64,000 nucleotides of DNA from Melioribacteraceae bacterium (GTDB taxonomy: Bacteria > Bacteroidota > Ignavibacteria > Ignavibacteriales > Melioribacteraceae), in contig JAEINS010000004.1 in the NCBI GenBank assembly GCA_016342755.1, forward strand, positions 1 through 64,000, in the 5' to 3' direction. This document shows positions 1 through 64,000 of the stretch, piece by piece. Both the position numbers and the translations under genes were made by a program. Under the pieces are notes generated by a model. The model was not told the DNA's origin and did not search any database. It saw nothing but the letters and a program-made list of their open reading frames with translations. Each line of letters opens with the position of its first letter. Position 1 is the first letter of the stretch.

Positions 1-228
1 AATTCTGAGTATTTTATGCATAACACAACCAAGTGCTGCCATTTTGGACATCCCACGTTTAACATGTTTCTCGTAGATTTCTTTTATTAAAGGATTGCAA
101 TTGATGGCTGTTCTGGCAACACTAAAAAGTATCAGCCTTGGTTCACGTCTGCCTTTTTTGCTCATTCGGGTTTTGTTGTAGTTGCTAGGTTCTTGATCAA
201 TAAAATAAATAACCAATTGAATATGTTG
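1..228 (-). pseudogene. IS110-family transposase, 5'-truncated remnant
   Basis: An open frame runs leftwards off the window edge from a TAA at 229-231. It reads NYNKTRMSKKGRREPRL, then an ARTAINCNPLIKEIYEK-like segment, KRGMSKMAALGCVMHK and LRI. This is the C-terminal transposase_20 region of IS110/IS116/IS902 enzymes, where a KRGSRYLR-type block is followed by a helix and a KKVALVACMRK-type block. The in-frame stop directly upstream and the absence of the N-terminal DEDD catalytic domain mean that the part visible here is a remnant. Its 3' end lies outside the window. The family call is by motif recognition. Confidence 0.72.
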
Positions 229-270
229 TTAGTTCTTAAAAATAGTTTTAGTAATAAAAAAATATCTTGG

Positions 271-306
271 CAAGCAGTGTTTAGAATGAAAGTTAAACAC
301 AGCTTG
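271..306. repeat. Inverted repeat next to the IS110 remnant
   Basis: CAAGCAGTGTTTA (271-283) and TAAACACAGCTTG (294-306) form a 13-bp arm pair with one mismatch around a 10-nt loop. It lies about 40 bp beyond the point where the transposase frame breaks. It could be the scar of an element end or a structured transcript; no function is established. Confidence 0.5.
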
Positions 307-604
307 CTTTAAATCTTGAGTGTGGTGCAGATGGGAGTCTCAATGTTGGGGCGCCGCTTATCGGCAACGCCGCCAGCTTTGTTTTATATAGTTTTTCACA
401 TAGAGATTTTTTTTGATTTTTATTAATGTTAAAACATTACTCTGATAATTGCGTCTAACCCCTAAATTGTACCGATTAATTTCTAGTATTTAAAGATGAA
501 ATCTACACATAATATAATTATATTCATTTTTATACGGTTTAATCCGTATCCATTGAAATGAACACTATTAATATATTTAAATAACAAAAAAGGAGATATA
601 AAAT
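307..604. other. Non-coding stretch upstream of the small membrane ORF
   Basis: No ORF of note is present. A GC-rich patch near 347-380 contrasts with the AT-rich surroundings and may belong to the old insertion. A 6-bp hairpin, ATACGG (532-537) with CCGTAT (544-549), lies about 55 bp upstream of the next start codon and could be regulatory. I see nothing else that I can name. Confidence 0.4.
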
Positions 605-775
605 ATGTCTGATTACTTCTGGATATTTTTAAGTATAGCTGTATTTATGGGAATTTTATTGCCTGTTGTCGCTATTTTGACAAAACATAAACACACAATG
701 AAACTGTTAGAAATAGAAGCTTTAAAAGTAAAAAAGGAAAATTTGAAATCTGAAGATGGAGAAACTGTAAAATAA
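605..775 (+). CDS. Small single-pass membrane protein (56 aa)
   Basis: An ATG follows a good ribosome-binding site (AAGGAG at 590-595). The product has one hydrophobic segment at about residues 5-25, containing VFMGILLPVVAIL, followed by a highly charged tail rich in K and E that would form an amphipathic helix on the cytoplasmic side. This layout resembles small membrane peptides related to the PspB/YvlD type, but I cannot assign a family. It is flanked by non-coding DNA on both sides and followed by a strong hairpin, so it looks like an independent transcription unit. Reality of the gene rests on the ribosome site and the protein-like composition. Confidence 0.65.
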   Translation: MSDYFWIFLSIAVFMGILLPVVAILTKHKHTMKLLEIEALKVKKENLKSEDGETVK

Positions 776-897
776 AAAGCTTTGTGATTAACTGATCCCG
801 ACAGTGTTATTATACAATTTTAACAGACAATAAATGTAAACAAACGTTGTGTTTAAGATCTTTTAGATAACTGTCTTAAAAGCTATTTAATAATCAT

Positions 898-923
898 GCA
901 AACCGTGCTTTTGCACGGTTTGC
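898..923. terminator. Strong hairpin between the small ORF and the ABC-F gene
   Basis: GCAAACCGTGC (898-908) and GCACGGTTTGC (913-923) form a perfect 11-bp stem with a TTTT loop. It lies between two convergent genes. There is no clean U-tract on either side, so it is a probable rather than certain bidirectional terminator. Confidence 0.6.
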
Positions 924-1002
924 CAAATCCCAGTCAGCTTAATACTTACAATTATAGTTTTTACGTTATCAGCTTTATAAAATAAGATAAAAACCAGGAA
1001 TA

Positions 1003-2634
1003 TTAAATATTTATTGATAAAGCGTGATAAACATCCATATGAATTTTCTTAACTTTTTCGTCACTAATATATTCATCAAATGTCATTGTTTTATCAATAA
1101 TTCCGGTAGGAATAATCTCAATAATTCTGTTTGCGATAGTCTGTACAAACTGATGATCGTGTGAATTAAAAAGGATTGTACCTTTAAAATCCATTAAACC
1201 GTTGTTAAGCGCGGAAATTGATTCAAGATCAAGATGATTTGTAGCTCCGTCGAGAATTAAAACATTTGCGCCAGATAACATCATTTTAGCCAGTAAACAA
1301 CGTACACGTTCGCCACCCGAAAGTACATTTGCGTTCTTCAAAGATTCTTCTCCGCTAAAAAGCATTCTTCCAAGAAAGCCCCGTATGTAAGATTCATCTT
1401 TCTCTTTTGAGTATTGACGAAGCCAGTCTATTAAATTTAGATCGACATCAAAATAATCAGCGTTGTCTTTAGGGAAATATGCCACTTTAGTAGTTTCACC
1501 CCAAATATAGTTTCCGCTATCCGGCTTATCTATTTCATTAAGAATATCAAATAATTTTGTTTTTACAATATCGTTTGGACCAACAAAGGCAATTTTATCA
1601 CCTTTTTCAACTTTAAAGGTTATATCATTCAGCAGTAATTCTTCACCTTCCATTTTTGCCAGATTATTAATTTCAAGAAGATTATTGCCTGCTTCACGAT
1701 CCGGATTAAAAACTACATAAGGCATTTTACGGCTGGAAGGTTTTATATCTTCTAGTGTAAGATTTTCCAATTGTTTTTTTCTGGATGTTGCCTGTTTCGA
1801 TTTTGAAGCATTTGCGCTAAAGCGGGAAATAAATTCCTGCAGTTCGGCTCTTTTCGATTCAATTTTTTTATTAGAATCTTTTGCCTGTTTTGCGGCAAGC
1901 TGGCTGCTTTCCAGCCAAAAATCGTAATTACCCGTGTACATCTGAATTTTACCATAATCAATATCGGCAATATGAGTACAAACCTGATTTATAAAATGCC
2001 TGTCATGCGAAATTACAATTACAGTATTTTTAAACTTAGCCAGGAAATCTTCAAGCCAGTTAATCGAAATTATATCAAGATGGTTAGTAGGCTCATCCAG
2101 TAAAAGTATATCGGGATTGCCAAATAAAGCCTGGGCTAAAAGTACTTTAACTTTTTCATTTCCGGTAAGATCTTTCATTAACTTTGTATGATTTTCATCA
2201 TTTATACCCAGACCGCTTAACAGTTCCGCGGCTTCAGATTCAGCTTCCCAGCCGTGCAGTTCAGCAAAAGCTCCTTCAAGTTCCGCGGCTTTAATTCCAT
2301 CTTCGTCATTAAAATCGGGTTTAGCATAAATAGCATCACGTTCTTCCATTATAGAATAAAGTGTCTGATGTCCCATCATTACAGTTTTTAGAACCTGGAA
2401 CTCATCATATTCAAATTGATTCTGTTTTAATGTAGCAAGTCTTTCGCCAGGTGTTAAAATAATATCGCCAGTACTTGGCTCATTTTCACCCGATAGAAGT
2501 TTAATAAAAGTCGATTTGCCCGAGCCGTTTGCCCCGATTATGCCGTAACAGTTTCCCGGAGAAAATTTCAAATTTACATCTTCAAAGAGAGTCCGTTTCC
2601 CAAAACTTAGTGATATATTGCTAGTACTTATCAT
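1003..2634 (-). CDS. ybiT: ABC-F ATPase, YbiT-like, with one degenerate ATP site
   Basis: A soluble tandem ATP-binding-cassette protein of the ABC-F family (translation factors that act at the ribosomal E site). At 543 aa with no membrane segments it matches YbiT in length and sequence flow. NBD1 has Walker A GANGSGKST (34-42) and Walker B LLLDEPTNHLD (about 177-187). The inter-domain linker, about 240-300, contains the charged P-site-tip region. NBD2 has a clean signature LSGGER (438-443), but its Walker A is GPNDIVKTK (352-360) and its Walker B is LILDGATNHLD, so glycine 463 replaces the catalytic glutamate. The NBD1 signature is LTGNEK (156-161), not LSGGE. All three losses fall on the same composite site (see findings). 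Monocistronic; no Shine-Dalgarno stands out. Confidence 0.93.
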   Translation of the reverse strand: MISTSNISLSFGKRTLFEDVNLKFSPGNCYGIIGANGSGKSTFIKLLSGENEPSTGDIILTPGERLATLKQNQFEYDEFQVLKTVMMGHQTLYSIMEERDAIYAKPDFNDEDGIKAAELEGAFAELHGWEAESEAAELLSGLGINDENHTKLMKDLTGNEKVKVLLAQALFGNPDILLLDEPTNHLDIISINWLEDFLAKFKNTVIVISHDRHFINQVCTHIADIDYGKIQMYTGNYDFWLESSQLAAKQAKDSNKKIESKRAELQEFISRFSANASKSKQATSRKKQLENLTLEDIKPSSRKMPYVVFNPDREAGNNLLEINNLAKMEGEELLLNDITFKVEKGDKIAFVGPNDIVKTKLFDILNEIDKPDSGNYIWGETTKVAYFPKDNADYFDVDLNLIDWLRQYSKEKDESYIRGFLGRMLFSGEESLKNANVLSGGERVRCLLAKMMLSGANVLILDGATNHLDLESISALNNGLMDFKGTILFNSHDHQFVQTIANRIIEIIPTGIIDKTMTFDEYISDEKVKKIHMDVYHALSINI

Positions 2635-2924
2635 TTAAACCATTCTTATACTTAGTGTCGAAAAATAATGTTGTGGAGCTAGTTTTTGTTTTACTTTCTA
2701 ATGCAGTACAGACAAATGCAATTTATTGCAATAATCTATATACAAATAGGAATTAAACCGGTTAGACAATTTCAATTTTGAAAAATGACGAGGGTAAAAC
2801 AAAACTTTTTCATAAAAGAGTATGTTTCTTAAAAACTCCAGTGCAAAAATACGAAAATTTATTGATTTGTCACAATTTTTATATTTTTTCGGGATTTGTT
2901 TCCCAGAGTAGTCAGGGCAGAAAA

Positions 2925-3040
2925 GGATATCTCAAAAGTTTATTTTTTGTCAGACGGAGTTTATCGAAGTATGGAAAGCGCGCCAAATTTATATTTTCTA
3001 CCGATCCAAGATGCAAGAAGCATACTTTTAAGACAGCCCG
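2925..3040. repeat. Decayed MITE-like repeat (copy C)
   Basis: The ends read GGATATCTCAAAAG (2925-2938) and CTTTTAAGACAGCC (about 3025-3038). These match the terminal inverted repeats of the intact element at 39232-39360 with a few changes. The interior differs and carries a TCAGACGGAGTTTATCGAAG motif. It occupies the 515-bp gap between the ABC-F and methyltransferase genes. The 114-codon frame that crosses it (2778-3122) runs through the element and a terminator and is not credible as a gene. The rest of the gap (2635-2924) should hold the ABC-F promoter, but I could not place a box. Confidence 0.5.
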
Positions 3041-3075
3041 GCATAGTAACAGATTAAATGTAAAACCTTCAGAAA

Positions 3076-3110
3076 AAGAAAATGCCATGGTTCAACTATG
3101 GCATTTTCTT
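3076..3110 (-). terminator. Rho-independent terminator of the THUMP methyltransferase
   Basis: AAGAAAATGCCAT (3076-3088) and ATGGCATTTTCTT (3098-3110) form a perfect 13-bp stem with a 9-nt loop. Read on the minus strand the stem runs into a U-rich tail, 40 bp beyond the stop codon of the methyltransferase. Confidence 0.85.
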
Positions 3111-3149
3111 AAAAGTAGTTAAAAAAACTTAATATGTTTTGCAGAAAAA

Positions 3150-4364
3150 TTAGTTTGCCGAATTATTTTTAGTCGCTTCTTCCGCGTCTTTATAATCTTT
3201 ATAGTATTTCTTTTTGCTGCCGTCATAGCTATCAATTTGCATAAGTATTCCTTCAAGCTTTCCATTTACCAGAGGAATTCTTCTAGTTGTTTTTAGTCCG
3301 ATTGATTTACGAAGCGAAGGATCGCCGGTATAAACAAAAGCTGATGTACCTTTACATTTTTGTTTAATAAAATCGCCAAGTTCGGTATATAATACTTTCA
3401 CTTCTTCAGTTTCACCAAGGCGTATGCCATAAGGCGGATTTGTAATTAATGTACCGTTTTCAAACTGTTCTATATCCTGAAATGAACGGCACGATAATTT
3501 AACATTATCTGAATACGGCAGCCGTGATAAATTTTCCCTTGCATAAACTAACGTCTCTTCAGACATATCGCTTCCAAATAATAAACCTTTAGGCAGCGGA
3601 CGAATTTTTTTGTCACATTCATCTTTAACCTTATACCAAAGAGTTTTATCGAAATCAGGCAGATAAAAGAAGCCAAAATTTGTTCTTTTTATTTGAGCGG
3701 GAATTCTGCAATAGTGCATAAGTGCTTCGCAAAGAATTGTTCCGGAACCGCACATACAGTCCAGCAAAGGTTTTTCTCCATCCCATTTACTTAAACGTAT
3801 TATTGCGGCGGCAAGGGTTTCCTGCATTGGCGCTTCGCCGGCAACAAGTCTGTAACCTCTTTTATGAAGTGCTTTGCCTGCTGTATCTAAACTTAGAGTT
3901 GCTCTGTTTTTTTCAATATGAAGATTAAACCTGATATCCGGATCTTCCGTGTTTACATCCGGGCGTCTTCCCTTGCTTACTTTACGGAAATGATCAACAA
4001 TTCCATCCTTTAAATATTGAGAAGCAGCCAGTGAATTTTTTATTCTGCTGTATGAAACAGAGGCGGTAATTGAAAATGTCTGATCAACTGAAAACATTTT
4101 ATCCCAACTAATTTTAGCGGCGGCATTTCTTAAATCTTTTGTATCGCCGCAATCAAAAGTGATTAAAGGAGCTAATACACGCGAAATTAAACGAGATGTA
4201 TAATTGATTCTGTACAAAACGGCGGAACTAGCCTTAAAATAAATTCCTCTGTAAGCAATTCTTGTATTTTTGGCACCCAGTTCAATAAGTTCGGCTTCGC
4301 ATATCTCTTCCATCATTCCCGGAGCCTGCGCAAAATATTCATTCGTTTTCTGATAATCGTACAT
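3150..4364 (-). CDS. THUMP-domain class I SAM-dependent RNA methyltransferase (RlmL N-half/YpsC type)
   Basis: The family (COG0116) transfers a methyl group from SAM to N2 of guanosine in 23S rRNA (RlmL m2G2445) or a related RNA. An N-terminal ferredoxin-like plus THUMP region occupies about residues 5-155. A Rossmann methyltransferase follows, with motif I LLDCMCGSGT (200-209), an acidic loop GSDMSEE (264-270) and the catalytic NPPYG (309-313). At 404 aa it matches stand-alone YpsC-type enzymes and lacks the RlmK half of the E. coli fusion. The start is supported by GAGGAAAT about 8 nt upstream. A TAnnTTTG box lies upstream and a clear terminator downstream, so it is monocistronic. The exact target base cannot be told from sequence. 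Confidence 0.9.
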   Translation of the reverse strand: MYDYQKTNEYFAQAPGMMEEICEAELIELGAKNTRIAYRGIYFKASSAVLYRINYTSRLISRVLAPLITFDCGDTKDLRNAAAKISWDKMFSVDQTFSITASVSYSRIKNSLAASQYLKDGIVDHFRKVSKGRRPDVNTEDPDIRFNLHIEKNRATLSLDTAGKALHKRGYRLVAGEAPMQETLAAAIIRLSKWDGEKPLLDCMCGSGTILCEALMHYCRIPAQIKRTNFGFFYLPDFDKTLWYKVKDECDKKIRPLPKGLLFGSDMSEETLVYARENLSRLPYSDNVKLSCRSFQDIEQFENGTLITNPPYGIRLGETEEVKVLYTELGDFIKQKCKGTSAFVYTGDPSLRKSIGLKTTRRIPLVNGKLEGILMQIDSYDGSKKKYYKDYKDAEEATKNNSAN

Positions 4365-4414
4365 CGTGTAATTTCCTCAATTTATAAAGACTTAAAACAT
4401 TAATAACTTAAGTT

Positions 4415-4422
4415 CAAAGCTA
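4415..4422 (-). promoter_or_regulatory. Possible -7 box (TAGCTTTG) of the THUMP methyltransferase
   Basis: On the minus strand the sequence is TAGCTTTG, which fits the Bacteroidota TAnnTTTG -7 consensus, about 50 bp upstream of the start codon. The -33 element is not convincing. Confidence 0.4.
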
Positions 4423-4580
4423 TGTAAATATAAACAGAATAGATATTTAATAATTGGGAAATACCATTTGCCATATTAGCGGCATCTTAATTTCTTACGG
4501 CACAAAAATTTATATTTTTTGATATATGATTTTTTAGTAGTTTTCTTTTTATAATCTTAGGCTAAACAGGGATTAGTTCT

Positions 4581-5600
4581 ATGAAAGCAATTAATATAAT
4601 ATTCATCATTTTTTCTGCAATTTTTTTTTCAGCATGCGACAGAGCGTTTGTTCCTGAGAATGAGGAACTTTCTTTTCAAATAACAGATCATATATTAAGT
4701 GAATATAACATATCTTCAATTGTATTCGATAAAAAAGGAACCGCGTGGATTGGAACTTTTGAGCAGGGATTAATTAAATATGACGGAAGTACAACCATTT
4801 ATAATTTCTATAATTCTGAACTTCCTGATAGTCTGTATATTTATGATTTGGAAGTAGATTATGATAATATTGTCTGGTTAGGAACCAATAAAGGTCTTAT
4901 CAAATTTAATCACAAACAATTTGAGATTTTTAATACATCAAATTCTCCGCTTGCTGAAAATTTTGTCTGGGATCTGGCCGTTGATCAAAATAACACTTTA
5001 TGGATAAGTTCATGCCGGTTTAAACTTGGCGGATTGATGAAACTTAATAACGGGAACTGGACTCTCTATACACCTGAAAATTCTGAATTGCCGGATAATG
5101 GAGTCAGATGTATAACCGTTGATGATCAAAATAATTTGTGGGGCGGAGTTACTTTTTCGTCAGTTATAAAAATCTCTAATAATAACTGGGAAATTTATGA
5201 TAAAGATGACCTTGGATTTGATCTCTGGGAGATTCTCAGTATTGCGGCTCAAAATGAAGTTGCTTATGTATCTATCGACTATTCATTGTCAAGTGCCGCC
5301 TGGCCGGTTGGACCAACTATTGTTAAGCTTGAAAACAATAAGTTTACCGACATAACTCCTTTTAAGGAAAATGAAGAAATTCCCGGCTATACCGGAAAAT
5401 TAGCCTTGGATAAATATGGAAATCTCTGGACATCATTTCACTCTAACAATGGAACTTATTTAATAGTCTATAAAGATAAAGAGTGGATATACAAAAAAGT
5501 TGATATCCCTGTCACTTTTTACTCTTCTGTAATTAAAGCTGATAAAAGAAATACCATTTGGATTGGAACTCATGAGGGAATATTTTTACTAAAACAATAA
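4581..5600 (+). CDS. Two-component-regulator-propeller (Reg_prop) lipoprotein
   Basis: An extracytoplasmic beta-propeller. A type II signal peptide ends in FFSAC (lipid-acceptor Cys19), so the protein is probably membrane-anchored outside the cytoplasm. At least five repeats carry the Reg_prop signature of a D-x-x-G/N-x-x-W-x-G step followed by G-L-I-K-F/Y: TAWIGTFEQGLIKYD (about 53-67), IVWLGTNKGLIKF, TLWISSCRFKLGGLMKL, NLWGGVTFSSVIKIS and TIWIGTHEGIFLL at the C-terminus. In larger proteins these propellers are the periplasmic sensors of hybrid histidine kinases; here the propeller stands alone (339 aa). It lies 74 bp upstream of the dikinase-like gene on the same strand and may be co-transcribed. 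Ligand unknown. Confidence 0.82.
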   Translation: MKAINIIFIIFSAIFFSACDRAFVPENEELSFQITDHILSEYNISSIVFDKKGTAWIGTFEQGLIKYDGSTTIYNFYNSELPDSLYIYDLEVDYDNIVWLGTNKGLIKFNHKQFEIFNTSNSPLAENFVWDLAVDQNNTLWISSCRFKLGGLMKLNNGNWTLYTPENSELPDNGVRCITVDDQNNLWGGVTFSSVIKISNNNWEIYDKDDLGFDLWEILSIAAQNEVAYVSIDYSLSSAAWPVGPTIVKLENNKFTDITPFKENEEIPGYTGKLALDKYGNLWTSFHSNNGTYLIVYKDKEWIYKKVDIPVTFYSSVIKADKRNTIWIGTHEGIFLLKQ

Positions 5601-5674
5601 AAGAAAAAAGCTATATGAAACAGTCAATTATCCTGACTCAAACAATTTGTAAATATTTTGTAATTGGAGTTAAT

Positions 5675-8572
5675 GTGAAAAGAATCAATAGATATATAAC
5701 CATTTTTTTCCTTTTAATTTTTTTAACCCAGAATGTTTTTTCGCAGATACAAAACAATTCTGTTATCAAAAATTATATTGAAAAATTTAAGAAAGACCAG
5801 CGCGGGCCTTATAAAGAAATTAGATGGTTCTGCAAAGATGGTTCAACTCTCCCTCCAAACGAAAGATGTTCGGAGCCGGGCGGTGTACAAAGAGCAAGTT
5901 ACAAAGAGCAGGTTCAGCATTTAGCAAAGACAAACAAAGTCTATTTAGGACAAATACTTGCCGCCACGGATAACGATGATTTTTGGGACGAAAAAAATGG
6001 GAACATGCGTTTTAAACAATACAAGGTAGAAAAATATTTAAGAGCTGTTGATAACGGCTGGATATTAAGACGGGCTCAATTTTACAGGGGCGCGTTTCAG
6101 GCCGAAAATGAAGAAAACTGGGGAATGGAATTTTTTACTCAGCTTTTAGCTAAAGATGATTTGATCTCTAATCAGTATTTTTTGATCCGGGAATCATTTA
6201 AGGACATACCGCATCAGAGCGATAAAGTAAAAACTCAAAATATTAGAGCCGTATCTAAAAATATCTCGGAAGAATATTCCCCTTTTATGAGTTTAAGAAT
6301 AAAAATTCACGGGCAGCCTGATTTTACCGATCTTGAAAAGGTTAAAGAATTTAAAGAAAAGAATAAATTAAAACTAACTTCGGAGTTACTGCAGAAATTT
6401 GATGAATTAATTGCTGATTTAGAAACTGTTTATAAACCCGTTGATTTTAACTCTATCAATAAACACTTAAAAAACATATCTAAGAATACCGGATTAAAAG
6501 ACACTATATTAACTTTTATAAAGAATTCTCAAAATAATTTGGTAGAGGAAAAAATAAGAGAAGCTGCGGATTTAATCTGGCATATAAGAAAAAATTTATT
6601 GAATGAAAAAAATCCTAAAGGCAGAATTGCTCTATTGGATATATCGCTTAAATTAGAAAATATAATTTTCAGAGAAATTGATACCTGGCAAACCATTAAT
6701 ATAAAGGATCATCTTTTAAAAAATTATGTGCTTTGTAAAGCAATTGCCGCAACCGGTTTAATAGAAATTTGGGAATGGGAACAGTTGCAGAAAAAACTGC
6801 TCCCGCCAAAACTAAATAAAATCAGCTTAGGTGATCTTAACAGCTATCTTGATAATAGCCGCAGAATAGTTGAATGGAGTTTAGGAATGGTGCGGAGTAA
6901 TTATGAAGAAGCGATTAATTTATTTCTGGGATTTGAACCGCTAACCTCCGGTTTTTTTGATGATCTAATTCGCTCATCTTTACTTTTGCCGCAGGGTAAT
7001 CTTATAGAAAAGCTAAACGAATTTGTTTCAGCCAGGGCTTCTCTTTCAAATAACATAATAGATTTTGAAATTAAAGGTTCAATCCGGGGATTAAATTCCG
7101 GTTATGCTATGGGTGAACTTATTGTATTGGAATCCCTGCGTGAAATAGAATTTTCTCAGGATAAGATCTATGTTTTAGAGCGATCCCCGGCGGATTTAAA
7201 ACCCGTTGCAGGCATAGCGACAGTAACTGAAGGAAACATTATTTCCCATATTCAGCTTCTTGCGCGTAATCTTGGAATTCCAAACGCGGTTATTTCACCT
7301 TCAATATTTAATGAATTAAAAAAACATTCGGGCAGAAAAGTGTTTTACGCGGTTTCAAAAAGCGGAACTGTTATTATTAAACTGACCGAAAATATGACTG
7401 CTGCCGAAAAAAAACTATTTGAGAAAAAGATTCGAAAAGATGAAAGAATTAATATTCCTGTAAATAAACTGGAATTAGAAAAATCAGAAATAGTTGATTT
7501 GAAAAATATCAGGGCTAAAAATTCCGGCAGACTTTGCGGGCCAAAAGCCGCGAATCTGGGTGAACTAAAATTTTTATTCCCCAATAATGTTGTAAACGGA
7601 TTTGTAATTCCATTCGGGATATTCAAAACACATCTGGATCAGATTATACCCGGAACAAACGAAACCTACTGGCAATTTCTAGACTATATATTTACCGAAG
7701 CAGAGAAAATGCAGAAAACAAATATTAAGAAGGAGGATATTGAGACTTTCACTTTGCAAAAACTTGGTGAGTTAGGAACTGCTATAAAAAATATAAATCT
7801 TTTACCCGGCTTTGTAAATAACCTGGAAGAAAGTTTCCAAACCATATTAAATAAACCTATCGGAGATATTGCCGTATTCATACGAAGCGATACTAACATG
7901 GAAGACCTTAAAGATTTCACCGGAGCCGGATTAAATCTTACTCTATTTAATGTAATAGATAAGGAAAAAATTCTTCAGGGAATTAGGGATGTGTGGGCCT
8001 CGCCATATTCAGAGCGAAGTTATAAATGGCGGCAGAAATTTTTATTAAATCCGGAAAATGTTTATCCGTCATTGCTAATTATACCAACGGTAAATGTTGA
8101 TAAATCGGGGGTAATGATTACTAAAGGAATTACAACGGCTAATGATAATGATATAACTGCGGCATTCAGTAAAGGAGCCGGCGGTGCGGTAGAAGGTCAG
8201 CAATCGGAAACTTATTTGCTGGCTGATAATAATGAGAATATTCTGCTGTTTCCTTCCAGGGAAATAAAATACAATATACTTCCGGAAACCGGCGGAGTAA
8301 TAAAAGGTATTAGTTCCTTTCAAACTCCGATATTAGAAGAAGAAAATTTGCGGATGCTTAGACAGTTAGCGGAGGAAATAAAAAATAAGCCGGGAACAAA
8401 TAAATCGATTGGTCCCATGGATATTGAGCTTGGTTTTTTGGATGGGAAAATATGGCTATTCCAGATACGTCCTTTTGTCGAAAATAAAATGGCATTAAAG
8501 TCAGAATATCTTGATTCAATTTCATCCGAATTTCCTTTAGATAAAATTATTGATTTAAATCAAAAATTATAA
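5675..8572 (+). CDS. Exported PEP-synthase/glucan-dikinase-like phosphotransferase
   Basis: I chose GTG 5675 as the start: it has GGAG 5 nt upstream and begins directly with a cleavable signal peptide (MKRINRY, a hydrophobic IFFLLIFL core, then VFSQ). The upstream ATG (5615) adds 20 residues and has no ribosome site. The roughly 480-residue N-terminal region is unrecognised. A phospho-histidine swivel domain follows, with GNIISHIQLLARN (His525). Then comes a PPDK_N ATP-grasp region with GPKAANLGEL (622-631), RSDTNMED (737-744), GVMIT (812-816) and FQIRP (929-933). Swivel-before-ATP-grasp is the order of plant alpha-glucan, water dikinases, not of PpsA. All catalytic elements look intact. An ATP-dependent phosphotransferase outside the cytoplasm is odd. 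The substrate is unknown; a glucan is one guess. It is followed after 7 nt by a serine hydrolase. Confidence 0.78.
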   Translation: MKRINRYITIFFLLIFLTQNVFSQIQNNSVIKNYIEKFKKDQRGPYKEIRWFCKDGSTLPPNERCSEPGGVQRASYKEQVQHLAKTNKVYLGQILAATDNDDFWDEKNGNMRFKQYKVEKYLRAVDNGWILRRAQFYRGAFQAENEENWGMEFFTQLLAKDDLISNQYFLIRESFKDIPHQSDKVKTQNIRAVSKNISEEYSPFMSLRIKIHGQPDFTDLEKVKEFKEKNKLKLTSELLQKFDELIADLETVYKPVDFNSINKHLKNISKNTGLKDTILTFIKNSQNNLVEEKIREAADLIWHIRKNLLNEKNPKGRIALLDISLKLENIIFREIDTWQTINIKDHLLKNYVLCKAIAATGLIEIWEWEQLQKKLLPPKLNKISLGDLNSYLDNSRRIVEWSLGMVRSNYEEAINLFLGFEPLTSGFFDDLIRSSLLLPQGNLIEKLNEFVSARASLSNNIIDFEIKGSIRGLNSGYAMGELIVLESLREIEFSQDKIYVLERSPADLKPVAGIATVTEGNIISHIQLLARNLGIPNAVISPSIFNELKKHSGRKVFYAVSKSGTVIIKLTENMTAAEKKLFEKKIRKDERINIPVNKLELEKSEIVDLKNIRAKNSGRLCGPKAANLGELKFLFPNNVVNGFVIPFGIFKTHLDQIIPGTNETYWQFLDYIFTEAEKMQKTNIKKEDIETFTLQKLGELGTAIKNINLLPGFVNNLEESFQTILNKPIGDIAVFIRSDTNMEDLKDFTGAGLNLTLFNVIDKEKILQGIRDVWASPYSERSYKWRQKFLLNPENVYPSLLIIPTVNVDKSGVMITKGITTANDNDITAAFSKGAGGAVEGQQSETYLLADNNENILLFPSREIKYNILPETGGVIKGISSFQTPILEEENLRMLRQLAEEIKNKPGTNKSIGPMDIELGFLDGKIWLFQIRPFVENKMALKSEYLDSISSEFPLDKIIDLNQKL

Positions 8573-8579
8573 AAAACTA

Positions 8580-9839
8580 ATGAAAAGTATAAAGAACATT
8601 TTGCTTATCCTGGCTATGTTATTTTTTACAAGCGGGGATTTAAAACCTTATCCTATTGATGGATATACATTAACCGGCATAAAAAGGCTTCTGAGACTTC
8701 AGTTAATACTGGAAGGAAAAATAATTGATCAAAAACCAATTTCGGGAGCCCTAAAATTATTAAAAGATATCAAATTAAATTTGGCTTGTCCAAGAGGTGA
8801 CAGCCTTGCAGTAATTCCTTCTGCAAATCCAGAATTTCAAAATTCCATTAATAAACTTTTTCCTAATCTGGATGAGAGTTACGCAATTTCTGTTTTAGAG
8901 ATAACAAGTGGTAAAAAAATACGTTATGCCCAAAGGCAGCAGAATAGAGGGTTTATGCCCGGAAGTATTGGGAAACTGGCAATTTTAGCCGGATTGTTTT
9001 CTGAGTTAGAGCAATTATATCCCGACTCATTTGAGGATAGACAACAATTATTAAAAAATACTTTTGTTAAAGCCGGTAAATGGGCAATTACAAATATTCA
9101 CTCTGTTCCTTTTTTTAATCCCGAAAATAATCAGTTCTTCAAACGGACAGTTCAAAATGAGGATGTTTTTTCCTTGTACGAATGGGTAGATCATATGATT
9201 TCTGTCAGTTCTAATGCCGCGGCAAGTATTGTCTGGCGCGAAGCTGTACTTATTAGAGCTTTTAAAAACCGGTATCCTGTATCCGAAGAGACGGCAAAAG
9301 ATTATTTCAATAAAACATCCAAATCGGAATTAACTAAAATTGCTATTTCAGTTGTAAACGATCCGCTTAGAACAATGAAAATTACTGAGGATGAATGGCG
9401 GCTGGGAAGCTTGTTTACAAGTGAAGCAAAAAAAATAATTCCCGGATCGGGCGGAAGTATTGCGACACCTGGCGGACTTATGAAATATCTTATCGCAATG
9501 GAGCGGGGCAAAATTGTTGATGAAAAAACAAGTCTGGAAATTAAAAGATTTCTTTATATGACGGATAAAAGAATTCGTTATGCATCCACTTCAGCTTTAA
9601 CAAATGCGGCGGTATATTTTAAATCCGGGAGTTTTTATAAATGCAAAAATGAGGAAGGTTTTGTATGTGAAAAATATTGCGGTAATGTAGAAAACTTTAT
9701 GAATTCTGTTGTAATTGTCGAGCATCCGGACGGCACAACTTATTTTGTTACACTAATGTCCAATGTTTTAAGAAAGAACTCCAATACAGACCATATGTAT
9801 TTAGCTTCCCAGATTGATAAAATTATTAGAAAAAATTAA
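8580..9839 (+). CDS. Exported serine hydrolase, class A beta-lactamase fold
   Basis: A signal peptide (MKSIKNILLILAMLFF) precedes a PF13354-type domain with the three active-site motifs of penicillin-recognising enzymes: S129-I-G-K132 (SxxK), S210-S-N212 (SxN) and K348-S-G350 (KTG equivalent). At 419 aa it is longer than a true class A beta-lactamase (about 290 aa), with an extra N-terminal segment of about 85 residues and an insertion around 150-190. I see no ExxLN omega-loop motif, so beta-lactam hydrolysis is not predicted; a peptidase or esterase role is equally possible. It lies 7 nt behind the dikinase-like gene, almost certainly in one operon. It converges, 2 bp apart, on the transporter gene that is itself coupled to a second enzyme of this fold. 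Confidence 0.8.
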   Translation: MKSIKNILLILAMLFFTSGDLKPYPIDGYTLTGIKRLLRLQLILEGKIIDQKPISGALKLLKDIKLNLACPRGDSLAVIPSANPEFQNSINKLFPNLDESYAISVLEITSGKKIRYAQRQQNRGFMPGSIGKLAILAGLFSELEQLYPDSFEDRQQLLKNTFVKAGKWAITNIHSVPFFNPENNQFFKRTVQNEDVFSLYEWVDHMISVSSNAAASIVWREAVLIRAFKNRYPVSEETAKDYFNKTSKSELTKIAISVVNDPLRTMKITEDEWRLGSLFTSEAKKIIPGSGGSIATPGGLMKYLIAMERGKIVDEKTSLEIKRFLYMTDKRIRYASTSALTNAAVYFKSGSFYKCKNEEGFVCEKYCGNVENFMNSVVIVEHPDGTTYFVTLMSNVLRKNSNTDHMYLASQIDKIIRKN

Positions 9840-9841
9840 GT

Positions 9842-12724
9842 TTAACCTTTTTCCATTTCTTCTAATACATTTATTGCCGATGATTTTATTTTATGATCAT
9901 CGCTATTAATTAAACTTTCAACCATAACTTTGTATCGGGGATCTTTCCATTGCGAAATAAAATATAGAACTGCTAATTTTATTTTAAGGTCTTTTCCATG
10001 CAGCAGTATTTCAACACATTCATATTCACTTGGCACTTTTATTTTTAGATTTTTTATCGCGACCTCTGAAATAGAATCGAGTGCGGCCGTTTCAATAATG
10101 GGGATTAAAACTCTTTTCAAATATGGATCTAATATGTTATCCAGAAATTCAATTGCGTTTGTTCTAAGATCGGGCTTGTTGCTTTTAATTCCTTTGTAAA
10201 TATTTACTATATCATCATGCGGATATCGTAATCCAAGAAGGTGAAATATTCTTTCAAGATTTCCATCAAGTCTTTTTTCCAAAAGTTTTATAAGACTTTC
10301 TCTGGCTTCTTTTTGGTTTTTAGTTTCAAGATTTTTTTTAGTCTGATTGGCATTAATTTGGGAATAAAGTGCTACAATAGTGTCGTAGTAAAGATTAGCT
10401 TCCTCACTTATGTTTTTAACAATATGCCTTTTGTTAAACTTTAACACCGGAAAATTTTTCTTCAAATTATTTAAAGCTTTTATTGCTTCATTTCTAACAT
10501 TCAATTCTTCTGAACCAATTAACCCGAACAAATAATTTACCGATTTCTGAACACCCACTTTTTCTATTACTGAAATCAATAATATTCTTTTTTCAATGTG
10601 TACATTTTTATCTTTTATTTTCTTGAATAATTCATCAATAATAGAAGATCCATAATTAAGAAGAGTGGTTTTAACAGATTCTTTATATTCATCATTTAAT
10701 ATAAAATCAATTATTTTATCAATAAATTGAGGATCTAAAGTTGATCCGGCCGAAAGTATTGCCTGCTTTACAATTTTGGGATTATTATCCGTAAATGAAT
10801 TATTTATATCGGCATATAAAGAAGAAAACCCGGAACAGCTTATAGCCTTTAGATAATTTATTTTTAATTGGAAAGCTTTTTCGCAATCCTCCGTTAATTT
10901 AATTTCTTCTGAAAGATCTTTTAAAATTGCTTCAATCCTAAATTCATTTTTAAGTGAATGATTTCCTCTGCTTTCAATTGCAAGCGCAAGAATCACCGCT
11001 TCGCGTACTCCATAATTATCCGAAGTCAGATAAGGTTTTATTAACTCACTTAAATTTAAAGTTGTGTGACGAATAAGATATTGAAAAGCCGCAATTTTCA
11101 CTTCCTGTGAAGTATCATTTATCAGTTCGGCAACATCGCTATTAATGTTTTTATTTTTGTAAACGTACAAATTTTGCAGGGTTTCTAAACGGACTTCGGC
11201 GGATGAATGATTTAATAAATTAAAAAGAGGAATAAAAAATCTTTCGTTCTGAAACCTTTTTATTTTTCCAAGCGTAAACAGAATTTGTCTTTCAGAACCT
11301 TTTTCTAAAACTTTAATTAAACCTCCAATTACTGATTCATTTGTCAAATCGAGATTCATTTTCTTCGATTCGGGATGAATCTGATTAACTTTAAGTTTAA
11401 ATAACCGCACATATTCTTTTCTTATTTTAACAACAAGATAAAACCAGAGTATTAAGTGGAGCATAATCAGGAAGCTTACAAAACTGGTAGATAAGCCTAA
11501 TTCAACTACAAATACAAGGAGAATAAAACCTCCAAATCCGGTGGCCATACTATCAATTACAACATCTATAAACGATTTTGTCTGATTTTTAATTTCGTGA
11601 GGAATTGGAAGAGCTAATAATTCAATTCCCGCTTTATTAACAGATTGTTTTAACGAACCTTCATTTGTCTTTAGAAAAATAGCAGCCCAAAGCTCAGGTA
11701 CAAAAAAAAGAGCAACAACCCCCAGTAAAATACCAACTGGCAAAAAAAACAAAGAAATACCAACTCCAAATACACCAACTACTTTTCGTGTTATAAACAA
11801 TTGAATAAACAAAGATGCTATGCTAATAGTAGAAAGCCAAAAGCCAAAAAAAGCTGTCAGCGAATCAGGATCTGTAATTTCCCGGGATGCAATTGCCGCA
11901 AACTGATAATCAACAAGTTTGGCAACAATTACGCTAACGCAAATAATACTTGCCAAATATGTTAAATGTTTCGAATTCCTTATAAGCTGTATAGGATGAT
12001 CCGCAAAGCCATTAAATCTTTTTTTCTGTTCAAATGTTGTTTGAACATCGGCGACACCAATTTTCCAGATTCTCTTTGTAATTGGAATACAGAGGCTTAA
12101 AAGAAAAATACATACAAGTAAAAGGTTTTCACTATTTATTATATACGCCAAAACTGATGCTAAATAGCCGCCAAAAATACCTCCGGCTATTGCACCGGCA
12201 CCAATAAAACCAAATAATCTTTTAGCTTCTCTGCTGCTGAAAACTACGTTTGCCATAATCCAAAACTGGGAAGCGGATAAAACTGCAAAAATTGAGACCC
12301 AGATATAGAAGAGATATAAAACCCATCCTTCCAAAAAATTGAGAGAAAGAAGCACCCAAAAAAGAAAAAACATAAAGATTGAAAAGATGATAGTCGTAAT
12401 AATAATTTTATTTAGCCGGGTAACTTTAAGAACACGGGAATATATAAAGGAAACCGCGGCTACAAATAAAGAAACTAATAAAAACGCGTATGGAAGATTA
12501 TTTGCTCCAAATTTTGAAAGGAAAAGAGAATTTACCGCCGGTTTAAGTATTAAGATAGTTGATATTAATAGAAATATATTCAACTGCATAAGCAATACCC
12601 GCGTAATTTCCCCTTCCCTAACATCAAAAGCTTTTCGCATAAATAATTTCGTGAAAGAAATTAATCCTTCTTTTGTCAGTTCAAAAAACTGATCGGAATA
12701 CTGTATTGCTTTTTGCTTAAACAT
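9842..12724 (-). CDS. ATP/ADP-translocase-like (NTT/Npt) carrier with C-terminal HEAT domain
   Basis: An inner-membrane transporter. The first 440 residues or so hold about 12 hydrophobic segments. The opening helix pair carries ILKPAVNSLFLSKFGANNLPYA, shown here as the family landmark of Npt/Tlc nucleotide exchangers. The remaining 500 residues or so (about 460-960) are a soluble, charged alpha-helical solenoid with recurring leucine/asparagine-rich helix pairs of HEAT type. Characterised Tlc proteins exchange ATP for ADP or move other NTPs; the HEAT-tailed versions found in free-living Bacteroidota are uncharacterised, so nucleotide transport is inferred. Its ATG overlaps the stop of the upstream serine hydrolase by one base (TAATG), which implies translational coupling. 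Confidence 0.82.
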   Translation of the reverse strand: MFKQKAIQYSDQFFELTKEGLISFTKLFMRKAFDVREGEITRVLLMQLNIFLLISTILILKPAVNSLFLSKFGANNLPYAFLLVSLFVAAVSFIYSRVLKVTRLNKIIITTIIFSIFMFFLFWVLLSLNFLEGWVLYLFYIWVSIFAVLSASQFWIMANVVFSSREAKRLFGFIGAGAIAGGIFGGYLASVLAYIINSENLLLVCIFLLSLCIPITKRIWKIGVADVQTTFEQKKRFNGFADHPIQLIRNSKHLTYLASIICVSVIVAKLVDYQFAAIASREITDPDSLTAFFGFWLSTISIASLFIQLFITRKVVGVFGVGISLFFLPVGILLGVVALFFVPELWAAIFLKTNEGSLKQSVNKAGIELLALPIPHEIKNQTKSFIDVVIDSMATGFGGFILLVFVVELGLSTSFVSFLIMLHLILWFYLVVKIRKEYVRLFKLKVNQIHPESKKMNLDLTNESVIGGLIKVLEKGSERQILFTLGKIKRFQNERFFIPLFNLLNHSSAEVRLETLQNLYVYKNKNINSDVAELINDTSQEVKIAAFQYLIRHTTLNLSELIKPYLTSDNYGVREAVILALAIESRGNHSLKNEFRIEAILKDLSEEIKLTEDCEKAFQLKINYLKAISCSGFSSLYADINNSFTDNNPKIVKQAILSAGSTLDPQFIDKIIDFILNDEYKESVKTTLLNYGSSIIDELFKKIKDKNVHIEKRILLISVIEKVGVQKSVNYLFGLIGSEELNVRNEAIKALNNLKKNFPVLKFNKRHIVKNISEEANLYYDTIVALYSQINANQTKKNLETKNQKEARESLIKLLEKRLDGNLERIFHLLGLRYPHDDIVNIYKGIKSNKPDLRTNAIEFLDNILDPYLKRVLIPIIETAALDSISEVAIKNLKIKVPSEYECVEILLHGKDLKIKLAVLYFISQWKDPRYKVMVESLINSDDHKIKSSAINVLEEMEKG

Positions 12725-13635
12725 TATTTTAACGACTGCAAAACTTTTTCAATTACGGGTATAACCGTTCTTAAAATTTCTTCGCCACGGTAATCTTCAA
12801 TTAATCCTACCAAAATATACCTTCTCCATTTTGGTCCCCATACTAAAATTGAATCTGAGTGCCATTCTCTCCATGTGCCCGATTTACGAAACATAATAGC
12901 ATCAGGCACAATTTTATCTAAAGTGTTTACAAATTTATGATGCAGTTCCGGGTCTTCCATTAGCAGAAGCATTTCCAGCGATCTTTCGTAACTAACTAAG
13001 CGTCCAAAAGCCATTAAATAATAAAAACGGCAGACTTGTGTAACGGTAGCGGCATGGCTTAATCCCATCAGCGGATCCGGGTTTCTTTCGCCCTGGCGCG
13101 CGTATTCTTTGCCTACCCAAAGACCTCCGCCAAATTCTTCATCGTATAATTCATACTTAGGATCAGTAAGAACTTCTTCTATTTTTTCATAACCTAATAA
13201 TTCAATCATCCTGGAAGCTGCATTATTATCTGATTTACTAATCATCAGCCGTAAATCATCTTTAACAGATTCTGTCTCTTCAATCTCGCCTCTTTCAAAC
13301 GCGTCCATTGCGGATAAAAGTATAGCAATTTTTGGAAGACTTGCCGCGTACATCATAACACCGCCGTTAACCCTTGCATATTTAATGTTTTCCGGGTCGC
13401 TTATATCAACAACACCAATGGCCATTTTTTTTTCAGTGATTAATGTTTTCCACTCCTTATTTTGCTTTAATTCTTTACTTAACATGTTCTGGAATACTGT
13501 ATCGGTTCTACTGCGAAGCGGGCTTAGTTTTTTTTCAGATATTCTATAAGGAAGGTCAGTTCCTTCTACTGTTTGTGCTAAAACAGTTGCTCTAATTAAA
13601 CTGACAAGAATAATTGAAAGAACAAATGCTCTCAT
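12724..13635 (-). CDS. Exported serine hydrolase, class A beta-lactamase fold (second)
   Basis: The start at 13635 follows AAGGAG with a 7-8 nt gap and opens a signal peptide, MRAFVLSIILVSLIRATVLAQ. A longer frame without a ribosome site exists upstream and was rejected. The active-site set is S99-L-P-K102, S135-D-N137 and K251-S-G253, the standard order in this superfamily. The length of 303 aa is normal for class A enzymes. An E-x-x-L-N omega-loop motif is not evident, so I would not call it a resistance enzyme. It is the first gene of a two-gene operon with the HEAT-tailed nucleotide carrier. It resembles the 8580-9839 product in motifs but is not a close copy. Confidence 0.85.
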   Translation of the reverse strand: MRAFVLSIILVSLIRATVLAQTVEGTDLPYRISEKKLSPLRSRTDTVFQNMLSKELKQNKEWKTLITEKKMAIGVVDISDPENIKYARVNGGVMMYAASLPKIAILLSAMDAFERGEIEETESVKDDLRLMISKSDNNAASRMIELLGYEKIEEVLTDPKYELYDEEFGGGLWVGKEYARQGERNPDPLMGLSHAATVTQVCRFYYLMAFGRLVSYERSLEMLLLMEDPELHHKFVNTLDKIVPDAIMFRKSGTWREWHSDSILVWGPKWRRYILVGLIEDYRGEEILRTVIPVIEKVLQSLK

Positions 13636-13830
13636 AATATTACTCCTTTTATATTTTGACCGGGTATAATATAAATAATATTTTTTGAATTTTGCGAGAA
13701 TAAAATAATCTGAAATAATCAATTATAAACGTATCTTTGTTAGAATATAAGTTTTTTAACAATGTGGTGTATGAATACTTTTTTATTCGGAATAAGTTAA
13801 ATAATTCAACATAAAAATTAAGGAATAAAC

Positions 13831-14814
13831 ATGAATAAAGTACGCTGGGGAATTTTAAGCACCGCAAAAATTGGCGTAGAAAAAGTAATTCCGGCAATGC
13901 AAAAAAGCGAATATTGTGATATACGGGCAATTGCATCTTCAAGTTTAGAAAAAGCAGAAGCAGTTTCTAAATTATTGAATATTCCTAATGCATACGGTTC
14001 TTATGAAGACTTATTAAATGATAAAGATATAGATGCTGTTTATATTCCTCTGCCCAATCATCTTCATGTTTCATGGGCTATTAAAGCATTAGAAGCCGAC
14101 AAACATGTACTTTGCGAAAAACCAATTGCGCTTAGTTCAGAAGAGGCAAAAAAGCTTCTTGATTTCGCAAAATACAAACCGCATTTAAAAGTGATGGAAG
14201 CCTTTATGTACAGACATCATCCGCAATGGCAGAAAGCAAAACAGCTTGTGGAAAATGGTGAAATAGGCGGTCTGCAAACAATAGAATCTGTTTTTGCCTA
14301 TTATAATAATGATCCGGAAAACATCCGTAATATGGCCGATATTGGCGGCGGCGGATTGATGGATATAGGCTGTTACTGTATTTCACTTTCCAGATTTATT
14401 TTTAGTGCTGAACCAAAAAAAGTAATTGGTGAAATGAAAATTGATAAAAACTTTAATACCGATTATCTGACTTCGGGAATTTTAGATTTTGGAAACGGAA
14501 CTTCTGCTTTTACATGTTCAACACAAATGGCTCCGCTTCAAAGAGTTTATATTTATGGCACAAAAGGTAAAATTGAAATAGAAATCCCTTTTAACGCTCC
14601 AAACGATAAACCATGTAAAATAGGGATTAAAAAGGGAAACGATATTGAGGAAATTACTTTTGATATCTGCGATCAGTATACAATTCAGGGTGAATTATTC
14701 TCACAGGCAATTTTTAACGATACGGATGTTTTCACTCCGCTTGAAGATGCTGTTGCTAATATGAAAGTAATTGAAAGGATTAAGGAGAGTTCAAAAGAAA
14801 ACAAATGGAATTAG
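13831..14814 (+). CDS. Gfo/Idh/MocA-family NAD(P)-dependent oxidoreductase
   Basis: A cytoplasmic sugar or polyol dehydrogenase-like enzyme. The N-terminal Rossmann fold opens with VRWGILSTAKIG (GxxxxAxIG dinucleotide loop, residues 4-15). EKPIA at about 97-101 supplies the conserved lysine of the family. GGGGLMDIGCY (about 171-181) is the substrate-side motif with the conserved D-x-G. At 327 aa it is a standard length. AAGGA lies 8 nt upstream of the ATG. The gene is divergent from the serine-hydrolase operon across a 195-bp intergenic region and is followed after 71 bp by a histidine kinase with its own ribosome site. The substrate cannot be deduced. Confidence 0.9.
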   Translation: MNKVRWGILSTAKIGVEKVIPAMQKSEYCDIRAIASSSLEKAEAVSKLLNIPNAYGSYEDLLNDKDIDAVYIPLPNHLHVSWAIKALEADKHVLCEKPIALSSEEAKKLLDFAKYKPHLKVMEAFMYRHHPQWQKAKQLVENGEIGGLQTIESVFAYYNNDPENIRNMADIGGGGLMDIGCYCISLSRFIFSAEPKKVIGEMKIDKNFNTDYLTSGILDFGNGTSAFTCSTQMAPLQRVYIYGTKGKIEIEIPFNAPNDKPCKIGIKKGNDIEEITFDICDQYTIQGELFSQAIFNDTDVFTPLEDAVANMKVIERIKESSKENKWN

Positions 14815-14885
14815 AATAGTAATTAGCTATATTTAAAAAGTTTCAATTTTAAAAAAGCCTGAATCTTTTCTGCCGGAGATATTAA

Positions 14886-16826
14886 ATGCACAGATCTAAA
14901 GATGATAAATTAAAACCGATTGCCATTGCGCTTTTTTCCCTTTTTCTGTTTGTTTTTATTATTTATAGATATACCGAATACAACAATGAGAGTAAAGAAA
15001 AGAATATACGTACAAACCTTTACGATTTATTAATTACTAAAAAATCACAGCTAGAAAAATCACTTAATTCCCGAATCTATTATACAAAGGGTGTTGCGGC
15101 GTATACTTCACTTCATCCTGATATTTCTGAATCAGAATTTCATCAACTTGCGGATCAGCTTATTAAATCGGATTCTGTAATAAGTACAATGTCACTTTCA
15201 AGAGACTGTATTATAAATGCAATATTTCCCTATAAAGGGCACGAATCGGCTATCGGGCTAAACTTACTAGATCATCCGGGAAGAAAAAAAATAGTTGATG
15301 AAACAATAAAAACCGGAAATACTTTTATAGCCGGACCAGTTGAATTAGTAGAAGGCGGAATCGCGTTTATAAGTTACACCCCAATATTTGATCAGACAAA
15401 AAAAGCCGGCAATAATTTTTGGGGGATGACAGACATTGTAATCTGGAAAGATAAAATATTAAACGAAATCAATCTAAAATCGGAAGACACCTTATATAAT
15501 TATGCTATACGCGGTATTGATGGATCGGGATATGACGGGGAAGTGTTTTTAGGAGACTCAAAAATATTTGACAAAAAACCTGTTACAGTTGATGTATTAT
15601 TGCCTACCGGTAAATGGATTTTGGCTGGTATGCCTAAAAATGGCTGGAACAGCTTTTTAAATAACATTCAGGTAATTACAATAAGTCTTTATGTAAGTGC
15701 TTTTATTATTAGTCTTTTAATCTGGCTGCTGGCTAGAGCACTATTTAAAATACGGGCAGGAGAAAAAGAATTAAAAGCTTTATTTGGAGCTATGGACGAT
15801 CTTATAATTGAGTTTAATAGAAAGGGTGAATACATTAATATTGCTCCAACTAATAATTCTATGCTTTTTAAATCAAAAAATGAATTATTAGGGAAATCGT
15901 TGTGTGATGTGTTTGATGAAAGTACGGCTTCTTTTTTTCTTAATGCAATTAATAAATGTTTTGAATCTAAATTAACACAATCAATAGACTACAAACTAGA
16001 AATTGATAATGAAGTAAGATGGTTTAACGCAAGAATTTCTTTTCTAAATAATAATGCGGTTCTTTATGTTGCGCATGATAATACACTAAATAAAAATGCG
16101 GAAGAGAAATTAAAAGAATCGGAATTGATGCTGCGTGAATTAAATAAATCCAAGGATAAATTGTTTTCAATAATAGCACACGATTTACGAAGTCCTTTTA
16201 ACAGCACAATGGGTCTGATAGAAATTTTGCAAAAGGATTTTTCCGGTTATTCGGATGAAGAAGTTTCCGGCTTACTTACCCAAATTGATAATTCACTAAA
16301 AGGTCAGTTTAATATTCTTGAAAATTTATTGAATTGGGCTCAGATTCAGACAAATAGAATTGAAATCAAAAAAGAATCAATTAACATTTATGACTTTATT
16401 GAAAACGAACTAATTACTTTAAGAGTAGCGGCAAATAAGAAGAACATTAATATTAAAAATGAAGTTGATACTGATATTTCGATAGAAGCCGATAAAATAT
16501 TATTGAGATCAGTAATTCATAATCTGGTTGGCAATGCTGTAAAATTTACAAATCCCGAAGGAAGTGTAAATATTAAATCAGGCATTGAAACAAATGCTGT
16601 CAGATTAGAAATTAAGGATAACGGTATTGGAATTGACGAACAGAATTTGAACAGTCTTTTTAAGGAGGAATTCAATTCATCAACAAAAGGAACAGATGGC
16701 GAAAAGGGAACCGGGCTGGGTTTATTAATAGTTAAAGAAATGGTTGAAAAACTTGGCGGAAATATTAATGTGAAAAGTAAAGCAGGTGAAGGAAGCTGTT
16801 TTATAATTACTATTCCAAAATCGTAA
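14886..16826 (+). CDS. CHASE-domain sensor histidine kinase
   Basis: A membrane-bound two-component sensor. Transmembrane helices at about 10-30 and 262-285 bracket a periplasmic CHASE domain (about 60-235), recognised by YYTKGVAAYTSLHPDIS and GFVELVEG-like text near 150-165. A PAS domain follows (about 290-405). The HisKA box is SIIAHDLRSPF with His432, followed by an HATPase_c domain with N-box NLVGNAVKF (546-554), G1 DNGIGID (578-584) and G2 GTGLGL (608-613). All catalytic motifs are intact. CHASE domains bind small molecules such as cytokinins and peptides. No receiver domain is fused and no response regulator is adjacent, so this is an orphan kinase. Start supported by GGAGA 6 nt upstream. 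Confidence 0.93.
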   Translation: MHRSKDDKLKPIAIALFSLFLFVFIIYRYTEYNNESKEKNIRTNLYDLLITKKSQLEKSLNSRIYYTKGVAAYTSLHPDISESEFHQLADQLIKSDSVISTMSLSRDCIINAIFPYKGHESAIGLNLLDHPGRKKIVDETIKTGNTFIAGPVELVEGGIAFISYTPIFDQTKKAGNNFWGMTDIVIWKDKILNEINLKSEDTLYNYAIRGIDGSGYDGEVFLGDSKIFDKKPVTVDVLLPTGKWILAGMPKNGWNSFLNNIQVITISLYVSAFIISLLIWLLARALFKIRAGEKELKALFGAMDDLIIEFNRKGEYINIAPTNNSMLFKSKNELLGKSLCDVFDESTASFFLNAINKCFESKLTQSIDYKLEIDNEVRWFNARISFLNNNAVLYVAHDNTLNKNAEEKLKESELMLRELNKSKDKLFSIIAHDLRSPFNSTMGLIEILQKDFSGYSDEEVSGLLTQIDNSLKGQFNILENLLNWAQIQTNRIEIKKESINIYDFIENELITLRVAANKKNINIKNEVDTDISIEADKILLRSVIHNLVGNAVKFTNPEGSVNIKSGIETNAVRLEIKDNGIGIDEQNLNSLFKEEFNSSTKGTDGEKGTGLGLLIVKEMVEKLGGNINVKSKAGEGSCFIITIPKS

Positions 16827-16855
16827 AATAAAAACATCAATTTATTTGGAATTAC

Positions 16856-16897
16856 TTATTTCGTCAAAAACCTCATTAAATCGCTTAAATTTTTATT
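16856..16897. repeat. Direct repeat, left copy, flanking the DUF169 gene
   Basis: 42 bp identical, except for one base, to 17754-17795. The right copy is the 3' end of the LIM-DA1 coding sequence (encoding KNLSDLMRFLKK and stop); this left copy still reads KNLSDLMRFL in the same orientation but belongs to no gene. The DUF169 gene lies exactly between the copies. Confidence 0.85.
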
Positions 16898-16912
16898 TTC
16901 AACGTTAAATGT

Positions 16913-17656
16913 TTATATCCTATTTTTAACAAGATTCCATGAATTAGTCTGTAGAAAACTTTCATCCATATTTTTTATCATCTGCAAAAACCTGTTTATG
17001 GGTATTGCAAATGTAAGAATATTAGCCGGAACATAAGGTCTGGCAGAAACATCAAACATTCCTAATACAGCTCCCGGATTTTCAGATTTGGATTCTACTA
17101 AAGGAATATTAATTATTGAGGCACAACCCGATCCCATTGGTGTAATTACACCGTACGAATCCGCCCTGTCAAAATTTGCCAGTGTAAAAAGACCGGATAA
17201 AACATCCGGGGTTGCAAAAAACACAACAACTTCGGGGTCATCATTTTCCGTAAGTTTATCCCATCGTTTAAATATTAAATGTTTCTTGGGAGCCTTAAAA
17301 GGAGGGTTGTTTTTCAGGAATTCTATTACAAGTCCGGGTGTTTTTTTATATTTTTCACCCTCAACTTTACCTGGAATTCCGCATGATAGAAAATGTTCAA
17401 AATTAGGTCTAAGTGTCTCTGAAAAACCAGAATATCGTTTACCTCCTAAACATCCGGGAACCTCGGAATTATATACAAACGGGTGTCCGTTTCTTACCCT
17501 ATTTAAATTACCTATCAGGCATCTATTCTCACGTTTTGAATCGCTCAAATCATTTTCCGATACTTCATCTGAGTAATAAAAAACAATCGGCAATTCAGCA
17601 CCGGAAAAATAGTTCTGCCATAAATTAGTGAACATATCTTTTAATTTGTTTTCCAT
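16913..17656 (-). CDS. DUF169 family protein
   Basis: A cytoplasmic protein of 247 aa with the DUF169 (PF02596) hallmarks: an N-terminal LPIVFYYSDE segment, a cysteine-rich GCLGGKRYSGF block (about 68-78), FLSCGIPG (about 89-96), an ATPDVLSGLF segment and a conserved GSGCASIINIPL block (about 175-186). The conserved cysteines suggest metal or redox chemistry, but the family has no proven function. No signal peptide or membrane helix. The gene is bracketed by 42-bp direct repeats derived from the end of the neighbouring LIM-DA1 gene, so it may have arrived by insertion. It lies about 100 bp behind that gene on the same strand. Confidence 0.8.
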   Translation of the reverse strand: MENKLKDMFTNLWQNYFSGAELPIVFYYSDEVSENDLSDSKRENRCLIGNLNRVRNGHPFVYNSEVPGCLGGKRYSGFSETLRPNFEHFLSCGIPGKVEGEKYKKTPGLVIEFLKNNPPFKAPKKHLIFKRWDKLTENDDPEVVVFFATPDVLSGLFTLANFDRADSYGVITPMGSGCASIINIPLVESKSENPGAVLGMFDVSARPYVPANILTFAIPINRFLQMIKNMDESFLQTNSWNLVKNRI

Positions 17657-17753
17657 TTAAACAGTCCGGTTTTGTTTATAATTAATAAAACAATTTCCCA
17701 AAGTTGAATTTTGATCAATGCTGCTACATTTTAAAATACAGCCAATAGTCATA

Positions 17754-17795
17754 TTATTTCTTCAAAAACCTCATTAAATCGCTTAAATTTTTATT
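17754..17795. repeat. Direct repeat, right copy (3' end of the LIM-DA1 gene)
   Basis: Forms the last 42 bp, including the stop codon, of the LIM-DA1 coding sequence and recurs with one mismatch at 16856-16897. The offset is 898 bp and the DUF169 gene fills the interval. Confidence 0.85.
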
Positions 17796-18716
17796 CTTGA
17801 ATTGTTTGTAAACCTCACGGAACCCGTCTCCATATTCCACACTCGGATCATTCATTATCTGAGTTCTTAAATCATCCGCATCGCTGCTCATATCAGATTT
17901 CAAATAATAATAGGCAACAAAATTGCAGCTTCCCTCTTCACGTTTTCTGGATAATTTATTTTCAACATTTTCATTAATCCAGACGTGTGTTAATTCGTGC
18001 GCTAAAGTTGCTTCTACATATTTTCTTGGCGTGTTATTTAGAATATAAACTGTATGCTCAAAAGATTTATCGGTTCTATTTCCTCTTGTAGTTTCTCTTA
18101 AACGTGTTTCGGTGTAACCGCGCAGACTGTTTGAGTAACTTCCTTTTGCTGCGGAACGAAGTCCGTTTCTATCTACCGGATAGATCTCAATTTTTTTGGA
18201 ATTTATTTTTAATCCGTACCCGTTTAACTTTCTAATAATTTTGTTAAACAGACTTCTATACTGATCAGTTGAACTTAAAAAACTTTGTGAACATTTTCGG
18301 CAAATATTTCTTCCGTCGGAATATGTAAGTCCGCCACCGGTTAAACTCATTGTCATTAGCCGGTAACAATTATCACACTTTTTATATTCCTTTTCGTGCG
18401 ACTGGTGATATTTTTTTCCATACATATCAATAACATATTTGCCTATTAACGGCTTTTGGCAAACATCGCATTTATCTGTAAACTGATCATGATAACATTT
18501 TTTATCGTAGAAAAAATCCCCGTTTTTGTAATAATCACCTTCAATTGGTTTTCTGCATTTTGCGCATAAAAAATGCCGCGGATGATATTTTTCTCCTTCA
18601 ATAACAATATAAGTACCTTTAATTTCTTTTCCGCAATGAGCGCATATTGCAGTTTGCGCAATTAAAAGTACGTTTAACAAAAACGATATTATTATTATAT
18701 GTTTAGTTATTTTCAT
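17754..18716 (-). CDS. Exported LIM-domain/DA1-like zinc metallopeptidase
   Basis: A signal peptide (MKITKHIIIISFLLNVLLIAQ) precedes a run of Cys/His pairs spaced as in LIM zinc fingers: C25-C28, H48-C51, C54, C74, then C83-C86 and further pairs at C114-C117 and C139-C142. The C-terminal half is a DA1-like peptidase domain (PF12315 type) with the zinc motif H240-E-L-T-H244 and a downstream glutamate-rich EEGSCNF segment where the third ligand is expected. The architecture matches plant DA1, a ubiquitin-activated peptidase, and the rarer bacterial LIM-DA1 proteins. Export of a LIM-bearing peptidase is unusual for a motif best known in the eukaryotic cytosol. It lies 12 bp behind the SdiA-regulated lipoprotein gene, so probably in one operon. 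Substrate unknown. Confidence 0.85.
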   Translation of the reverse strand: MKITKHIIIISFLLNVLLIAQTAICAHCGKEIKGTYIVIEGEKYHPRHFLCAKCRKPIEGDYYKNGDFFYDKKCYHDQFTDKCDVCQKPLIGKYVIDMYGKKYHQSHEKEYKKCDNCYRLMTMSLTGGGLTYSDGRNICRKCSQSFLSSTDQYRSLFNKIIRKLNGYGLKINSKKIEIYPVDRNGLRSAAKGSYSNSLRGYTETRLRETTRGNRTDKSFEHTVYILNNTPRKYVEATLAHELTHVWINENVENKLSRKREEGSCNFVAYYYLKSDMSSDADDLRTQIMNDPSVEYGDGFREVYKQFKNKNLSDLMRFLKK

Positions 18717-18728
18717 TTAAACTTTTTT

Positions 18729-19457
18729 TTATTCGGGCAATTTAAAAATATAAAGAGTCTCATCTAAGTCCGAGACTATATATATAAGTTTTTTCTCAGA
18801 ATCAACCGCAATACCTTCAATCTTTTCAATTGCAATGTTATATTTTTTCAATAATTTTCCTTTCAAATCACATTTTACCAGAGCTCTGCTCTCATCACTA
18901 ATTAGCCAAAGAATATCATTTTTTTCTTCATAAAACAACCCGGAAATATCACTCACAAAATTGATTACTGTCTGTGAAATAATTTGAAGAGAATCATCAA
19001 GTTCCAATAACATACAAGGATTTTTTTCATTAGCAATGTAGGTATGATGATTTTTTTTATTAAAAGCTAAACCTTCAAATCCTTTATTAATTTCACCGGT
19101 AATGTTAGTTTTATGGGTAAATAAAATTTTTCCGGCTTCTGTTAAATATTTAATTTCCCGTAAATCTTCCAGTGCAACTGCAATTGTGTTTTTATCCAGT
19201 GAAGTTACAGCTTCGTAATCGTAACCATCAAAAGAAATTTGTTTAACTATTTCCCCTTTAAAAGTCATCCAGTAAATTGTGGAATTTGCATCGCTGACTG
19301 TAATTAGATTTTTGCCGTCGTTGCTAAAAGTAAGTCCGGAAGGTTCTGGTACCTTAATGCTTATTTTGCTAATTAATTGAGGAAACTCATTAATTTTCTT
19401 TTCACGGCATCCAATTATAAAAAGAATGAATATTAATGAGATAAACGCCTGTTTCAT
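18729..19457 (-). CDS. SdiA-regulated-family beta-propeller lipoprotein
   Basis: A lipoprotein signal peptide ends in FIIGC (Cys17). The body shows the PF06977 SdiA-regulated pattern: EPSGLTFSNDGKNLITVSD near 36-54, DYEAVTSLDKNTIAVALED near 79-97, GFEGLAFNKKNH near 126-137 and IEGIAVDSEKKLIYIVSD near 213-230. These are four-stranded propeller blades, each holding a conserved E-G/A-hydrophobic turn. The family is an extracytoplasmic propeller of unknown ligand, named for quorum-sensing regulation in Salmonella, which need not apply here. First gene of the operon with the LIM-DA1 peptidase 12 bp downstream. No clear ribosome site. Confidence 0.82.
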   Translation of the reverse strand: MKQAFISLIFILFIIGCREKKINEFPQLISKISIKVPEPSGLTFSNDGKNLITVSDANSTIYWMTFKGEIVKQISFDGYDYEAVTSLDKNTIAVALEDLREIKYLTEAGKILFTHKTNITGEINKGFEGLAFNKKNHHTYIANEKNPCMLLELDDSLQIISQTVINFVSDISGLFYEEKNDILWLISDESRALVKCDLKGKLLKKYNIAIEKIEGIAVDSEKKLIYIVSDLDETLYIFKLPE

Positions 19458-19614
19458 GCCAGCCCAAAAATTTTCTTAAAAAGTAGTATAAACAGCGTAA
19501 ATCTAACAAAAAGGTAATACTTAAAGTAGTACATTTAAAATATTTGCTAAAAAAAAGGACTTTAAAAATTTATAGGATTTCCGATAGTACTTGTAAATCA
19601 TGGAGGATTTTAAA

Positions 19615-20454
19615 ATGGTTCTAAGTGTATTAAATGACTTAATATCAACGACCAGTCAAATAAAGTCTACTAATTTTGATCATAACAATACAGTAGTCAA
19701 ATCTGCGTCAAAAATTAATGCGGTTGAAAGTAAAGATTCCGCACGAATATCTAAATTATCCCAGGGACTTTTTAATTCCGGGTTAGACACAAATTCATCT
19801 AAAATTGGTATTGGCACTTCCGAAATTTCTTTTTCTTTAGAATTTTTCAAAAAGAATAATGCAAGTTTAACGGCCGATGGTTTATTTGCCCAGCAAGAAC
19901 GGTCATTAGCAGTAAACTTTAATTATATTTTTGAACGCGAAAAAAAGGAAGATGATAAAACCTTAATTAAAAAGTATGAAGTCAATTTTGGAATGAATTA
20001 TAATGATGTGGATTCTTCCGCATTTAAAGTTGAAATAGAAAAAGATGATATTCATAACTTTATTCAGCAGATAGTTGATGATGTTGTTAAGGCCGTTGGG
20101 GAAGAGAAGTTAAGTGTTGTCGGGCTTCTTCTTCATAAAGACGACTTAATGGATATTCTTGGTGTTGATGACGGAAAAGGCAAAAAAATTCTGGCTGAAC
20201 TTATTGGTCTTATTGTAATGGCTGCTGATCTTAAAAAAATGACTAACAAAAATAGTGATGCTGAAGATGTTGTTTTGGAGCCTGAAAGAAAAGAATCTCT
20301 GCTTTTATCGATGGAAAAAAGCAAACAGAAAAGTTTGGACTATTTTATGGAAATTAGAGAGATTGATTCTAAAGAAGTGAAAGATAGTGAATCTGAAAAG
20401 TCAGGAGACAGTTCTACGAATACTGAAAATTTGTTAGAAGATTCTGTTGAATAA
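19615..20454 (+). CDS. Hypothetical protein, charged and helical (279 aa)
   Basis: I place the start at 19615: GGAGG at 19602-19606 lies 8 nt upstream and overlaps the alternative ATG at 19600, which therefore cannot use it. No family recognised. The protein has no signal peptide. Its N-terminal 80 residues are low-complexity, rich in S, N and K. The middle (about 85-150) reads like an amphipathic domain with FNYIFEREKKEDDK and VNFGMNYNDVDSSAFKVEIEKDD. A hydrophobic helical stretch, ILAELIGLIVMAADL, occurs near 200. The acidic tail is rich in S, E and D. It stands alone between a divergent operon and the aminotransferase gene. Confidence 0.7.
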   Translation: MVLSVLNDLISTTSQIKSTNFDHNNTVVKSASKINAVESKDSARISKLSQGLFNSGLDTNSSKIGIGTSEISFSLEFFKKNNASLTADGLFAQQERSLAVNFNYIFEREKKEDDKTLIKKYEVNFGMNYNDVDSSAFKVEIEKDDIHNFIQQIVDDVVKAVGEEKLSVVGLLLHKDDLMDILGVDDGKGKKILAELIGLIVMAADLKKMTNKNSDAEDVVLEPERKESLLLSMEKSKQKSLDYFMEIREIDSKEVKDSESEKSGDSSTNTENLLEDSVE

Positions 20455-20566
20455 TAAATCTAATTTATAATACTGCCCGCAAAAAATTCTTTTAGAGAAC
20501 AACCCAAAACTGCGTCAAATTCTAAATCCAAAACAAATAATTAATTTACTTTATTTCTGTTTTTAC

Positions 20567-20574
20567 TATATTTG
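20567..20574 (+). promoter_or_regulatory. Possible -7 box (TATATTTG) of the aminotransferase gene
   Basis: Exact match to the Bacteroidota TAnnTTTG element, 54 bp upstream of the ATG. No good -33 TTTG at the expected distance. Confidence 0.45.
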
Positions 20575-20628
20575 TTATGACCTAAGGTGAATGGCTATTA
20601 ACAATGTTGTTAAAATAAAGGAGGAATA

Positions 20629-21819
20629 ATGTATCCTTTTTCGCAAAGTGTTGGACAGCTCCGTACTTCGGAGATTCGTGATTTAATGAAACTTGCTACA
20701 AGACCGGATATTATTTCATTTGCAGGCGGAATGCCAAATAATGATCTTTTCCCTACAGAAGCAATAGATGAAATTTATAAAAACCTTCCTAAAAAAATAA
20801 AACAAGCCGGATTTCAATATGGACCAACTTCCGGATATCCTCCATTAATTGAGGCAGTTAAAGATTATCTTAGAACTAAAGGTCTGCCGGTTGATGAAAA
20901 TGAATTAATGATTACAACAGGATCTTTACAGGCAATTAATATTGTTACCAAAGTTTTTATTGATCCCGGTGATAGAATTATAACTGAGACTCCTTGTTTT
21001 ATTGGCGGAACATCGGCATTTAAATCTTATCAGGCTGAAATTGATCCGGTTCCTATTGATGAAGACGGAATTATAATAGAAGAGTTAGAAAAGAAACTGA
21101 ATCAGAAGCCCGCACCCAAAATAGTTTACTTAACGCCGTATTTTCATAATCCGGCGGGAATTATTTACAGCCGTGAAAGAAAACAAAAAGTTATGGATCT
21201 GATGAAAGGAAGAAATATTATTCTTCTTGAAGATGATCCGTATGGAGAAATATATTTTAATGAGACCGATAAAGATTTAACTGTTCCTATGAAAGTTAAT
21301 GAAACTGACGATCTTCCCATTTGTTATACCGGTTCGTTTTCTAAAATACTTGGTCCGGGAATGCGTTTGGGCTGGCTTTTAGCAAAGCCGGAAATTTTTC
21401 AAAAATGTGAGTTGGTTAAACAGTCAATGGATGCATGTTCTCCTACATTTACCCAGGTTCTTGCAAATGAATTTTTACGGCAGAATAAACTTGAGCCGTA
21501 TTTAGCATTTTTAAGAGAAACCTACAAAAGGCGTATGGATATTATGCAAAACTGCCTGGAAGAAACTATGCCAAAAGAAGTTAAATGGGTGAAACCAAAA
21601 GGCGGATTTTACATGTGGTTCCATCTGCCCGAAGGAATTGACGCTACAGAAATCTTAAAAGATTCAATTGAAAAAGGTGCGGTTTTTGTAGTTGGCAAAA
21701 CATTCGATCCGCATGGAGTAAAAAATAATTGGTTCCGATTAGCATTTTCACATACTCCGGAAGATAAAATACATGAAGGTGTTGAGATAATTGCAAACGC
21801 GGTTAAAAAATTTATTTGA
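20629..21819 (+). CDS. PLP-dependent aminotransferase, fold type I (2-aminoadipate/LysN-like)
   Basis: Transfers an amino group between an L-amino acid and a 2-oxo acid. The frame carries the class I/II aminotransferase landmarks: SFAGGMPNNDLFP near 24-36, YGPTSGYPPL near 64-73, TTGSLQAINIV near 105-115, YLTPYFHNPAG near 176-186 with the PLP-ring asparagine, EDDPYGEIYF near 204-213, the Schiff-base lysine in GSFSKILGPGMRLGW near 240-254 and the carboxylate-binding arginine in FRLAFS near the C-terminus. The closest types are 2-aminoadipate aminotransferase LysN and MocR-like enzymes without the HTH domain. Length 396 aa is standard. A strong AAGGAGG lies 6 nt upstream of the ATG. Monocistronic. 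Confidence 0.92.
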   Translation: MYPFSQSVGQLRTSEIRDLMKLATRPDIISFAGGMPNNDLFPTEAIDEIYKNLPKKIKQAGFQYGPTSGYPPLIEAVKDYLRTKGLPVDENELMITTGSLQAINIVTKVFIDPGDRIITETPCFIGGTSAFKSYQAEIDPVPIDEDGIIIEELEKKLNQKPAPKIVYLTPYFHNPAGIIYSRERKQKVMDLMKGRNIILLEDDPYGEIYFNETDKDLTVPMKVNETDDLPICYTGSFSKILGPGMRLGWLLAKPEIFQKCELVKQSMDACSPTFTQVLANEFLRQNKLEPYLAFLRETYKRRMDIMQNCLEETMPKEVKWVKPKGGFYMWFHLPEGIDATEILKDSIEKGAVFVVGKTFDPHGVKNNWFRLAFSHTPEDKIHEGVEIIANAVKKFI

Positions 21820-21846
21820 GTAAAATTGTGTAAATCATTTTTTAAT

Positions 21847-21883
21847 AACTACAGATTGGCGGATAAGCCGTCAATCTGCAGTT
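21847..21883. terminator. Hairpin between convergent genes
   Basis: AACT, CAGATTG and CGG pair with CCG, CAATCTG and AGTT (21868-21883) around an ATAAG loop, with one G-T pair and one mismatch. It separates the aminotransferase gene from the small minus-strand gene. The flanks are A/T-rich but without a perfect U-tract. Confidence 0.55.
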
Positions 21884-21911
21884 AAATAAAAAACATATTA
21901 TATTTGGTTAC

Positions 21912-22154
21912 TTATAAGCTAAAGTATTTTTCTACTTCTTCATCAACTATTTTCTGCATTAGATTATTAATTTGATCCCGCTCTTCACTTGCAATCGTAT
22001 CATTCAGTAAATATAATTTTCTGGAGGTAACATTCTTGTATAAGATTAAAATGCAGTTGTCAATTTTAGAATAATCAACAACCCTCTTTTTTGTAACCAG
22101 ATTATTTACTTTATCATAAATTAAATTTATTAAGGATTCCATGTTGCTTCTCAT
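21912..22154 (-). CDS. Small hypothetical protein (80 aa, or 76 aa from the second ATG)
   Basis: No family recognised. The sequence is helical and charged, with MESLINLIYDKVNNLV at the start and INNLMQKIVDEEVEKYF at the end, and a central segment DNCILILYKNVTSRKLYLL that could form beta strands. It has no signal peptide or membrane helix. Two ATG codons 12 bp apart (22154 and 22142) are possible; neither has a strong ribosome site. It could be a small cytoplasmic accessory protein. The composition looks coding and no better frame overlaps it, but its reality is unproven. Confidence 0.5.
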   Translation of the reverse strand: MRSNMESLINLIYDKVNNLVTKKRVVDYSKIDNCILILYKNVTSRKLYLLNDTIASEERDQINNLMQKIVDEEVEKYFSL

Positions 22155-22604
22155 ATATTGGACAAATATGCAAATAAAACGAGAAAAACATCTTCTGTTT
22201 ATTTATCATTCTTTTTAATTTTAAAGCATGTAACCTCATTCAAAATTTTTAATTGAAGTCATGTTTTTTTCGAATTACATGTTCAACTTGTGATTGTGAA
22301 ATGAGGTTAATTAAACAAAGAGAGTAACTAATAAGATTATAAGGAGTTAGAACAATCGTTGTTATTAAATTATAGTTCATTTGATTCCATTTCGTATTTG
22401 GGTTTTACTTTGTGCCTATTCCAACTTTAATACCATAAAAACATCTTGTTTTATTAGTTTTTTTCTTAACTTTGTTGTAAAATTGCAACGACGTCAAATT
22501 CATGTTTCGATTTTGCAACATCAAAAATGAACTTGTTGTAAATAGGGCAATTAAAATCGGGTTCGATTTTTGCTAATTTGTGAATTAAACTGCTTGTAGG
22601 GAAA
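22155..22604. other. 450-bp intergenic region before the histidine kinase
   Basis: No convincing gene. TAACCTCATT (22231-22240) and AATGAGGTTA (22300-22309) form a perfect 10-bp inverted repeat 59 bp apart, which might be a regulatory pair or a small element. The short minus-strand frame reaching into the kinase gene (22466-22660) overlaps its start and is not credible. The promoter of the kinase operon should lie here but I could not place it. Confidence 0.45.
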
Positions 22605-25037
22605 ATGTTTAAATCATTTAAAAAAATATTTTTACTGATTTCAGCAATCGTATTTGTCATTTTGATGATTGGTTCAGCTATCTATTTTTTTTCTCTCCCA
22701 CCTTATGATTTAGAAAAATGGAATGTTTATAAATATGGGCAGAATTTTAAAAATGAACTAATTTTTACTGATCTTAATAATGATGGTGAAACTGAATCAC
22801 TCAATATCACTGATTCACTATACAACTCAGACATAACGAGCTTTATCATTGACAGCCCACAACATTACAATGAAGCACAATATAATTTTTATGACTTCAA
22901 ATTATTGAGTAAAATAAAAACTGAAGAAGATCTTGATTCGGACGGAATTGATGAAATTCAATTTATCCATTTTAAAAACGATACGGTTTTTTACTCTGTA
23001 ATTAATCATGGAAAAAGAAAAATTTCTCTGCTAAATGTTCCATTATATACCAAGCCAAAAAAATTGGGGGATACTAAATGGGATATTATGTATTGTGAGT
23101 TCCAATACCACAATACCGATTTCGAAAAAAGATATTTATATTTTTCTGTTGTTGCAGGCTATTCAATTTTTCCAAGAAGTTTATTTATATATGACCTAAA
23201 TGAAAAAAAAATAGTTGAAGAATTTGAGACCACTATTCCGATCAGTTTTAGATTTGCTGATTTGAATAATGATGATTCTGATGAAATTCTAATTGGCAGC
23301 TATTCCTCTAATAATACTTGGAAATTAAATTATAATGTTCCCTATCCTGATACATGTGCATGGTTTTTTCTTCTTGATAAAGACCTAAAAGTTAAATGGA
23401 AATATTCTTCAGACAAAAATGTAAGTGCAATCAGATCGAAAGCAATTTCAGATTCAAACTCAACAAATATTTTTAATTATCACTCTCCAATTGATATCAA
23501 AACAGATTTGAAAATAGTTGTTTATAATTATAATGGTGAAGTTATTGATTCATTAAAATTAAAACAATATGGGAATGGGACTTTGACACGTACAAATCAC
23601 CAATTTAAATCATTTTTATTTTCCGCTCCTAATAAAATCGAATTGATAAACAATGAATTGCAGATCGAAAAAAGTGTAACTCATGAGAAAGGGGTTCACC
23701 TATCACAAGCATTATTTGATTTCAATAATAAAATGTATCTAGTTTTTAGTATTGACAGAAATCTTTTTGTCTATGATGACGATCTTGATTTAATTGCGAG
23801 AACAGTAGATGAAATCGTTCCAAAAGCAAACTATGGCACAAAGCTTTCTCTAAAATACTCTAAAATAAATAATGAAATGTACTTAGGTTGTATTAGTAAT
23901 AATGGGACAATAACTTACAAATTCATAAAAAGAAATGTTTTTCAATATCTTCTTATCGTTATTGCCATATTCTTTTTTACGCTGCTATTTATCTTCCTAA
24001 TTATTAAAGTTGGAATACGTCTTCAAATTTATTTCCGAACTGTAGATATAACAATTAAACAATCCAGCGGTTCAATTTTAGTTATAAATGACGCGAAAAA
24101 AATACTTTCATTCAATAAAAGTGCTAAAAGTTTATTTGGTGAAAATTTAAAAAGAGGAATGTTTCTCGCGGAGTTGTTTTCCACAAAATCAATAATTCTT
24201 TCAGTTATCAATGAAGCCAAAATTAAGGGTAGTGAAGTAATTGAAGAGATTGATTTTGAAAGGGAAAATAAAAAATTCATGATCCGGTTAACAATTACTC
24301 CTATTAAAATTAAGTTCGGGTTAATTATTGCATATTTAATTAGACTTGATGACCAAACTGAACTAATAATGAGAGAGCGCTCCCGTGTTTGGTTTCACTC
24401 AATGCAGAAAATAGCGCATGAAATTAAAACTCCGCTTTCATCAATGTTAATAAACTTACGTTCAATAGAGAAAAATGTTGATAAGCCAATAACTGATAAG
24501 GAGGTTGTTAGCAAAGATGTCGGGACTATTAAAAACGAAATAATCAGAATTAAAACGCTTACTAATAATTTGTTAAAGTTTGCGGATTATCAAAAACTGA
24601 ATTTCCAGGAAACTGACATTTTAATCGTGATAGGCAGGATTGAAGAAAAGTTCTCAAGTTTCATAAATGCCGGGATTAAGTTTGAGGTTATAATTAATAC
24701 TAAAAATACAGTTGCTAAAATTGATGCTTATCAGATTGAAGAGGTTTTACAGGTTTTGGTTGAAAATGGGATTGATGCTGTTGGTGGAAAAGGCGAAATA
24801 AATATTATACTGGAAGGATATGCCGAAAAATTGGTTATTACAGTTAAGGATTATGGTAAAGGGATTCCCAGGGAAGATTTAATTAAAATATTTGATCCGT
24901 ATTTTACGACTAAAAAAGAAGGGACTGGAATGGGTCTGGCAATTGCAAGAAAGATTATTAAAGACCATGAAAGTGAATTGAATGTTAAGTCAGGGGTTGG
25001 GAAAGGAACAGAGTTTAGTTTTGAGGTTAAAACCTGA
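22605..25037 (+). CDS. Sensor histidine kinase with large periplasmic FG-GAP-like domain
   Basis: Transmembrane helices at about 7-29 and 445-470 enclose a sensor domain of about 415 residues. It contains three calcium-loop-like D-x-N/D-x-D motifs: DLNNDGETES (56-65), DLDSDGIDEI (109-118) and DLNNDDSDEI (219-228). These resemble VCBS/FG-GAP propeller blades. Inside the cell are a PAS domain (about 478-575), a HisKA box IAHEIKTPLSS with His605, and an HATPase domain with NGIDAV, DYGKGIP (749-755) and GTGMGL (773-778). The NtrB-like kinase end, without a receiver, fits the NtrC-type regulator encoded 933 bp downstream as its partner. The gap is filled by four 100-bp repeats and a GxxExxY gene. 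The first repeat begins directly after the TGA stop. Confidence 0.92.
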   Translation: MFKSFKKIFLLISAIVFVILMIGSAIYFFSLPPYDLEKWNVYKYGQNFKNELIFTDLNNDGETESLNITDSLYNSDITSFIIDSPQHYNEAQYNFYDFKLLSKIKTEEDLDSDGIDEIQFIHFKNDTVFYSVINHGKRKISLLNVPLYTKPKKLGDTKWDIMYCEFQYHNTDFEKRYLYFSVVAGYSIFPRSLFIYDLNEKKIVEEFETTIPISFRFADLNNDDSDEILIGSYSSNNTWKLNYNVPYPDTCAWFFLLDKDLKVKWKYSSDKNVSAIRSKAISDSNSTNIFNYHSPIDIKTDLKIVVYNYNGEVIDSLKLKQYGNGTLTRTNHQFKSFLFSAPNKIELINNELQIEKSVTHEKGVHLSQALFDFNNKMYLVFSIDRNLFVYDDDLDLIARTVDEIVPKANYGTKLSLKYSKINNEMYLGCISNNGTITYKFIKRNVFQYLLIVIAIFFFTLLFIFLIIKVGIRLQIYFRTVDITIKQSSGSILVINDAKKILSFNKSAKSLFGENLKRGMFLAELFSTKSIILSVINEAKIKGSEVIEEIDFERENKKFMIRLTITPIKIKFGLIIAYLIRLDDQTELIMRERSRVWFHSMQKIAHEIKTPLSSMLINLRSIEKNVDKPITDKEVVSKDVGTIKNEIIRIKTLTNNLLKFADYQKLNFQETDILIVIGRIEEKFSSFINAGIKFEVIINTKNTVAKIDAYQIEEVLQVLVENGIDAVGGKGEINIILEGYAEKLVITVKDYGKGIPREDLIKIFDPYFTTKKEGTGMGLAIARKIIKDHESELNVKSGVGKGTEFSFEVKT

Positions 25038-25137
25038 TAGCACACTAATGACACAGATGCGACAGATAATCGCTGATAAAAAAACATCTGTGTAGATCAG
25101 TTATATCAGTGTTATCTGTGTTCTATGTTTTTGTTGT
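25038..25137. repeat. 100-bp repeat R1
   Basis: Begins TAGCACACTAATGACACAGA directly behind the histidine kinase stop codon and ends TATGTTTTTGTTGT. Identical over 100 bp to R2. Inside, ACACAGATG and CATCTGTGT form a 9-bp inverted repeat, so each unit can fold. The 61-bp spacer to R2 carries a deletion derivative of the GxxExxY gene. Confidence 0.92.
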
Positions 25138-25198
25138 CTTTTATTCTTTAACTAAGTGAGGCGGAATAATGAAGTATTTACAAATGATAGAAAAACAA

Positions 25199-25298
25199 TA
25201 GCACACTAATGACACAGATGCGACAGATAATCGCTGATAAAAAAACATCTGTGTAGATCAGTTATATCAGTGTTATCTGTGTTCTATGTTTTTGTTGT
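25199..25298. repeat. 100-bp repeat R2
   Basis: Perfect copy of R1, 161 bp downstream. It forms the upstream flank of the complete GxxExxY gene, whose leader (25299-25327) resembles the start of the R1-R2 spacer. Confidence 0.92.
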
Positions 25299-25327
25299 TA
25301 TTCATTCTCACTAAAAGGGGCAAAACA

Positions 25328-25711
25328 ATGGAGTATTTGTATGAAAAGGAAACTAAATGTATTATTAAGTGCTTCTATGAAGTTTATAATACGCTTGGGT
25401 TCGGATTTCTGGAAAAGGTTTATGAAAACGCTTTATTCAAAGAATTAGTTGAAAACGGATTCTATGTGGAGAAGCAGAAAAAGATAGATGTTTTTTACAA
25501 GGAAACTAATGTTGGTGAATATTATTCCGATTTAATTGTTAATAATGAAATAATACTGGAGCTAAAAGCAGCAGAATCACTTTGCCAGGAACATGAATAT
25601 CAATTGATAAACTATTTGAAAGCAACAAATATTGAAATCGGGTTATTATTAAACTTCGGCAAGAAACCGGAAATTAGAAGAAAAATATTTACAAATGATA
25701 GAAAACAATAG
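25328..25711 (+). CDS. GxxExxY protein (PD-(D/E)XK nuclease-like, PF13366)
   Basis: A 127-aa cytoplasmic protein. The name-giving motif is in LGFGFLEKVYENAL (about residues 22-35: G, E and Y at the right spacing). YYSDLIVNNEIILELKAAESL near 75-95 supplies the D and E-x-K residues of the PD-(D/E)XK fold, so nuclease activity is possible but unproven for the family. The start at 25328 follows AAGGGG with an 8-nt gap; an earlier frame start is unsupported. The gene is exactly framed by repeats R2 and R3, and the TAG stop is the first three bases of R3. It interrupts a kinase/regulator operon, which suggests that it moved in as part of a repeat-bounded cassette. Confidence 0.88.
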   Translation: MEYLYEKETKCIIKCFYEVYNTLGFGFLEKVYENALFKELVENGFYVEKQKKIDVFYKETNVGEYYSDLIVNNEIILELKAAESLCQEHEYQLINYLKATNIEIGLLLNFGKKPEIRRKIFTNDRKQ

Positions 25712-25808
25712 CACGCTAATGACACAGATGTAACAGATAATCGCTGATAAAAAAACATCTGTGTAGATCAGTCAGATTAGTGTCATCTGTGTTCTATGTT
25801 TTTGTTGT
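25709..25808. repeat. 100-bp repeat R3
   Basis: Same length and ends as R1 and R2 with about eight substitutions. Its first three bases are the stop codon of the GxxExxY gene. The 60-bp spacer to R4 is nearly identical to the R1-R2 spacer. Confidence 0.9.
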
Positions 25809-25868
25809 CTTTTATTCTTTAACTAAATGAAGCAGAATAATGAAATATTTACAAATGATAGAAAACAA

Positions 25869-25957
25869 TAGCACACTAATGCAACAGATGTAACAGATAA
25901 TCTCTGATAAAAAATATCTGTGTAGATCAGTTAAATCGGTGTTTTCTGTGTTCTATT
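25869..25957. repeat. Repeat R4, truncated
   Basis: About 89 bp of the same repeat, ending at TTCTATT just before the ribosome-binding region of the NtrC-type gene. It is the most divergent copy, with one base missing from the A-run. Confidence 0.85.
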
Positions 25958-25970
25958 AAGGCAGGTTAAA

Positions 25971-27326
25971 ATGAAAAAAATATTACTAGTTGATGACGAT
26001 AAAGTATTTTTGGAATCATTGGAAACAATGCTTCTAGAAGAAGGATATTCAGTTCAAAAAGAGTCAAATCCGGTTGTAGTTTCAGAAAAGATCGGAAGCT
26101 TAAGTTATGATGCTGCTTTGTTTGATATAAAAATGCCCGGTATGAATGGGATTGACTTGATGCAGAAAATAAAGCCGTATAATATTAGTTCCCCAATAAT
26201 ATTTATTTCCGGACAAAGTACAATTTCAATTGCGGTGGATGCCATTAAACTCGGCGCATATGATTTTGTTGAAAAACCTGTTGATCCAGAGCGATTGTTA
26301 TTAACACTAAAAAATGCTTTAACCAGTAAATGTCTTACCCGGGAAAACGAAAATATTTTTAATGAACTTAAAAGCACCAACAAAATTATAGGTAATAGCA
26401 GGTCAACTAAACTTTTAATTGATGAAATAAAACATATAGCACCCACAAATGCGAAGGTTCTAATACAGGGTGAAAGTGGAACCGGGAAAGAACTTATTGC
26501 GTGGGCAATTCATCATAACAGTGATAGAAAAGGATTTCCGTACATAAAACTAAATTGTGCGGCAATTCCTTCTGAACTTTTGGAAAGTGAATTGTTCGGA
26601 CACAGGCGGGGATCTTTTACCGGGGCACATGCTGATAAAACCGGTAAGTTTATTGCCGCGGATGGCGGTTCTTTATTTCTTGACGAAATTGGTGATATGT
26701 CATTAAATCTTCAAGCAAAACTTCTACGGGTTCTTGAGGAGAATGAAGTGGAAGTAATTGGTGAAAATATACCCCGCAAGGTTGATGTACGTATTATTGC
26801 CGCTACAAATAAAAACTTAAAAACTCTAATCGAAAACGGTGATTTTAGAGAAGATCTTTATCACAGATTAAATGTAATAAATCTGCTTATTGAACCTCTA
26901 AAAAATAGAAAAGAAGATATTGTTCAACTTGCCAATTTTTTCTTAAAACTCTATTGCGAAAGTTATAACAAACGTATTATCTCAATTTCAAGACAAGTTG
27001 AAGGACTTTTGTATTCGTATGATTATCCGGGAAATGTACGGGAGTTGAGAAACATAATAGAGAAGGCTGTTATATACGAAAATACTAATGAACTCACTAT
27101 AAAAACAATGTATAAAACATTTACCAGCAAGTTAGATGAAGATGATACTGATACCGGTTTACTATTAGGGACAAATTTAAAAAATGCCAGAAAAGAGTTT
27201 GAAAAAAAGTTTATCAGAAACACACTAGAATTTAATGATTGGAAAATTGGTGAAACGGCTGCTTCGCTTGAAATTGATAGAACAAGTCTCTTTAGAAAGA
27301 TGCAGGAATTAGGAATCAGTAAATAA
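25971..27326 (+). CDS. NtrC-family sigma-54-dependent response regulator
   Basis: Activates sigma-54 promoters when phosphorylated. A receiver domain (1-120) has the acidic pocket VDDD (7-10), the phospho-acceptor Asp52 in FDIKMPG and the Lys102 region in EKPVDP. The AAA+ domain (about 140-370) has Walker A GESGTGKE (167-174), the sigma-54 contact loop GSFTGA (214-219, a conservative variant of GAFTGA), Walker B LFLDEI (235-240) and an arginine-rich YDYPGNVRELRN box. A Fis-type HTH closes the protein with AASLEIDRTSLFRKMQELGI. At 451 aa it is full length. The cognate kinase is very probably the 22605-25037 product, from which it is now separated by the repeat cassette. No target sigma-54 promoter was found in the window. 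Confidence 0.95.
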   Translation: MKKILLVDDDKVFLESLETMLLEEGYSVQKESNPVVVSEKIGSLSYDAALFDIKMPGMNGIDLMQKIKPYNISSPIIFISGQSTISIAVDAIKLGAYDFVEKPVDPERLLLTLKNALTSKCLTRENENIFNELKSTNKIIGNSRSTKLLIDEIKHIAPTNAKVLIQGESGTGKELIAWAIHHNSDRKGFPYIKLNCAAIPSELLESELFGHRRGSFTGAHADKTGKFIAADGGSLFLDEIGDMSLNLQAKLLRVLEENEVEVIGENIPRKVDVRIIAATNKNLKTLIENGDFREDLYHRLNVINLLIEPLKNRKEDIVQLANFFLKLYCESYNKRIISISRQVEGLLYSYDYPGNVRELRNIIEKAVIYENTNELTIKTMYKTFTSKLDEDDTDTGLLLGTNLKNARKEFEKKFIRNTLEFNDWKIGETAASLEIDRTSLFRKMQELGISK

Positions 27327-27327
27327 A

Positions 27328-27495
27328 ATGAACTTTAAAATATTAAAGCAAGATATCAACTGATTAAAGAACGTTTATTAAAAAGTTTAACAAAAGAAAA
27401 ATGCAATGAGATAATTATAAAATCAAAAGAGCTGTAGAAATGGGTAAAGCCGGATTTTAGATGAAATAAAAAGCTATGGTATCGAAATAAATTAG
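27328..27495 (+). pseudogene. Decayed small gene with frameshifts
   Basis: The 352-bp gap behind the NtrC gene contains protein-like pieces in three frames that abut in order: ARYQLIKERLLKSLTKEK followed by CNEIIIKSKE, then AVEMGKAGF, then LDEIKSYGIEIN and a stop at 27493-27495. Joined, they read as one continuous charged helical protein tail with two or three frameshifts. An ATG at 27328 directly follows the NtrC stop. I do not recognise the family. The remainder of the gap (27496-27678) is AT-rich and shows nothing else. Confidence 0.45.
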
Positions 27496-27678
27496 TTTAA
27501 TTATTGCAGATATGTTCTGCTTTATTATTCAGTCCAGCTCACAATACTCTTAATATTAAAAAATAATTCATCAGTTATCTTCTAATTATTTTTTCACCTT
27601 TCTTTAAATTACCATTTACAAATAACTTCAAAATTGATATTTTACTTTTAGAATTGAATTACAAATGTGGAGTAATTG

Positions 27679-29019
27679 ATGGCAAAGTTAGAACAAGTTA
27701 TTAAACGAAGCGGAGCTATTGTTCCTTTTAAAAGGGAACGTGTTATAAATGCTATTTATAGATCGGCTGTTTCTGTTGGCGGAAGAGATAAACAGACGGC
27801 AGAATGGCTTGCTGATCAGGTTATTAAGATGCTGGAAAATGGCAGAGCTGAAAACTATATTCCTACAATTGAAGATATTCAGGATGTAGTTGAAAAGGTT
27901 TTAATTGAAAACGGGCACGCAAAAGTTTCAAAGGCCTTTATACTGTACAGAGATGAACAAAAGAAGAAAAGAGAAACTAGTTCCAGAATTGCATCTAAGA
28001 AAAGCGATAATGTTCCGTGGCAAAAAATTTGGTATTCGCTCGATTGGGCAGTAAGTAGAAATTTGCATACCGTCGATAATTTGAATCAGCGAATTAGAAA
28101 TGGTGAATTTCCTCAGATAGTTCATCAGGCTGAAGCGCGATATAACGATGATATAGCTTTGGCAGCAGAAATAATTAAAGAAAAAGCCAATGATATTAAA
28201 CTGGTTTTTGTAAGCGGACCTTCTTCATCGGGAAAAACTACTACAACTCTTAAACTAGAAAAACACCTTAAAAATATAGGGTTAAAGTTTGTTGCACTGG
28301 AAGTTGACCATTATTTCTATGATTTGGAGCTTCATCCCAAAGATGAATTTGGAGATTATGATTTTGAAACTCCGCAGGCTCTGGATATTGAACTAATTAA
28401 CGAACATCTAACAAAACTATGTAATGGTGAAGAAGTTATGCTGCCGTTTTATGATTTCAAAACCGGGACACGTCATTTAAATCAAAAGTCACTGCAGTTA
28501 AAAGAAGGTGAGATTCTATTATTAGATAGTCTACACGGTCTTTATCCGCCAATGAGCGCGGGTATTTCGGACAATAATAAATTTAAGATTTACATAGAGC
28601 CATTATTGCAAATGAAAGGTATAGACGGGGAATATGTTCATTGGACCGATCTAAGACTTATTAGAAGGATGTTAAGAGACGCAGCCCATAGAGCTTATAA
28701 TCCGAAACAAACTTTGGAACATTGGCACTACGTTAGAGCAAGTGAATTACGGCATATAATTCCTTATAACAACACAACTGATTTTACAATAAATAGCGGT
28801 ATGGCTTACGAACTGCCTTTATACAAACATTTGATGTTCGATAAATTTAAAGAATGGATTGAACTTTACAAAGATGATCCGCTTAAAACTGATGCCTATG
28901 AAAGGGCTTCCAGAATTTATAAGCTTCTCGATTCGATTCTACCGGTAGAAGACGATTCTCCTGTTCCTCATGATTCTGTTATGAGAGAATTTATTGGAGG
29001 AAGTTCCATTGTTCATTGA
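27679..29019 (+). CDS. ATP-cone domain fused to a uridine-kinase-like P-loop kinase
   Basis: Residues 3-92 form an ATP-cone (PF03477), the allosteric ATP/dATP-sensing module of ribonucleotide reductases, recognised by VIKRSGAIVPFKRERVINAI and DIQDVVEKVLIENGH. From about 170 the protein is a phosphoribulokinase/uridine-kinase-type kinase with Walker A GPSSSGKT (180-187), VDHYFYD near 208-214 and a DFETPQALD segment. The expected reaction is phosphorylation of uridine, cytidine or a similar substrate. The fusion suggests control by adenine nucleotide levels. The start at 27679 has GGAG 6 nt upstream. A hairpin follows the stop. The substrate is an inference. Confidence 0.88.
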   Translation: MAKLEQVIKRSGAIVPFKRERVINAIYRSAVSVGGRDKQTAEWLADQVIKMLENGRAENYIPTIEDIQDVVEKVLIENGHAKVSKAFILYRDEQKKKRETSSRIASKKSDNVPWQKIWYSLDWAVSRNLHTVDNLNQRIRNGEFPQIVHQAEARYNDDIALAAEIIKEKANDIKLVFVSGPSSSGKTTTTLKLEKHLKNIGLKFVALEVDHYFYDLELHPKDEFGDYDFETPQALDIELINEHLTKLCNGEEVMLPFYDFKTGTRHLNQKSLQLKEGEILLLDSLHGLYPPMSAGISDNNKFKIYIEPLLQMKGIDGEYVHWTDLRLIRRMLRDAAHRAYNPKQTLEHWHYVRASELRHIIPYNNTTDFTINSGMAYELPLYKHLMFDKFKEWIELYKDDPLKTDAYERASRIYKLLDSILPVEDDSPVPHDSVMREFIGGSSIVH

Positions 29020-29046
29020 TTTTTTTCAGTTTTAAAATAAATTTTA

Positions 29047-29072
29047 ATGCCGGTATTATTTTTTACCGGCAT
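29047..29072 (+). terminator. Hairpin after the ATP-cone kinase gene
   Basis: ATGCCGGTA (29047-29055) and TACCGGCAT (29064-29072) form a perfect 9-bp stem with an 8-nt T-rich loop, 28 bp behind the stop codon. The U-tract is weak. Confidence 0.65.
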
Positions 29073-29201
29073 CTCTGCAGACGGCTGATACATGTTTATT
29101 ACTACTTAATTTTTCAGAATAATACTTCTATCTTTTTATTCCCCGGAACTTCTCTTAATTTATTTCGACTAATCATGCAGTATTAATAACTGAAAGACTA
29201 A

Positions 29202-30443
29202 ATGAATAATATTGAAGCTGTTATAGACGTATTTGCATTTATCAGGGAAAGAGATATTCCCATTTTTGTTGATAAATATTTTAAGCAATTAGGAAATAGC
29301 AAAAGTAATTTTCCTAAACCTGGAAAACGATATAATTTATTTAGTAAGTATAAAAAGAAAAGAGAACTGGATAAACTACTGAACGATTTTACTTTGAAGA
29401 TTTCTGATTCATCAATCTTTGATAATCCATCCGAGCAGTCTGAGTTATTCAATAGATTAAAATTATTTTTTATTCAGACTTTAGAATTTGGACAAATTGA
29501 AGCGGAGATTTTCTTTAATGATGATTTTAATAATTTGGTAAATGAGTTTTTAAAAAAGGCCAGCGAGTTTGATAATACTCTTACTTCTGAAAATTTATTT
29601 CAGGCTATACGCAACGTTTGGATAATGAATACGATTCAGCTTTTGTTTAATAAAAAAGTCGAATTAACTCCGTCTATATTTGCCTACAGTATGTTGTACC
29701 CTTACAGTGATAATTATTTGGATGATACTTCAATTAGTAAAATTGAAAAGTTAGAATTTCTTCATCGGTTTGGATTGAAGCTGGCTGGTGAAAAAGTTTA
29801 CCACTTTAATGAAATTGAAGAAAAGATTTTTGCTCTAGTAGAAATGATTGAAGAAGAGTTTCCCAGATACGATTATAACTCTGTTTATGAGAGTTTACTC
29901 GCGATACATTATGGTCAGGTTAAAAGTATTTCGCAAAATAAGTGTAATGCAATTAGTGAGGAACTGATTACAAAAATAAGTATTGAAAAAGGCGGAAGCT
30001 CTGTTTTAGCTGATGCATATTTAGTATTGGGCAATTTAAATTATGAAGAGGCAGATTTCATGTTTGGATTTGGTGTGTTTCTACAACTGATTGACGATTT
30101 ACAAGATATAGCTGATGATAAGGAGAATCAGCATATTACTCTCTTCTCAAAAGAACAATCAAAAGATGAATGTGAGAAAAAAACTAATAAACTATTTAAT
30201 TTTATTAATCACGTTTTGCTTAGTCAGGAAGCGTTTGAGAAAGGAAATAGAATTCTAAACATTATCAATTATAGCTGTACTCTTCTAATTATTGATTCTA
30301 TAGCCTGTCATAAGAATCTGTATCCCTTTTTATATAAGAGAAAAATTGGCTCTCACTCTTTATATCCGCTCTATTACTACAGAAAACTGCATAGTAAGAT
30401 TAATAACACTTTAGAATTTCTGGGATCAAAAAAAAGCTTTTAG
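29202..30443 (+). CDS. Cryptic class 1 isoprenoid-synthase-fold protein
   Basis: A 413-aa soluble, almost entirely helical protein. Two aspartate-rich motifs about 125 residues apart resemble those of trans-prenyl diphosphate synthases and class I terpene synthases: SDNYLDD (169-175) and LIDDLQDIADD (296-306), the second matching the usual QxxDDxxD form. Between them ISIEKGGSSVLADAYLV (about 259-275) occupies the place of the conserved K-T/G segment. An N-terminal extension of about 110 residues is unlike known synthases. The fold call is by motif spacing; the activity (prenyl transfer, cyclisation or none) is unknown. It is monocistronic, with no isoprenoid, carotenoid or quinone genes nearby. 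Confidence 0.6.
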   Translation: MNNIEAVIDVFAFIRERDIPIFVDKYFKQLGNSKSNFPKPGKRYNLFSKYKKKRELDKLLNDFTLKISDSSIFDNPSEQSELFNRLKLFFIQTLEFGQIEAEIFFNDDFNNLVNEFLKKASEFDNTLTSENLFQAIRNVWIMNTIQLLFNKKVELTPSIFAYSMLYPYSDNYLDDTSISKIEKLEFLHRFGLKLAGEKVYHFNEIEEKIFALVEMIEEEFPRYDYNSVYESLLAIHYGQVKSISQNKCNAISEELITKISIEKGGSSVLADAYLVLGNLNYEEADFMFGFGVFLQLIDDLQDIADDKENQHITLFSKEQSKDECEKKTNKLFNFINHVLLSQEAFEKGNRILNIINYSCTLLIIDSIACHKNLYPFLYKRKIGSHSLYPLYYYRKLHSKINNTLEFLGSKKSF

Positions 30444-30524
30444 TCATGTTTAATATGTAGATTCCATGGATCAGGAATCGGCTAAACAATAAAAAATATC
30501 AGGGCATTACTCCCAACAGATTTG

Positions 30525-31214
30525 CTATAAGTTAAGATATGTTTTTCTTTTCATAAATATATTTTTGCTGATTACTGATGCTAAAACTCCAATACACAGC
30601 ATTATTACTGCTCCAAAATATGATTGGTATATGTTTGATAAATTCAGGTTAAATATTTCGAAAATCAAAATTCCAAAATTTTCGGTTAGCGGTATTAATG
30701 CGATAAAAATTAAATATGAAAATGCTGCTAATATTATTCCGCCTGCCTGCACGTAGATTATTTGTTTTTTATTTAATCCGAAATGCAAGAAGTCTAAGTA
30801 TATCATTGCGAGAGCATTTAATACTAATACAAGTCCGGTTAAAGAAACGAGTTCCGAAATAAATTCAGACCCAATATTATTGAACTGCACAATTAAGTTA
30901 CAAAGAAAGAATAATGAAATTGCGCTCACCCAAAAAATTGGTATGAATAAAAGTCTTGCGAAACCGATTGACCCTGGGTGAATAGGTAAAACTACGATTA
31001 CACGGTCGCGACCTTCCTTAAAAAGCGTAATCACACGATAGACAAAGACAATTACAGCAAACGCAAAAATGGAAACTCTTAATGCAGGAACTGATTTATC
31101 CAAATTTTCTGCGCCATATGTTAAAAATGTAAAGTGCATGCTAATTAGAAAAATTGATGTAACCATTAATAGTGTTTTGTAATATTTTAGTTCTGCTTTA
31201 ATTATTTTAAACAT
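30525..31214 (-). CDS. Six-helix membrane protein, ABC-2-type permease-like
   Basis: A 229-aa integral membrane protein with about six hydrophobic segments. It begins with a short cytoplasmic MFKIIKAELKYYKTLL, a layout typical of ABC-2 permease subunits. The loop GRDRVIVVLPIHPGSIGFARLL (about residues 68-89) parallels the NTLPVKRIDIAISRLL-type loop in the next two genes, so all three may be related half-transporters. It is the last gene of the GntR-led operon, 33 bp downstream of its neighbour. The substrate cannot be predicted; antimicrobial peptide or lipid export is common in YtrA-controlled systems. Confidence 0.7.
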   Translation of the reverse strand: MFKIIKAELKYYKTLLMVTSIFLISMHFTFLTYGAENLDKSVPALRVSIFAFAVIVFVYRVITLFKEGRDRVIVVLPIHPGSIGFARLLFIPIFWVSAISLFFLCNLIVQFNNIGSEFISELVSLTGLVLVLNALAMIYLDFLHFGLNKKQIIYVQAGGIILAAFSYLIFIALIPLTENFGILIFEIFNLNLSNIYQSYFGAVIMLCIGVLASVISKNIFMKRKTYLNL

Positions 31215-31247
31215 GATTAACTCAGTTCTTAAATTGTTAAAAATTAC

Positions 31248-31919
31248 TTATTCTATGTGTGATCTATTTCTATTATAGCTATAAACACTTAGCACAGTTA
31301 GCATAAATCCCAATGCAACGGTTCTAAGCCCGATTAATTCACCGCTAAACGGACTGTGGTTTTCTAAAAACTGAAAGAGTGGTTTTATTGGGATTTCATA
31401 TCCTGCTTTTACAAGCATAAATAAAACAACACCGGTTATATTAAGCACTAAACCAGTTAACATTAAATAGATCAGCATTTTGCTTTTAGTAATCCCTTTC
31501 TCCCGTAAGTGTGAAAGAAAAACATCACGGATAATAAAATAGAGAGATAAGCAGATTATTATTAAGCCGTATATAATTGACAGTTTTTCTAATTCATGAA
31601 AACCATCAGACAAAGTAATAGCGATTGGGATTAATATTAAAAAACAAATTGTAATAGGTATTAAAACTATCAATAGTCTGTGAATGCCTAATAGTTCTCT
31701 GTTAATGGGAATAGTATTAAACATCTTTTCTCTAAATTCTTTATTGCGTCGAATTATAATCTGATTAATAAGCATAAAAGGAAAAAATGACTCAATCATT
31801 CCCAGCAAAAAATCATTATTATATAGCAAAACAGCAGTGTAGAACATTGGTGTCATTACTAAATACAACAAATAAATTGTCAGGTTATATTTTAATTCTG
31901 ATATTAATAATTTCAACAT
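31248..31919 (-). CDS. ABC-2-type permease subunit (paralogue A)
   Basis: A 223-aa protein with about six membrane helices, beginning MLKLLISELKYNL. It is a clear paralogue of the next gene upstream: same length and matching blocks such as MFNTIPINRELLGIHRLLIVL, LREKGITKSKM, GYEIPIKPLFQFL and a C-terminal G-E-L-x-G-L-R-x-x-A stretch. The pair probably arose by tandem duplication and may form a heterodimeric pore with the ATPase encoded further upstream. A GGAG lies about 11 nt before the ATG. The gap to the upstream paralogue is 7 bp. Confidence 0.78.
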   Translation of the reverse strand: MLKLLISELKYNLTIYLLYLVMTPMFYTAVLLYNNDFLLGMIESFFPFMLINQIIIRRNKEFREKMFNTIPINRELLGIHRLLIVLIPITICFLILIPIAITLSDGFHELEKLSIIYGLIIICLSLYFIIRDVFLSHLREKGITKSKMLIYLMLTGLVLNITGVVLFMLVKAGYEIPIKPLFQFLENHSPFSGELIGLRTVALGFMLTVLSVYSYNRNRSHIE

Positions 31920-31926
31920 TTGTAAT

Positions 31927-32598
31927 TTACTCCATATGGAATTTACCTTTTGTATAGGTAGTTAAACTAACTAAGGATAAGATAATCGCAGTTATAATAA
32001 GCCTTAATTCAGTGTATTCACCCTTAAAAGGATTTATCATTTTTAAAAAATCACTAATTTCATTAAGTGGAATTTCTAAACCCTCTTTTGTTAAAAACAC
32101 TAAAATAACAGCTAGTATGTTTAAGATCAGGATTGCAAAAACCAGAGTTGTCTTCATATTATTTTTTGTAATTCCTTTTTCTCTTACTAACCTCAGGCTG
32201 GTATCGCGCATTATTAAATAGAGGGCAAAACTAATTACACTTAGGCTAAATGATATTACTACAAAGTTCAAGTCCGGATCAAATTTGGAAATTGAAACCT
32301 CGAAAAGTACCATTATAATTGTATAATATATAAGCGGTAATAGAACAGTTATCAATCTTGAAATTGCAATATCAATTCTTTTTACCGGAAGTGTATTAAA
32401 AGTTCTTTCTCTTAATTCTTTATTTTTGAATGAGACTAAGAACATCATTGTTAGAAATATGATATAGAAAATCCCGAGGTTATAAAAAAAGATTTCAAGC
32501 TCCGCCAACTTCAAATAATATATTACAGGAAACAATATTAGTAATATTGGGATTCTCTTTAAATTATATTCATATTCTGATTTTACCAGGCACCACAT
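31927..32598 (-). CDS. ABC-2-type permease subunit (paralogue B)
   Basis: A 223-aa membrane protein with about six helices, opening MWCLVKSEYEYNLKRIPILL. Matching blocks with paralogue A include TFNTLPVKRIDIAISRLITVLLP, LVREKGITKNNM, EGLEIPLNEISDFL and a final EYTELRLIITA. It has the strongest ribosome site in the operon (GGAGGA 6-7 nt before the ATG) and lies 26 bp behind the ATPase gene. Expected role: membrane half of an ABC exporter under GntR control. Confidence 0.8.
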   Translation of the reverse strand: MWCLVKSEYEYNLKRIPILLILFPVIYYLKLAELEIFFYNLGIFYIIFLTMMFLVSFKNKELRERTFNTLPVKRIDIAISRLITVLLPLIYYTIIMVLFEVSISKFDPDLNFVVISFSLSVISFALYLIMRDTSLRLVREKGITKNNMKTTLVFAILILNILAVILVFLTKEGLEIPLNEISDFLKMINPFKGEYTELRLIITAIILSLVSLTTYTKGKFHME

Positions 32599-32624
32599 AA
32601 TTCCTCCGATAAATACAAATGTAT

Positions 32625-33485
32625 TTACCCTTTTAAAACTTCTACCGCTATTTCATCAATACTCATTCTGTGCTCATTCAGATTCTCAACTTCTAATTCA
32701 GTTAATTTTTCTATAGTGTCTGAGAAATCAGAAGTAATAATCTGATAATCATTACCCTCATTTTTTTTACTAACTAAATTTTTAACCCTCAATTCACCAT
32801 TATATTTAAATGAAATTTTTCTCCACTTTTCTATTAAATCATCTTTTGCCGTTTTGAATAATAATTTACCGTCTTTCAAAAACGCGAGATCGTCAGCAAG
32901 TCTGCTTATATCCGAAAGAATATGAGTTGAATAGAAAATGGAACGTTCTCCGGTTTCAACAACTTCAAATAAAGTATCAAGGACTTCTGCTCTTACAACA
33001 GGATCCAATCCGGATGTAGGTTCATCAAGAAGTAATAGCTTTGGTTTATGAGACAAAGCTGATATAAGTGACAGTTTAACACGGTTTCCGCGTGAAAGGT
33101 CTTTAGCTTTTTTTGTCAGGTCAATATTAAATCTTTTTGCAAGTGCCATTGCATAATCATCCGACCAATTTGGATAAAATTGTGATAAGAACTTTAAGTT
33201 TTTCTCACCGTTCCAGTTTTCATAAAACACCGGTGAATCGCTCACATAACCAATATCAAATTTCCAGCTTGTATTATTTGGGGCATTCTCCGTTCCAAAA
33301 ATTTTGATCGAACCAGAATTAGCCTTAATTAACTGCATCATACAGAGTAGCGTTGTTGTTTTACCTGAACCATTGGGACCAATATAACCCATAACCATTC
33401 CTGGCTCTAAATCCAGATCGAGAGGACCAAGTTTAAAATCAGAATATTTTTTTTCTAACCTTTCAATTTTAAATGCATAATCCAT
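32625..33485 (-). CDS. ABC transporter ATPase of a GntR-controlled exporter
   Basis: Single nucleotide-binding domain: Walker A GPNGSGKTT (about 35-43), a Q-loop region, signature LSRGNRVKLSL near 132-142, Walker B LLLLDEPTSGLDP near 152-164 and the switch histidine in FYSTHILSD. The last 70 residues or so form the extra C-terminal domain common in CcmA/YtrB-type drug and bacitracin ATPases. I chose 33485 as the start because GGAG lies 6 nt upstream; the earlier ATG (33497) overlaps that ribosome site. It is preceded by a YtrA-type GntR regulator (17 bp) and followed by three permease genes, the classic ytr-like order. Confidence 0.92.
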   Translation of the reverse strand: MDYAFKIERLEKKYSDFKLGPLDLDLEPGMVMGYIGPNGSGKTTTLLCMMQLIKANSGSIKIFGTENAPNNTSWKFDIGYVSDSPVFYENWNGEKNLKFLSQFYPNWSDDYAMALAKRFNIDLTKKAKDLSRGNRVKLSLISALSHKPKLLLLDEPTSGLDPVVRAEVLDTLFEVVETGERSIFYSTHILSDISRLADDLAFLKDGKLLFKTAKDDLIEKWRKISFKYNGELRVKNLVSKKNEGNDYQIITSDFSDTIEKLTELEVENLNEHRMSIDEIAVEVLKG

Positions 33486-33502
33486 TTTATTCTCCATTTA
33501 TA

Positions 33503-33877
33503 TTATTTACTTTCTAAAACTTTTTTTATCACAGCAAAGATATCTTCAATTGATAAACCTTCTTCCTTAGCAACCTTTAATAAAGGTCTTATTTTATCGA
33601 TCAATTTCTCAATAGACATTTCTTTTTTCCTTTTATCTCTAATTTCATTTACAAAAAATCCTTTTCCTCGTCTCGAAGAAATTAATCCTTCTCTTTCAAG
33701 AGCTTCATAAGCACGCTGGACAGTTATAACACTAACATGCTGATCCCGGGCAAGTTTTCGTATTGATGGAAGCATAGTTCCGGCATCAACTTCTCCATTT
33801 AAAACTTTCGCTCGTATCTGTCTGGAAATCTGACTCTGCAGCGGTTCATCCGAAAAATCAGTTAAGTTTAGAAACAT
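33503..33877 (-). CDS. GntR-family transcriptional regulator, YtrA subfamily
   Basis: A short 124-aa repressor. The winged HTH spans about 10-77, with LQSQISRQIRAKVLNGEV, the recognition-helix region SIRKLARDQHVSVITVQRAYEAL and the wing GLISSRRGKGFFV. The remaining 45 residues are two helices, as in YtrA proteins, which lack a ligand-binding domain. YtrA-type repressors usually control the ABC operon they are part of. Its start codon abuts the stop of the upstream GntR-SpoIIE gene (TAGATG), so the two are translated in tandem. The palindrome at 34937-34961 ahead of the operon is the likely operator for one or both proteins. Confidence 0.92.
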   Translation of the reverse strand: MFLNLTDFSDEPLQSQISRQIRAKVLNGEVDAGTMLPSIRKLARDQHVSVITVQRAYEALEREGLISSRRGKGFFVNEIRDKRKKEMSIEKLIDKIRPLLKVAKEEGLSIEDIFAVIKKVLESK

Positions 33878-34912
33878 CTATTTAATTTTCCTTTTTAATA
33901 TCATTACTGTTCTGTCATCGTTTTCAATTTGTGTGCCCTGGAAATTCTCAAGTTCGGCGTTTATCAAATCAATTATTTCATTCGGATTTTCATCTCTATT
34001 CTTTTGAATTATTTTTTTTAATCTTTGCTCGCCAAACAATTCTTTTTCAGCGTTCATTGCTTCAGTTATACCGTCTGTATATAAAACCACATATTCATTT
34101 TCACCTATGAACACTGAGTTTTCCCAATACTCCGCATTTGGAATTATTCCAAGAGCCGGACTTTTTTTGTTAAGCTCTATTAGAGAACCATCTTTTTTAA
34201 TTAACCATGGATAGTTATGACCAGCGTTACAATATTGAAAAACTCCTGAGCATGAATCCAAAAAACCGTAAAAGATTGTAACAAAATTTTTGGCCGCTGT
34301 ATTTTTAATTAGATAGTCGTTTAATATCTGAAGTGTATTTCTAATTGATTTAGCATTTTTAAAACTGCTTTTTAGAATTGCCTGAATCTGAGATATCAAC
34401 AATGCCCCCGGCATCCCTTTTCCGCTTGCGTCGCCAATTACCAATCCAAATTGATCTTTATTCATCGGAAGATAATCATAGAAGTCGCCGCCAACTGTTT
34501 TTGTAATTGAAGAATAGGCCGCAAGTGAATATTTTTCAGTTTCCGGTAAATGTTTAGGAAGCAGATCTGCTTGTATTTGCTGAGCAGCTCTTAACTCAAT
34601 TTCAATTCTTTCCTGTTCAATTATAAGTCTGTCGTTTTTACTAATCTCATTTTTAAGTTTCATTATCTTTTTATCGGACAAATGGTTAACTCTAAAAACT
34701 GAATCCTCTAAATGAAAAATTTCCTTTGAAAGCAATTCATCATAAGCTTTTTTAACAGTGCGTCTGTTCACTTTCTGATTTCTGGCAAAGGTTCCAACAG
34801 ACTGAATTTCATTTCCAAATTTTACGGTACCATCTAAAATTTTTTCAATTATCTGGTTTTGAATTTGTAAATGTACAGGTTCTGATGATATGTGGTTGAT
34901 ATTAAATAGCAT
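33878..34912 (-). CDS. GntR winged-HTH fused to SpoIIE/RsbU-type PP2C phosphatase
   Basis: An unusual fusion of about 344 aa. Residues 1-75 are a GntR-type winged HTH (HLQIQNQIIEKILDGTV, FARNQKVNRRTVKKAYDELL). A charged coiled-coil linker (about 80-110) leads to a complete SpoIIE domain: TVGGDFYDYL, GDASGKGMPGALL, GHNYPWL, LYTDGITEA and DDRTV. All metal-binding aspartates are present, so serine/threonine phosphatase activity is expected. RsbU-like enzymes normally dephosphorylate anti-anti-sigma proteins; none is encoded nearby. A DNA-binding domain on the phosphatase suggests that it regulates its own operon as well. Start at 34912 (ATG); a longer TTG frame would overlap the operator. First gene of the operon. 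Confidence 0.88.
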   Translation of the reverse strand: MLFNINHISSEPVHLQIQNQIIEKILDGTVKFGNEIQSVGTFARNQKVNRRTVKKAYDELLSKEIFHLEDSVFRVNHLSDKKIMKLKNEISKNDRLIIEQERIEIELRAAQQIQADLLPKHLPETEKYSLAAYSSITKTVGGDFYDYLPMNKDQFGLVIGDASGKGMPGALLISQIQAILKSSFKNAKSIRNTLQILNDYLIKNTAAKNFVTIFYGFLDSCSGVFQYCNAGHNYPWLIKKDGSLIELNKKSPALGIIPNAEYWENSVFIGENEYVVLYTDGITEAMNAEKELFGEQRLKKIIQKNRDENPNEIIDLINAELENFQGTQIENDDRTVMILKRKIK

Positions 34913-34936
34913 TTTTTCTTTTTGTTTATTGTCTCT

Positions 34937-34961
34937 ACTGTATAGACGCAATATATACAGT
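34937..34961 (-). promoter_or_regulatory. Palindromic operator ahead of the GntR/ABC operon
   Basis: ACTGTATA (34937-34944) and TATACAGT (34954-34961) are perfect 8-bp half-sites separated by 9 bp, 25 bp upstream of the first start codon. GntR regulators of the YtrA group bind palindromes with TGTAT/ATACA-type halves, so autoregulation by the 33503-33877 protein, the phosphatase fusion, or both is likely. Confidence 0.75.
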
Positions 34962-35076
34962 TAAGTTTCATAAATCAAATAAAAAAATAAAAGATTTAAT
35001 TTTACACGATTTTTAGGGATTTCCGTGTGAGAGGATTTTTCACATCAGGATACGATCCTAGTTTGGTCGGAATTAC

Positions 35077-35988
35077 TCAGTGTGACATATTTATTATATC
35101 CGCACTTTCACAACCCAATGATTCTATTTGAAGTGTGACATGATTAATATTAAACTTCTCCTTAAAAAGTTTTTCAACACTCTTTCTTAAATTATCAGAT
35201 TCACTAAGCATCATATCTTTTGCCTGAATATGAGCTTCTATATGAATATCGTTTTCGCCAACCATCCATAAATGAACATGATGAATATTATCGACTCCGC
35301 CAATTTTTACAACTTCATTTTCAATCTCTGATACAGAAATATTTAGAGGAGCACCTTCCATAAGAATATGAATTGCGTCAATTAGAATTAAATAACTTTC
35401 ACGTATAATATAAATTCCTATTAAAATTGTTAAAACAGGATCAATCCAATAAATATTCCAGAAGTAAATTGCTAATCCGCCAATTATAACCGCAGCAGAT
35501 GAAACCGCATCGCTTAACAGATGAAGATAGGACGATTTTATATTCATACTCTTATCAGCATCTTTGCTGAGTAAAATTGTTCCAATCACATTTGCAACAA
35601 GACCAATCGAGGCAACAATCGTCATTATAGATGCATCAATTTCACCCGGTTCCATTAATCTGATTGCAGCCTGATAAAATAAATAAACGGAAATTACGAT
35701 TAACACTGAAGAATTAATCACAGCCGCTAAAATCTCCGCTCGTTTTAATCCGAATGTATGTTTTAGAGTGTTCTCTTTCGATTTTAATTTCAAAGCAATA
35801 TAGCTTAGGATTACAGAGATTCCGTCACTAAAATTATGGAGTGCGTCCGAAATCAATGACAAACTTCCGGAAAGAACACCGCCTATTAATTCCGCAATGG
35901 TTATTATAAAATTAAGTATCATTGTTATTAATAAACGCCCGGTTGTACCGGTAAAATCATGGTGATGGTGACTATGGTTATGTGACAT
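35077..35988 (-). CDS. Cation diffusion facilitator (Zn/Co/Cd efflux, CzcD-like)
   Basis: An inner-membrane metal/proton antiporter. It starts with a His-rich MSHNHSHHHHDF metal-binding leader. Six transmembrane helices follow, with the two transport-site motifs SDALHNFSD (HxxxD in helix 2) and YLHLLSDAVSS (HxxxD in helix 5), the arrangement of zinc-type CDF carriers. The cytoplasmic C-terminal domain (about 210-300) carries HHVHLWMVGENDIHIEAHI, the ferredoxin-like zinc-sensing fold. Length 303 aa is typical. A TATATTTG box lies 28 bp upstream. It is transcribed alone. Confidence 0.95.
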   Translation of the reverse strand: MSHNHSHHHHDFTGTTGRLLITMILNFIITIAELIGGVLSGSLSLISDALHNFSDGISVILSYIALKLKSKENTLKHTFGLKRAEILAAVINSSVLIVISVYLFYQAAIRLMEPGEIDASIMTIVASIGLVANVIGTILLSKDADKSMNIKSSYLHLLSDAVSSAAVIIGGLAIYFWNIYWIDPVLTILIGIYIIRESYLILIDAIHILMEGAPLNISVSEIENEVVKIGGVDNIHHVHLWMVGENDIHIEAHIQAKDMMLSESDNLRKSVEKLFKEKFNINHVTLQIESLGCESADIINMSH

Positions 35989-36015
35989 TTAGATTCACTT
36001 TCATTTTTATTGATT

Positions 36016-36023
36016 CAAATATA
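36016..36023 (-). promoter_or_regulatory. Possible -7 box (TATATTTG) of the cation efflux gene
   Basis: On the minus strand an exact TAnnTTTG, 28 bp upstream of the start codon. The -33 region lacks a clear TTTG. Confidence 0.5.
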
Positions 36024-36124
36024 ATCACTTTTATAAGAGATTACATCTTGTTTTGAAAGTTGAATTCAATGAAGGGAAAAAGAAAATGCCGTTAATATTT
36101 GGAAGGGAGATGATCATAAAAAAG

Positions 36125-36233
36125 CCCGAAAATGTATTTTTATCTTATTAATTCTTTAAATAATTGTCTATGCTGCTGTTGCATAAAATCAAACTTTAAT
36201 ACCCTTAACATCATATCACAATACATTTTCGGG
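36125..36233. repeat. 109-bp inverted-repeat element
   Basis: CCCGAAAATGTATT (36125-36138) and AATACATTTTCGGG (36220-36233) are perfect 14-bp inverted ends. Pairing extends outward through AAAAG and CTTTT past a small bulge. The interior of 81 bp has no ORF. It occupies the 454-bp gap between the cation efflux gene and the arginine decarboxylase gene, which shows nothing else nameable. It could be a small MITE, a REP-like sequence or a structured 3' end. Confidence 0.65.
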
Positions 36234-36442
36234 AAACTTTTATAAAATATTTATGAAGTATCCCGGACAGTTTTAGAATAGTTTATCTCGATAAGAACGA
36301 GAGGAATAAGTTAAATTAATATCATTTAAAGTCAATCCATAAAAATTACAAAAATCAGTCAGAGTCAGTGATTCTTAAAGGCTAAATATATCTTCTCATA
36401 ATAATTCTCACCTTTCATTAAATCCATTTACCGGCTTCGAAT

Positions 36443-37834
36443 CTAATAACCTAAAATCTTCATCATAGCTTTGTAACTTTGCTCTTTTGAAAAAAGCTTA
36501 GTAATAATCTCGCCATTTTCGTCTTTATCAATTATAATATGTTTTGGATCGGGAATTAAACAATGCTGTAAACCTCCATAACCGCCAATGGTTTCCTGGT
36601 ATGCTCCTGTATTAAAAAATCCGATATACGTTCTTTTATTTGCATTAAACTTTGGAAGATATATTGCGTTAGCGTGTTGCTCGGAATTATAATAATCATC
36701 ACTGTCGCAAGTTAATCCGCCAAGAAGAATACGTTCATATTCCTGATCCCAATTATTTATTGGAAGCATAATAAAGCGCTTATTAATTGCCCATGTATCT
36801 GGAAGTGTTGTCATAAAAGAACTGTCAATCATATTCCATGCTTCTCTGTCATTTTGTTTTTTCTGATCAAGAACAGAATATAAAATCCCTCCGCTCTCAC
36901 CTACCGTAAAAGAACCAAATTCAGTGAAAATATCAGGTTCCTGAACTTCATTTTCTTCACATGTTACTTTTATCTGATTTATAATTTCTTCTGCCATGTA
37001 TTCAAAGTCATAATCGAATGCTAATGAACTCTTAATGGGGAAACCACCGCCAATATTAAGGGAATCCAATTCCGGGCAAATTTTCTTCAGCTCTACATAT
37101 ACCTTCAAACTTTTATGAAGTTCATTCCAATAATAAGCGTTATCCTTAATTCCGGTATTGATGAAAAAATGAAGCATCTTTAACTTAAACTTTGGATTGT
37201 TTTTAATTTTTGCTACATAGAAAGGAACTATATCTTTGTATCCAATTCCTAGTCTGGAAGTATAAAACTCAAACATTGGTTCTTCTTCAGAAGCAATTCT
37301 AATTCCAATATTAATTTCATTTTCTAAAACATCTTCATATTTTCCTAGTTCGGTAAAGTTATCTAAGACGGGAATAACATTTTTAAAACCTTTTTTATAT
37401 AGATTTGAGATGTTTTGGATATAATCATCCTTCTTGTATCCGTTACAAAGTATGAACTTCTCCTTACTTAAATGACCATTTTCCTCAAGAGATTCAATAA
37501 TATTTATATCAAATGCCGAAGAAGTTTCAATATGTATATTGTTTTTAAGAGCTTCTTCCATAACATGCGAAAAGTGCGAACTTTTTGTACAGTAGCAATA
37601 ATTATACTTCCCTTTATACTCAGATTTAGCCATTGCAACATTAAACCACATTTTCGCTTTTTTAATCTGATTAGTAATTTGCGGCAAATAGGTGAATTTA
37701 ACAGGGGTTCCGTACTGTTTTATAATATCCATTAAAGGAATATCATGATAATATAGTTCGTTGTCTTCTACTCTAAATTCCTCTTGAGGGAAATCAAATG
37801 TCTGTTCGATTAAATCAATATACTTATTTTTCAT
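36443..37834 (-). CDS. speA: Arginine decarboxylase-like PLP enzyme, fold type III
   Basis: A polyamine-pathway decarboxylase (arginine to agmatine) of the alanine-racemase fold. The PLP lysine lies in YCYCTKSSHF. HIETSSAFDINII provides the conserved barrel segment, GGGFPIK the phosphate-binding glycine loop, and EFGSFTVGESGG the EPG-like motif. GGLTCDSDD supplies the second-subunit Cys-Asp of the active site. At 463 aa it is close to the shorter Bacteroidota SpeA-like proteins and well below E. coli SpeA (658 aa), lacking its insertion domains. The start is the ATG at 37834; a TTG 36 nt upstream was rejected. The alternative is a related diamino-acid decarboxylase. Monocistronic. Confidence 0.82.
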   Translation of the reverse strand: MKNKYIDLIEQTFDFPQEEFRVEDNELYYHDIPLMDIIKQYGTPVKFTYLPQITNQIKKAKMWFNVAMAKSEYKGKYNYCYCTKSSHFSHVMEEALKNNIHIETSSAFDINIIESLEENGHLSKEKFILCNGYKKDDYIQNISNLYKKGFKNVIPVLDNFTELGKYEDVLENEINIGIRIASEEEPMFEFYTSRLGIGYKDIVPFYVAKIKNNPKFKLKMLHFFINTGIKDNAYYWNELHKSLKVYVELKKICPELDSLNIGGGFPIKSSLAFDYDFEYMAEEIINQIKVTCEENEVQEPDIFTEFGSFTVGESGGILYSVLDQKKQNDREAWNMIDSSFMTTLPDTWAINKRFIMLPINNWDQEYERILLGGLTCDSDDYYNSEQHANAIYLPKFNANKRTYIGFFNTGAYQETIGGYGGLQHCLIPDPKHIIIDKDENGEIITKLFSKEQSYKAMMKILGY

Positions 37835-37867
37835 CAACTTTCTATAAATTAGTTTAAAGGTATTGCT

Positions 37868-37875
37868 CAAATGTA
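37868..37875 (-). promoter_or_regulatory. Possible -7 box (TACATTTG) of the arginine decarboxylase gene
   Basis: Minus-strand match to TAnnTTTG, 34 bp upstream of the chosen ATG. Its position supports that start over the TTG at 37870, which would lie inside the box. Confidence 0.45.
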
Positions 37876-37961
37876 ACTCACTTACATTAGGAATTCAATA
37901 TAAAAGTAACTAAGTTAGAATATTTAAGATAAGCGTGAAATAAATAATTTAAGGTGTTTAT

Positions 37962-38492
37962 ATGGATCTTTTTGAAGCAATTGAAAAAAGATATACTCAT
38001 AGAGGTGAATTTACTAGTTCTGTTGTTCCGGAAGAGGATTTACGAAAAATTGCCGGAGCTGGCTTAAAAGCTCCCTCGGGCAAAAACTTGCAAACTACAT
38101 CATTTGTTATTGTAAATGAAAAAGAGATACTTGATAAAATTAAAAGTGTTTTACCCAATAAAAGTCCGATTAAAACATGTAATGCATTAATAGTATGTGT
38201 AATTGATAAGAATCCTGATGATTTTTATTATGGATATAATTTTCAATTGGAAGATTGTGCCGCGTCAGTTCAGAATATGCTTCTGGCAATTACCGATCTT
38301 GGATATGCATCGGTTTGGTTAGACGGGGTACTAAGAATTGAAGGAAGAGGTAAAAAAATCTCTAAAATATTAAATCTGCCAGAAGATAAAAAAGTTCAGG
38401 TTATTCTTCCCATTGGTGTTCCGGTAAATGAAGAACCAAAAGAAGACAGATTCCCGTTTGAAAAAAGAGTCTGGTTTAACAGATTCAAATAA
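37962..38492 (+). CDS. Nitroreductase-family protein
   Basis: A flavin (FMN) oxidoreductase of 176 aa. The typical opening MDLFEAIEKRYTHRGEF places the FMN-phosphate arginine/histidine. LKAPSGKNLQTTSFVIV (about 34-50) is the family S/P-x-x-x-N-x-Q-P motif with Q replaced in position but N and Q present. EDCAASVQNMLLAITDLGYASVWLDG (about 93-118) is the conserved dimer-interface helix followed by the G-x-x-S/T-x-W turn. The C-terminal IGVPVNEEP completes the fold. The substrate is unknown. AAGGTG lies 8 nt upstream of the ATG. A clear terminator follows. Confidence 0.9.
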   Translation: MDLFEAIEKRYTHRGEFTSSVVPEEDLRKIAGAGLKAPSGKNLQTTSFVIVNEKEILDKIKSVLPNKSPIKTCNALIVCVIDKNPDDFYYGYNFQLEDCAASVQNMLLAITDLGYASVWLDGVLRIEGRGKKISKILNLPEDKKVQVILPIGVPVNEEPKEDRFPFEKRVWFNRFK

Positions 38493-38564
38493 CATAGCTA
38501 CAAACGTAAATACTAACATCTCACAAATAGCTTTTCCTTTATGATTGTTTACAACTGTTTTATA

Positions 38565-38593
38565 AAATCCGGCATTTTAATTACGCCGGGTTT
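38565..38593 (+). terminator. Rho-independent terminator of the nitroreductase gene
   Basis: AAATCCGGC (38565-38573) pairs with GCCGGGTTT (38585-38593), with one T-G pair, and is followed by a T-rich tail. It lies 73 bp behind the stop codon. Confidence 0.75.
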
Positions 38594-38651
38594 TCATTTC
38601 TATGCAAATTATGCGCACAAAATATATTAGAATTTTTATTTTAACATTTTA

Positions 38652-38659
38652 TATATTTG
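38652..38659 (+). promoter_or_regulatory. Possible -7 box (TATATTTG) of the SRPBCC gene
   Basis: Exact TAnnTTTG, 31 bp upstream of the start codon. Confidence 0.5.
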
Positions 38660-38689
38660 AACACAACTCACAACAAATGAAAGGACATC

Positions 38690-39202
38690 ATGAAAATTAT
38701 AAAAATACTTGGTTTTATCGTATTAGGTTTAATTGCTATTTTTCTAATTGTTGCCGCGTTTTTACCTTCTGAATATTCAGTTTCAAGAGAAACAACAGTT
38801 AATGTTTCTGCGGATTCTGCTTATAACCAGGTTGTAGTTTTCAAGGATAGAAATAAATGGGATCCGTGGTTAGCGCTTGATACTGAAGCAATTGTTACAA
38901 TTACAAATACAGAATATTCTTGGAAAGGTGAAATTATTGGTGAAGGAAAAATGAAAGTACTTGAATCTGAACCAAATAAATCGATCCATTCAAAATTAAC
39001 TTTTCTTTCTCCAAATCAAATGACTTCAGATGTTTACTGGAACTTTGAATCGGTTGACAGCACCACAACAAAATTAACATGGACTTACGCAGGTGAGTTA
39101 GGTTATCCGGCGGAAAGATATTTTGGTTTGTTTTTAGAAGATATGATGGGACCACAATTTGAACTTGGATTAAGCAACCTTAAAACTTTATTAGAAAAAT
39201 AA
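38690..39202 (+). CDS. Membrane-anchored SRPBCC-family protein
   Basis: A 170-aa protein. An N-terminal transmembrane anchor (residues 4-26, ILGFIVLGLIAIFLIVAAFL) is followed by a START-like SRPBCC (polyketide-cyclase 2) domain with the family pattern VSRETTVNVSADSAYNQVVVF, a KWDPWLALD segment and the long C-terminal helix FGLFLEDMMGPQFELGLSNLKTLL. Members bind hydrophobic ligands; this type, with a single N-terminal anchor, is common and uncharacterised in Bacteroidota. AAAGGA lies 5 nt upstream of the ATG. Its terminator has been invaded by a MITE. Confidence 0.85.
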   Translation: MKIIKILGFIVLGLIAIFLIVAAFLPSEYSVSRETTVNVSADSAYNQVVVFKDRNKWDPWLALDTEAIVTITNTEYSWKGEIIGEGKMKVLESEPNKSIHSKLTFLSPNQMTSDVYWNFESVDSTTTKLTWTYAGELGYPAERYFGLFLEDMMGPQFELGLSNLKTLLEK

Positions 39203-39215
39203 CTAATTGCAATTT

Positions 39216-39382
39216 GCCGTCGGAAACTACTGAGGATGTCTCAAAAGTCTGATTTGTTATTCCGAACAAAGTGAGGAATCTTGTTTTTTAACTAAAAAGA
39301 CCTATTCTTTCGTCACTGACTTCTCTTAATCATAAATTTTGGAAGTTTTGAGACAGCCTCACTACTTACTGGCGGCTTTTTT
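39216..39382 (+). terminator. Terminator of the SRPBCC gene, interrupted by a MITE in its loop
   Basis: GCCGTC (39216-39221) pairs with GGCGGC (39371-39376) and is followed by TTTTTT (39377-39382). With the 129-bp element and one copy of the 6-bp duplication removed, the loop would be about 14 nt, a normal terminator loop. The element therefore landed in the loop. Confidence 0.6.
39232..39360. mobile_element. MITE, intact copy A, with target-site duplication
   Basis: A 129-bp non-coding element with imperfect terminal inverted repeats: GAGGATGTCTCAAAAG at the left and CTTTTGAGACAGCCTC-like sequence (GTTTTGAGACAGCCTC) at the right. It is flanked by a perfect 6-bp direct repeat ACTACT (39226-39231 and 39361-39366), the mark of transposition. 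The interior (TTCCGAACAAAGTGAGGAATC motif) recurs in inverted orientation at 50552-50694 with about two differences over some 105 bp, and the ends recur at 2925-3040. No transposase that could mobilise it is encoded in the window. Confidence 0.85.
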
Positions 39383-39430
39383 AATATTATTTACGCACAT
39401 GTATATCTTGCATAAAAATCCTGGTGCAAA

Positions 39431-40147
39431 TTATTTAATCGGTTTTAGTTTCTGATCAATTTCATTCAGCCATTTTTCTTTATGCTTTTGTAAAGTCGGA
39501 CTTGGATGCATATAGAGATTTTCATTATCAGAACAGTTTAGACCAACTATTTTTCTGCCTCTAATTTTTCCCAATACTCTCACGGCTAAAAATTCTAGCG
39601 ATTTATCACATCCCCAACCGGCAATGATCAAATTATTTTCATTAAAATTTTTGAAAGCGAGTTTAAACTCAGCCTTTCTCTCACCGGAAAAAATTGAATG
39701 AAACGCTCCAAATTTGTTTTCGCAATCTTCTACCGTTTTTATAAACAGCGTGCTTTTAGGTTCCCGAATATCTGAAAGATTTAATATTCTAACATGCTTC
39801 CATTTTTTTTCTAGCATCAATCTCATAATCTGATACTGGGTAATATCCGGTTTTGCGGGAATCAATTTATTGTTTGATAAAGAACTAAGCTCTGAGACTT
39901 TATATTTCTTTGGAATATAATTTTTATCAAGCGGAGCTGAAGAACCCGGGTTCATCATAATTACAATTAGATCAGGTATTGATTTATACAAAATTTTTGT
40001 ATCTGTATTACTTTCAAAATATTCCCGGTTATAAATCTCTAAAATATTTCGGCATTGTAAAATTAAGTTTCCCGAAAGTTGAATATCATAATAACTTCCC
40101 ATTACAACAAAGTGTTTTTTCAATTCGGCTGCGTATAAAAATTGCAT
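39431..40147 (-). CDS. DUF1643-like protein
   Basis: A 238-aa cytoplasmic protein. The central part fits DUF1643 (PF07799): VIMMNPGSSAPLDKNYIPKKY near 62-82 corresponds to the family's MMNPS-x-A-D block, DITQYQIMRLMLEKKWKHVRILNLSD near 102-127 to its second block, and AGWGC near 176-180 plus MHPSPTLQKHKEKW near 213-226 to its end. The first 55 residues are extra. DUF1643 proteins have no known function and are often found near phage or defence genes, which is not obvious here. It is transcribed alone, convergent with the SRPBCC gene. Confidence 0.65.
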   Translation of the reverse strand: MQFLYAAELKKHFVVMGSYYDIQLSGNLILQCRNILEIYNREYFESNTDTKILYKSIPDLIVIMMNPGSSAPLDKNYIPKKYKVSELSSLSNNKLIPAKPDITQYQIMRLMLEKKWKHVRILNLSDIREPKSTLFIKTVEDCENKFGAFHSIFSGERKAEFKLAFKNFNENNLIIAGWGCDKSLEFLAVRVLGKIRGRKIVGLNCSDNENLYMHPSPTLQKHKEKWLNEIDQKLKPIK

Positions 40148-40430
40148 AAAATCTAGTCACTATTCTATTTATAAACTGAGCTAAAAATAAGTAGAAACAA
40201 TTTCCTTTCAAAACAAATGATAAAAAGCCGCAAAAAACTTTCATAACTCTGAAAAATATTCCTACTAAATATCAACATTTTAGACTATTTTTAATTAAGA
40301 AGACAGGTTTTAGTGGAATTACTTTTGCACTTGTGAAACCTTAAAATATATTTTTGTATTTTACTATTTGTCGGGTATTCTTTAGGAAGATAAATATTAA
40401 TGTATTTATTATAAATCAAATGGAGGAAAA

Positions 40431-42653
40431 ATGAAAACAAAAATACTTTTTCTAATTTTGTTTTTTTCCGCACTTTTAACACAGCAGGTTAATGGCTACA
40501 ATTACGTACAATTTCAGGCCAGGCACATTAATAACTATTATAGCTGGAACACTTTAGAATTTAATGAATTTGAAACCAAAGTAACTGTTGACGGACTTTT
40601 TTACGAAACAACTTTAACAATGAAAGTCAGGCTAGGGAAAACAGTAGACTATTATGGAAATACTAATTTCCCCGAAACTGGCAATTACGAATTTATTTGG
40701 AATTTCAACCTGCCTGAGAAATCGGTAATTACAGATTGCCGTATGTGGGATGACGCGCAGAATAAGTTTTTATCGGCGCAAATGATTGATCTTTCAACTG
40801 CCGAAGCAAATTATGACAGAACTAATACTTCAAAACAACAATTACTTATGCGGGAATATCGCAATAGAAATTATAACGGAACTCTGGATAATTTTCTAGA
40901 ATTAAAAATTACTCCTGTTGATAGCCGTGAGTACAAAAAAATTGAAATCAAATATTTAACTCCATGTGAAATGTACTGGGATGTTAGAAGATTTAGAATT
41001 ACTACTAGAAATTTTTACAATCCGTATGCCCGGTGGAATAACGGAAGTTATACATACCCAAATAATGATAAGCCCGCAACATTTAAATTGATTGATAAAA
41101 ATAATAAAAATGAAATACCTAGAAATATTGTAAATATATATGGTAATTGGCAAAAAGCTGATGATTATTGGCAATGGCAAATTGGCCCAACAATTGACTA
41201 TAATAATTGGAGTAATGACGCATTATTACGAACTCCAATGGAAATTGTTGATGGTGAATATCTTAAAACATTTGTAGACGGCGAAAATAAGTTTTATCAA
41301 TATTCCGGTTTGCCGCAAATAACTGATGATGACAGACCCGGCCGACATGTGATTATAGCTCTCGATTTAAAGAATGAGAATAATAATCCCGTATTAAATT
41401 ACCTTAATCCGGCTCTGAGACATTCTTTAACAGAAAAGGATTCAATCCTTTTTATAGTGAGTGATTTTAATCCCAAATGGCTTGATAATAACTTTAGACC
41501 TAAAACAAATGATCTGGTAAACCAGAAAATGGATGAAGCAAAAACTTATGATCCAAAGTTAAACACACTCCCGTTTATTTTAAGAGCCGCTGTAAATAGA
41601 TTTAATCAGATAGATAAAGGCGGTGAAATCTGGTTAATCTCAGACGATGATTCACACGCTGAAACTGCCGCAGAAGCAATGGAAATACTTGAACAAACTG
41701 CATTGGCAGCAAATCATGAAATTAAATTTAGAATTATGGATACCGGCTATGGTTACGGGCGTTATATAAACAATAAATATTACAGAGGAAATCAATATTT
41801 ATATGAAAACTTATTCCGTTTAACAGGAGGTTCTTTTAAACAATTAAGGAATTACCAAAACTATGATTGGGCTGATGTAGGATTAGAAGTCTTTGCTCCT
41901 ACTGTCGGCGTAGTTGAAATTGATCCGATTCCAAATAACGGATTCAGTTATTCCAGAGTTGATTTAAATAATGGAAGAAAAAGTTTTAACATGATGTCAA
42001 GATACTTCCAGATTGGCTTATATGATGGTGATGCTCCTTTTGACGTTTTATACAACGGTTATTTAAACGATTCACTATATAGAAAAACTTTTGAAGTTGA
42101 AGAAACTGATATAAAAAATGAATGTGATCAGTTTGCCAAAACTTATTGGTATTCTTATTACATAAGAGAAAACTTACTTGCACAACCTCAGACTAATGAG
42201 ACAATAAAATATATCGAAAAGTTGGCAGTAGAGAATAATATATTAACTCCGTACAGTGGTTTTTTACTTCCCGGGGTTGATAATTATATTGGCTTCAAAG
42301 CATTAACTTTAGATGATACACTTACAGTTCCAGACAGCATTACAGCAGTTGAAGAAACACCTGAGCTGCCTAAAACATACGCACTATCAGCATATCCAAA
42401 TCCTTTTAACCCAACAACTACAATAAACATTCAAATGTCTACTGAAGCTGATATGGATTTTAAAGTTGAAATTTTCAACATACTTGGTCAAAAAGTAATG
42501 TCGTACGATTTCAATAATAATTACTCGCACGTAAAAAACATTGTCTGGAATGGTAAAAACGAATTCGGAGAAGATGTAAGTTCCGGTACATACATCGTTA
42601 GGTATGTATCAAAACAACATATTCAAAGCATGAAACTTCTTTTAATTCGTTAA
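40431..42653 (+). CDS. Exported VIT/vWA-like protein with C-terminal sorting domain (paralogue 1)
   Basis: A 740-aa exported protein. The signal peptide MKTKILFLILFFSALLTQQ ends near residue 22. A VIT (inter-alpha-trypsin) domain spans about 40-180, with a YEFIWNFNLPEKSVITDCRMW step. A vWA-like alpha/beta region (about 300-470) begins HVIIALDLKNENN, where the usual MIDAS DxSxS is absent. The C-terminal 80 residues are a type IX secretion/FlgD-like sorting domain, SAYPNPFNPTTTINI to SSGTYIVRYVS. It is expected at the cell surface or secreted. GGAGG lies 6 nt upstream of the ATG. It is followed after 18 bp by a paralogue of equal size. Function unknown; a surface adhesion or protein-binding role is an inference. 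Confidence 0.82.
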   Translation: MKTKILFLILFFSALLTQQVNGYNYVQFQARHINNYYSWNTLEFNEFETKVTVDGLFYETTLTMKVRLGKTVDYYGNTNFPETGNYEFIWNFNLPEKSVITDCRMWDDAQNKFLSAQMIDLSTAEANYDRTNTSKQQLLMREYRNRNYNGTLDNFLELKITPVDSREYKKIEIKYLTPCEMYWDVRRFRITTRNFYNPYARWNNGSYTYPNNDKPATFKLIDKNNKNEIPRNIVNIYGNWQKADDYWQWQIGPTIDYNNWSNDALLRTPMEIVDGEYLKTFVDGENKFYQYSGLPQITDDDRPGRHVIIALDLKNENNNPVLNYLNPALRHSLTEKDSILFIVSDFNPKWLDNNFRPKTNDLVNQKMDEAKTYDPKLNTLPFILRAAVNRFNQIDKGGEIWLISDDDSHAETAAEAMEILEQTALAANHEIKFRIMDTGYGYGRYINNKYYRGNQYLYENLFRLTGGSFKQLRNYQNYDWADVGLEVFAPTVGVVEIDPIPNNGFSYSRVDLNNGRKSFNMMSRYFQIGLYDGDAPFDVLYNGYLNDSLYRKTFEVEETDIKNECDQFAKTYWYSYYIRENLLAQPQTNETIKYIEKLAVENNILTPYSGFLLPGVDNYIGFKALTLDDTLTVPDSITAVEETPELPKTYALSAYPNPFNPTTTINIQMSTEADMDFKVEIFNILGQKVMSYDFNNNYSHVKNIVWNGKNEFGEDVSSGTYIVRYVSKQHIQSMKLLLIR

Positions 42654-42671
42654 CTAAAATTTGAGGATAAA

Positions 42672-44858
42672 ATGAAAAAGTTATTTTTAATATATATGAT
42701 TTTAATTACGTCCATTACATTTGCCGGTGAATACTCAGTTTACGAAGCCAACTATCCGAATGTAAAGGACTATAACGTTAATATTCATGATGCTACAATT
42801 AAAGTTGTACCAAGAGGCAATTTCATTGAAATGAATCTTTATATGACAATCTCTTACGATTTTAACAGTTGGTTTTTCAAAAATTATAATGAATTAGAAT
42901 TTCTGTGGAAATTTTCGCTTCCTGAGAATGCTATAATGACTGATTATAAATTGTGGATTACAGAAGACTCAACTGTTTCAGCAACAGTAATGGATAAATG
43001 GACAGCAGAATTAATGTTCAGTGATGTAAGTACACCAATTAGGCATCCGGGCTTGTTAACTCAGTCTGAAGCAACAAGAGACGGCAAAGTAAATTATGAA
43101 CTTAAAATTTTCCCGGTTAAAAGAAGTGAAAAAAGAAAATTCAAAATACAGTATTTAGTTCCAGGAAGACCTTCTGCAAATTCTTTAAGAGCATGGCTGC
43201 CAATTACTCAGATTATTGCCGAAAAAACAATTAACAACGTTAACAAAGTAAATATTAAATACGAATACAATAGAAATTCTGCCGAACCAAGAGTTGTGGG
43301 TGCAGAAGTTCTGAACAAAGAACAGTCTATTACAGATTCAACATGGTCATTACAAATTCCTGTGTTATATGATCAATTTGTAGAGTTTGTAATTCCTTCG
43401 CCAATAGAAGATCATGCATATTTAAGTTCGTACAAATACAATGATGAAAATTACTATCACTTAGCTGTTTATCCGCCTAAAACACCAAAAATAAAGGAAG
43501 ATAGAAAAGTGTTAGTTTGTGTAGACTTAAATATTTATAACACTAAAAATTTTGATGGTGAATATTTAATTACTTACTTAAAAGAAACAATTGCGCAGGC
43601 AATGGATGAAAATGATTCTATTAATGTTATGATTGCTTATGATGATATTGTTGTAGGATCCGAAAATTGGATAAGCTGTTCAGAAGAAAATTTGGATTGG
43701 CTCTTTACTAAAGTTATGAAACGCTCTTTCCCGACATACAGTTATTTTCAGCCTTTAATGAGTAAGGCTGCTGAGTTTATAAATAAATCTTCCGGAAATC
43801 CTGAAGTTGTTGTATTCTCTAATACCGATGAAATAAATCTTGGAGTTTCAGATAAAGAAGCTTTGGCCGGTGAAATTCTTGATATGTTCACTAAAAACTC
43901 TAAACTTCATTTTGTTGATCTTGATAATGTAAATGGACTTGTATACAATTATAGTAACGGCAACGGATACTACGAAACCCAGTTACAATCGTTTTATGGC
44001 AAGATGAGTTATGAGACTGCCGGTAATTTATATTACCTTCGTTATCATGATATAAAAACTATTTTGAATGCTTTCTTCTATGAAAAGATAAGCCACTTCG
44101 AAAGTGTTGAAGTTCAGATGACTTTTCAGAACGGATATTCATTCAGCAAACATTTAATGAATCAAAACGAAGGTTATTATCCTTTAGATTTCCCAATTAT
44201 GCAGGCTGGAAAATTTATTGGAGACTTTCCGATCACGGTTAAAATTATTGGTAAAAAACAGATGGAAATTGTTGATACAACATTTATAATAACTGAATCA
44301 GATTTAAAAGAGGGAGATCAAAAAATTGCTACTTCATGGTATGGTGAAAATATTCGCGGACTTCTAGATTACTCATACGATCCTTTAACAATTAGTAGTA
44401 TTGTTGATATGAGTATAGAACAGAAAATATTAACTCCATACACAGGGTTTATTGTAATAGATAAAAGTTTAACTAATTATAATAATAAAGAAGATGAAGG
44501 AGATGATGATTCTGGAGGTGAAGATTACGACGAAGGTAATGATGGTAACACAACATCTGTTGAGGAAGATTCAACTACAACTGCCGATATAGAGTTCTCA
44601 GCATATCCAAATCCTTTTAACAGTACAGTTACTTTAAAAGTTTACATTCCAGAATTTGCAGATTATAGTTTGATAATTTATAATATTTTAGGTCAGAAAG
44701 TTAAAGAATTTGATCTTTCATCGATGCCAAAAGGAATTAACTATATTAGATGGCATGGAGATACAGATGATAATCTGAAAGTATCTTCTGGATTATATTT
44801 TGCAGTTATACACGGAAAGAATTTTACGAAATCAATTAAACTTCATTTGGTTGAGTAG
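42672..44858 (+). CDS. Exported VIT/vWA-like protein with C-terminal sorting domain (paralogue 2)
   Basis: A 728-aa paralogue of the preceding gene with the same architecture: signal peptide (ILITSITFAG), VIT-like N-terminal domain with LEFLWKFSLPENAIMTDYKLW, vWA-like core starting KVLVCVDLNIYNT (MIDAS serines again absent) and a sorting tail SAYPNPFNSTVTLKV to SSGLYFAVIHG. Unlike the first copy it has an acidic linker rich in D, E and G (about 605-640) just before the sorting domain. A GAGGA ribosome site lies 6 nt upstream. The pair is a tandem duplication, diverged enough to suggest different partners or a heteromer. Confidence 0.82.
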   Translation: MKKLFLIYMILITSITFAGEYSVYEANYPNVKDYNVNIHDATIKVVPRGNFIEMNLYMTISYDFNSWFFKNYNELEFLWKFSLPENAIMTDYKLWITEDSTVSATVMDKWTAELMFSDVSTPIRHPGLLTQSEATRDGKVNYELKIFPVKRSEKRKFKIQYLVPGRPSANSLRAWLPITQIIAEKTINNVNKVNIKYEYNRNSAEPRVVGAEVLNKEQSITDSTWSLQIPVLYDQFVEFVIPSPIEDHAYLSSYKYNDENYYHLAVYPPKTPKIKEDRKVLVCVDLNIYNTKNFDGEYLITYLKETIAQAMDENDSINVMIAYDDIVVGSENWISCSEENLDWLFTKVMKRSFPTYSYFQPLMSKAAEFINKSSGNPEVVVFSNTDEINLGVSDKEALAGEILDMFTKNSKLHFVDLDNVNGLVYNYSNGNGYYETQLQSFYGKMSYETAGNLYYLRYHDIKTILNAFFYEKISHFESVEVQMTFQNGYSFSKHLMNQNEGYYPLDFPIMQAGKFIGDFPITVKIIGKKQMEIVDTTFIITESDLKEGDQKIATSWYGENIRGLLDYSYDPLTISSIVDMSIEQKILTPYTGFIVIDKSLTNYNNKEDEGDDDSGGEDYDEGNDGNTTSVEEDSTTTADIEFSAYPNPFNSTVTLKVYIPEFADYSLIIYNILGQKVKEFDLSSMPKGINYIRWHGDTDDNLKVSSGLYFAVIHGKNFTKSIKLHLVE

Positions 44859-44870
44859 AAATAAATTTAT

Positions 44871-44903
44871 GAAGATGACATCTTTTTAAAAGATGTCATC
44901 TTC
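44871..44903. terminator. Bidirectional terminator between convergent genes
   Basis: GAAGATGACATCTTT and AAAGATGTCATCTTC (44889-44903) form a near-perfect palindrome of about 15 bp per arm with a short loop, followed by T-rich sequence on both strands. It serves the sorting-domain pair (plus strand) and the GH13 gene (minus strand). Confidence 0.82.
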
Positions 44904-44911
44904 ATCTTAAA

Positions 44912-47296
44912 TTATTTTTCTAAACTGTACATCTTCCAGCCAATACCATCAATACTAACTTTTATCGATTTATCAACTGTAACAGTATCATTGGTTTTTA
45001 TATCAACAGCTTTTGTTGAATTATAAAAGGCAGGAATATTTAATTCAAAAACTTTCTCTTTTTCATTTTTATTTAACACAACTAATATTCTTTCATTCAT
45101 ATCCGAGCGGATATAAGCAAAGATGTTTTTGTCAGCTTGTACAGTGTAGAAATCGCCTTGCCTAAGAGCGGTATGTTTTCTTCTAAGTTTTACTAACTCT
45201 TGAACATTTTTTAACATCTGATTTTCATTTTCACTTAACTGATCATCAAATCGCATCATTCTTCTGTTATCAGGATCTGATGCACCAGTCATTCCAAACT
45301 CACTTCCGTAATATATTACTGGCAATCCCGGAATCGAATTCATATAAGCCAGATATAACTCAGCTTTTTTATAGCTCGATGGTTTATCAACTTTAGGAGG
45401 ATTGTTCCAGCCTTCTTCAATCGCGCTCCATTGCGAAAGATCAAGATCGCCGTCAGCATAAGCTATATAACGGTTTTTATCGTGACTATCCATAATATTA
45501 ACCATATAATGCAGATTTCCATAATACTTAAATGTTCTCTGCATATCTTCGTCCAAAAATTTAAAAGAAGTATTCGGATCAATAAACGCCGTCTGAGCAA
45601 CATTATATAGATTGAAATTAAACTGGGAACTTAATTGTCCGTTGTTAACATACGAACTTACCATGTCGTAACTTCCAAATGTTTCACCAACCTGATAAAC
45701 ATATTTATTTTCCGGAATCGCGACTTCTTTATTTATTTTTTTAGTCAGCAATCTCCAGAACTCATTGGGAACATGTTTAACCGCGTCATGTCTAAAACCG
45801 TCGGCACCGGTTTCTTTAAGCCACCAGATTGCGTCATCTGTTAACTGCTCAAGCGCCTGTTTAGAACCAAGCAGATCAAATGATGGAAGATAAGGTTCAA
45901 ACCATGTTGTTAAACGGAACTCGTCCCAGAAGCGCAAATTTTTTCTGCCATCTTCAAGCTCAAGTTTTCCAAACCAGTCTTTATGATTTTTATAATATAT
46001 ATGTTCTTTGTGAACGTGGTTTGATACAAAATCGAGCAGTACTTTTATTTTTTTAGTGTGAGCTGTTTTTATCAATTCTTTTAATTTTGCCATATCACCA
46101 AAATTCTCTTCTATTCTATACGGATCAATTGGCCAATAACCATGATAACCCGAATACCAGCGGTGTGGCGCAGGATATTCTTGATAAGCTTTATTTGGAT
46201 TATCGTAGACAGGCGAAATCCAAATAATATTTATTCCTAAATCCTCAAAATATCCATCATTAAGTTTTTCAACAACGCCCTGAAGATCACCACCATTATA
46301 ATTAGCCTTTTGATCAACTGAATCATTTACAACAGGCTGGTTAATCGATTTATCACCATCCTTAAATCTATCAATTAATACAGAGTACATAACACCGTCA
46401 AACCATGTATCGTTGCTGTTATCTAAAGGTTTGCCATCAAACAGAATTATGTTTTTATAATTTGTTGTCTGACCGGATTTTGTAACCGCGACTCTTAAAT
46501 GTTTTTTACCGGCAAGTTGTTCTTTATTAAATGATAACGAGATCAGATTGTTATTAACTTTAATTTGATCAGCGGCTAAATTAAAATTATCCACAAGACC
46601 AATTACATTTTTGGTCTGTATTTCTGCATCTTCGGGGGTATACTTAAAATTAAGTTGTGTACTCTCACCAGTATCTTCAAAATTAAGAACATGTAAAAAT
46701 GGTGTTGAAGAAAAACGGGGTTCGGCGATTACAACCGAGTTATAATGGTCTTTGCCATTTTCAATTTTATTAGGATTAGCTTTATCTACAATTTCTTCGC
46801 CATCAACTAAAAATCTATATTGATACGAACCAGGTTCAACTGAAATTTCTTTTTCAAAAACACCATCTTTATTTTCATCGGTTAAAGGAATTTCACTTCT
46901 TCTCCAGTCATTAAATTCACCAAAAACAAAGATCTCTTTATAATTTTTTTTAGGTCTGAAAGAAAACTTTGCAATGGGTTTTATAAAACAGTTTATAGGA
47001 ATTGAATATGTTTTATCATCTTTAGAAAACTCTAAAGTTGTTCCGCCTTCAAAATTTTTATCAGCAGTAAGTTTTAATACTAGTGATTTTGAATCAAATT
47101 CGGTTTTAATATTTTTATTTTCTACAAACGTTAAATTATAATGATCTGAATAGAATAAATCTGAAATTATTATATTTTTTTCGATTCCGGCTTCCAGATT
47201 TATAATTGGCAAAATATCAATAATCTTAAATGATTGTTTTGAACAACCAATTAAAGCGACTAAAATTAACATCAATGTTAGTCTTATTTTTAACAT
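44912..47296 (-). CDS. GH13 alpha-amylase/neopullulanase-type lipoprotein
   Basis: A 794-aa surface or periplasmic lipoprotein (ALIGC lipobox, Cys18). An immunoglobulin-like region is followed by a CBM48/AMPK-type glycogen-binding segment, FVFGEFNDWRRSEIPL (about 123-138). A second N-terminal beta domain of cyclomaltodextrinase type precedes the (beta/alpha)8 barrel. The four GH13 regions are present: DFVSNH (422-427), GFRHDAVKH with nucleophile Asp504, GETF with acid/base Glu538, and SHDKNR (about 604-609). It should hydrolyse alpha-1,4 (possibly alpha-1,6) glucans. The start at 47296 has GGAG 6 nt upstream. No SusC/D genes are adjacent. Monocistronic. Confidence 0.93.
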   Translation of the reverse strand: MLKIRLTLMLILVALIGCSKQSFKIIDILPIINLEAGIEKNIIISDLFYSDHYNLTFVENKNIKTEFDSKSLVLKLTADKNFEGGTTLEFSKDDKTYSIPINCFIKPIAKFSFRPKKNYKEIFVFGEFNDWRRSEIPLTDENKDGVFEKEISVEPGSYQYRFLVDGEEIVDKANPNKIENGKDHYNSVVIAEPRFSSTPFLHVLNFEDTGESTQLNFKYTPEDAEIQTKNVIGLVDNFNLAADQIKVNNNLISLSFNKEQLAGKKHLRVAVTKSGQTTNYKNIILFDGKPLDNSNDTWFDGVMYSVLIDRFKDGDKSINQPVVNDSVDQKANYNGGDLQGVVEKLNDGYFEDLGINIIWISPVYDNPNKAYQEYPAPHRWYSGYHGYWPIDPYRIEENFGDMAKLKELIKTAHTKKIKVLLDFVSNHVHKEHIYYKNHKDWFGKLELEDGRKNLRFWDEFRLTTWFEPYLPSFDLLGSKQALEQLTDDAIWWLKETGADGFRHDAVKHVPNEFWRLLTKKINKEVAIPENKYVYQVGETFGSYDMVSSYVNNGQLSSQFNFNLYNVAQTAFIDPNTSFKFLDEDMQRTFKYYGNLHYMVNIMDSHDKNRYIAYADGDLDLSQWSAIEEGWNNPPKVDKPSSYKKAELYLAYMNSIPGLPVIYYGSEFGMTGASDPDNRRMMRFDDQLSENENQMLKNVQELVKLRRKHTALRQGDFYTVQADKNIFAYIRSDMNERILVVLNKNEKEKVFELNIPAFYNSTKAVDIKTNDTVTVDKSIKVSIDGIGWKMYSLEK

Positions 47297-47459
47297 AATA
47301 ACTCCAAATAATTTTGAACAAACTAATAAACTAAACTTTTTAACATAAATCATTCCTAAAAAAGATTTGTTTTTTCGCGCATTTAGATTAGTATTTAATA
47401 AGCAGGTAATTTTTGATAATTATTTCTTATTGATTTTGATAAGCAAATCGGAAATATCA

Positions 47460-47606
47460 ATGGTCATCCGGCTTGGAAACTATAAAAAAAATGATTGGCT
47501 GAATGAAGGAATGGAAAATTTTAAAATGACAAAAGCATTACCTAATCTCATTTTCTCTTTGATTTTCCTCGCCCTTTTTTTAAGTTTGAACTTCTTAGGG
47601 ATATAA
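47460..47606 (+). CDS. Possible small membrane peptide (48 aa)
   Basis: The 473-bp gap between the GH13 and alpha/beta hydrolase genes contains one weak candidate: an ATG at 47460 encoding a charged N-terminus (NYKKNDWLNEG) and a C-terminal hydrophobic helix (LIFSLIFLALFLSLNFLGI). An inner ATG at 47526 would give only the helix. The ribosome site is weak and no homologue is recognised. Apart from this and the inverted repeat at 47672-47699 I see nothing in the gap. Confidence 0.25.
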   Translation: MVIRLGNYKKNDWLNEGMENFKMTKALPNLIFSLIFLALFLSLNFLGI

Positions 47607-47671
47607 AATTCTACAAAAATAAATTTTTCATTTTAATATAAACTTTAGCTTTAAGTGAATTTTCAACGGTA

Positions 47672-47699
47672 TGATATCCTGTAAAATTAGAGGATATCA
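47672..47699 (+). promoter_or_regulatory. Inverted repeat upstream of the alpha/beta hydrolase gene
   Basis: TGATATCCT (47672-47680) and AGGATATCA (47691-47699) are perfect 9-bp arms with a 10-bp spacer, 71 bp upstream of the ATG. The geometry suits a dimeric repressor operator or an mRNA leader hairpin. Confidence 0.45.
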
Positions 47700-47769
47700 C
47701 GAACACTAAAAGGCTTTTTCTTGTAAGTTATCAATATTACCTTAGGAGTTCTAGTAAAGGAGAAATGCT

Positions 47770-48705
47770 ATGAAACGAGTGACAATTTTCGCAATTGTAA
47801 TGATTTTGGGATTGAGCAGTTTTGGATTTGGACAAAAAGAATTCATTAATGTGAATGGAAAGAAGATTGAAATATTCACAGCTGGATTAGAGAACAACCA
47901 GAATGAAAAACCTGTAATTGTGTTCGAAAATGGTATGGCCAGCAAATATGGTAATTGGGAAACTATAATTACTGAAGTATCGAAAACATCTACAATATTT
48001 TCTTATAATCGGCCAAGAATTGGAGAATCGGAAAATGATAGCATACCCCCAACAACAAAACATATCGTAGAAAATTTAAGGAAGATGCTTTTAGAAAAAG
48101 GTCTAAAGCCACCATATCTGTTAGTATCACATTCTTTTGGCGGAGCGTATATAAGAAGCTTTGCTTCATACTATCCGGATGAAATTGCCGGACTTATATT
48201 TGTTGATCCTATAGATTTTACAAAAAAGAAAGGGGATGGAGATCTTCCATATTTAGAAATTGGATTAACGCAACATCAAATAGATTCTATGTTTGCAAAA
48301 CCTTATGACGATTTTAAAAAAAGACTTTATGCCGAAATGCCAAATTTTTATGTTGAAGAAGTAAAAATATCCTCAAAATTAAACGCGACTGAATTTAAAG
48401 AATGCGATAGCATTCCTTTACCCGATGTTCCTGTACATTTTATAATGGCGGGTGGTTATTCGGAAGCTGGTGATGACAGAGGGGAAACAATTTTTGATAA
48501 GGAAAAGTTGTTTAGAATTAATAGCAACCTCAAGATGAAACGTTGGCTTGAACTATTATATCCGTTAAAATATGGAAAGTTCTTTTACTGCTCCAACTCT
48601 GGACATTTTGTTATGAAAGATGAACCAGCAACAGTTATTTCAAGTATCAGGCTGGCTTTGATCGACTATGATAGAATTCAAAAGGAAAAAACTATTAAGA
48701 AATAG
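47770..48705 (+). CDS. Exported alpha/beta hydrolase
   Basis: A 311-aa exported hydrolase. The signal peptide is MKRVTIFAIVMILGLSSFGFG. The alpha/beta-hydrolase fold shows an N-terminal VIVFENGMAS oxyanion segment near 55-64, the nucleophile elbow VSHSFGGAYIR (Ser in the S-H-S-F-G pentapeptide) near 119-129, LIFVDPID near 144-151 and the catalytic histidine in NSGHFVMKDEP near 278-288. The family includes haloalkane dehalogenase-like and esterase-like enzymes; the substrate is unknown. AAAGGAG lies 7 nt upstream of the ATG. It is monocistronic, with an inverted repeat upstream. Confidence 0.88.
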   Translation: MKRVTIFAIVMILGLSSFGFGQKEFINVNGKKIEIFTAGLENNQNEKPVIVFENGMASKYGNWETIITEVSKTSTIFSYNRPRIGESENDSIPPTTKHIVENLRKMLLEKGLKPPYLLVSHSFGGAYIRSFASYYPDEIAGLIFVDPIDFTKKKGDGDLPYLEIGLTQHQIDSMFAKPYDDFKKRLYAEMPNFYVEEVKISSKLNATEFKECDSIPLPDVPVHFIMAGGYSEAGDDRGETIFDKEKLFRINSNLKMKRWLELLYPLKYGKFFYCSNSGHFVMKDEPATVISSIRLALIDYDRIQKEKTIKK

Positions 48706-48717
48706 TATAATTACATA

Positions 48718-48759
48718 TAACCCACGCATCAAAACGACCGCAGTTACGGTTTGGGGTTA
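48718..48759. repeat. Imperfect palindrome before the toxin-antitoxin pair
   Basis: TAACCC (48718-48723) pairs with GGGTTA (48754-48759), and inside it ACCG (48737-48740) pairs with CGGT (48747-48750) around a CAGTTA loop. The nested, bulged arms recall integron attC-type folds, but no integrase is present and the match is only structural. Confidence 0.35.
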
Positions 48760-48883
48760 ACACAAATTGTATAGTTTAGTTTTTCGTTCGGCATTTTGTT
48801 CTAAGTAATTTGTATATGTAAAGTAGGGTCGTCGCACTTGCAGATATAGTTAGTGCAGCGGTTTAGTTGTATTAACGCAACCG

Positions 48884-48901
48884 GGTTCCCAGTATGGGAA
48901 C
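48884..48901 (+). promoter_or_regulatory. Probable operator of the higBA pair
   Basis: GTTCCC (48885-48890) and GGGAAC (48896-48901) form a perfect 6-bp palindrome with a 5-bp spacer, 36 bp upstream of the toxin start. A further GGGAACC at 48922-48928 repeats the right half-site. Antitoxins of the HigA type repress their own promoter by binding such palindromes. Confidence 0.55.
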
Positions 48902-48937
48902 TTTTGCATTGGCATTTGTTTGGGAACCACATATATT

Positions 48938-49237
48938 ATGCATGTAATTAGCAGAAAAACTTTGATAGATTTTTATACAATAAAAGATTTTAGTGATTCA
49001 AAAGGACAGCTGGAATCATGGTATTATGAAGCAAAAAATAGAGATTGGGCTTCACCAGCGGAAGTAAAAGAAAAATATAGATCAGCTAGCATCCTAAAAA
49101 ATAATCGAATTGTTTTTAATATCGCTGGTAATAAATACAGATTGGCCGTTAGAGTAAATTTTGAGTCTAAAACTATATTTATACGATTGATTGGAACACA
49201 CAAAGAGTATGACAAAATTGATGCGGAAAACATATAA
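48938..49237 (+). CDS. higB: HigB-type mRNA interferase toxin
   Basis: A 99-aa type II toxin of the HigB_toxin family (PF09907): HVISRKTLIDFY at the start, a W-rich middle (ESWYYEAKNRDWASPAEVKEKY), SASILKNNRIVFNIAGNKYRLAVRV near 47-71 and the ending FIRLIGTHKEYDKIDAENI. This is the RelE/ParE-like fold of ribosome-dependent mRNA interferases. The start at 48938 is the first ATG in frame; upstream only a TTG exists. The antitoxin gene follows after 3 bp, the toxin-first order typical of hig modules. Confidence 0.93.
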   Translation: MHVISRKTLIDFYTIKDFSDSKGQLESWYYEAKNRDWASPAEVKEKYRSASILKNNRIVFNIAGNKYRLAVRVNFESKTIFIRLIGTHKEYDKIDAENI

Positions 49238-49240
49238 GAA

Positions 49241-50269
49241 ATGAACCATTTAATTAAAAATATTAACGACTACGAAAAAGCATTAGCAAGAATAGATAGC
49301 ATTTTCGATGCTAAACCCGGGACATCAGAATATGATGAATTGGAACTACTTACAACTCTTGTAGAGCTTTATGAAGAAAAACAGTTTCCGATTGATTTTC
49401 CAGATCCATTAGAAGCAATAAAATTCCGCATGGAGCAACTCGGATTATTCCAGAAGGATATGACTCCATATTTTGGAAGCAAGAGTAAAGTTTCTGAGAT
49501 ATTAAATGGGAAACGCACTCTTACACTGGCTATGATGAGAATATTAAACAGTGAATTGGGTATTCCTGCTGAAGTTTTACTTAGAGAACCCGATGGAAAA
49601 TTCCCAACATCATATGAGAATGTGGTTTGGTCAAATTTTCCAGTTATTGAAATGGTAAATCGTGGGTGGCTTCCAAAAGTTGACAACTTAAAGGAAAAAT
49701 CAGAAGAGTTAATTAGAGGTTTTATAACTGATGCTGGTGGGTTGGAAATGATTCCTGCAAGTTACTTTCGGCAAGGCGGGAGAGGAAGATACAATCCTAA
49801 AATGGAAAAGTATTCACTTGTAGCATGGTGTTTGCAAGTCATTTCACTATCGAAAAAGCAAAAATTGAACACAAAGTTTATAAAAGGTTCAATCGACTTA
49901 AGTACTTTAAAAGAAATATCCCGATTAAGTTATTTTGAGAACGGTGCTTTGCTGGCTAAAGAATATCTTGAAAAGCAGGGTATTCATTTAATAATAGTGC
50001 CACATTTACCCAAAACCTACCTCGACGGAGCAGCTTTGTTATTGCCAGACGGGACTCCAACAATTGCTTTGACCCTGCGTTACGACAGAATTGATAACTT
50101 TTGGTTTTGCCTATTACATGAACTAGCTCATGTTTCCTTACATCTTTCAGACACAGAAAGATTTATTGTTGATGATTTTGATTTACGTATAAATGAAATT
50201 GATGATAATACAATAGAAAAAGAGGCTGATGATTTAGCAAGTGAGGGGTTAATTCCCAAACAAATTTGA
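49241..50269 (+). CDS. higA: HigA antitoxin with ImmA/IrrE-type peptidase domain, cut by an in-frame TGA
   Basis: A 342-aa product. An XRE-type HTH spans about 62-115 (LEAIKFRMEQLGLFQKDM, GSKSKVSEILNGKRTL). The C-terminal half is an ImmA/IrrE (PF06114) domain with the zinc motif HELAHVSLH near 289-297. The frame closes with IPKQI and a TGA. Directly behind it the same frame continues for 58 codons with text typical of the missing C-terminus of this family (see next entry). The usual residue at this point is Trp in a PxxIW motif, so the TGA looks like a TGG-to-TGA nonsense mutation. The HTH and protease motif are upstream of the stop, so repression and toxin binding may survive. Confidence 0.88.
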   Translation: MNHLIKNINDYEKALARIDSIFDAKPGTSEYDELELLTTLVELYEEKQFPIDFPDPLEAIKFRMEQLGLFQKDMTPYFGSKSKVSEILNGKRTLTLAMMRILNSELGIPAEVLLREPDGKFPTSYENVVWSNFPVIEMVNRGWLPKVDNLKEKSEELIRGFITDAGGLEMIPASYFRQGGRGRYNPKMEKYSLVAWCLQVISLSKKQKLNTKFIKGSIDLSTLKEISRLSYFENGALLAKEYLEKQGIHLIIVPHLPKTYLDGAALLLPDGTPTIALTLRYDRIDNFWFCLLHELAHVSLHLSDTERFIVDDFDLRINEIDDNTIEKEADDLASEGLIPKQI

Positions 50270-50446
50270 AAAAGAAATCCAGTAAAAGAAAATAGTATAC
50301 CTTCAATTTATAAATTGGCAAGCGAGTTAAAAATACACCCCGCAATAATAGCCGGTAGAATAAGATTTGAGGCTAATAATTATAGATTGCTTTCGAATCA
50401 TGTTGGCAACAAACAAATACGCAAGCACTTTTTATCATATTTCTAG
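50270..50446 (+). pseudogene. Detached C-terminal tail of the HigA-peptidase
   Basis: Same reading frame as the preceding gene, after its TGA. It reads KRNPVKENSIPSIYKLASEL, then KIHPAIIAGRIRFEANNYRLL and a final stop TAG at 50444-50446. IHPAIIAGRIRFE is a hallmark of the C-terminus of ImmA/IrrE-bearing HigA proteins. The tail has no start codon or ribosome site of its own. Confidence 0.8.
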
Positions 50447-50496
50447 CATTTTTAAATCAAGCATTAGTAAAATATTTTTTATGCCTAACCTCTTCA

Positions 50497-50519
50497 ATCC
50501 GCCAAAAGAAACGGCGGAT
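50497..50519 (+). terminator. Hairpin behind the higBA module
   Basis: ATCCGCC (50497-50503) and GGCGGAT (50513-50519) form a perfect 7-bp stem with a 9-nt loop, 50 bp beyond the end of the antitoxin frame. No strong U-tract. Confidence 0.5.
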
Positions 50520-50551
50520 AAACAAGAGAATATAGAATTTTAACGGTCGCA

Positions 50552-50694
50552 GAGGCTGTCTCAAAACTTCCAAAATTTATGATAAAGAGAAGTCAGTGAC
50601 GAAAGAATAGGTCTTTTTAGTTAAAAAACAAGATTCCTCACTTTGTTCGGAATGACAAATCGTACTTTATAAACAGAATAGTTTTTAGACATGT
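50552..50694. mobile_element. MITE, copy B, inverted relative to copy A
   Basis: Starts GAGGCTGTCTCAAAAC, the complement of the right end of the copy at 39232-39360, and matches it nearly perfectly for about 105 bp up to 50660. The far end is degraded: only a TTTTTAGACATG remnant of the other terminal repeat remains near 50682-50693, and no target duplication is visible. It lies between the higBA islet and rtcB. Confidence 0.8.
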
Positions 50695-50710
50695 GAATTT
50701 TTGCGAAAGA

Positions 50711-51877
50711 TTAACCCTTTACTACTGCCAATGGTTTTAATTCAACTAAAATTTCTACAAGGTCATTCTGGTTTTTCATTACAATATCTATGTCTTTATA
50801 TGCTGTTGGTGCTTCGTCTAATTGCTTAACCGATTCTATACCGTGAATAATTCCCTGACTATTCATAAGTTCAATTTCGGCTTTCAGGTTCAATTTACGT
50901 TGCGCTTCTTTTCTTCCCATTGCGCGCCCCGCACCATGCGAACAGCTTTTAAACGATTCCGGATTTCCCAGTCCCTGAACAATATAAGATTTTGTTCCCA
51001 TTGAACCAGGTATTATTCCAATTTCATTTTCATAAGCCCTGGTTGCGCCTTTACGGTGGACTATTACATTCTGACCAAAATGTTTTTCCCTCGCGGCATA
51101 ATTATGGGCAATGTTTATCATATCGGCAAAAGTTACATTTGTTAATATTCCGGTGAAAATTTTTTTAACATTCTCCATCATCAGTTTTCTATTAGCAAAG
51201 GCAAATTCCACACAGTATTGCATTTCGTTAAAATATTGGTGTGCCTCATCTGTTTCAATCGGCAGGAATGCAAGCTGCCACTCTTTTGGAACCGTTGAAC
51301 TCCATTTTTTATTTAAGTTCACGGCAATCTTGTTATATTGTTCAGCTACTCTTTTGCCAATATTTCTGGAACCCGAATGAATCATTATCCAAATAAAACC
51401 ATCGTTGCCTTTCTGAATTTCAATAAAATGATTTCCGCCGCCTAAAGTACCTGCTTGGTGTAATGCTTTATCGTACTGTTCATTTACAACCGGCATTTCT
51501 TTTTTATCACTCTTAACAGGCAAAAGCTGCTCATTTTGCGCCTGCTTGTGCCAATTAAAACCTACCGGCACAATCCGCTTTATTTCATTAACAATTTTCT
51601 CCAAATTATTCCGGCTTATTTGGCTGTAATTGGTTTTTAACGCGCACATACCGCAGCCTATATCCACGCCAACAGCATTAGGCACAATTGTTTCGTCAGC
51701 TGCCAGAATTCCCCCGATAGGCATACCGTAACCCAAATGACTGTCAGGCATTATTGCAACGTGCTTAAATGTAAATGGAAGATTAGCTAAGTTTCTTGCC
51801 TGCTGCATTGCGGATTCTTCTATGTCATCCAGCCACAATTTAATTGGTTTCTTCTCTTCGCTAATTATTTTTTTCAT
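50711..51877 (-). CDS. rtcB: RtcB-type RNA ligase
   Basis: GTP- and Mn-dependent ligase that joins 2',3'-cyclic phosphate and 5'-OH RNA ends. Landmarks: MPDSHLGYGMPIGG near 43-56, VGVDIGCGM near 69-77 with a metal-binding Asp and Cys, GTLGGGNHFIE near 143-153, HSGSRNIG near 167-174 and SCSHGAGR near 311-318 with the guanylylated histidine in SHGAGR. At 388 aa it belongs to the shorter bacterial RtcB group (E. coli RtcB has 408 aa). AAGGA lies 8 nt upstream of the ATG. No archease or RtcA is encoded nearby. A house-keeping or RNA-repair role in stress is likely. Confidence 0.96.
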   Translation of the reverse strand: MKKIISEEKKPIKLWLDDIEESAMQQARNLANLPFTFKHVAIMPDSHLGYGMPIGGILAADETIVPNAVGVDIGCGMCALKTNYSQISRNNLEKIVNEIKRIVPVGFNWHKQAQNEQLLPVKSDKKEMPVVNEQYDKALHQAGTLGGGNHFIEIQKGNDGFIWIMIHSGSRNIGKRVAEQYNKIAVNLNKKWSSTVPKEWQLAFLPIETDEAHQYFNEMQYCVEFAFANRKLMMENVKKIFTGILTNVTFADMINIAHNYAAREKHFGQNVIVHRKGATRAYENEIGIIPGSMGTKSYIVQGLGNPESFKSCSHGAGRAMGRKEAQRKLNLKAEIELMNSQGIIHGIESVKQLDEAPTAYKDIDIVMKNQNDLVEILVELKPLAVVKG

Positions 51878-52023
51878 ATCAGCATTCCTTTGTGCCCGGT
51901 TAATTTGTATATATCAGGCAATTAATAAAGATGCTTATCAGAGGATAGAATGTTTTTAGCAAAACCGTTAATATATTTTGCGGGTTTATTATTTGCCAGT
52001 ACCTTATAATAAATAGAACTGAA

Positions 52024-52995
52024 TTAAAACGGCAGTTTCTCCAGATCAACATTTCCGCCAGATATAATTAAACCTACACGTTTACCCTTAAATTTTTCTT
52101 TGCTGTTCATAATTACAGCTAAAGGAACCGCTGAAGAAGGTTCAATTATAATTTTCATTCGTTCCCAAACCATGCGCATAGCTTTTTTTATTTCATCATC
52201 ATTAACGGTAATAATTTCATTAACATTTTCAGAAATTATTTTAAATGTTTTTTCAGAAAGCGATGTTAATAATCCGTCCGCAATAGTATTAGGTTTTACA
52301 GAAGGATAAATTTTGTTATCCCTGATTGATCTGAACGTATCGTCCGCACCCGAAGGTTCCGAACCAATAGTGATACAGTTCTCCGCAAAATATTTAACAC
52401 TTAAAGATGTTCCGCTTAAAAGTCCGCCGCCGCCAGCCGGAGCGGTAATAATGTCAAGATCAATTATTTCTTCAATCAGTTCTTTCGCGGCAGTTGCCTG
52501 CCCGGCTATAATTGTGTAGTTATCATAGGGATGAACAAACAAAGCTCCCGTTTTTTTTACAATTTCGCTTAAGGATGCTTCTCTTGCTTCAAGAGTTGGT
52601 TCGCAGAAAGTAATTTTAGCACCATAACCTTCAACAGCTTTTTTCTTAATTTCCGGAGCGGTTTTTGGCATAACAATATAAGCCTCAATGTTTTTAGTCC
52701 TGGCTGCTAAAGCCAATGCGGCAGCATGGTTCCCGGATGAGTGTGTTGCAACTCCACCTTTTAAATGTTCATCTTCAAGACTTAAAACAGAGTTTGATGC
52801 ACCTCTGAATTTAAATGCTCCGACTTTTTGAAAGTTTTCACACTTAAAAAATATTTCAGCCCCGGCAACGGAGTTTATGTATGAGGAAGTCATAACCGGT
52901 GTTTTATTGATAACAGTTTTAATTCGCTCGTGAGCTTCCGTTATATCTGCCTTTGTCGGAATTCGGTTTAGGAATATGTTATTATTTTCTGGCAT
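52024..52995 (-). CDS. Threonine/serine dehydratase-type PLP enzyme
   Basis: A fold type II PLP enzyme of 323 aa. The PLP lysine sits in FKCENFQKVGAFKFRGA near 49-65. SSGNHAAALALAAR near 85-98 is the substrate-carboxylate loop. PAGGGGLLSGTSLS near 186-199 is the phosphate-binding glycine loop, and ISGGNVDLEKL closes the protein. It lacks the C-terminal ACT domain of biosynthetic IlvA, so it is the catabolic threonine ammonia-lyase, serine racemase or hydroxyaspartate dehydratase type. Monocistronic; weak ribosome site. Exact substrate not decidable. Confidence 0.9.
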   Translation of the reverse strand: MPENNNIFLNRIPTKADITEAHERIKTVINKTPVMTSSYINSVAGAEIFFKCENFQKVGAFKFRGASNSVLSLEDEHLKGGVATHSSGNHAAALALAARTKNIEAYIVMPKTAPEIKKKAVEGYGAKITFCEPTLEAREASLSEIVKKTGALFVHPYDNYTIIAGQATAAKELIEEIIDLDIITAPAGGGGLLSGTSLSVKYFAENCITIGSEPSGADDTFRSIRDNKIYPSVKPNTIADGLLTSLSEKTFKIISENVNEIITVNDDEIKKAMRMVWERMKIIIEPSSAVPLAVIMNSKEKFKGKRVGLIISGGNVDLEKLPF

Positions 52996-53125
52996 AAAGT
53001 AATTTATAAAAATTGTTATGAAGTTTTAATTAATGGTTTTCCAGTTGTTCTAACAGCTTAAATGACAAACATACAGAGAAACAAATATGACTTCAAGTTT
53101 TCTTAAGACCAATGTGACATCAATT

Positions 53126-54859
53126 TCATTTCTCTTCTGTTTTATAAACAATTTTTCCACCGAGAATTGTGTAAATAATTTCTGTGTTTGGTATTCTCCA
53201 GTCGGCGCATTCTAAAAGATCTTCAGACAACACAACTATATCGGCTAACTTGCCAGCCTCTAAAGTTCCTTTTATATCTTCCTCAAACGATGCATAAGCT
53301 CCGTTGATTGTGTAAGCTCGTAAAGCTTCCAGTCTGGTCATTTTTTGCTGCGGATAAAATTCTCTGTCATCTTTTGTTCTTCTTGTTACCAAAGCGTAAA
53401 AGTTATTGATTGTATTTACGCTTTCTATTGGAGCATCAGTCCCGTTACAAATAATTGCACCGCTGTCTATTAAATCTCTCCATACATAAGCTCCTTTTTC
53501 CGCTCTATAACTTCCTAATCTATTAATAACATAAGGAGCATCCGATGTACAGTGAATGCCCTGCATAGAGGCAATTACACCATATTCACCAAACTTAGGA
53601 ATATCTCTTACAGAAAGATGCTGTGCGTGTTCAACTCTCCAGCGAAGATCAGTTTTATCAGGATGTTTATCAAAAGCGTTTTTGTAAATTCTAAGAACTT
53701 CTCTGTTTCCTTTATCGCCAATTGCGTGTGTGCATAACTGAAATCCGTTTTCTATTGCTATGTCGGCAGCTTTTTCCATTTCAGAAATTGGAGTTACAAG
53801 TTGTCCCCGATGTCCGGGAAGATCAGAATAATCCGCCATAAACAATGCACCGCGTGAACCAAGCGCGCCATCAATGTATTTTTTGATAGAATGTACACTC
53901 AGAAAATTATTTCCATAACCATAAATTTTGTAGCCCGAAATTTTTTCCGCGAGTTCTTTTGCATCTTCAATATATAACATTGTGTTTAAGCGGACTTGCA
54001 ACTGACTGCTGTCGGCAAGGCTTTTATAAAAATCAATATCATCAAAAGTGGAACCGGCATCAGTTACGGAAGTAATTCCATATTTATGGAACTCTTCATA
54101 TCCCAGTTTTAAGGCTTTTAATTTATCAGATTTAATAGCTTCGGGTGTGCGGCTATTTAAATACTCATTAAGTTTAGCTGTAATAAGTGTTTCGGCATTT
54201 TCTTCAAAAACTCCTGTTGCCTTTCCATCGGCATCACGGACAATTTTTCCACCTTCCGGCGATTTTGTAGAATCATCAATCCCGGCAAGTTCCATTGCTT
54301 TTGTGTTTACAAAAACCGCGTGTCCGCTTGCGTGAGTTAACATTACCGGATTGTAAGGAGTTGCTCTGCTTAGCTGTTCATGAATAGGATAACCTTCCAC
54401 ATTCGGATCGGGATTCGGATCCCATTTTTCCTGATGCCATCCTCTTCCAAGTATCCATTCGCCCGGTTTCGCTTTTTCCGAAGCTTCAAGAACCATTAAA
54501 ATTATCTCGTTCCAGTTAGTAGCTTTTTGAAGTTCCAGCTTCATTTTAGCCTGACCAACACCTTCGAAATGTAAATGTGCGTCATTAAAGCCCGGAATTA
54601 CAAACTTTCCCTTCAGATTAATTTTTTCTGTATTTTTACCAATTAGCTGTTTAATATTTTCACTGGTTCCAATTTTCCAGATAGTATCATTTTTTACAGC
54701 AATTGCTTCTGCAACGTAATCTGAGTCATTTAAAGTGACTATTTTACCATTGTAAAGAACTAAATCGGCCGATGCATTTTGTTCACCACAACTTGAAATA
54801 ATTAGTGATGATACTATTATAATAATTAAAAATGAAAGTTTGCTGAATTTAGAATTCAT
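53126..54859 (-). CDS. YtcJ-type amidohydrolase lipoprotein
   Basis: A 577-aa amidohydrolase-3 family (PF07969) protein. The lipobox IISSC places lipidated Cys24 at the end of the signal peptide, so it acts outside the cytoplasm. Metal and catalytic motifs: FNDAHLHFEGVG near 94-105, a lysine-containing KKYIDGALGSRGA segment near 325-337, CTHAIGDKGNRE near 373-384, RVEHAQHL near 405-412 and CNGTDAPIE near 473-481. Homologues hydrolyse N-acyl or cyclic amides of unknown identity. Monocistronic. Confidence 0.9.
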   Translation of the reverse strand: MNSKFSKLSFLIIIIVSSLIISSCGEQNASADLVLYNGKIVTLNDSDYVAEAIAVKNDTIWKIGTSENIKQLIGKNTEKINLKGKFVIPGFNDAHLHFEGVGQAKMKLELQKATNWNEIILMVLEASEKAKPGEWILGRGWHQEKWDPNPDPNVEGYPIHEQLSRATPYNPVMLTHASGHAVFVNTKAMELAGIDDSTKSPEGGKIVRDADGKATGVFEENAETLITAKLNEYLNSRTPEAIKSDKLKALKLGYEEFHKYGITSVTDAGSTFDDIDFYKSLADSSQLQVRLNTMLYIEDAKELAEKISGYKIYGYGNNFLSVHSIKKYIDGALGSRGALFMADYSDLPGHRGQLVTPISEMEKAADIAIENGFQLCTHAIGDKGNREVLRIYKNAFDKHPDKTDLRWRVEHAQHLSVRDIPKFGEYGVIASMQGIHCTSDAPYVINRLGSYRAEKGAYVWRDLIDSGAIICNGTDAPIESVNTINNFYALVTRRTKDDREFYPQQKMTRLEALRAYTINGAYASFEEDIKGTLEAGKLADIVVLSEDLLECADWRIPNTEIIYTILGGKIVYKTEEK

Positions 54860-55086
54860 GTGTGGATTCCCATTAATGAATGTAAAAACTTAATTATGCA
54901 AAATTAACAATTTAGAGAGATAATTGCTTGAATCAATAAGTGTTTTGTGCATAGATCTAATCTTGAGCCAATATTTCCACAATTCTACAAGTTCAGTGCA
55001 ACAACATCTGAATCTATTTGGAACAAAGGACAAAAACTATATGTTAAAGGTGTCATTTTTAAGAATTAAAGAAAGATGGAAGTAAG

Positions 55087-55938
55087 ATGAACTCAGTAAA
55101 AACCGTATTTTTAATGACTGCAATGATGGCTCTGTTTATTATTGTAGGCGGAGCATTAGGCGGTGAAAGCGGAATGATAATAGCGTTTGTAATTTCGCTG
55201 GCAATGAATTTTGGATCTTATTGGTTTTCGGATAAAGTAGTTTTGGCAATGTATCGTGCCCAGGAAATATCGTATCAGGAAGCACCGGAATTATTCGGGC
55301 TTATTGAACGGCTTGCCAATAAAGCAAATTTACCAATGCCTAAAGTATATATAGTAAATAATGAAACACCAAACGCGTTTGCAACCGGAAGAAATCCTAA
55401 TAATGCGGCAGTTGCCGTTACAACGGGAATTCTTAAAATACTTAACAATGAAGAATTGGAAGGTGTTTTAGCACACGAACTTGGACACATAAAAAACAGA
55501 GATATTTTAATAAGTACTATTACGGCTACTTTAGTCGGTACAATAACATTTTTAGCAAGAATGGCAGGATTTGCGGCTATGTTTGGCGGAAGAAATGATG
55601 ATGAAGAGGGTGACGGATTTTCTTCGTTAATTTTGTTAATACTTTCTCCAATTATAGCGGTTTTAATCCAAATGTCAATTTCCAGATCAAGGGAATATAT
55701 GGCCGATTCAACAGGTTCAGAGATTTCGGGTAAACCATTAATGCTTGCTTCGGCACTTGATAAACTGACTTACGGGAATGAGCAAATTCCTATGAATAAT
55801 GCCGATACAGCTTCGGCGCATATGTTTATTGTAAATCCTTTACATGGTAAATCTTTTATGGCAATGTTTTCAACTCATCCGCCAATTGAAAAAAGAATTG
55901 AAAGATTACGTGAAATTGCTGCTGGCAGAAGATTATAG
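55087..55938 (+). CDS. htpX: HtpX-type membrane zinc metalloprotease
   Basis: An M48-family inner-membrane protease of membrane protein quality control. Two N-terminal hydrophobic segments (about 7-25 and 28-48) are followed by PMPKVYIVNNETPNAFATGRNP, the catalytic HELGH in LAHELGHIKNRD near 137-148, two further transmembrane helices (about 155-175 and 190-208) and SREYMADSTGSEISG near 211-225, which supplies the third zinc ligand Glu. The HPPIEKRIERL ending is the family hallmark. At 283 aa it is standard. A GGAAG ribosome site is present. Monocistronic. Confidence 0.96.
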   Translation: MNSVKTVFLMTAMMALFIIVGGALGGESGMIIAFVISLAMNFGSYWFSDKVVLAMYRAQEISYQEAPELFGLIERLANKANLPMPKVYIVNNETPNAFATGRNPNNAAVAVTTGILKILNNEELEGVLAHELGHIKNRDILISTITATLVGTITFLARMAGFAAMFGGRNDDEEGDGFSSLILLILSPIIAVLIQMSISRSREYMADSTGSEISGKPLMLASALDKLTYGNEQIPMNNADTASAHMFIVNPLHGKSFMAMFSTHPPIEKRIERLREIAAGRRL

Positions 55939-56014
55939 AATATATTTAAAGGTTATTTTGAATTACTATATTTTTCCCATATTTTTCGTTATCAGTCAAT
56001 AATCTGGTAGATTA

Positions 56015-56608
56015 ATGAGAAAATACATCTGGTTGCCAATATATTTTTTATCTATCTGTTCAGTATTAAATGCTCAGGTTGAAAATAATTTTGACGGAAT
56101 ATACGGGTTAATAAAATCGGCTGCTGTAAACGCTTTGGAAAATGTTCATGAAAAATCAGAGATAAAGATAAACGCGGAATTTCCTGATGATTTTAGAGTA
56201 TTAAAAAACAGATTAATTGCTGATTTAGGCAGAGAATATAAAATAATTATTGATGATGAAAATTCGGTTAGCGAATTAAATTTTTCTGTCGGTAATGTAA
56301 ATGTAAATTATTCGGAACCATTTAGAGACGGGTTTTTAGGAAGTTTTATAACTGAGCGGAAGTTGCTTGTAGAAGGTGTTTTTTTTATAAAGGAGAATAA
56401 GCTGATTTCAAACTCCAATACATTTTTGCTAACTAAAACTGATACTTTAGAATATGATGATCTTTTAAGTTATGAGAACAATGCACTCGGTTTTACTAAG
56501 GGAAATCGTCCGGAAGAACCAATGTTCTCAACTTTACTTGAACCGGCAGTTGTAATGGGAACCGCAATTGTAACAGTTATTCTGTTTTTCACAGTAAGAA
56601 GTAACTAA
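56015..56608 (+). CDS. Exported hypothetical protein with C-terminal membrane helix
   Basis: A 197-aa protein. The signal peptide WLPIYFLSICSVLNAQ precedes a soluble domain of about 140 residues with alternating charged helix (SEIKINAEFPDDFRVLKNRL) and beta strands (ELNFSVGNVNVNY). A hydrophobic segment near the C-terminus (VVMGTAIVTVILFFTV) ends in a short basic tail, so the domain would be anchored in the inner membrane facing the periplasm. No family recognised. It lies 76 bp behind htpX and 89 bp before bamD and may be co-transcribed with bamD. Confidence 0.7.
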   Translation: MRKYIWLPIYFLSICSVLNAQVENNFDGIYGLIKSAAVNALENVHEKSEIKINAEFPDDFRVLKNRLIADLGREYKIIIDDENSVSELNFSVGNVNVNYSEPFRDGFLGSFITERKLLVEGVFFIKENKLISNSNTFLLTKTDTLEYDDLLSYENNALGFTKGNRPEEPMFSTLLEPAVVMGTAIVTVILFFTVRSN

Positions 56609-56697
56609 ATTTTTATACGCTTTTAATTTTATGCACCGAAGTAATTTTATTATCTTTACCTTTCGTTTTGAAATTTATTTGGAGAGTTATTATAAAT

Positions 56698-57453
56698 ATG
56701 AAAAAGATTTTTGTTAGTGTTTTAATGGTGTTTTCGATTGTGGCTTGTTCTTCTTCATTAGATACATCCGAAATGAGTATGGATGAACATTTTAATTACG
56801 CAAAGGGTTTATTTGATGATGAAGATTATCTTACAGCTTTAAATGAATTTCAGGCAATTTTATTACAGTATCCCGGAAGCGCGATAAACGATGATGCTCA
56901 GTATTATTTAGGTATGACTTACTTTGAAAGAGGCGAGTATATTTTAGCCGCTTATGAATATAGTAAATTGATAAGAGATATTCCCGCAAGTGAACATGTT
57001 CCTAAAGCACAATTTATGTTAGCTGAATCCTATTATCAGCTTTCGCCGCCTTATCAGTTAGATCAAAAATACTCTAAAAAAGCCATTGAAGAATTTCAGG
57101 CATTTATAGATTTTTTTCCGTCAAACGAAAAAGTAGACGAAGCTGATAAGAAGATTAATGAGCTTTATACAAAGCTTGCCGAAAAAGAATTTTCGAATGC
57201 TTACATCTATGAAAAGATGGAATATCTTTATGCGGCTCTAAAATATTACACAATGGTAGCTGAAACATATCATGATACTCAATTTGCCGAAGAAGCTCTT
57301 TATAAAAAAATTACAATTGAAGCTGTGAAAAAAATGGATGTTGAAGCTGCTAAGGATATAAAAAGGTTTTTAGAATTGTATCCGGAAAGTGAGTTTAGCA
57401 AAGAGATTTTAGATATAAAGGTATCAATAAATAATAATGAATCTAAAGACTAA
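56698..57453 (+). CDS. bamD: Outer-membrane assembly lipoprotein BamD
   Basis: A component of the BAM complex that inserts beta-barrel proteins into the outer membrane. A lipoprotein signal peptide ends in IVACSSS (Cys17). The 251-aa product consists of TPR-like helix pairs, including FDDEDYLTALNEFQAILLQYPGS, DDAQYYLGMTYFERGEYILAAYEYSKLI and KAIEEFQAFIDFFPSNEK, the usual five-repeat YfiO/BamD fold. I use the ATG at 56698; a TTG 30 nt upstream is not supported. First gene of a six-gene run in which every junction overlaps; the next gene starts 17 nt before its stop. Confidence 0.93.
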   Translation: MKKIFVSVLMVFSIVACSSSLDTSEMSMDEHFNYAKGLFDDEDYLTALNEFQAILLQYPGSAINDDAQYYLGMTYFERGEYILAAYEYSKLIRDIPASEHVPKAQFMLAESYYQLSPPYQLDQKYSKKAIEEFQAFIDFFPSNEKVDEADKKINELYTKLAEKEFSNAYIYEKMEYLYAALKYYTMVAETYHDTQFAEEALYKKITIEAVKKMDVEAAKDIKRFLELYPESEFSKEILDIKVSINNNESKD

Positions 57454-57913
57454 AACTGTTAAAGATTCAGTTATAACAATGACTGAATTGGTTTTGCCTC
57501 AGCATACAAATCAGCTGGGGAATTTACTTGGCGGACAGCTAATGCACTGGATTGATATTTGTGCCGCTATGGCTGCCGCTAAACATTCTGAAACAGTTTG
57601 TGTTACTGCTTCTGTTGATAATATAGATTTTCATAACGCGGTTCATTTAGGCGAAGTAATTACTCTTAAGGCTTCAGTTAACAGAACCTTTAGTTCATCG
57701 ATGGAAGTTGGCGTTAATGTTATATCAGAAAATTTCAAAGAAGGAAAAACTTCGCACACAAATAGTGCGTATTTAACTTTTGTTAAATTAAATGATGATA
57801 GGAAGCCGGAAAAAACTTTTGAGATAATACCGGAAACCGATGATGAAAAACGAAGGCATAAAGAGGCAATGCGCAGACGGAAGAACCGTCTTAAATCACT
57901 TCCTAAAAATTAG
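57437..57913 (+). CDS. Hotdog-fold acyl-CoA thioesterase (YciA/BFIT-like)
   Basis: Hydrolyses acyl-CoA thioesters. At 158 aa it has one hotdog domain, with LPQHTNQLGNLLGGQLMHWIDICAAMAAAKH (about 18-48) containing the catalytic N-x-x-G-x-x-x-G-G and Asp. VTASVDNIDFHNAVHLGEVITL near 56-77 is the central beta-strand. A highly basic tail (RRHKEAMRRRKNRLKSLPKN) follows and overlaps the next gene. Its start lies inside the bamD gene and its last 74 bp overlap the FG-GAP gene. Expected to be a soluble cytoplasmic enzyme. Confidence 0.9.
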   Translation: MNLKTKTVKDSVITMTELVLPQHTNQLGNLLGGQLMHWIDICAAMAAAKHSETVCVTASVDNIDFHNAVHLGEVITLKASVNRTFSSSMEVGVNVISENFKEGKTSHTNSAYLTFVKLNDDRKPEKTFEIIPETDDEKRRHKEAMRRRKNRLKSLPKN

Positions 57914-59900
57914 CATCCTTTTATTACTTATTTTTAGTTCACCCCAAGGGCAGATCTCAGTAAACGGGTTTTGCGGAGTTGATATATATAAAACCGATCC
58001 CGGAAATAACGGGATTTTTAGTTTCGATATTAATCAGGACGGAATTAAAGATTACATGCTTTTTGGCGCCGACGAAAAAAGGGTGACAATTCATTTTAGT
58101 AAAAACAAAGAAACGCTTGAAAACGGATTAACTAAGTTTTTTTATTATCCTATTACAGATATAACCAGATTCAAAAAACTGGATAACAAAGATCAGGCGC
58201 ATGTTTTTATCTCACGAAAAGAAATGCTTGCCGGACTAATTTCTTTCACCAAATATGGAACAATAAAATTATTAAATCAGTTTGAGTTTGAATCTTATCC
58301 GGGAAATGTTGTTGCGGAAGATATTGATAATGACGGCAAACTTGAAGTTCTGGTTTATGGCGAAGCGTTTGACGGTATCTCGGTTTTAAGAGAAAATAAA
58401 TATGTTTTAGAAGAAGATAAAATTTTCGAGAATCATCTTTTATCAAATTTGATTTTTACTGATCTGAATTTTGACGATAGTAATGATATTATTGCTTACG
58501 ATATTGTTAGCGAAAGTTTAGTAATGCTTTATAATGACGGTCTGGGAAATTTTGAATTAAAAAGAACAGTCCCGCTAAATGAACAACTTTTACATTTGAA
58601 ATTTGATAACATTAATAAAGACGATTATACCGATCTAATATATAGCACAAACTCCGGCTTTACAGTTATAGAAGGAGATTCAGTGTTTTCTTGCGGGCAG
58701 AAATATAAAATTCCGGTTTCAGACCCACCGTCAAAGTTTTTGTACAACGATTTTAATAATAACGGACAAAAAGATTTAGCATATATTAACCAGTCAAAAT
58801 CGGCTTTACGTTTTAATTTTTCAATTCAGGAAACCGCTGAAAATAATAATGAGCTGATTATCGATTGTCAGGCGGTTAACAATATTTATGATATAAAAAA
58901 ACAAGTATTTGTATTATCAGAAAAGGGTTTTCTATATAAATTTAAAAACATAAATGATGAAAAAGAGTTTAATCTTATTGCTGATGGAAATGTTAAAGAG
59001 ATAAAAGTAATTAACGATAAGAAGTTTACCTGTGTAGCTCTGCTCGAAAACAATCCTGATCGTTTAAAGTTGTTTTATACAAATTCTAAAAAACCTTTTT
59101 CTCACATAATTAATATTCCTTTATCGTTTCATTTTTCCGAGTTCAATTTTTATCAGACTAATTCTAAATTAAATTTCAATTGTTTTATATCTGATTCAAC
59201 TATTTATGAGGTTTGTGAATTTGATCTGAATAATTTAACCAGCAAAAATACAACGGGCTATACTGAATTTCCTATTGTTGATATTGCGGGAAATGATTTG
59301 CTAATGATGAATTCTGATACTCTGCTGCTAAATTTATCACAGTCTGATTCTGTTAGTATGGCTGATAGTAATGTGATAAAATCAAAGTTGATGAAAAAAG
59401 GTGAGTATGTTTCTCTAAGTTACTGGACTAAAAATGAGAATAAATTTTCTGTTCAGAATGTTGAGATAAAAAATGATACTCTGATGAAAAAAATAATTCA
59501 GTATGATTTTCATGAATTAGCCGCGGATAAAATAATTTTCCCAAGAAAAAATAATTTGATCTCAATTATTAAAAGTGATCAAAAGACGGCTATAATTGAT
59601 CTTGAAAGTGATCTGCTGTTTTTATCCGATTCAGAAATAACATTTCCATTTGAGTATGAATTAAACCGGGATAATGTAAGTATTCATAAAATTTCAGAAA
59701 AGGAAAAACTATTGTTTATAAGAGACCTTCAGTCAAATATTAATGAGGTAAAAATAAACGATGGTAAAATTGTTTCCGCGAAGATAATAGCGGAAAATGT
59801 GGATGATACCTGGGTCATAACGAATTTCCTAGAAAATAACTTATATATTATCTATTTTAGCCCCACTGAAAAGATTATAAAACTAAAGAAAGTAGAATGA
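57840..59900 (+). CDS. Exported FG-GAP/VCBS-repeat protein
   Basis: A 686-aa protein. An unusually long basic N-terminus (about 20 residues) precedes a hydrophobic signal core, KISILLLLIFSSPQGQ. The remainder shows repeated D-x-N/D-x-D-G calcium-loop blades, FDINQDGIKDYMLF near 44-57, EDIDNDGKLEVLVYG near 161-175, TDLNFDDSNDIIAYD near 201-215, DNINKDDYTDLIY near 252-264 and NDFNNNGQKDLAYI near 299-312, as in FG-GAP/integrin-like propellers. It overlaps the thioesterase gene by 74 nt and the metalloprotease gene by 4 nt (ATGA). The start is not certain; the signal core is too near the overlap for a later ATG. Function unknown. Confidence 0.75.
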   Translation: MMKNEGIKRQCADGRTVLNHFLKISILLLLIFSSPQGQISVNGFCGVDIYKTDPGNNGIFSFDINQDGIKDYMLFGADEKRVTIHFSKNKETLENGLTKFFYYPITDITRFKKLDNKDQAHVFISRKEMLAGLISFTKYGTIKLLNQFEFESYPGNVVAEDIDNDGKLEVLVYGEAFDGISVLRENKYVLEEDKIFENHLLSNLIFTDLNFDDSNDIIAYDIVSESLVMLYNDGLGNFELKRTVPLNEQLLHLKFDNINKDDYTDLIYSTNSGFTVIEGDSVFSCGQKYKIPVSDPPSKFLYNDFNNNGQKDLAYINQSKSALRFNFSIQETAENNNELIIDCQAVNNIYDIKKQVFVLSEKGFLYKFKNINDEKEFNLIADGNVKEIKVINDKKFTCVALLENNPDRLKLFYTNSKKPFSHIINIPLSFHFSEFNFYQTNSKLNFNCFISDSTIYEVCEFDLNNLTSKNTTGYTEFPIVDIAGNDLLMMNSDTLLLNLSQSDSVSMADSNVIKSKLMKKGEYVSLSYWTKNENKFSVQNVEIKNDTLMKKIIQYDFHELAADKIIFPRKNNLISIIKSDQKTAIIDLESDLLFLSDSEITFPFEYELNRDNVSIHKISEKEKLLFIRDLQSNINEVKINDGKIVSAKIIAENVDDTWVITNFLENNLYIIYFSPTEKIIKLKKVE

Positions 59901-61582
59901 AAAAAATAGTAACTGTCATTTTTGTATTATCTGTATCGCTAAACTCGTTTGCACAGAATTTGGACTCATTATATCAGCATTATATAAGTTTACATCAGAA
60001 AAACACTAATATAAAAGAACTATCACTTCAAACAGTAAATGCCCCGGTTAAATGCGGCTTTGGAACCGTTATGGAAATTAAAGCCAACTTCGATCAGTTT
60101 ACCGTTGAGCAACAGCAAAGTCTGAGAAAAGTGATGAGCCGGCCCGGTAAACAAACAAGCATAGTTTCACCTTCCGGTTATTTTAGAATCCATTTTGATA
60201 CCACAGGAACTGAGATCCCTATCTATTTTTCTGATCCTGGAAAAACAGAAAAAGAACTTATTGATATGTCCATTGATTCATTAGCAGTGGCACTTGATTA
60301 TTCATATAACTATGAAGTTAATATTTTAGGTTATTTAAAACCGCCAAGCGACGGAACAGACGGCGGTGACGGCAAATATGATGTTTATGTTGAACCTTAT
60401 GGCGGTTATGGCGAAACAAGATGGGACGGACCAGATAACGCAGCCTACATGGTAATTGATAACAGGCTTGACAATACTTATGAAAAGGGAATACGGGCAG
60501 CTAAGGTTACAGCGGCACATGAGTTCCATCATGGAATTCAGGTTGGTAACTATTCCGATGATATATCACAGCTTTTTATTTTTGAAATGACTTCTACTTC
60601 GATGGAAGAATTTGTTTATGATGAAGTAAACGATTATTATAACTATCTTAGCGATTATTTTAGACATCCTGAACAAAGACTTGATAATACTGCTGGCGGC
60701 GGATATGATATTTGTATCTGGAATATTTTTCTGGTTGAAAAATTTAACCGGGAAAAAGATGATGCAATGTTCGGACAGAAACTAATTAGAAGAGCCTGGG
60801 AAATTTTTAAAGAAAAAGGAAGCGCGATTAAAGCTATTGAAGATGCATTGGCCGAAGAAGGTTTATCGTTCAAAGAATTATTTAACGAATTTGGAATCTG
60901 GTGTTATTATACCGGAATTAAGTCTGACCCGGAAATATATTTTGAAGAGGGAATTAATTATCCTGTAATAAAGCCGATAAACACTTACTCGTATATTGGT
61001 AATAAACAGACATATAAAATAAATTCAAATGCGGTTTCTAATAATTTCATTAGAGTCGTAACTCAGTCGGGCGATACTTTAATGTCTATCGTTACAAATT
61101 CAGATGTTATCTCAATTGCTAACGGAAGTAACAATAGAATTGCTTTTGATCTGACCTTAAATTCGAGTGGATCGGATGGCGCGGTTTCAATAACTAACGA
61201 ATTATATGTTTCTGTTTCGTCCACAGATAATTCATTATTAAAAAGTAATTATATTTTTAGAGATAATATAGTTGACGGGCCGGCAAACAGTGAAGAAATT
61301 GGTTACGCGTTTCCACAACCTTTTTCATACGCAAATAATGAAAATGTATTTATTCCCGCAATTAGCAGTATAACTGATAAAACAGAATTAAAAATATATA
61401 CGGTTAGCATGAATTTGGTTTATTCTGATGATAGTCCGGAGTTTGGAAGTTTTGATTTTGATGTTGTTAAATGGAATGGTAAAAATAATGATGGCAAAAA
61501 ACTTGCGACCGGTGTTTATATATATGTAACTAAGTCGGGCGATAATATTAAAACAGGGAAGCTGGTTATATACAATGACTAA
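59897..61582 (+). CDS. Exported MXAN_6640-type metalloprotease with C-terminal sorting domain
   Basis: A 561-aa secreted protease. The signal peptide KIVTVIFVLSVSLNSFAQ is followed by a propeptide-like region and a zinc domain with the HExxH motif in TAAHEFHHGIQVGNY (about 209-223) and a downstream glutamate pair in FIFEMTSTSMEEFVYDE that is a likely third-ligand region. It fits the MXAN_6640 family (M6-like gluzincin). The C-terminal 80 residues, from YAFPQPFSY to LATGVYIYVTKSGD, are a FlgD-like/T9SS-type sorting domain. It should be exported to the surface or medium. It overlaps both neighbours (4 and 8 nt). Confidence 0.88.
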   Translation: MKKIVTVIFVLSVSLNSFAQNLDSLYQHYISLHQKNTNIKELSLQTVNAPVKCGFGTVMEIKANFDQFTVEQQQSLRKVMSRPGKQTSIVSPSGYFRIHFDTTGTEIPIYFSDPGKTEKELIDMSIDSLAVALDYSYNYEVNILGYLKPPSDGTDGGDGKYDVYVEPYGGYGETRWDGPDNAAYMVIDNRLDNTYEKGIRAAKVTAAHEFHHGIQVGNYSDDISQLFIFEMTSTSMEEFVYDEVNDYYNYLSDYFRHPEQRLDNTAGGGYDICIWNIFLVEKFNREKDDAMFGQKLIRRAWEIFKEKGSAIKAIEDALAEEGLSFKELFNEFGIWCYYTGIKSDPEIYFEEGINYPVIKPINTYSYIGNKQTYKINSNAVSNNFIRVVTQSGDTLMSIVTNSDVISIANGSNNRIAFDLTLNSSGSDGAVSITNELYVSVSSTDNSLLKSNYIFRDNIVDGPANSEEIGYAFPQPFSYANNENVFIPAISSITDKTELKIYTVSMNLVYSDDSPEFGSFDFDVVKWNGKNNDGKKLATGVYIYVTKSGDNIKTGKLVIYND

Positions 61583-62213
61583 TTATACTCTTAAAGCTGA
61601 TGCAGTCACCCAAATATTTGGTCGCCGTTTAATTTTTGACAATATAAATTTTGAATTTAAGTCGGGTAATGTTTACGGATTAGCCGGTCATAATGGTTCC
61701 GGTAAATCTACACTTGCAAAGATAATTGCTGATATAATAGCTCCTACAAGAGGTAAGATAATTCACAAATTAAACGAAGAAGAAATAGCCTCAGAAAAAC
61801 TTCATAATCATATGGGATTTGTTTCTCCTTATTTAGTTCTGTACGATGAATTTTCTGCCGAAGAAAACTTAAAACACTTTGCAAAAATCCGGGGAACGGA
61901 ATTCGATACAGAACGAGTGAACTTTTTATTTAATGAATTCGATATTTATAACAGAAGAAAAGATTTGATGAAAGGTTATTCCTCGGGGATGAAGCAGAGA
62001 ATTAAATTTATCTTTGCGCTTTTACATTCGCCGGAATTATTGCTGCTTGATGAACCAACATCGAACCTTGATAATGAAGGTAAAGATGCTGTATATAAAA
62101 TGATTAAAAATGTATCAGAGAAATCGCTTGTTATAGTTGCATCAAACGAAGAAACAGATCTTTCTTTGTGTACTGAAATTTTAGAAATTGAAAAATTTAA
62201 GCCGAATAAATGA
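61575..62213 (+). CDS. ccmA: CcmA-type ABC ATPase of the haem export/cytochrome c maturation system
   Basis: A 212-aa single-domain ATPase. Walker A GHNGSGKST (38-46), signature YSSGMKQR near 135-142 and Walker B LLLLDEPTSNLD near 156-167 are intact. The switch region reads VIVASNEETD, so asparagine stands where a histidine is expected. It is paired with CcmB, with a 4-nt overlap, as in the Ccm system I that moves haem or reductant for cytochrome c assembly. No ccmC-H genes are in this window. It overlaps the metalloprotease gene by 8 nt. Confidence 0.88.
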   Translation: MTNYTLKADAVTQIFGRRLIFDNINFEFKSGNVYGLAGHNGSGKSTLAKIIADIIAPTRGKIIHKLNEEEIASEKLHNHMGFVSPYLVLYDEFSAEENLKHFAKIRGTEFDTERVNFLFNEFDIYNRRKDLMKGYSSGMKQRIKFIFALLHSPELLLLDEPTSNLDNEGKDAVYKMIKNVSEKSLVIVASNEETDLSLCTEILEIEKFKPNK

Positions 62214-62869
62214 AAGCACTAGCATTATTTAAAAAAGACTGGCAATCAGAAATGCGTACAAGATACGCAATAAACGCACTTGCAATGTTTATACTTGTTA
62301 CAATAAGTGTAATAATGTTTTCTATTGGACAGGAAAAAATATCGCCTCATTTAACAGGCGGTTTATTGTGGGTTGTAATATTTTTCAGCGCTATGTCTGG
62401 TCTTTCCAGAGCTTTTGTAAGTGAGGAAGAAAGAGGCACAACATTAACACTTCAATTAATTGCGGCTCCAACAACCGTATTTAACGGAAAACTTATATTC
62501 AATTTAGTGTTAGTTTTTATTATGAACTTTGCAATTACAATCCTTTATTCTCTGTTATTCGAATCATTCACAGTCAATAATATGCCTCTTTTTATTGTCG
62601 CGTTTATATTTGGCAGTTTAGGAATTGCAATATCATCAACGGTAATTGCCGCAATAATTTCTAAAGCAAGCGGTAAAGGAACTCTTTATCCGGTACTTTC
62701 ATTCCCAATATTACTTCCATTAATTTTAACTCTTCTTGAAATAACAAAATTTGCAATTGACGGTGTTACTATATCAGAATCTGTTGTAGAAATTGCATCC
62801 CTTATAAGTTATGATGTAATAATGCTTACGGCTGGATATTTGCTGTTCGATTTCATTTGGAAAGATTAA
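62210..62869 (+). CDS. ccmB: CcmB-type haem exporter membrane subunit
   Basis: A 219-aa protein with six hydrophobic segments, matching CcmB (PF03379) in length and layout. The conserved cytoplasmic loop FSAMSGLSRAFVSEEERGTTLTLQLIAAPTTVFNGKLIFN near residues 59-98 corresponds to the R-S-F-A-x-E-x-x-x-G-x-x-x-x-L family block. It partners the upstream ATPase. Last gene of the overlapping operon. Confidence 0.9.
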   Translation: MKALALFKKDWQSEMRTRYAINALAMFILVTISVIMFSIGQEKISPHLTGGLLWVVIFFSAMSGLSRAFVSEEERGTTLTLQLIAAPTTVFNGKLIFNLVLVFIMNFAITILYSLLFESFTVNNMPLFIVAFIFGSLGIAISSTVIAAIISKASGKGTLYPVLSFPILLPLILTLLEITKFAIDGVTISESVVEIASLISYDVIMLTAGYLLFDFIWKD

Positions 62870-63058
62870 TTAAGGGATATTCTCTTAATCAAAAATTTTA
62901 TATATTCCTTAGAGATCTTTCATAATTAAGTTTTCCGGGTTCCAATAATTTGATTAAGAAAGATTGGAAGAAAGAGAAAAGTTGATTTTTAAGATACTGT
63001 AAATACATCTTGTAATGAAATTCCTGTCCGGTTTAATTCAATTAGATTGGAGGCGAAA

Positions 63059-63517
63059 ATGAGTAAATTTGAAAGAGTTAAAGATGTAATTGAGTTTGCA
63101 AAATGTTTTCATGAAAAAGTTAGCAAGCTATATGAAAGATTAAGTATATCAACAGATGACGAAAGAATCAGAATATTTTTAGATTATTTAAGCCGTCATG
63201 AAAAAAACATTGAAGATCAGTTAAATGAATTTGAAGGCGGTTTAAGTGATAAACTGTTAGATAGCTGGTTCCGTTTTTTGCCTGAAGAAGGCAAGTATAA
63301 GTGTTTTGAAGATATCAAATTTAAGCCCGGTATGGATGTAGACGATGTAACAGATTTAGCTTTGGAAATGGATAAGTGTTTATTGAATGTTTACGCAAGA
63401 ATCGCGTCTTCTACAGAAAATCATAAAATTAAGGAGATTTTCCAAAGTCTTTATGATATGGGAAATAAAGATATTCATAAACTTATGTTAAGCGCGCAAA
63501 CATTAAAAACACTCTAA
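63059..63517 (+). CDS. Ferritin-like four-helix protein
   Basis: A 152-aa all-helical protein. Four helices can be traced: FERVKDVIEFAKCFHEKVSKLYERL, DERIRIFLDYLSRHEKNIEDQL, DDVTDLALEMDKCLLNVYARI and ENHKIKEIFQSLYDMGNKDIHKLML. Each carries Glu or His residues at the positions that coordinate metal in ferritin-like/rubrerythrin proteins (for example the E-x-x-x-H-type pairs). The diiron set is incomplete, so a ferritin-like but possibly non-enzymatic fold is the safest call. The ATG at 63059 has GGAGG 6-7 nt upstream. It stands alone. The 189-bp gap upstream holds only a weak TTAAG/CTTAA pairing. Confidence 0.65.
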   Translation: MSKFERVKDVIEFAKCFHEKVSKLYERLSISTDDERIRIFLDYLSRHEKNIEDQLNEFEGGLSDKLLDSWFRFLPEEGKYKCFEDIKFKPGMDVDDVTDLALEMDKCLLNVYARIASSTENHKIKEIFQSLYDMGNKDIHKLMLSAQTLKTL

Positions 63518-63537
63518 AACTTATGTAATATTATTGT

Positions 63538-64000
63538 ATGGAAAACAAAAATACTCTTCCAAAATGGAAAAATAGGTTACACGAAATAATTTTTGAAGCT
63601 GATACATCTGCCGGCAAAATATTTGATGTTGTTCTGATTGTAAGTATTTTAATCAGTGTAATTATTGTAATGCTCGATAGTGTAAAATCGGTAAGCAATG
63701 AATACACTGATTTAATATTCTACTCAGAATGGTTTTTTACAATCCTCTTTTCAATTGAGTACTTTTTAAGAATTCTTATAGTTGATCGTCCTGTTAAATA
63801 TATATTCAGCTTTTACGGAATAGTCGATTTCATTTCAGTTGTGCCAACTTATTTAAGTCTCTTTTTCCCAGGCGGACAATATTTTATTGTTATAAGAATA
63901 TTGAGAGTACTCCGGATTTTTAGAATTCTAAAATTTGCTAAATATATAAAGGAAGCATCACATCTTAGAGTTGCATTAATTGCCAGCAGAAGAAAAATAG
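63538..64000 (+). CDS. Voltage-gated ion channel (Kv-type), truncated by the window edge
   Basis: The frame runs 154 codons to the window end without a stop. It begins with a cytoplasmic KWKNRLHEIIFEADT, then S1 (VVLIVSILISVIIVML), S2 (WFFTILFSIEYFLRIL), S3 (YIFSFYGIVDFISVVPTYL) and S4 (VIRILRVLRIFRILKFAKYI), which has Arg or Lys at every third position, the voltage sensor. This matches the N-terminal half of PF00520 ion transport proteins; the pore and any C-terminal domain lie beyond the window. K+ selectivity is probable but not visible. No ribosome site is obvious. Confidence 0.85.
   Translation, partial: MENKNTLPKWKNRLHEIIFEADTSAGKIFDVVLIVSILISVIIVMLDSVKSVSNEYTDLIFYSEWFFTILFSIEYFLRILIVDRPVKYIFSFYGIVDFISVVPTYLSLFFPGGQYFIVIRILRVLRIFRILKFAKYIKEASHLRVALIASRRKI

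Follow-up and report, generated by a model that had tools for sequence, protein, structure and literature searches.

A predicted exported dikinase co-inherited with two SxxK hydrolases and an NTT-HEAT carrier in scattered genomes of one bacterial phylum

The 64-kb stretch of DNA considered here (the window), from a Melioribacteraceae bacterium, contains four adjacent genes arranged as two convergent pairs (Table 1). A dikinase gene is followed after 7 nt on the same strand by the gene for a serine hydrolase (hydrolase 1), and ORF coordinates place the end of hydrolase 1 only 2 nt from the end of a carrier gene on the opposite strand. The second hydrolase gene (hydrolase 2) is preceded by an AGGAG site ahead of its start at 13635 and is joined to the carrier by the sequence TAATG, in which the hydrolase 2 stop codon overlaps the carrier ATG by one base. 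The original prediction had described an exported SxxK/SxN/KSG hydrolase directly behind the dikinase, a convergent HEAT-tailed Npt/Tlc-like carrier and the translational coupling of that carrier to a second such hydrolase, and this layout stands in all of its parts.

Table 1. Coordinates of the four genes and their features within the window.
Feature	Position	Strand	Size or residues	Basis or remarks
Dikinase, predicted exported	5675..8572	+	965 aa	ORF, GGAG site at start, PPDK_N, 14-member alignment; order: signal peptide, unique N-terminal domain, phospho-His swivel, PPDK_N ATP-grasp
Dikinase signal peptide (predicted)	5675..5743	+	1-23; probable cleavage ..VFS/Q	Hydrophobic core after K/R-rich n-region
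Dikinase N-terminal domain, candidate acceptor-binding region	5744..7070	+	24-465	Mostly helical; fold not matched
Predicted catalytic phospho-acceptor of the swivel domain	7247..7249	+	His525	Invariant 14/14
PPDK_N ATP-grasp domain	7532..8500	+	K624, R737, T756, E918, Q930, R932	PF01326; residues 14/14
Hydrolase 1, predicted exported SxxK serine hydrolase	8580..9839	+	419 aa	PF13354 E 1.6e-5
NTT-HEAT carrier	9842..12724	-	960 aa	PF03219 E 5.7e-7, HEAT_2 E 3e-17
Carrier HEAT-repeat tail	9854..11359	-		PF13646 and alphaRep matches
Carrier transporter domain	11405..12724	-	1-440; pocket positions F81, S144, I179, D272, T395	Alignment and PDB profile
Hydrolase 2, predicted exported SxxK serine hydrolase	12724..13635	-	303 aa	PF13354 E 1.9e-15

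The dikinase reading frame offers two candidate starts on the forward strand (5615-8572 or 5675-8572). The GTG at 5675 is the better of these, as it lies 5 nt behind a GGAG Shine-Dalgarno site and leads straight into the signal peptide VKRINRYITIFFLLIFLTQNVFS/Q. Signal peptides of the dikinase and the hydrolases were called from hydrophobicity and hand reading, and on this basis signal sequences occur in all 14 dikinases, all 14 copies of hydrolase 1 and all 14 copies of hydrolase 2. The hydrophobic core in the window dikinase has a mean Kyte-Doolittle value of 2.55, with an equivalent segment in 14/14 homologues, most of which combine a positively charged n-region, a short h-region and a signal-peptidase-like c-region. 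Cys53 and Cys65 of the N-terminal domain are retained in every member and are the sole cysteines of the dikinases from G386 and G512. Pfam returned zero matches for residues 1-465 of the window protein, as did a PDB profile search with this domain; the searches against solved structures placed only the ATP-grasp domain of the dikinase and the carrier domain. AlphaFold2 models built from two-sequence input reached a mean pLDDT of 35 for the whole dikinase, at which the fold is not readable, and 53 for the N-terminal domain, which is too poor to call a fold, and Foldseek found no match below E 0.02.

The catalytic half of the protein is more readily placed. A PPDK_N (PF01326) ATP-grasp domain at residues 620-942 (E 2.6e-24; 86.6 bits against a Pfam cut-off of 27) is matched in 14/14 family members. 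In RPH-Lm, K22, R117 and T136 are required for rifampin phosphotransfer (PMC4844700), and, with reference residues taken from that study, the ATP-binding K624, R737 and T756 and the phospho-His H525 are invariant in 14/14 dikinases. His525 sits in ISHIQLLARNLGIPN, within a swivel domain that Pfam recognizes weakly in the window protein (PEP-utilizers, E 0.065), in 12/14 family members as PEP-utilizers (best E 0.0014) and in two of the 14 as GWD1_pHisD (best E 0.012). Alignment, Pfam and the hydrophobic core agree with the predicted signal peptide followed by swivel and ATP-grasp in glucan water dikinase (GWD) order, and the presence of the signal segment in 14/14 homologues goes against a cytoplasmic protein, the outcome that was to count against the prediction. 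Judged from its sequence, the dikinase very probably leaves the cytoplasm with its catalytic apparatus intact.

Among known enzymes, GWD and phosphoglucan water dikinase (PWD) share the order of a phospho-His swivel and then a C-terminal PPDK_N ATP-grasp, and the weak GWD1_pHisD matches fall in line with this likeness. The dikinase described here differs in being bacterial and predicted to be exported, in its unrelated N-terminal domain and in that Pfam found no CBM45 or CBM20 starch-binding domain. Rifampin phosphotransferase (RPH), PEP synthase and PPDK share the ATP-grasp with K22/R117/T136-type residues and a phospho-His carrier, but these cytoplasmic enzymes place the ATP-grasp first and the His centrally or C-terminally, with a PEP-barrel or RIF domain, whereas Pfam found no PEP-binding TIM barrel in the dikinase and its ATP-grasp is C-terminal, which is not the PEP synthase/PPDK layout. 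Other PPDK_N genes of the same genome were considered as close paralogues and set aside, being differently built and unmatched by the dikinase search.

Both hydrolases resemble class A beta-lactamases (PF13354) and D,D-peptidases in export and in their SxxK, SxN and KSG motifs, which are present in all 14 proteins of each family: S129, K132, S210, N212, K348, S349 and G350 of hydrolase 1 and S99, K102, S135, N137, K251, S252 and G253 of hydrolase 2 are invariant. Unlike class A beta-lactamases, neither has a strictly conserved equivalent of the omega-loop Glu166 at the position examined, which was aligned by eye and is occupied by E, Q, D, M or A in hydrolase 1 and by V, E, R, Q, L or K in hydrolase 2. 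Hydrolase 1 is further set apart from both groups by an invariant YPIDG segment after the signal sequence and an invariant cysteine pair (Cys355/Cys363, 14/14).

The carrier consists of a TLC domain (29.1 bits against a Pfam cut-off of 21) fused to C-terminal HEAT repeats (PF03219 with PF13646/PF02985). Nucleotide carriers provide its best alignment in the PDB profile search, in which it matches the structures of AtNTT1 and ADP,ATP carrier 1 (9j3j/9j3n; E 6e-16 and 7e-15). In ATP/ADP translocases the charged residues K155, E245, E385 and K527 are important (PMC4256464). The aligned positions in 13 carriers are F/Y, S/A, D and T/G/Q, respectively, leaving D272 as the only acidic equivalent, and Ile takes the position of the pocket Asn. 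With the equivalents of K155, E245 and K527 missing and the pocket Asn replaced, ATP transport by the carrier cannot be assumed. Fusions of a nucleotide-transporter-like domain to C-terminal HEAT repeats are widespread in bacteria with no substrate assigned (Major et al. 2017, PMC5381601), and the passages of that article considered here make no mention of a dikinase and two-hydrolase context for them. The carriers of this gene set can be told apart from other NTT-HEAT carriers by score (at least 460 bits against at most 335), using a profile of the cassette carriers, since a genome search with the Pfam TLC model had matched nothing, the window included.

Co-occurrence was assessed in 395 genomes of the phylum, with counts that ignore genome kinship. 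The identical 12/395 genomes contain close relatives of all three predicted exported proteins (dikinase, hydrolase 1 and hydrolase 2), and the gap to the next best match is wide in each case (at least 994 against 73 bits, at least 510 against 21 and at least 310 against 30, respectively). In this sample each hydrolase family occurs solely alongside the dikinase, unlike its PF13354 kin. The cassette-type carrier (at least 460 bits) is present in 10 of these 12 genomes and in 0/383 others; of the 14 lineages, two lack it while keeping the other three genes. The order of dikinase and hydrolase 1 convergent with carrier and hydrolase 2 is kept in the window, G185, the Saprospiraceae locus L040 (a MAG) and six further loci. 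The carrier is flipped in G261, where it now follows dikinase and hydrolase 1, and absent from the G351 and G364 clusters, where these two genes still face hydrolase 2; G347 retains all four genes in four separate places. The gene trees of the cassette share the same main clades, and no catalytic residue of the dikinase or of either hydrolase changes across 14 lineages. Co-occurrence and conserved gene order together make the neighborhood more than chance, and the predicted recurrence of the four linked families is confirmed in distant genomes. Cassette-bearing G291 and G302 are each complete as a single contig, and cultured cassette-bearing strains may therefore exist.

Each single protein is a member of a known superfamily, but neither the build of the exported dikinase nor the co-inherited gene set corresponds to a described kind. 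PADLOC assigned no known defense system to the four-gene module and gave a weak HEAT match only; the module was not found in the viral contigs searched, the plasmid records searched held no full-length relative, and a literature search of incomplete coverage returned no description of a periplasmic dikinase or of the four-gene set. To our knowledge, no system composed of an exported dikinase, two hydrolases and an NTT carrier has been described.

The reading preferred here, at a probability of roughly 45%, is that the four genes form one co-inherited envelope module in which the exported dikinase phosphorylates an acceptor, the hydrolases share its substrate and the carrier probably passes a nucleotide. 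Gene linkage, co-inheritance, export signals, intact catalytic residues and the carrier fold are the observed part of this reading. Co-inheritance, universal signal sequences, invariant catalytic residues and the Cys pair support extracytoplasmic ATP-dependent phosphotransfer, as far as sequence comparison reaches. The dikinase would cross the inner membrane and fold with a C53-C65 disulfide. Outside the cytoplasm, its His525 would receive the ATP beta-phosphate and pass it on to an acceptor bound by the unique N-terminal domain, with AMP and Pi set free. The two hydrolases, which are related to class A beta-lactamases and D,D-peptidases, may process the envelope substrate that the dikinase uses, either ahead of its phosphorylation or afterwards. 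The carrier would most likely take nucleotide across the inner membrane to the dikinase, possibly exporting ATP in return for AMP instead of exchanging ATP and ADP. ATP is measurable in a bacterial periplasm, and its inner-membrane route is an open question (PMC7432876).

The carrier, which by sequence has the NTT fold, is the weak link of any ATP-supply reading. The original proposal that it delivers ATP to a periplasmic dikinase lacks support, with three of four charged residues lost and two lineages without a cassette-type carrier, and that it feeds the dikinase stays an inference on the same grounds. A dedicated, ATP-fueled phosphorylation system outside the inner membrane, in which the carrier would send out ATP (perhaps in return for AMP) and the dikinase would phosphorylate an envelope polymer that the two hydrolases process, is a possible but tentative reading; its logic would be analogous to that of Golgi kinases fed by nucleotide carriers. 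The same dikinase-hydrolase module could instead include a carrier for the acceptor or its phosphorylated product, or for a different organic anion, with periplasmic or environmental ATP arriving from elsewhere. This is a possible but tentative alternative, consistent with the lost charges, with the three exported proteins staying together in G351 and G364 and with the arrival of ATP in the E. coli periplasm in the absence of any NTT (PMC7432876), but nucleotide carriers remain the best alignment of the carrier, which is also inherited together with an enzyme that uses ATP.

Other readings concern the dikinase itself. Esterases and transferases are found within the SxxK fold, and NCBIfam matches to the ATP-grasp domain include the PigC and RedH models, as would suit a synthetase-like dikinase that phosphorylates a small molecule to activate it, like these prodigiosin ligases, with the SxxK proteins serving a secreted metabolite or lipid as acyl- or ester-transferring enzymes; this is improbable, as the surroundings of the cassette loci show no further conserved biosynthetic genes and PigC-type enzymes carry the ATP-grasp N-terminally. 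The cytoplasm is rich in ATP and the well-known PPDK_N enzymes are cytoplasmic, so the dikinase might face the cytoplasm, with its hydrophobic stretch as an anchor, and phosphorylate an envelope precursor inside. The tripartite signal regions in most homologues, the invariant Cys pair, with no other Cys in the dikinases of two species, and the equally exported partner proteins make this quite improbable. PPDK of bacteria and protozoa runs toward ATP formation (PMC5371819), but a dikinase running in reverse, making ATP outside the inner membrane from AMP and a phosphorylated donor for import by the carrier, is highly improbable given the missing TIM barrel, the lack of a known extracytoplasmic phosphodonor and a locus that offers it no support.

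The preferred reading of a co-inherited envelope module bears on how ATP crosses the inner membrane (PMC7432876). The cassette gives the widespread and uncharacterized NTT-HEAT family the first functional context known to us. ATP is not normally supplied outside the inner membrane, and ATP-using enzymes are held not to work in the periplasm; a conserved exported dikinase, intact by sequence and beside a relative of ATP carriers, makes this rule testable. The presence of the gene set with its ATP-using exported enzyme in scattered members of one phylum suggests an undescribed, energy-driven chemistry outside the inner membrane.

The original prediction of a four-gene set at 5675-13635 holds as described, comprising a dikinase with a phospho-His swivel, a PPDK_N ATP-grasp and a signal peptide, two exported SxxK serine hydrolases, and a carrier in which a nucleotide-transporter-like membrane domain is followed by C-terminal HEAT repeats. 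A longer dikinase reading frame from 5615 is possible; the GTG at 5675 is preceded by a GGAG site and directly followed by the signal peptide. A Reg_prop gene lies 74 nt upstream (4581-5600, +; a two-component-regulator-like beta-propeller with a lipoprotein-like start) and was not seen in front of the dikinase at the other loci. Elsewhere in the window, an exported protein (17754-18716, -) combines a LIM domain with a DA1-like peptidase domain (PF00412, PF12315), a pairing known in plant DA1.

Genes of the four-gene module in the window
Gene	Position	Strand	Pfam match	Arrangement
Dikinase	5675-8572	+	PPDK_N	
Hydrolase 1	8580-9839	+	Beta-lactamase2	7 nt behind dikinase
Carrier	9842-12724	-	TLC plus HEAT	convergent with hydrolase 1, 2-nt gap
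Hydrolase 2	12724-13635	-	Beta-lactamase2	coupled to carrier via TAATG

The proposed linkage of the four families recurs in other genomes. Among 79 genomes searched from the window's family, the dikinase was found in three others (G066, G185 and G179, where it is split over two contigs), and a scan of genome contigs added a Saprospiraceae MAG (L040). The four genes have the identical convergent order in G185 and L040, and all are present in G066 with a contig break between. Within the phylum, 395 sampled genomes were searched by profile and gave 12 full-length dikinases, of which 10 loci were fetched for mapping of gene order; many genomes are drafts. Other phyla were covered by a short-pattern genome scan, by plasmids, which gave no full-length relative, and by viral contigs, among which the module did not turn up. 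The complete order is retained in G386, G512, G291, G302, G391 and G311. In G261 the carrier is inverted, now behind dikinase-hydrolase 1 and convergent with hydrolase 2, while in G351 and G364 dikinase-hydrolase 1 lies opposite hydrolase 2 without a carrier in between. The G347 dikinase has none of its partners beside it; this genome still retains each of the four genes, but every one in a place of its own, with linkage lost.

Within the 395 genomes, dikinase scores reach at least 994 bits in 12 (next best 73). Exactly these 12 contain hydrolase 1 (at least 510 bits, against 21 for the next best) and hydrolase 2 (at least 310, against 30 for the next best); the naive probability of two 12-genome sets coinciding, which ignores relatedness, is 4e-23. 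Ten of these genomes also have the cassette-type carrier (at least 460 bits), which none of the remaining 383 has. Of the two module-bearing genomes without it, G364 encodes, at another locus, a TLC-HEAT protein from a group with lower scores (335 bits), and in G351 the sole relative is short and lacks HEAT. Module-bearing genomes belong to 11 genera in six families, several of which also include many sampled genomes without the module. Because the four gene trees, quick trees with several weak forks, give the same main groups (G291/G302/G311/G391; G386/G512; window/G066/G185), the genes seem to have moved as one set. Functional coupling of the module genes is well supported by this co-inheritance.

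Export of the dikinase with intact catalysis is likewise well supported, as judged from sequence. The anticipated signal peptide is represented in all 14 homologues aligned over the full length (those from elsewhere sharing 39-52% identity with the window protein) by an N-terminal hydrophobic core, mostly with K/R before it and an A/S-x-x-Q-like end, as judged without a trained predictor. Cys53 and Cys65 are invariant, and are the sole cysteines in G386 and G512, a pattern that fits a disulphide and export. His525, K624, R737, T756, E918, Q930 and R932 are also invariant; in Listeria RPH, with equivalences drawn by alignment, K22, R117 and T136 are required for rifampin phosphotransfer and E297 is dispensable (PMC4844700). 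Residues 1-440 of the mature dikinase matched no Pfam family or solved structure. Several more PPDK_N proteins are encoded in the window's own genome (contigs C14, C28, C37, C56 and C11), two adjoining on C56 and one on C37 whose reading frame stays open for about 1700 aa.

In both hydrolase families, with 14 proteins each, SxxK, SxN and KSG never vary. Because the site taken by eye as class A beta-lactamase Glu166 varies, beta-lactamase is a poorer description of these proteins than PBP-like hydrolase or transferase. The mature N-terminus of hydrolase 1 carries a conserved YPIDG segment, and the protein has two conserved Cys; profile comparison aligned it with hydrolase 2 through the motifs at low probability.

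NTT-HEAT proteins are a known group, functionally uncharacterised as far as the account in PMC5381601 extends. Structures 9j3j and 9j3n, of AtNTT1 and another ADP,ATP carrier, are matched by the carrier's transporter domain. K155, E245, E385 and K527 are charged residues important in ATP/ADP exchange (PMC4256464), their numbers placed on the 9j3j chain with a single offset, 84, which is consistent for the four residues. The carrier has F/Y for K155, S/A for E245 and T/G/Q for K527, and keeps E385 as Asp. It also aligns Ile with a pocket Asn. One may speculate that this is a nucleotide carrier with changed specificity, e.g. ATP/AMP, which would suit the dikinase's products. TLC-HEAT carriers of another group recur in several genomes near a second, HEAT-less NTT of about 450-467 aa, as in G364 (contig C7; L118, 7880-12256), with matches in G361, G472, G486, G482 and G274.

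The E. coli periplasm contains measurable ATP, and how it gets there is an open question (PMC7432876). Carrier cargo, dikinase acceptor and direction are matters that we infer: the exported dikinase would phosphorylate an acceptor using ATP outside the cytoplasm, and both hydrolases would work on its substrate. The four genes are best read as an envelope module in which an ATP-using exported dikinase and the hydrolases may share one substrate.
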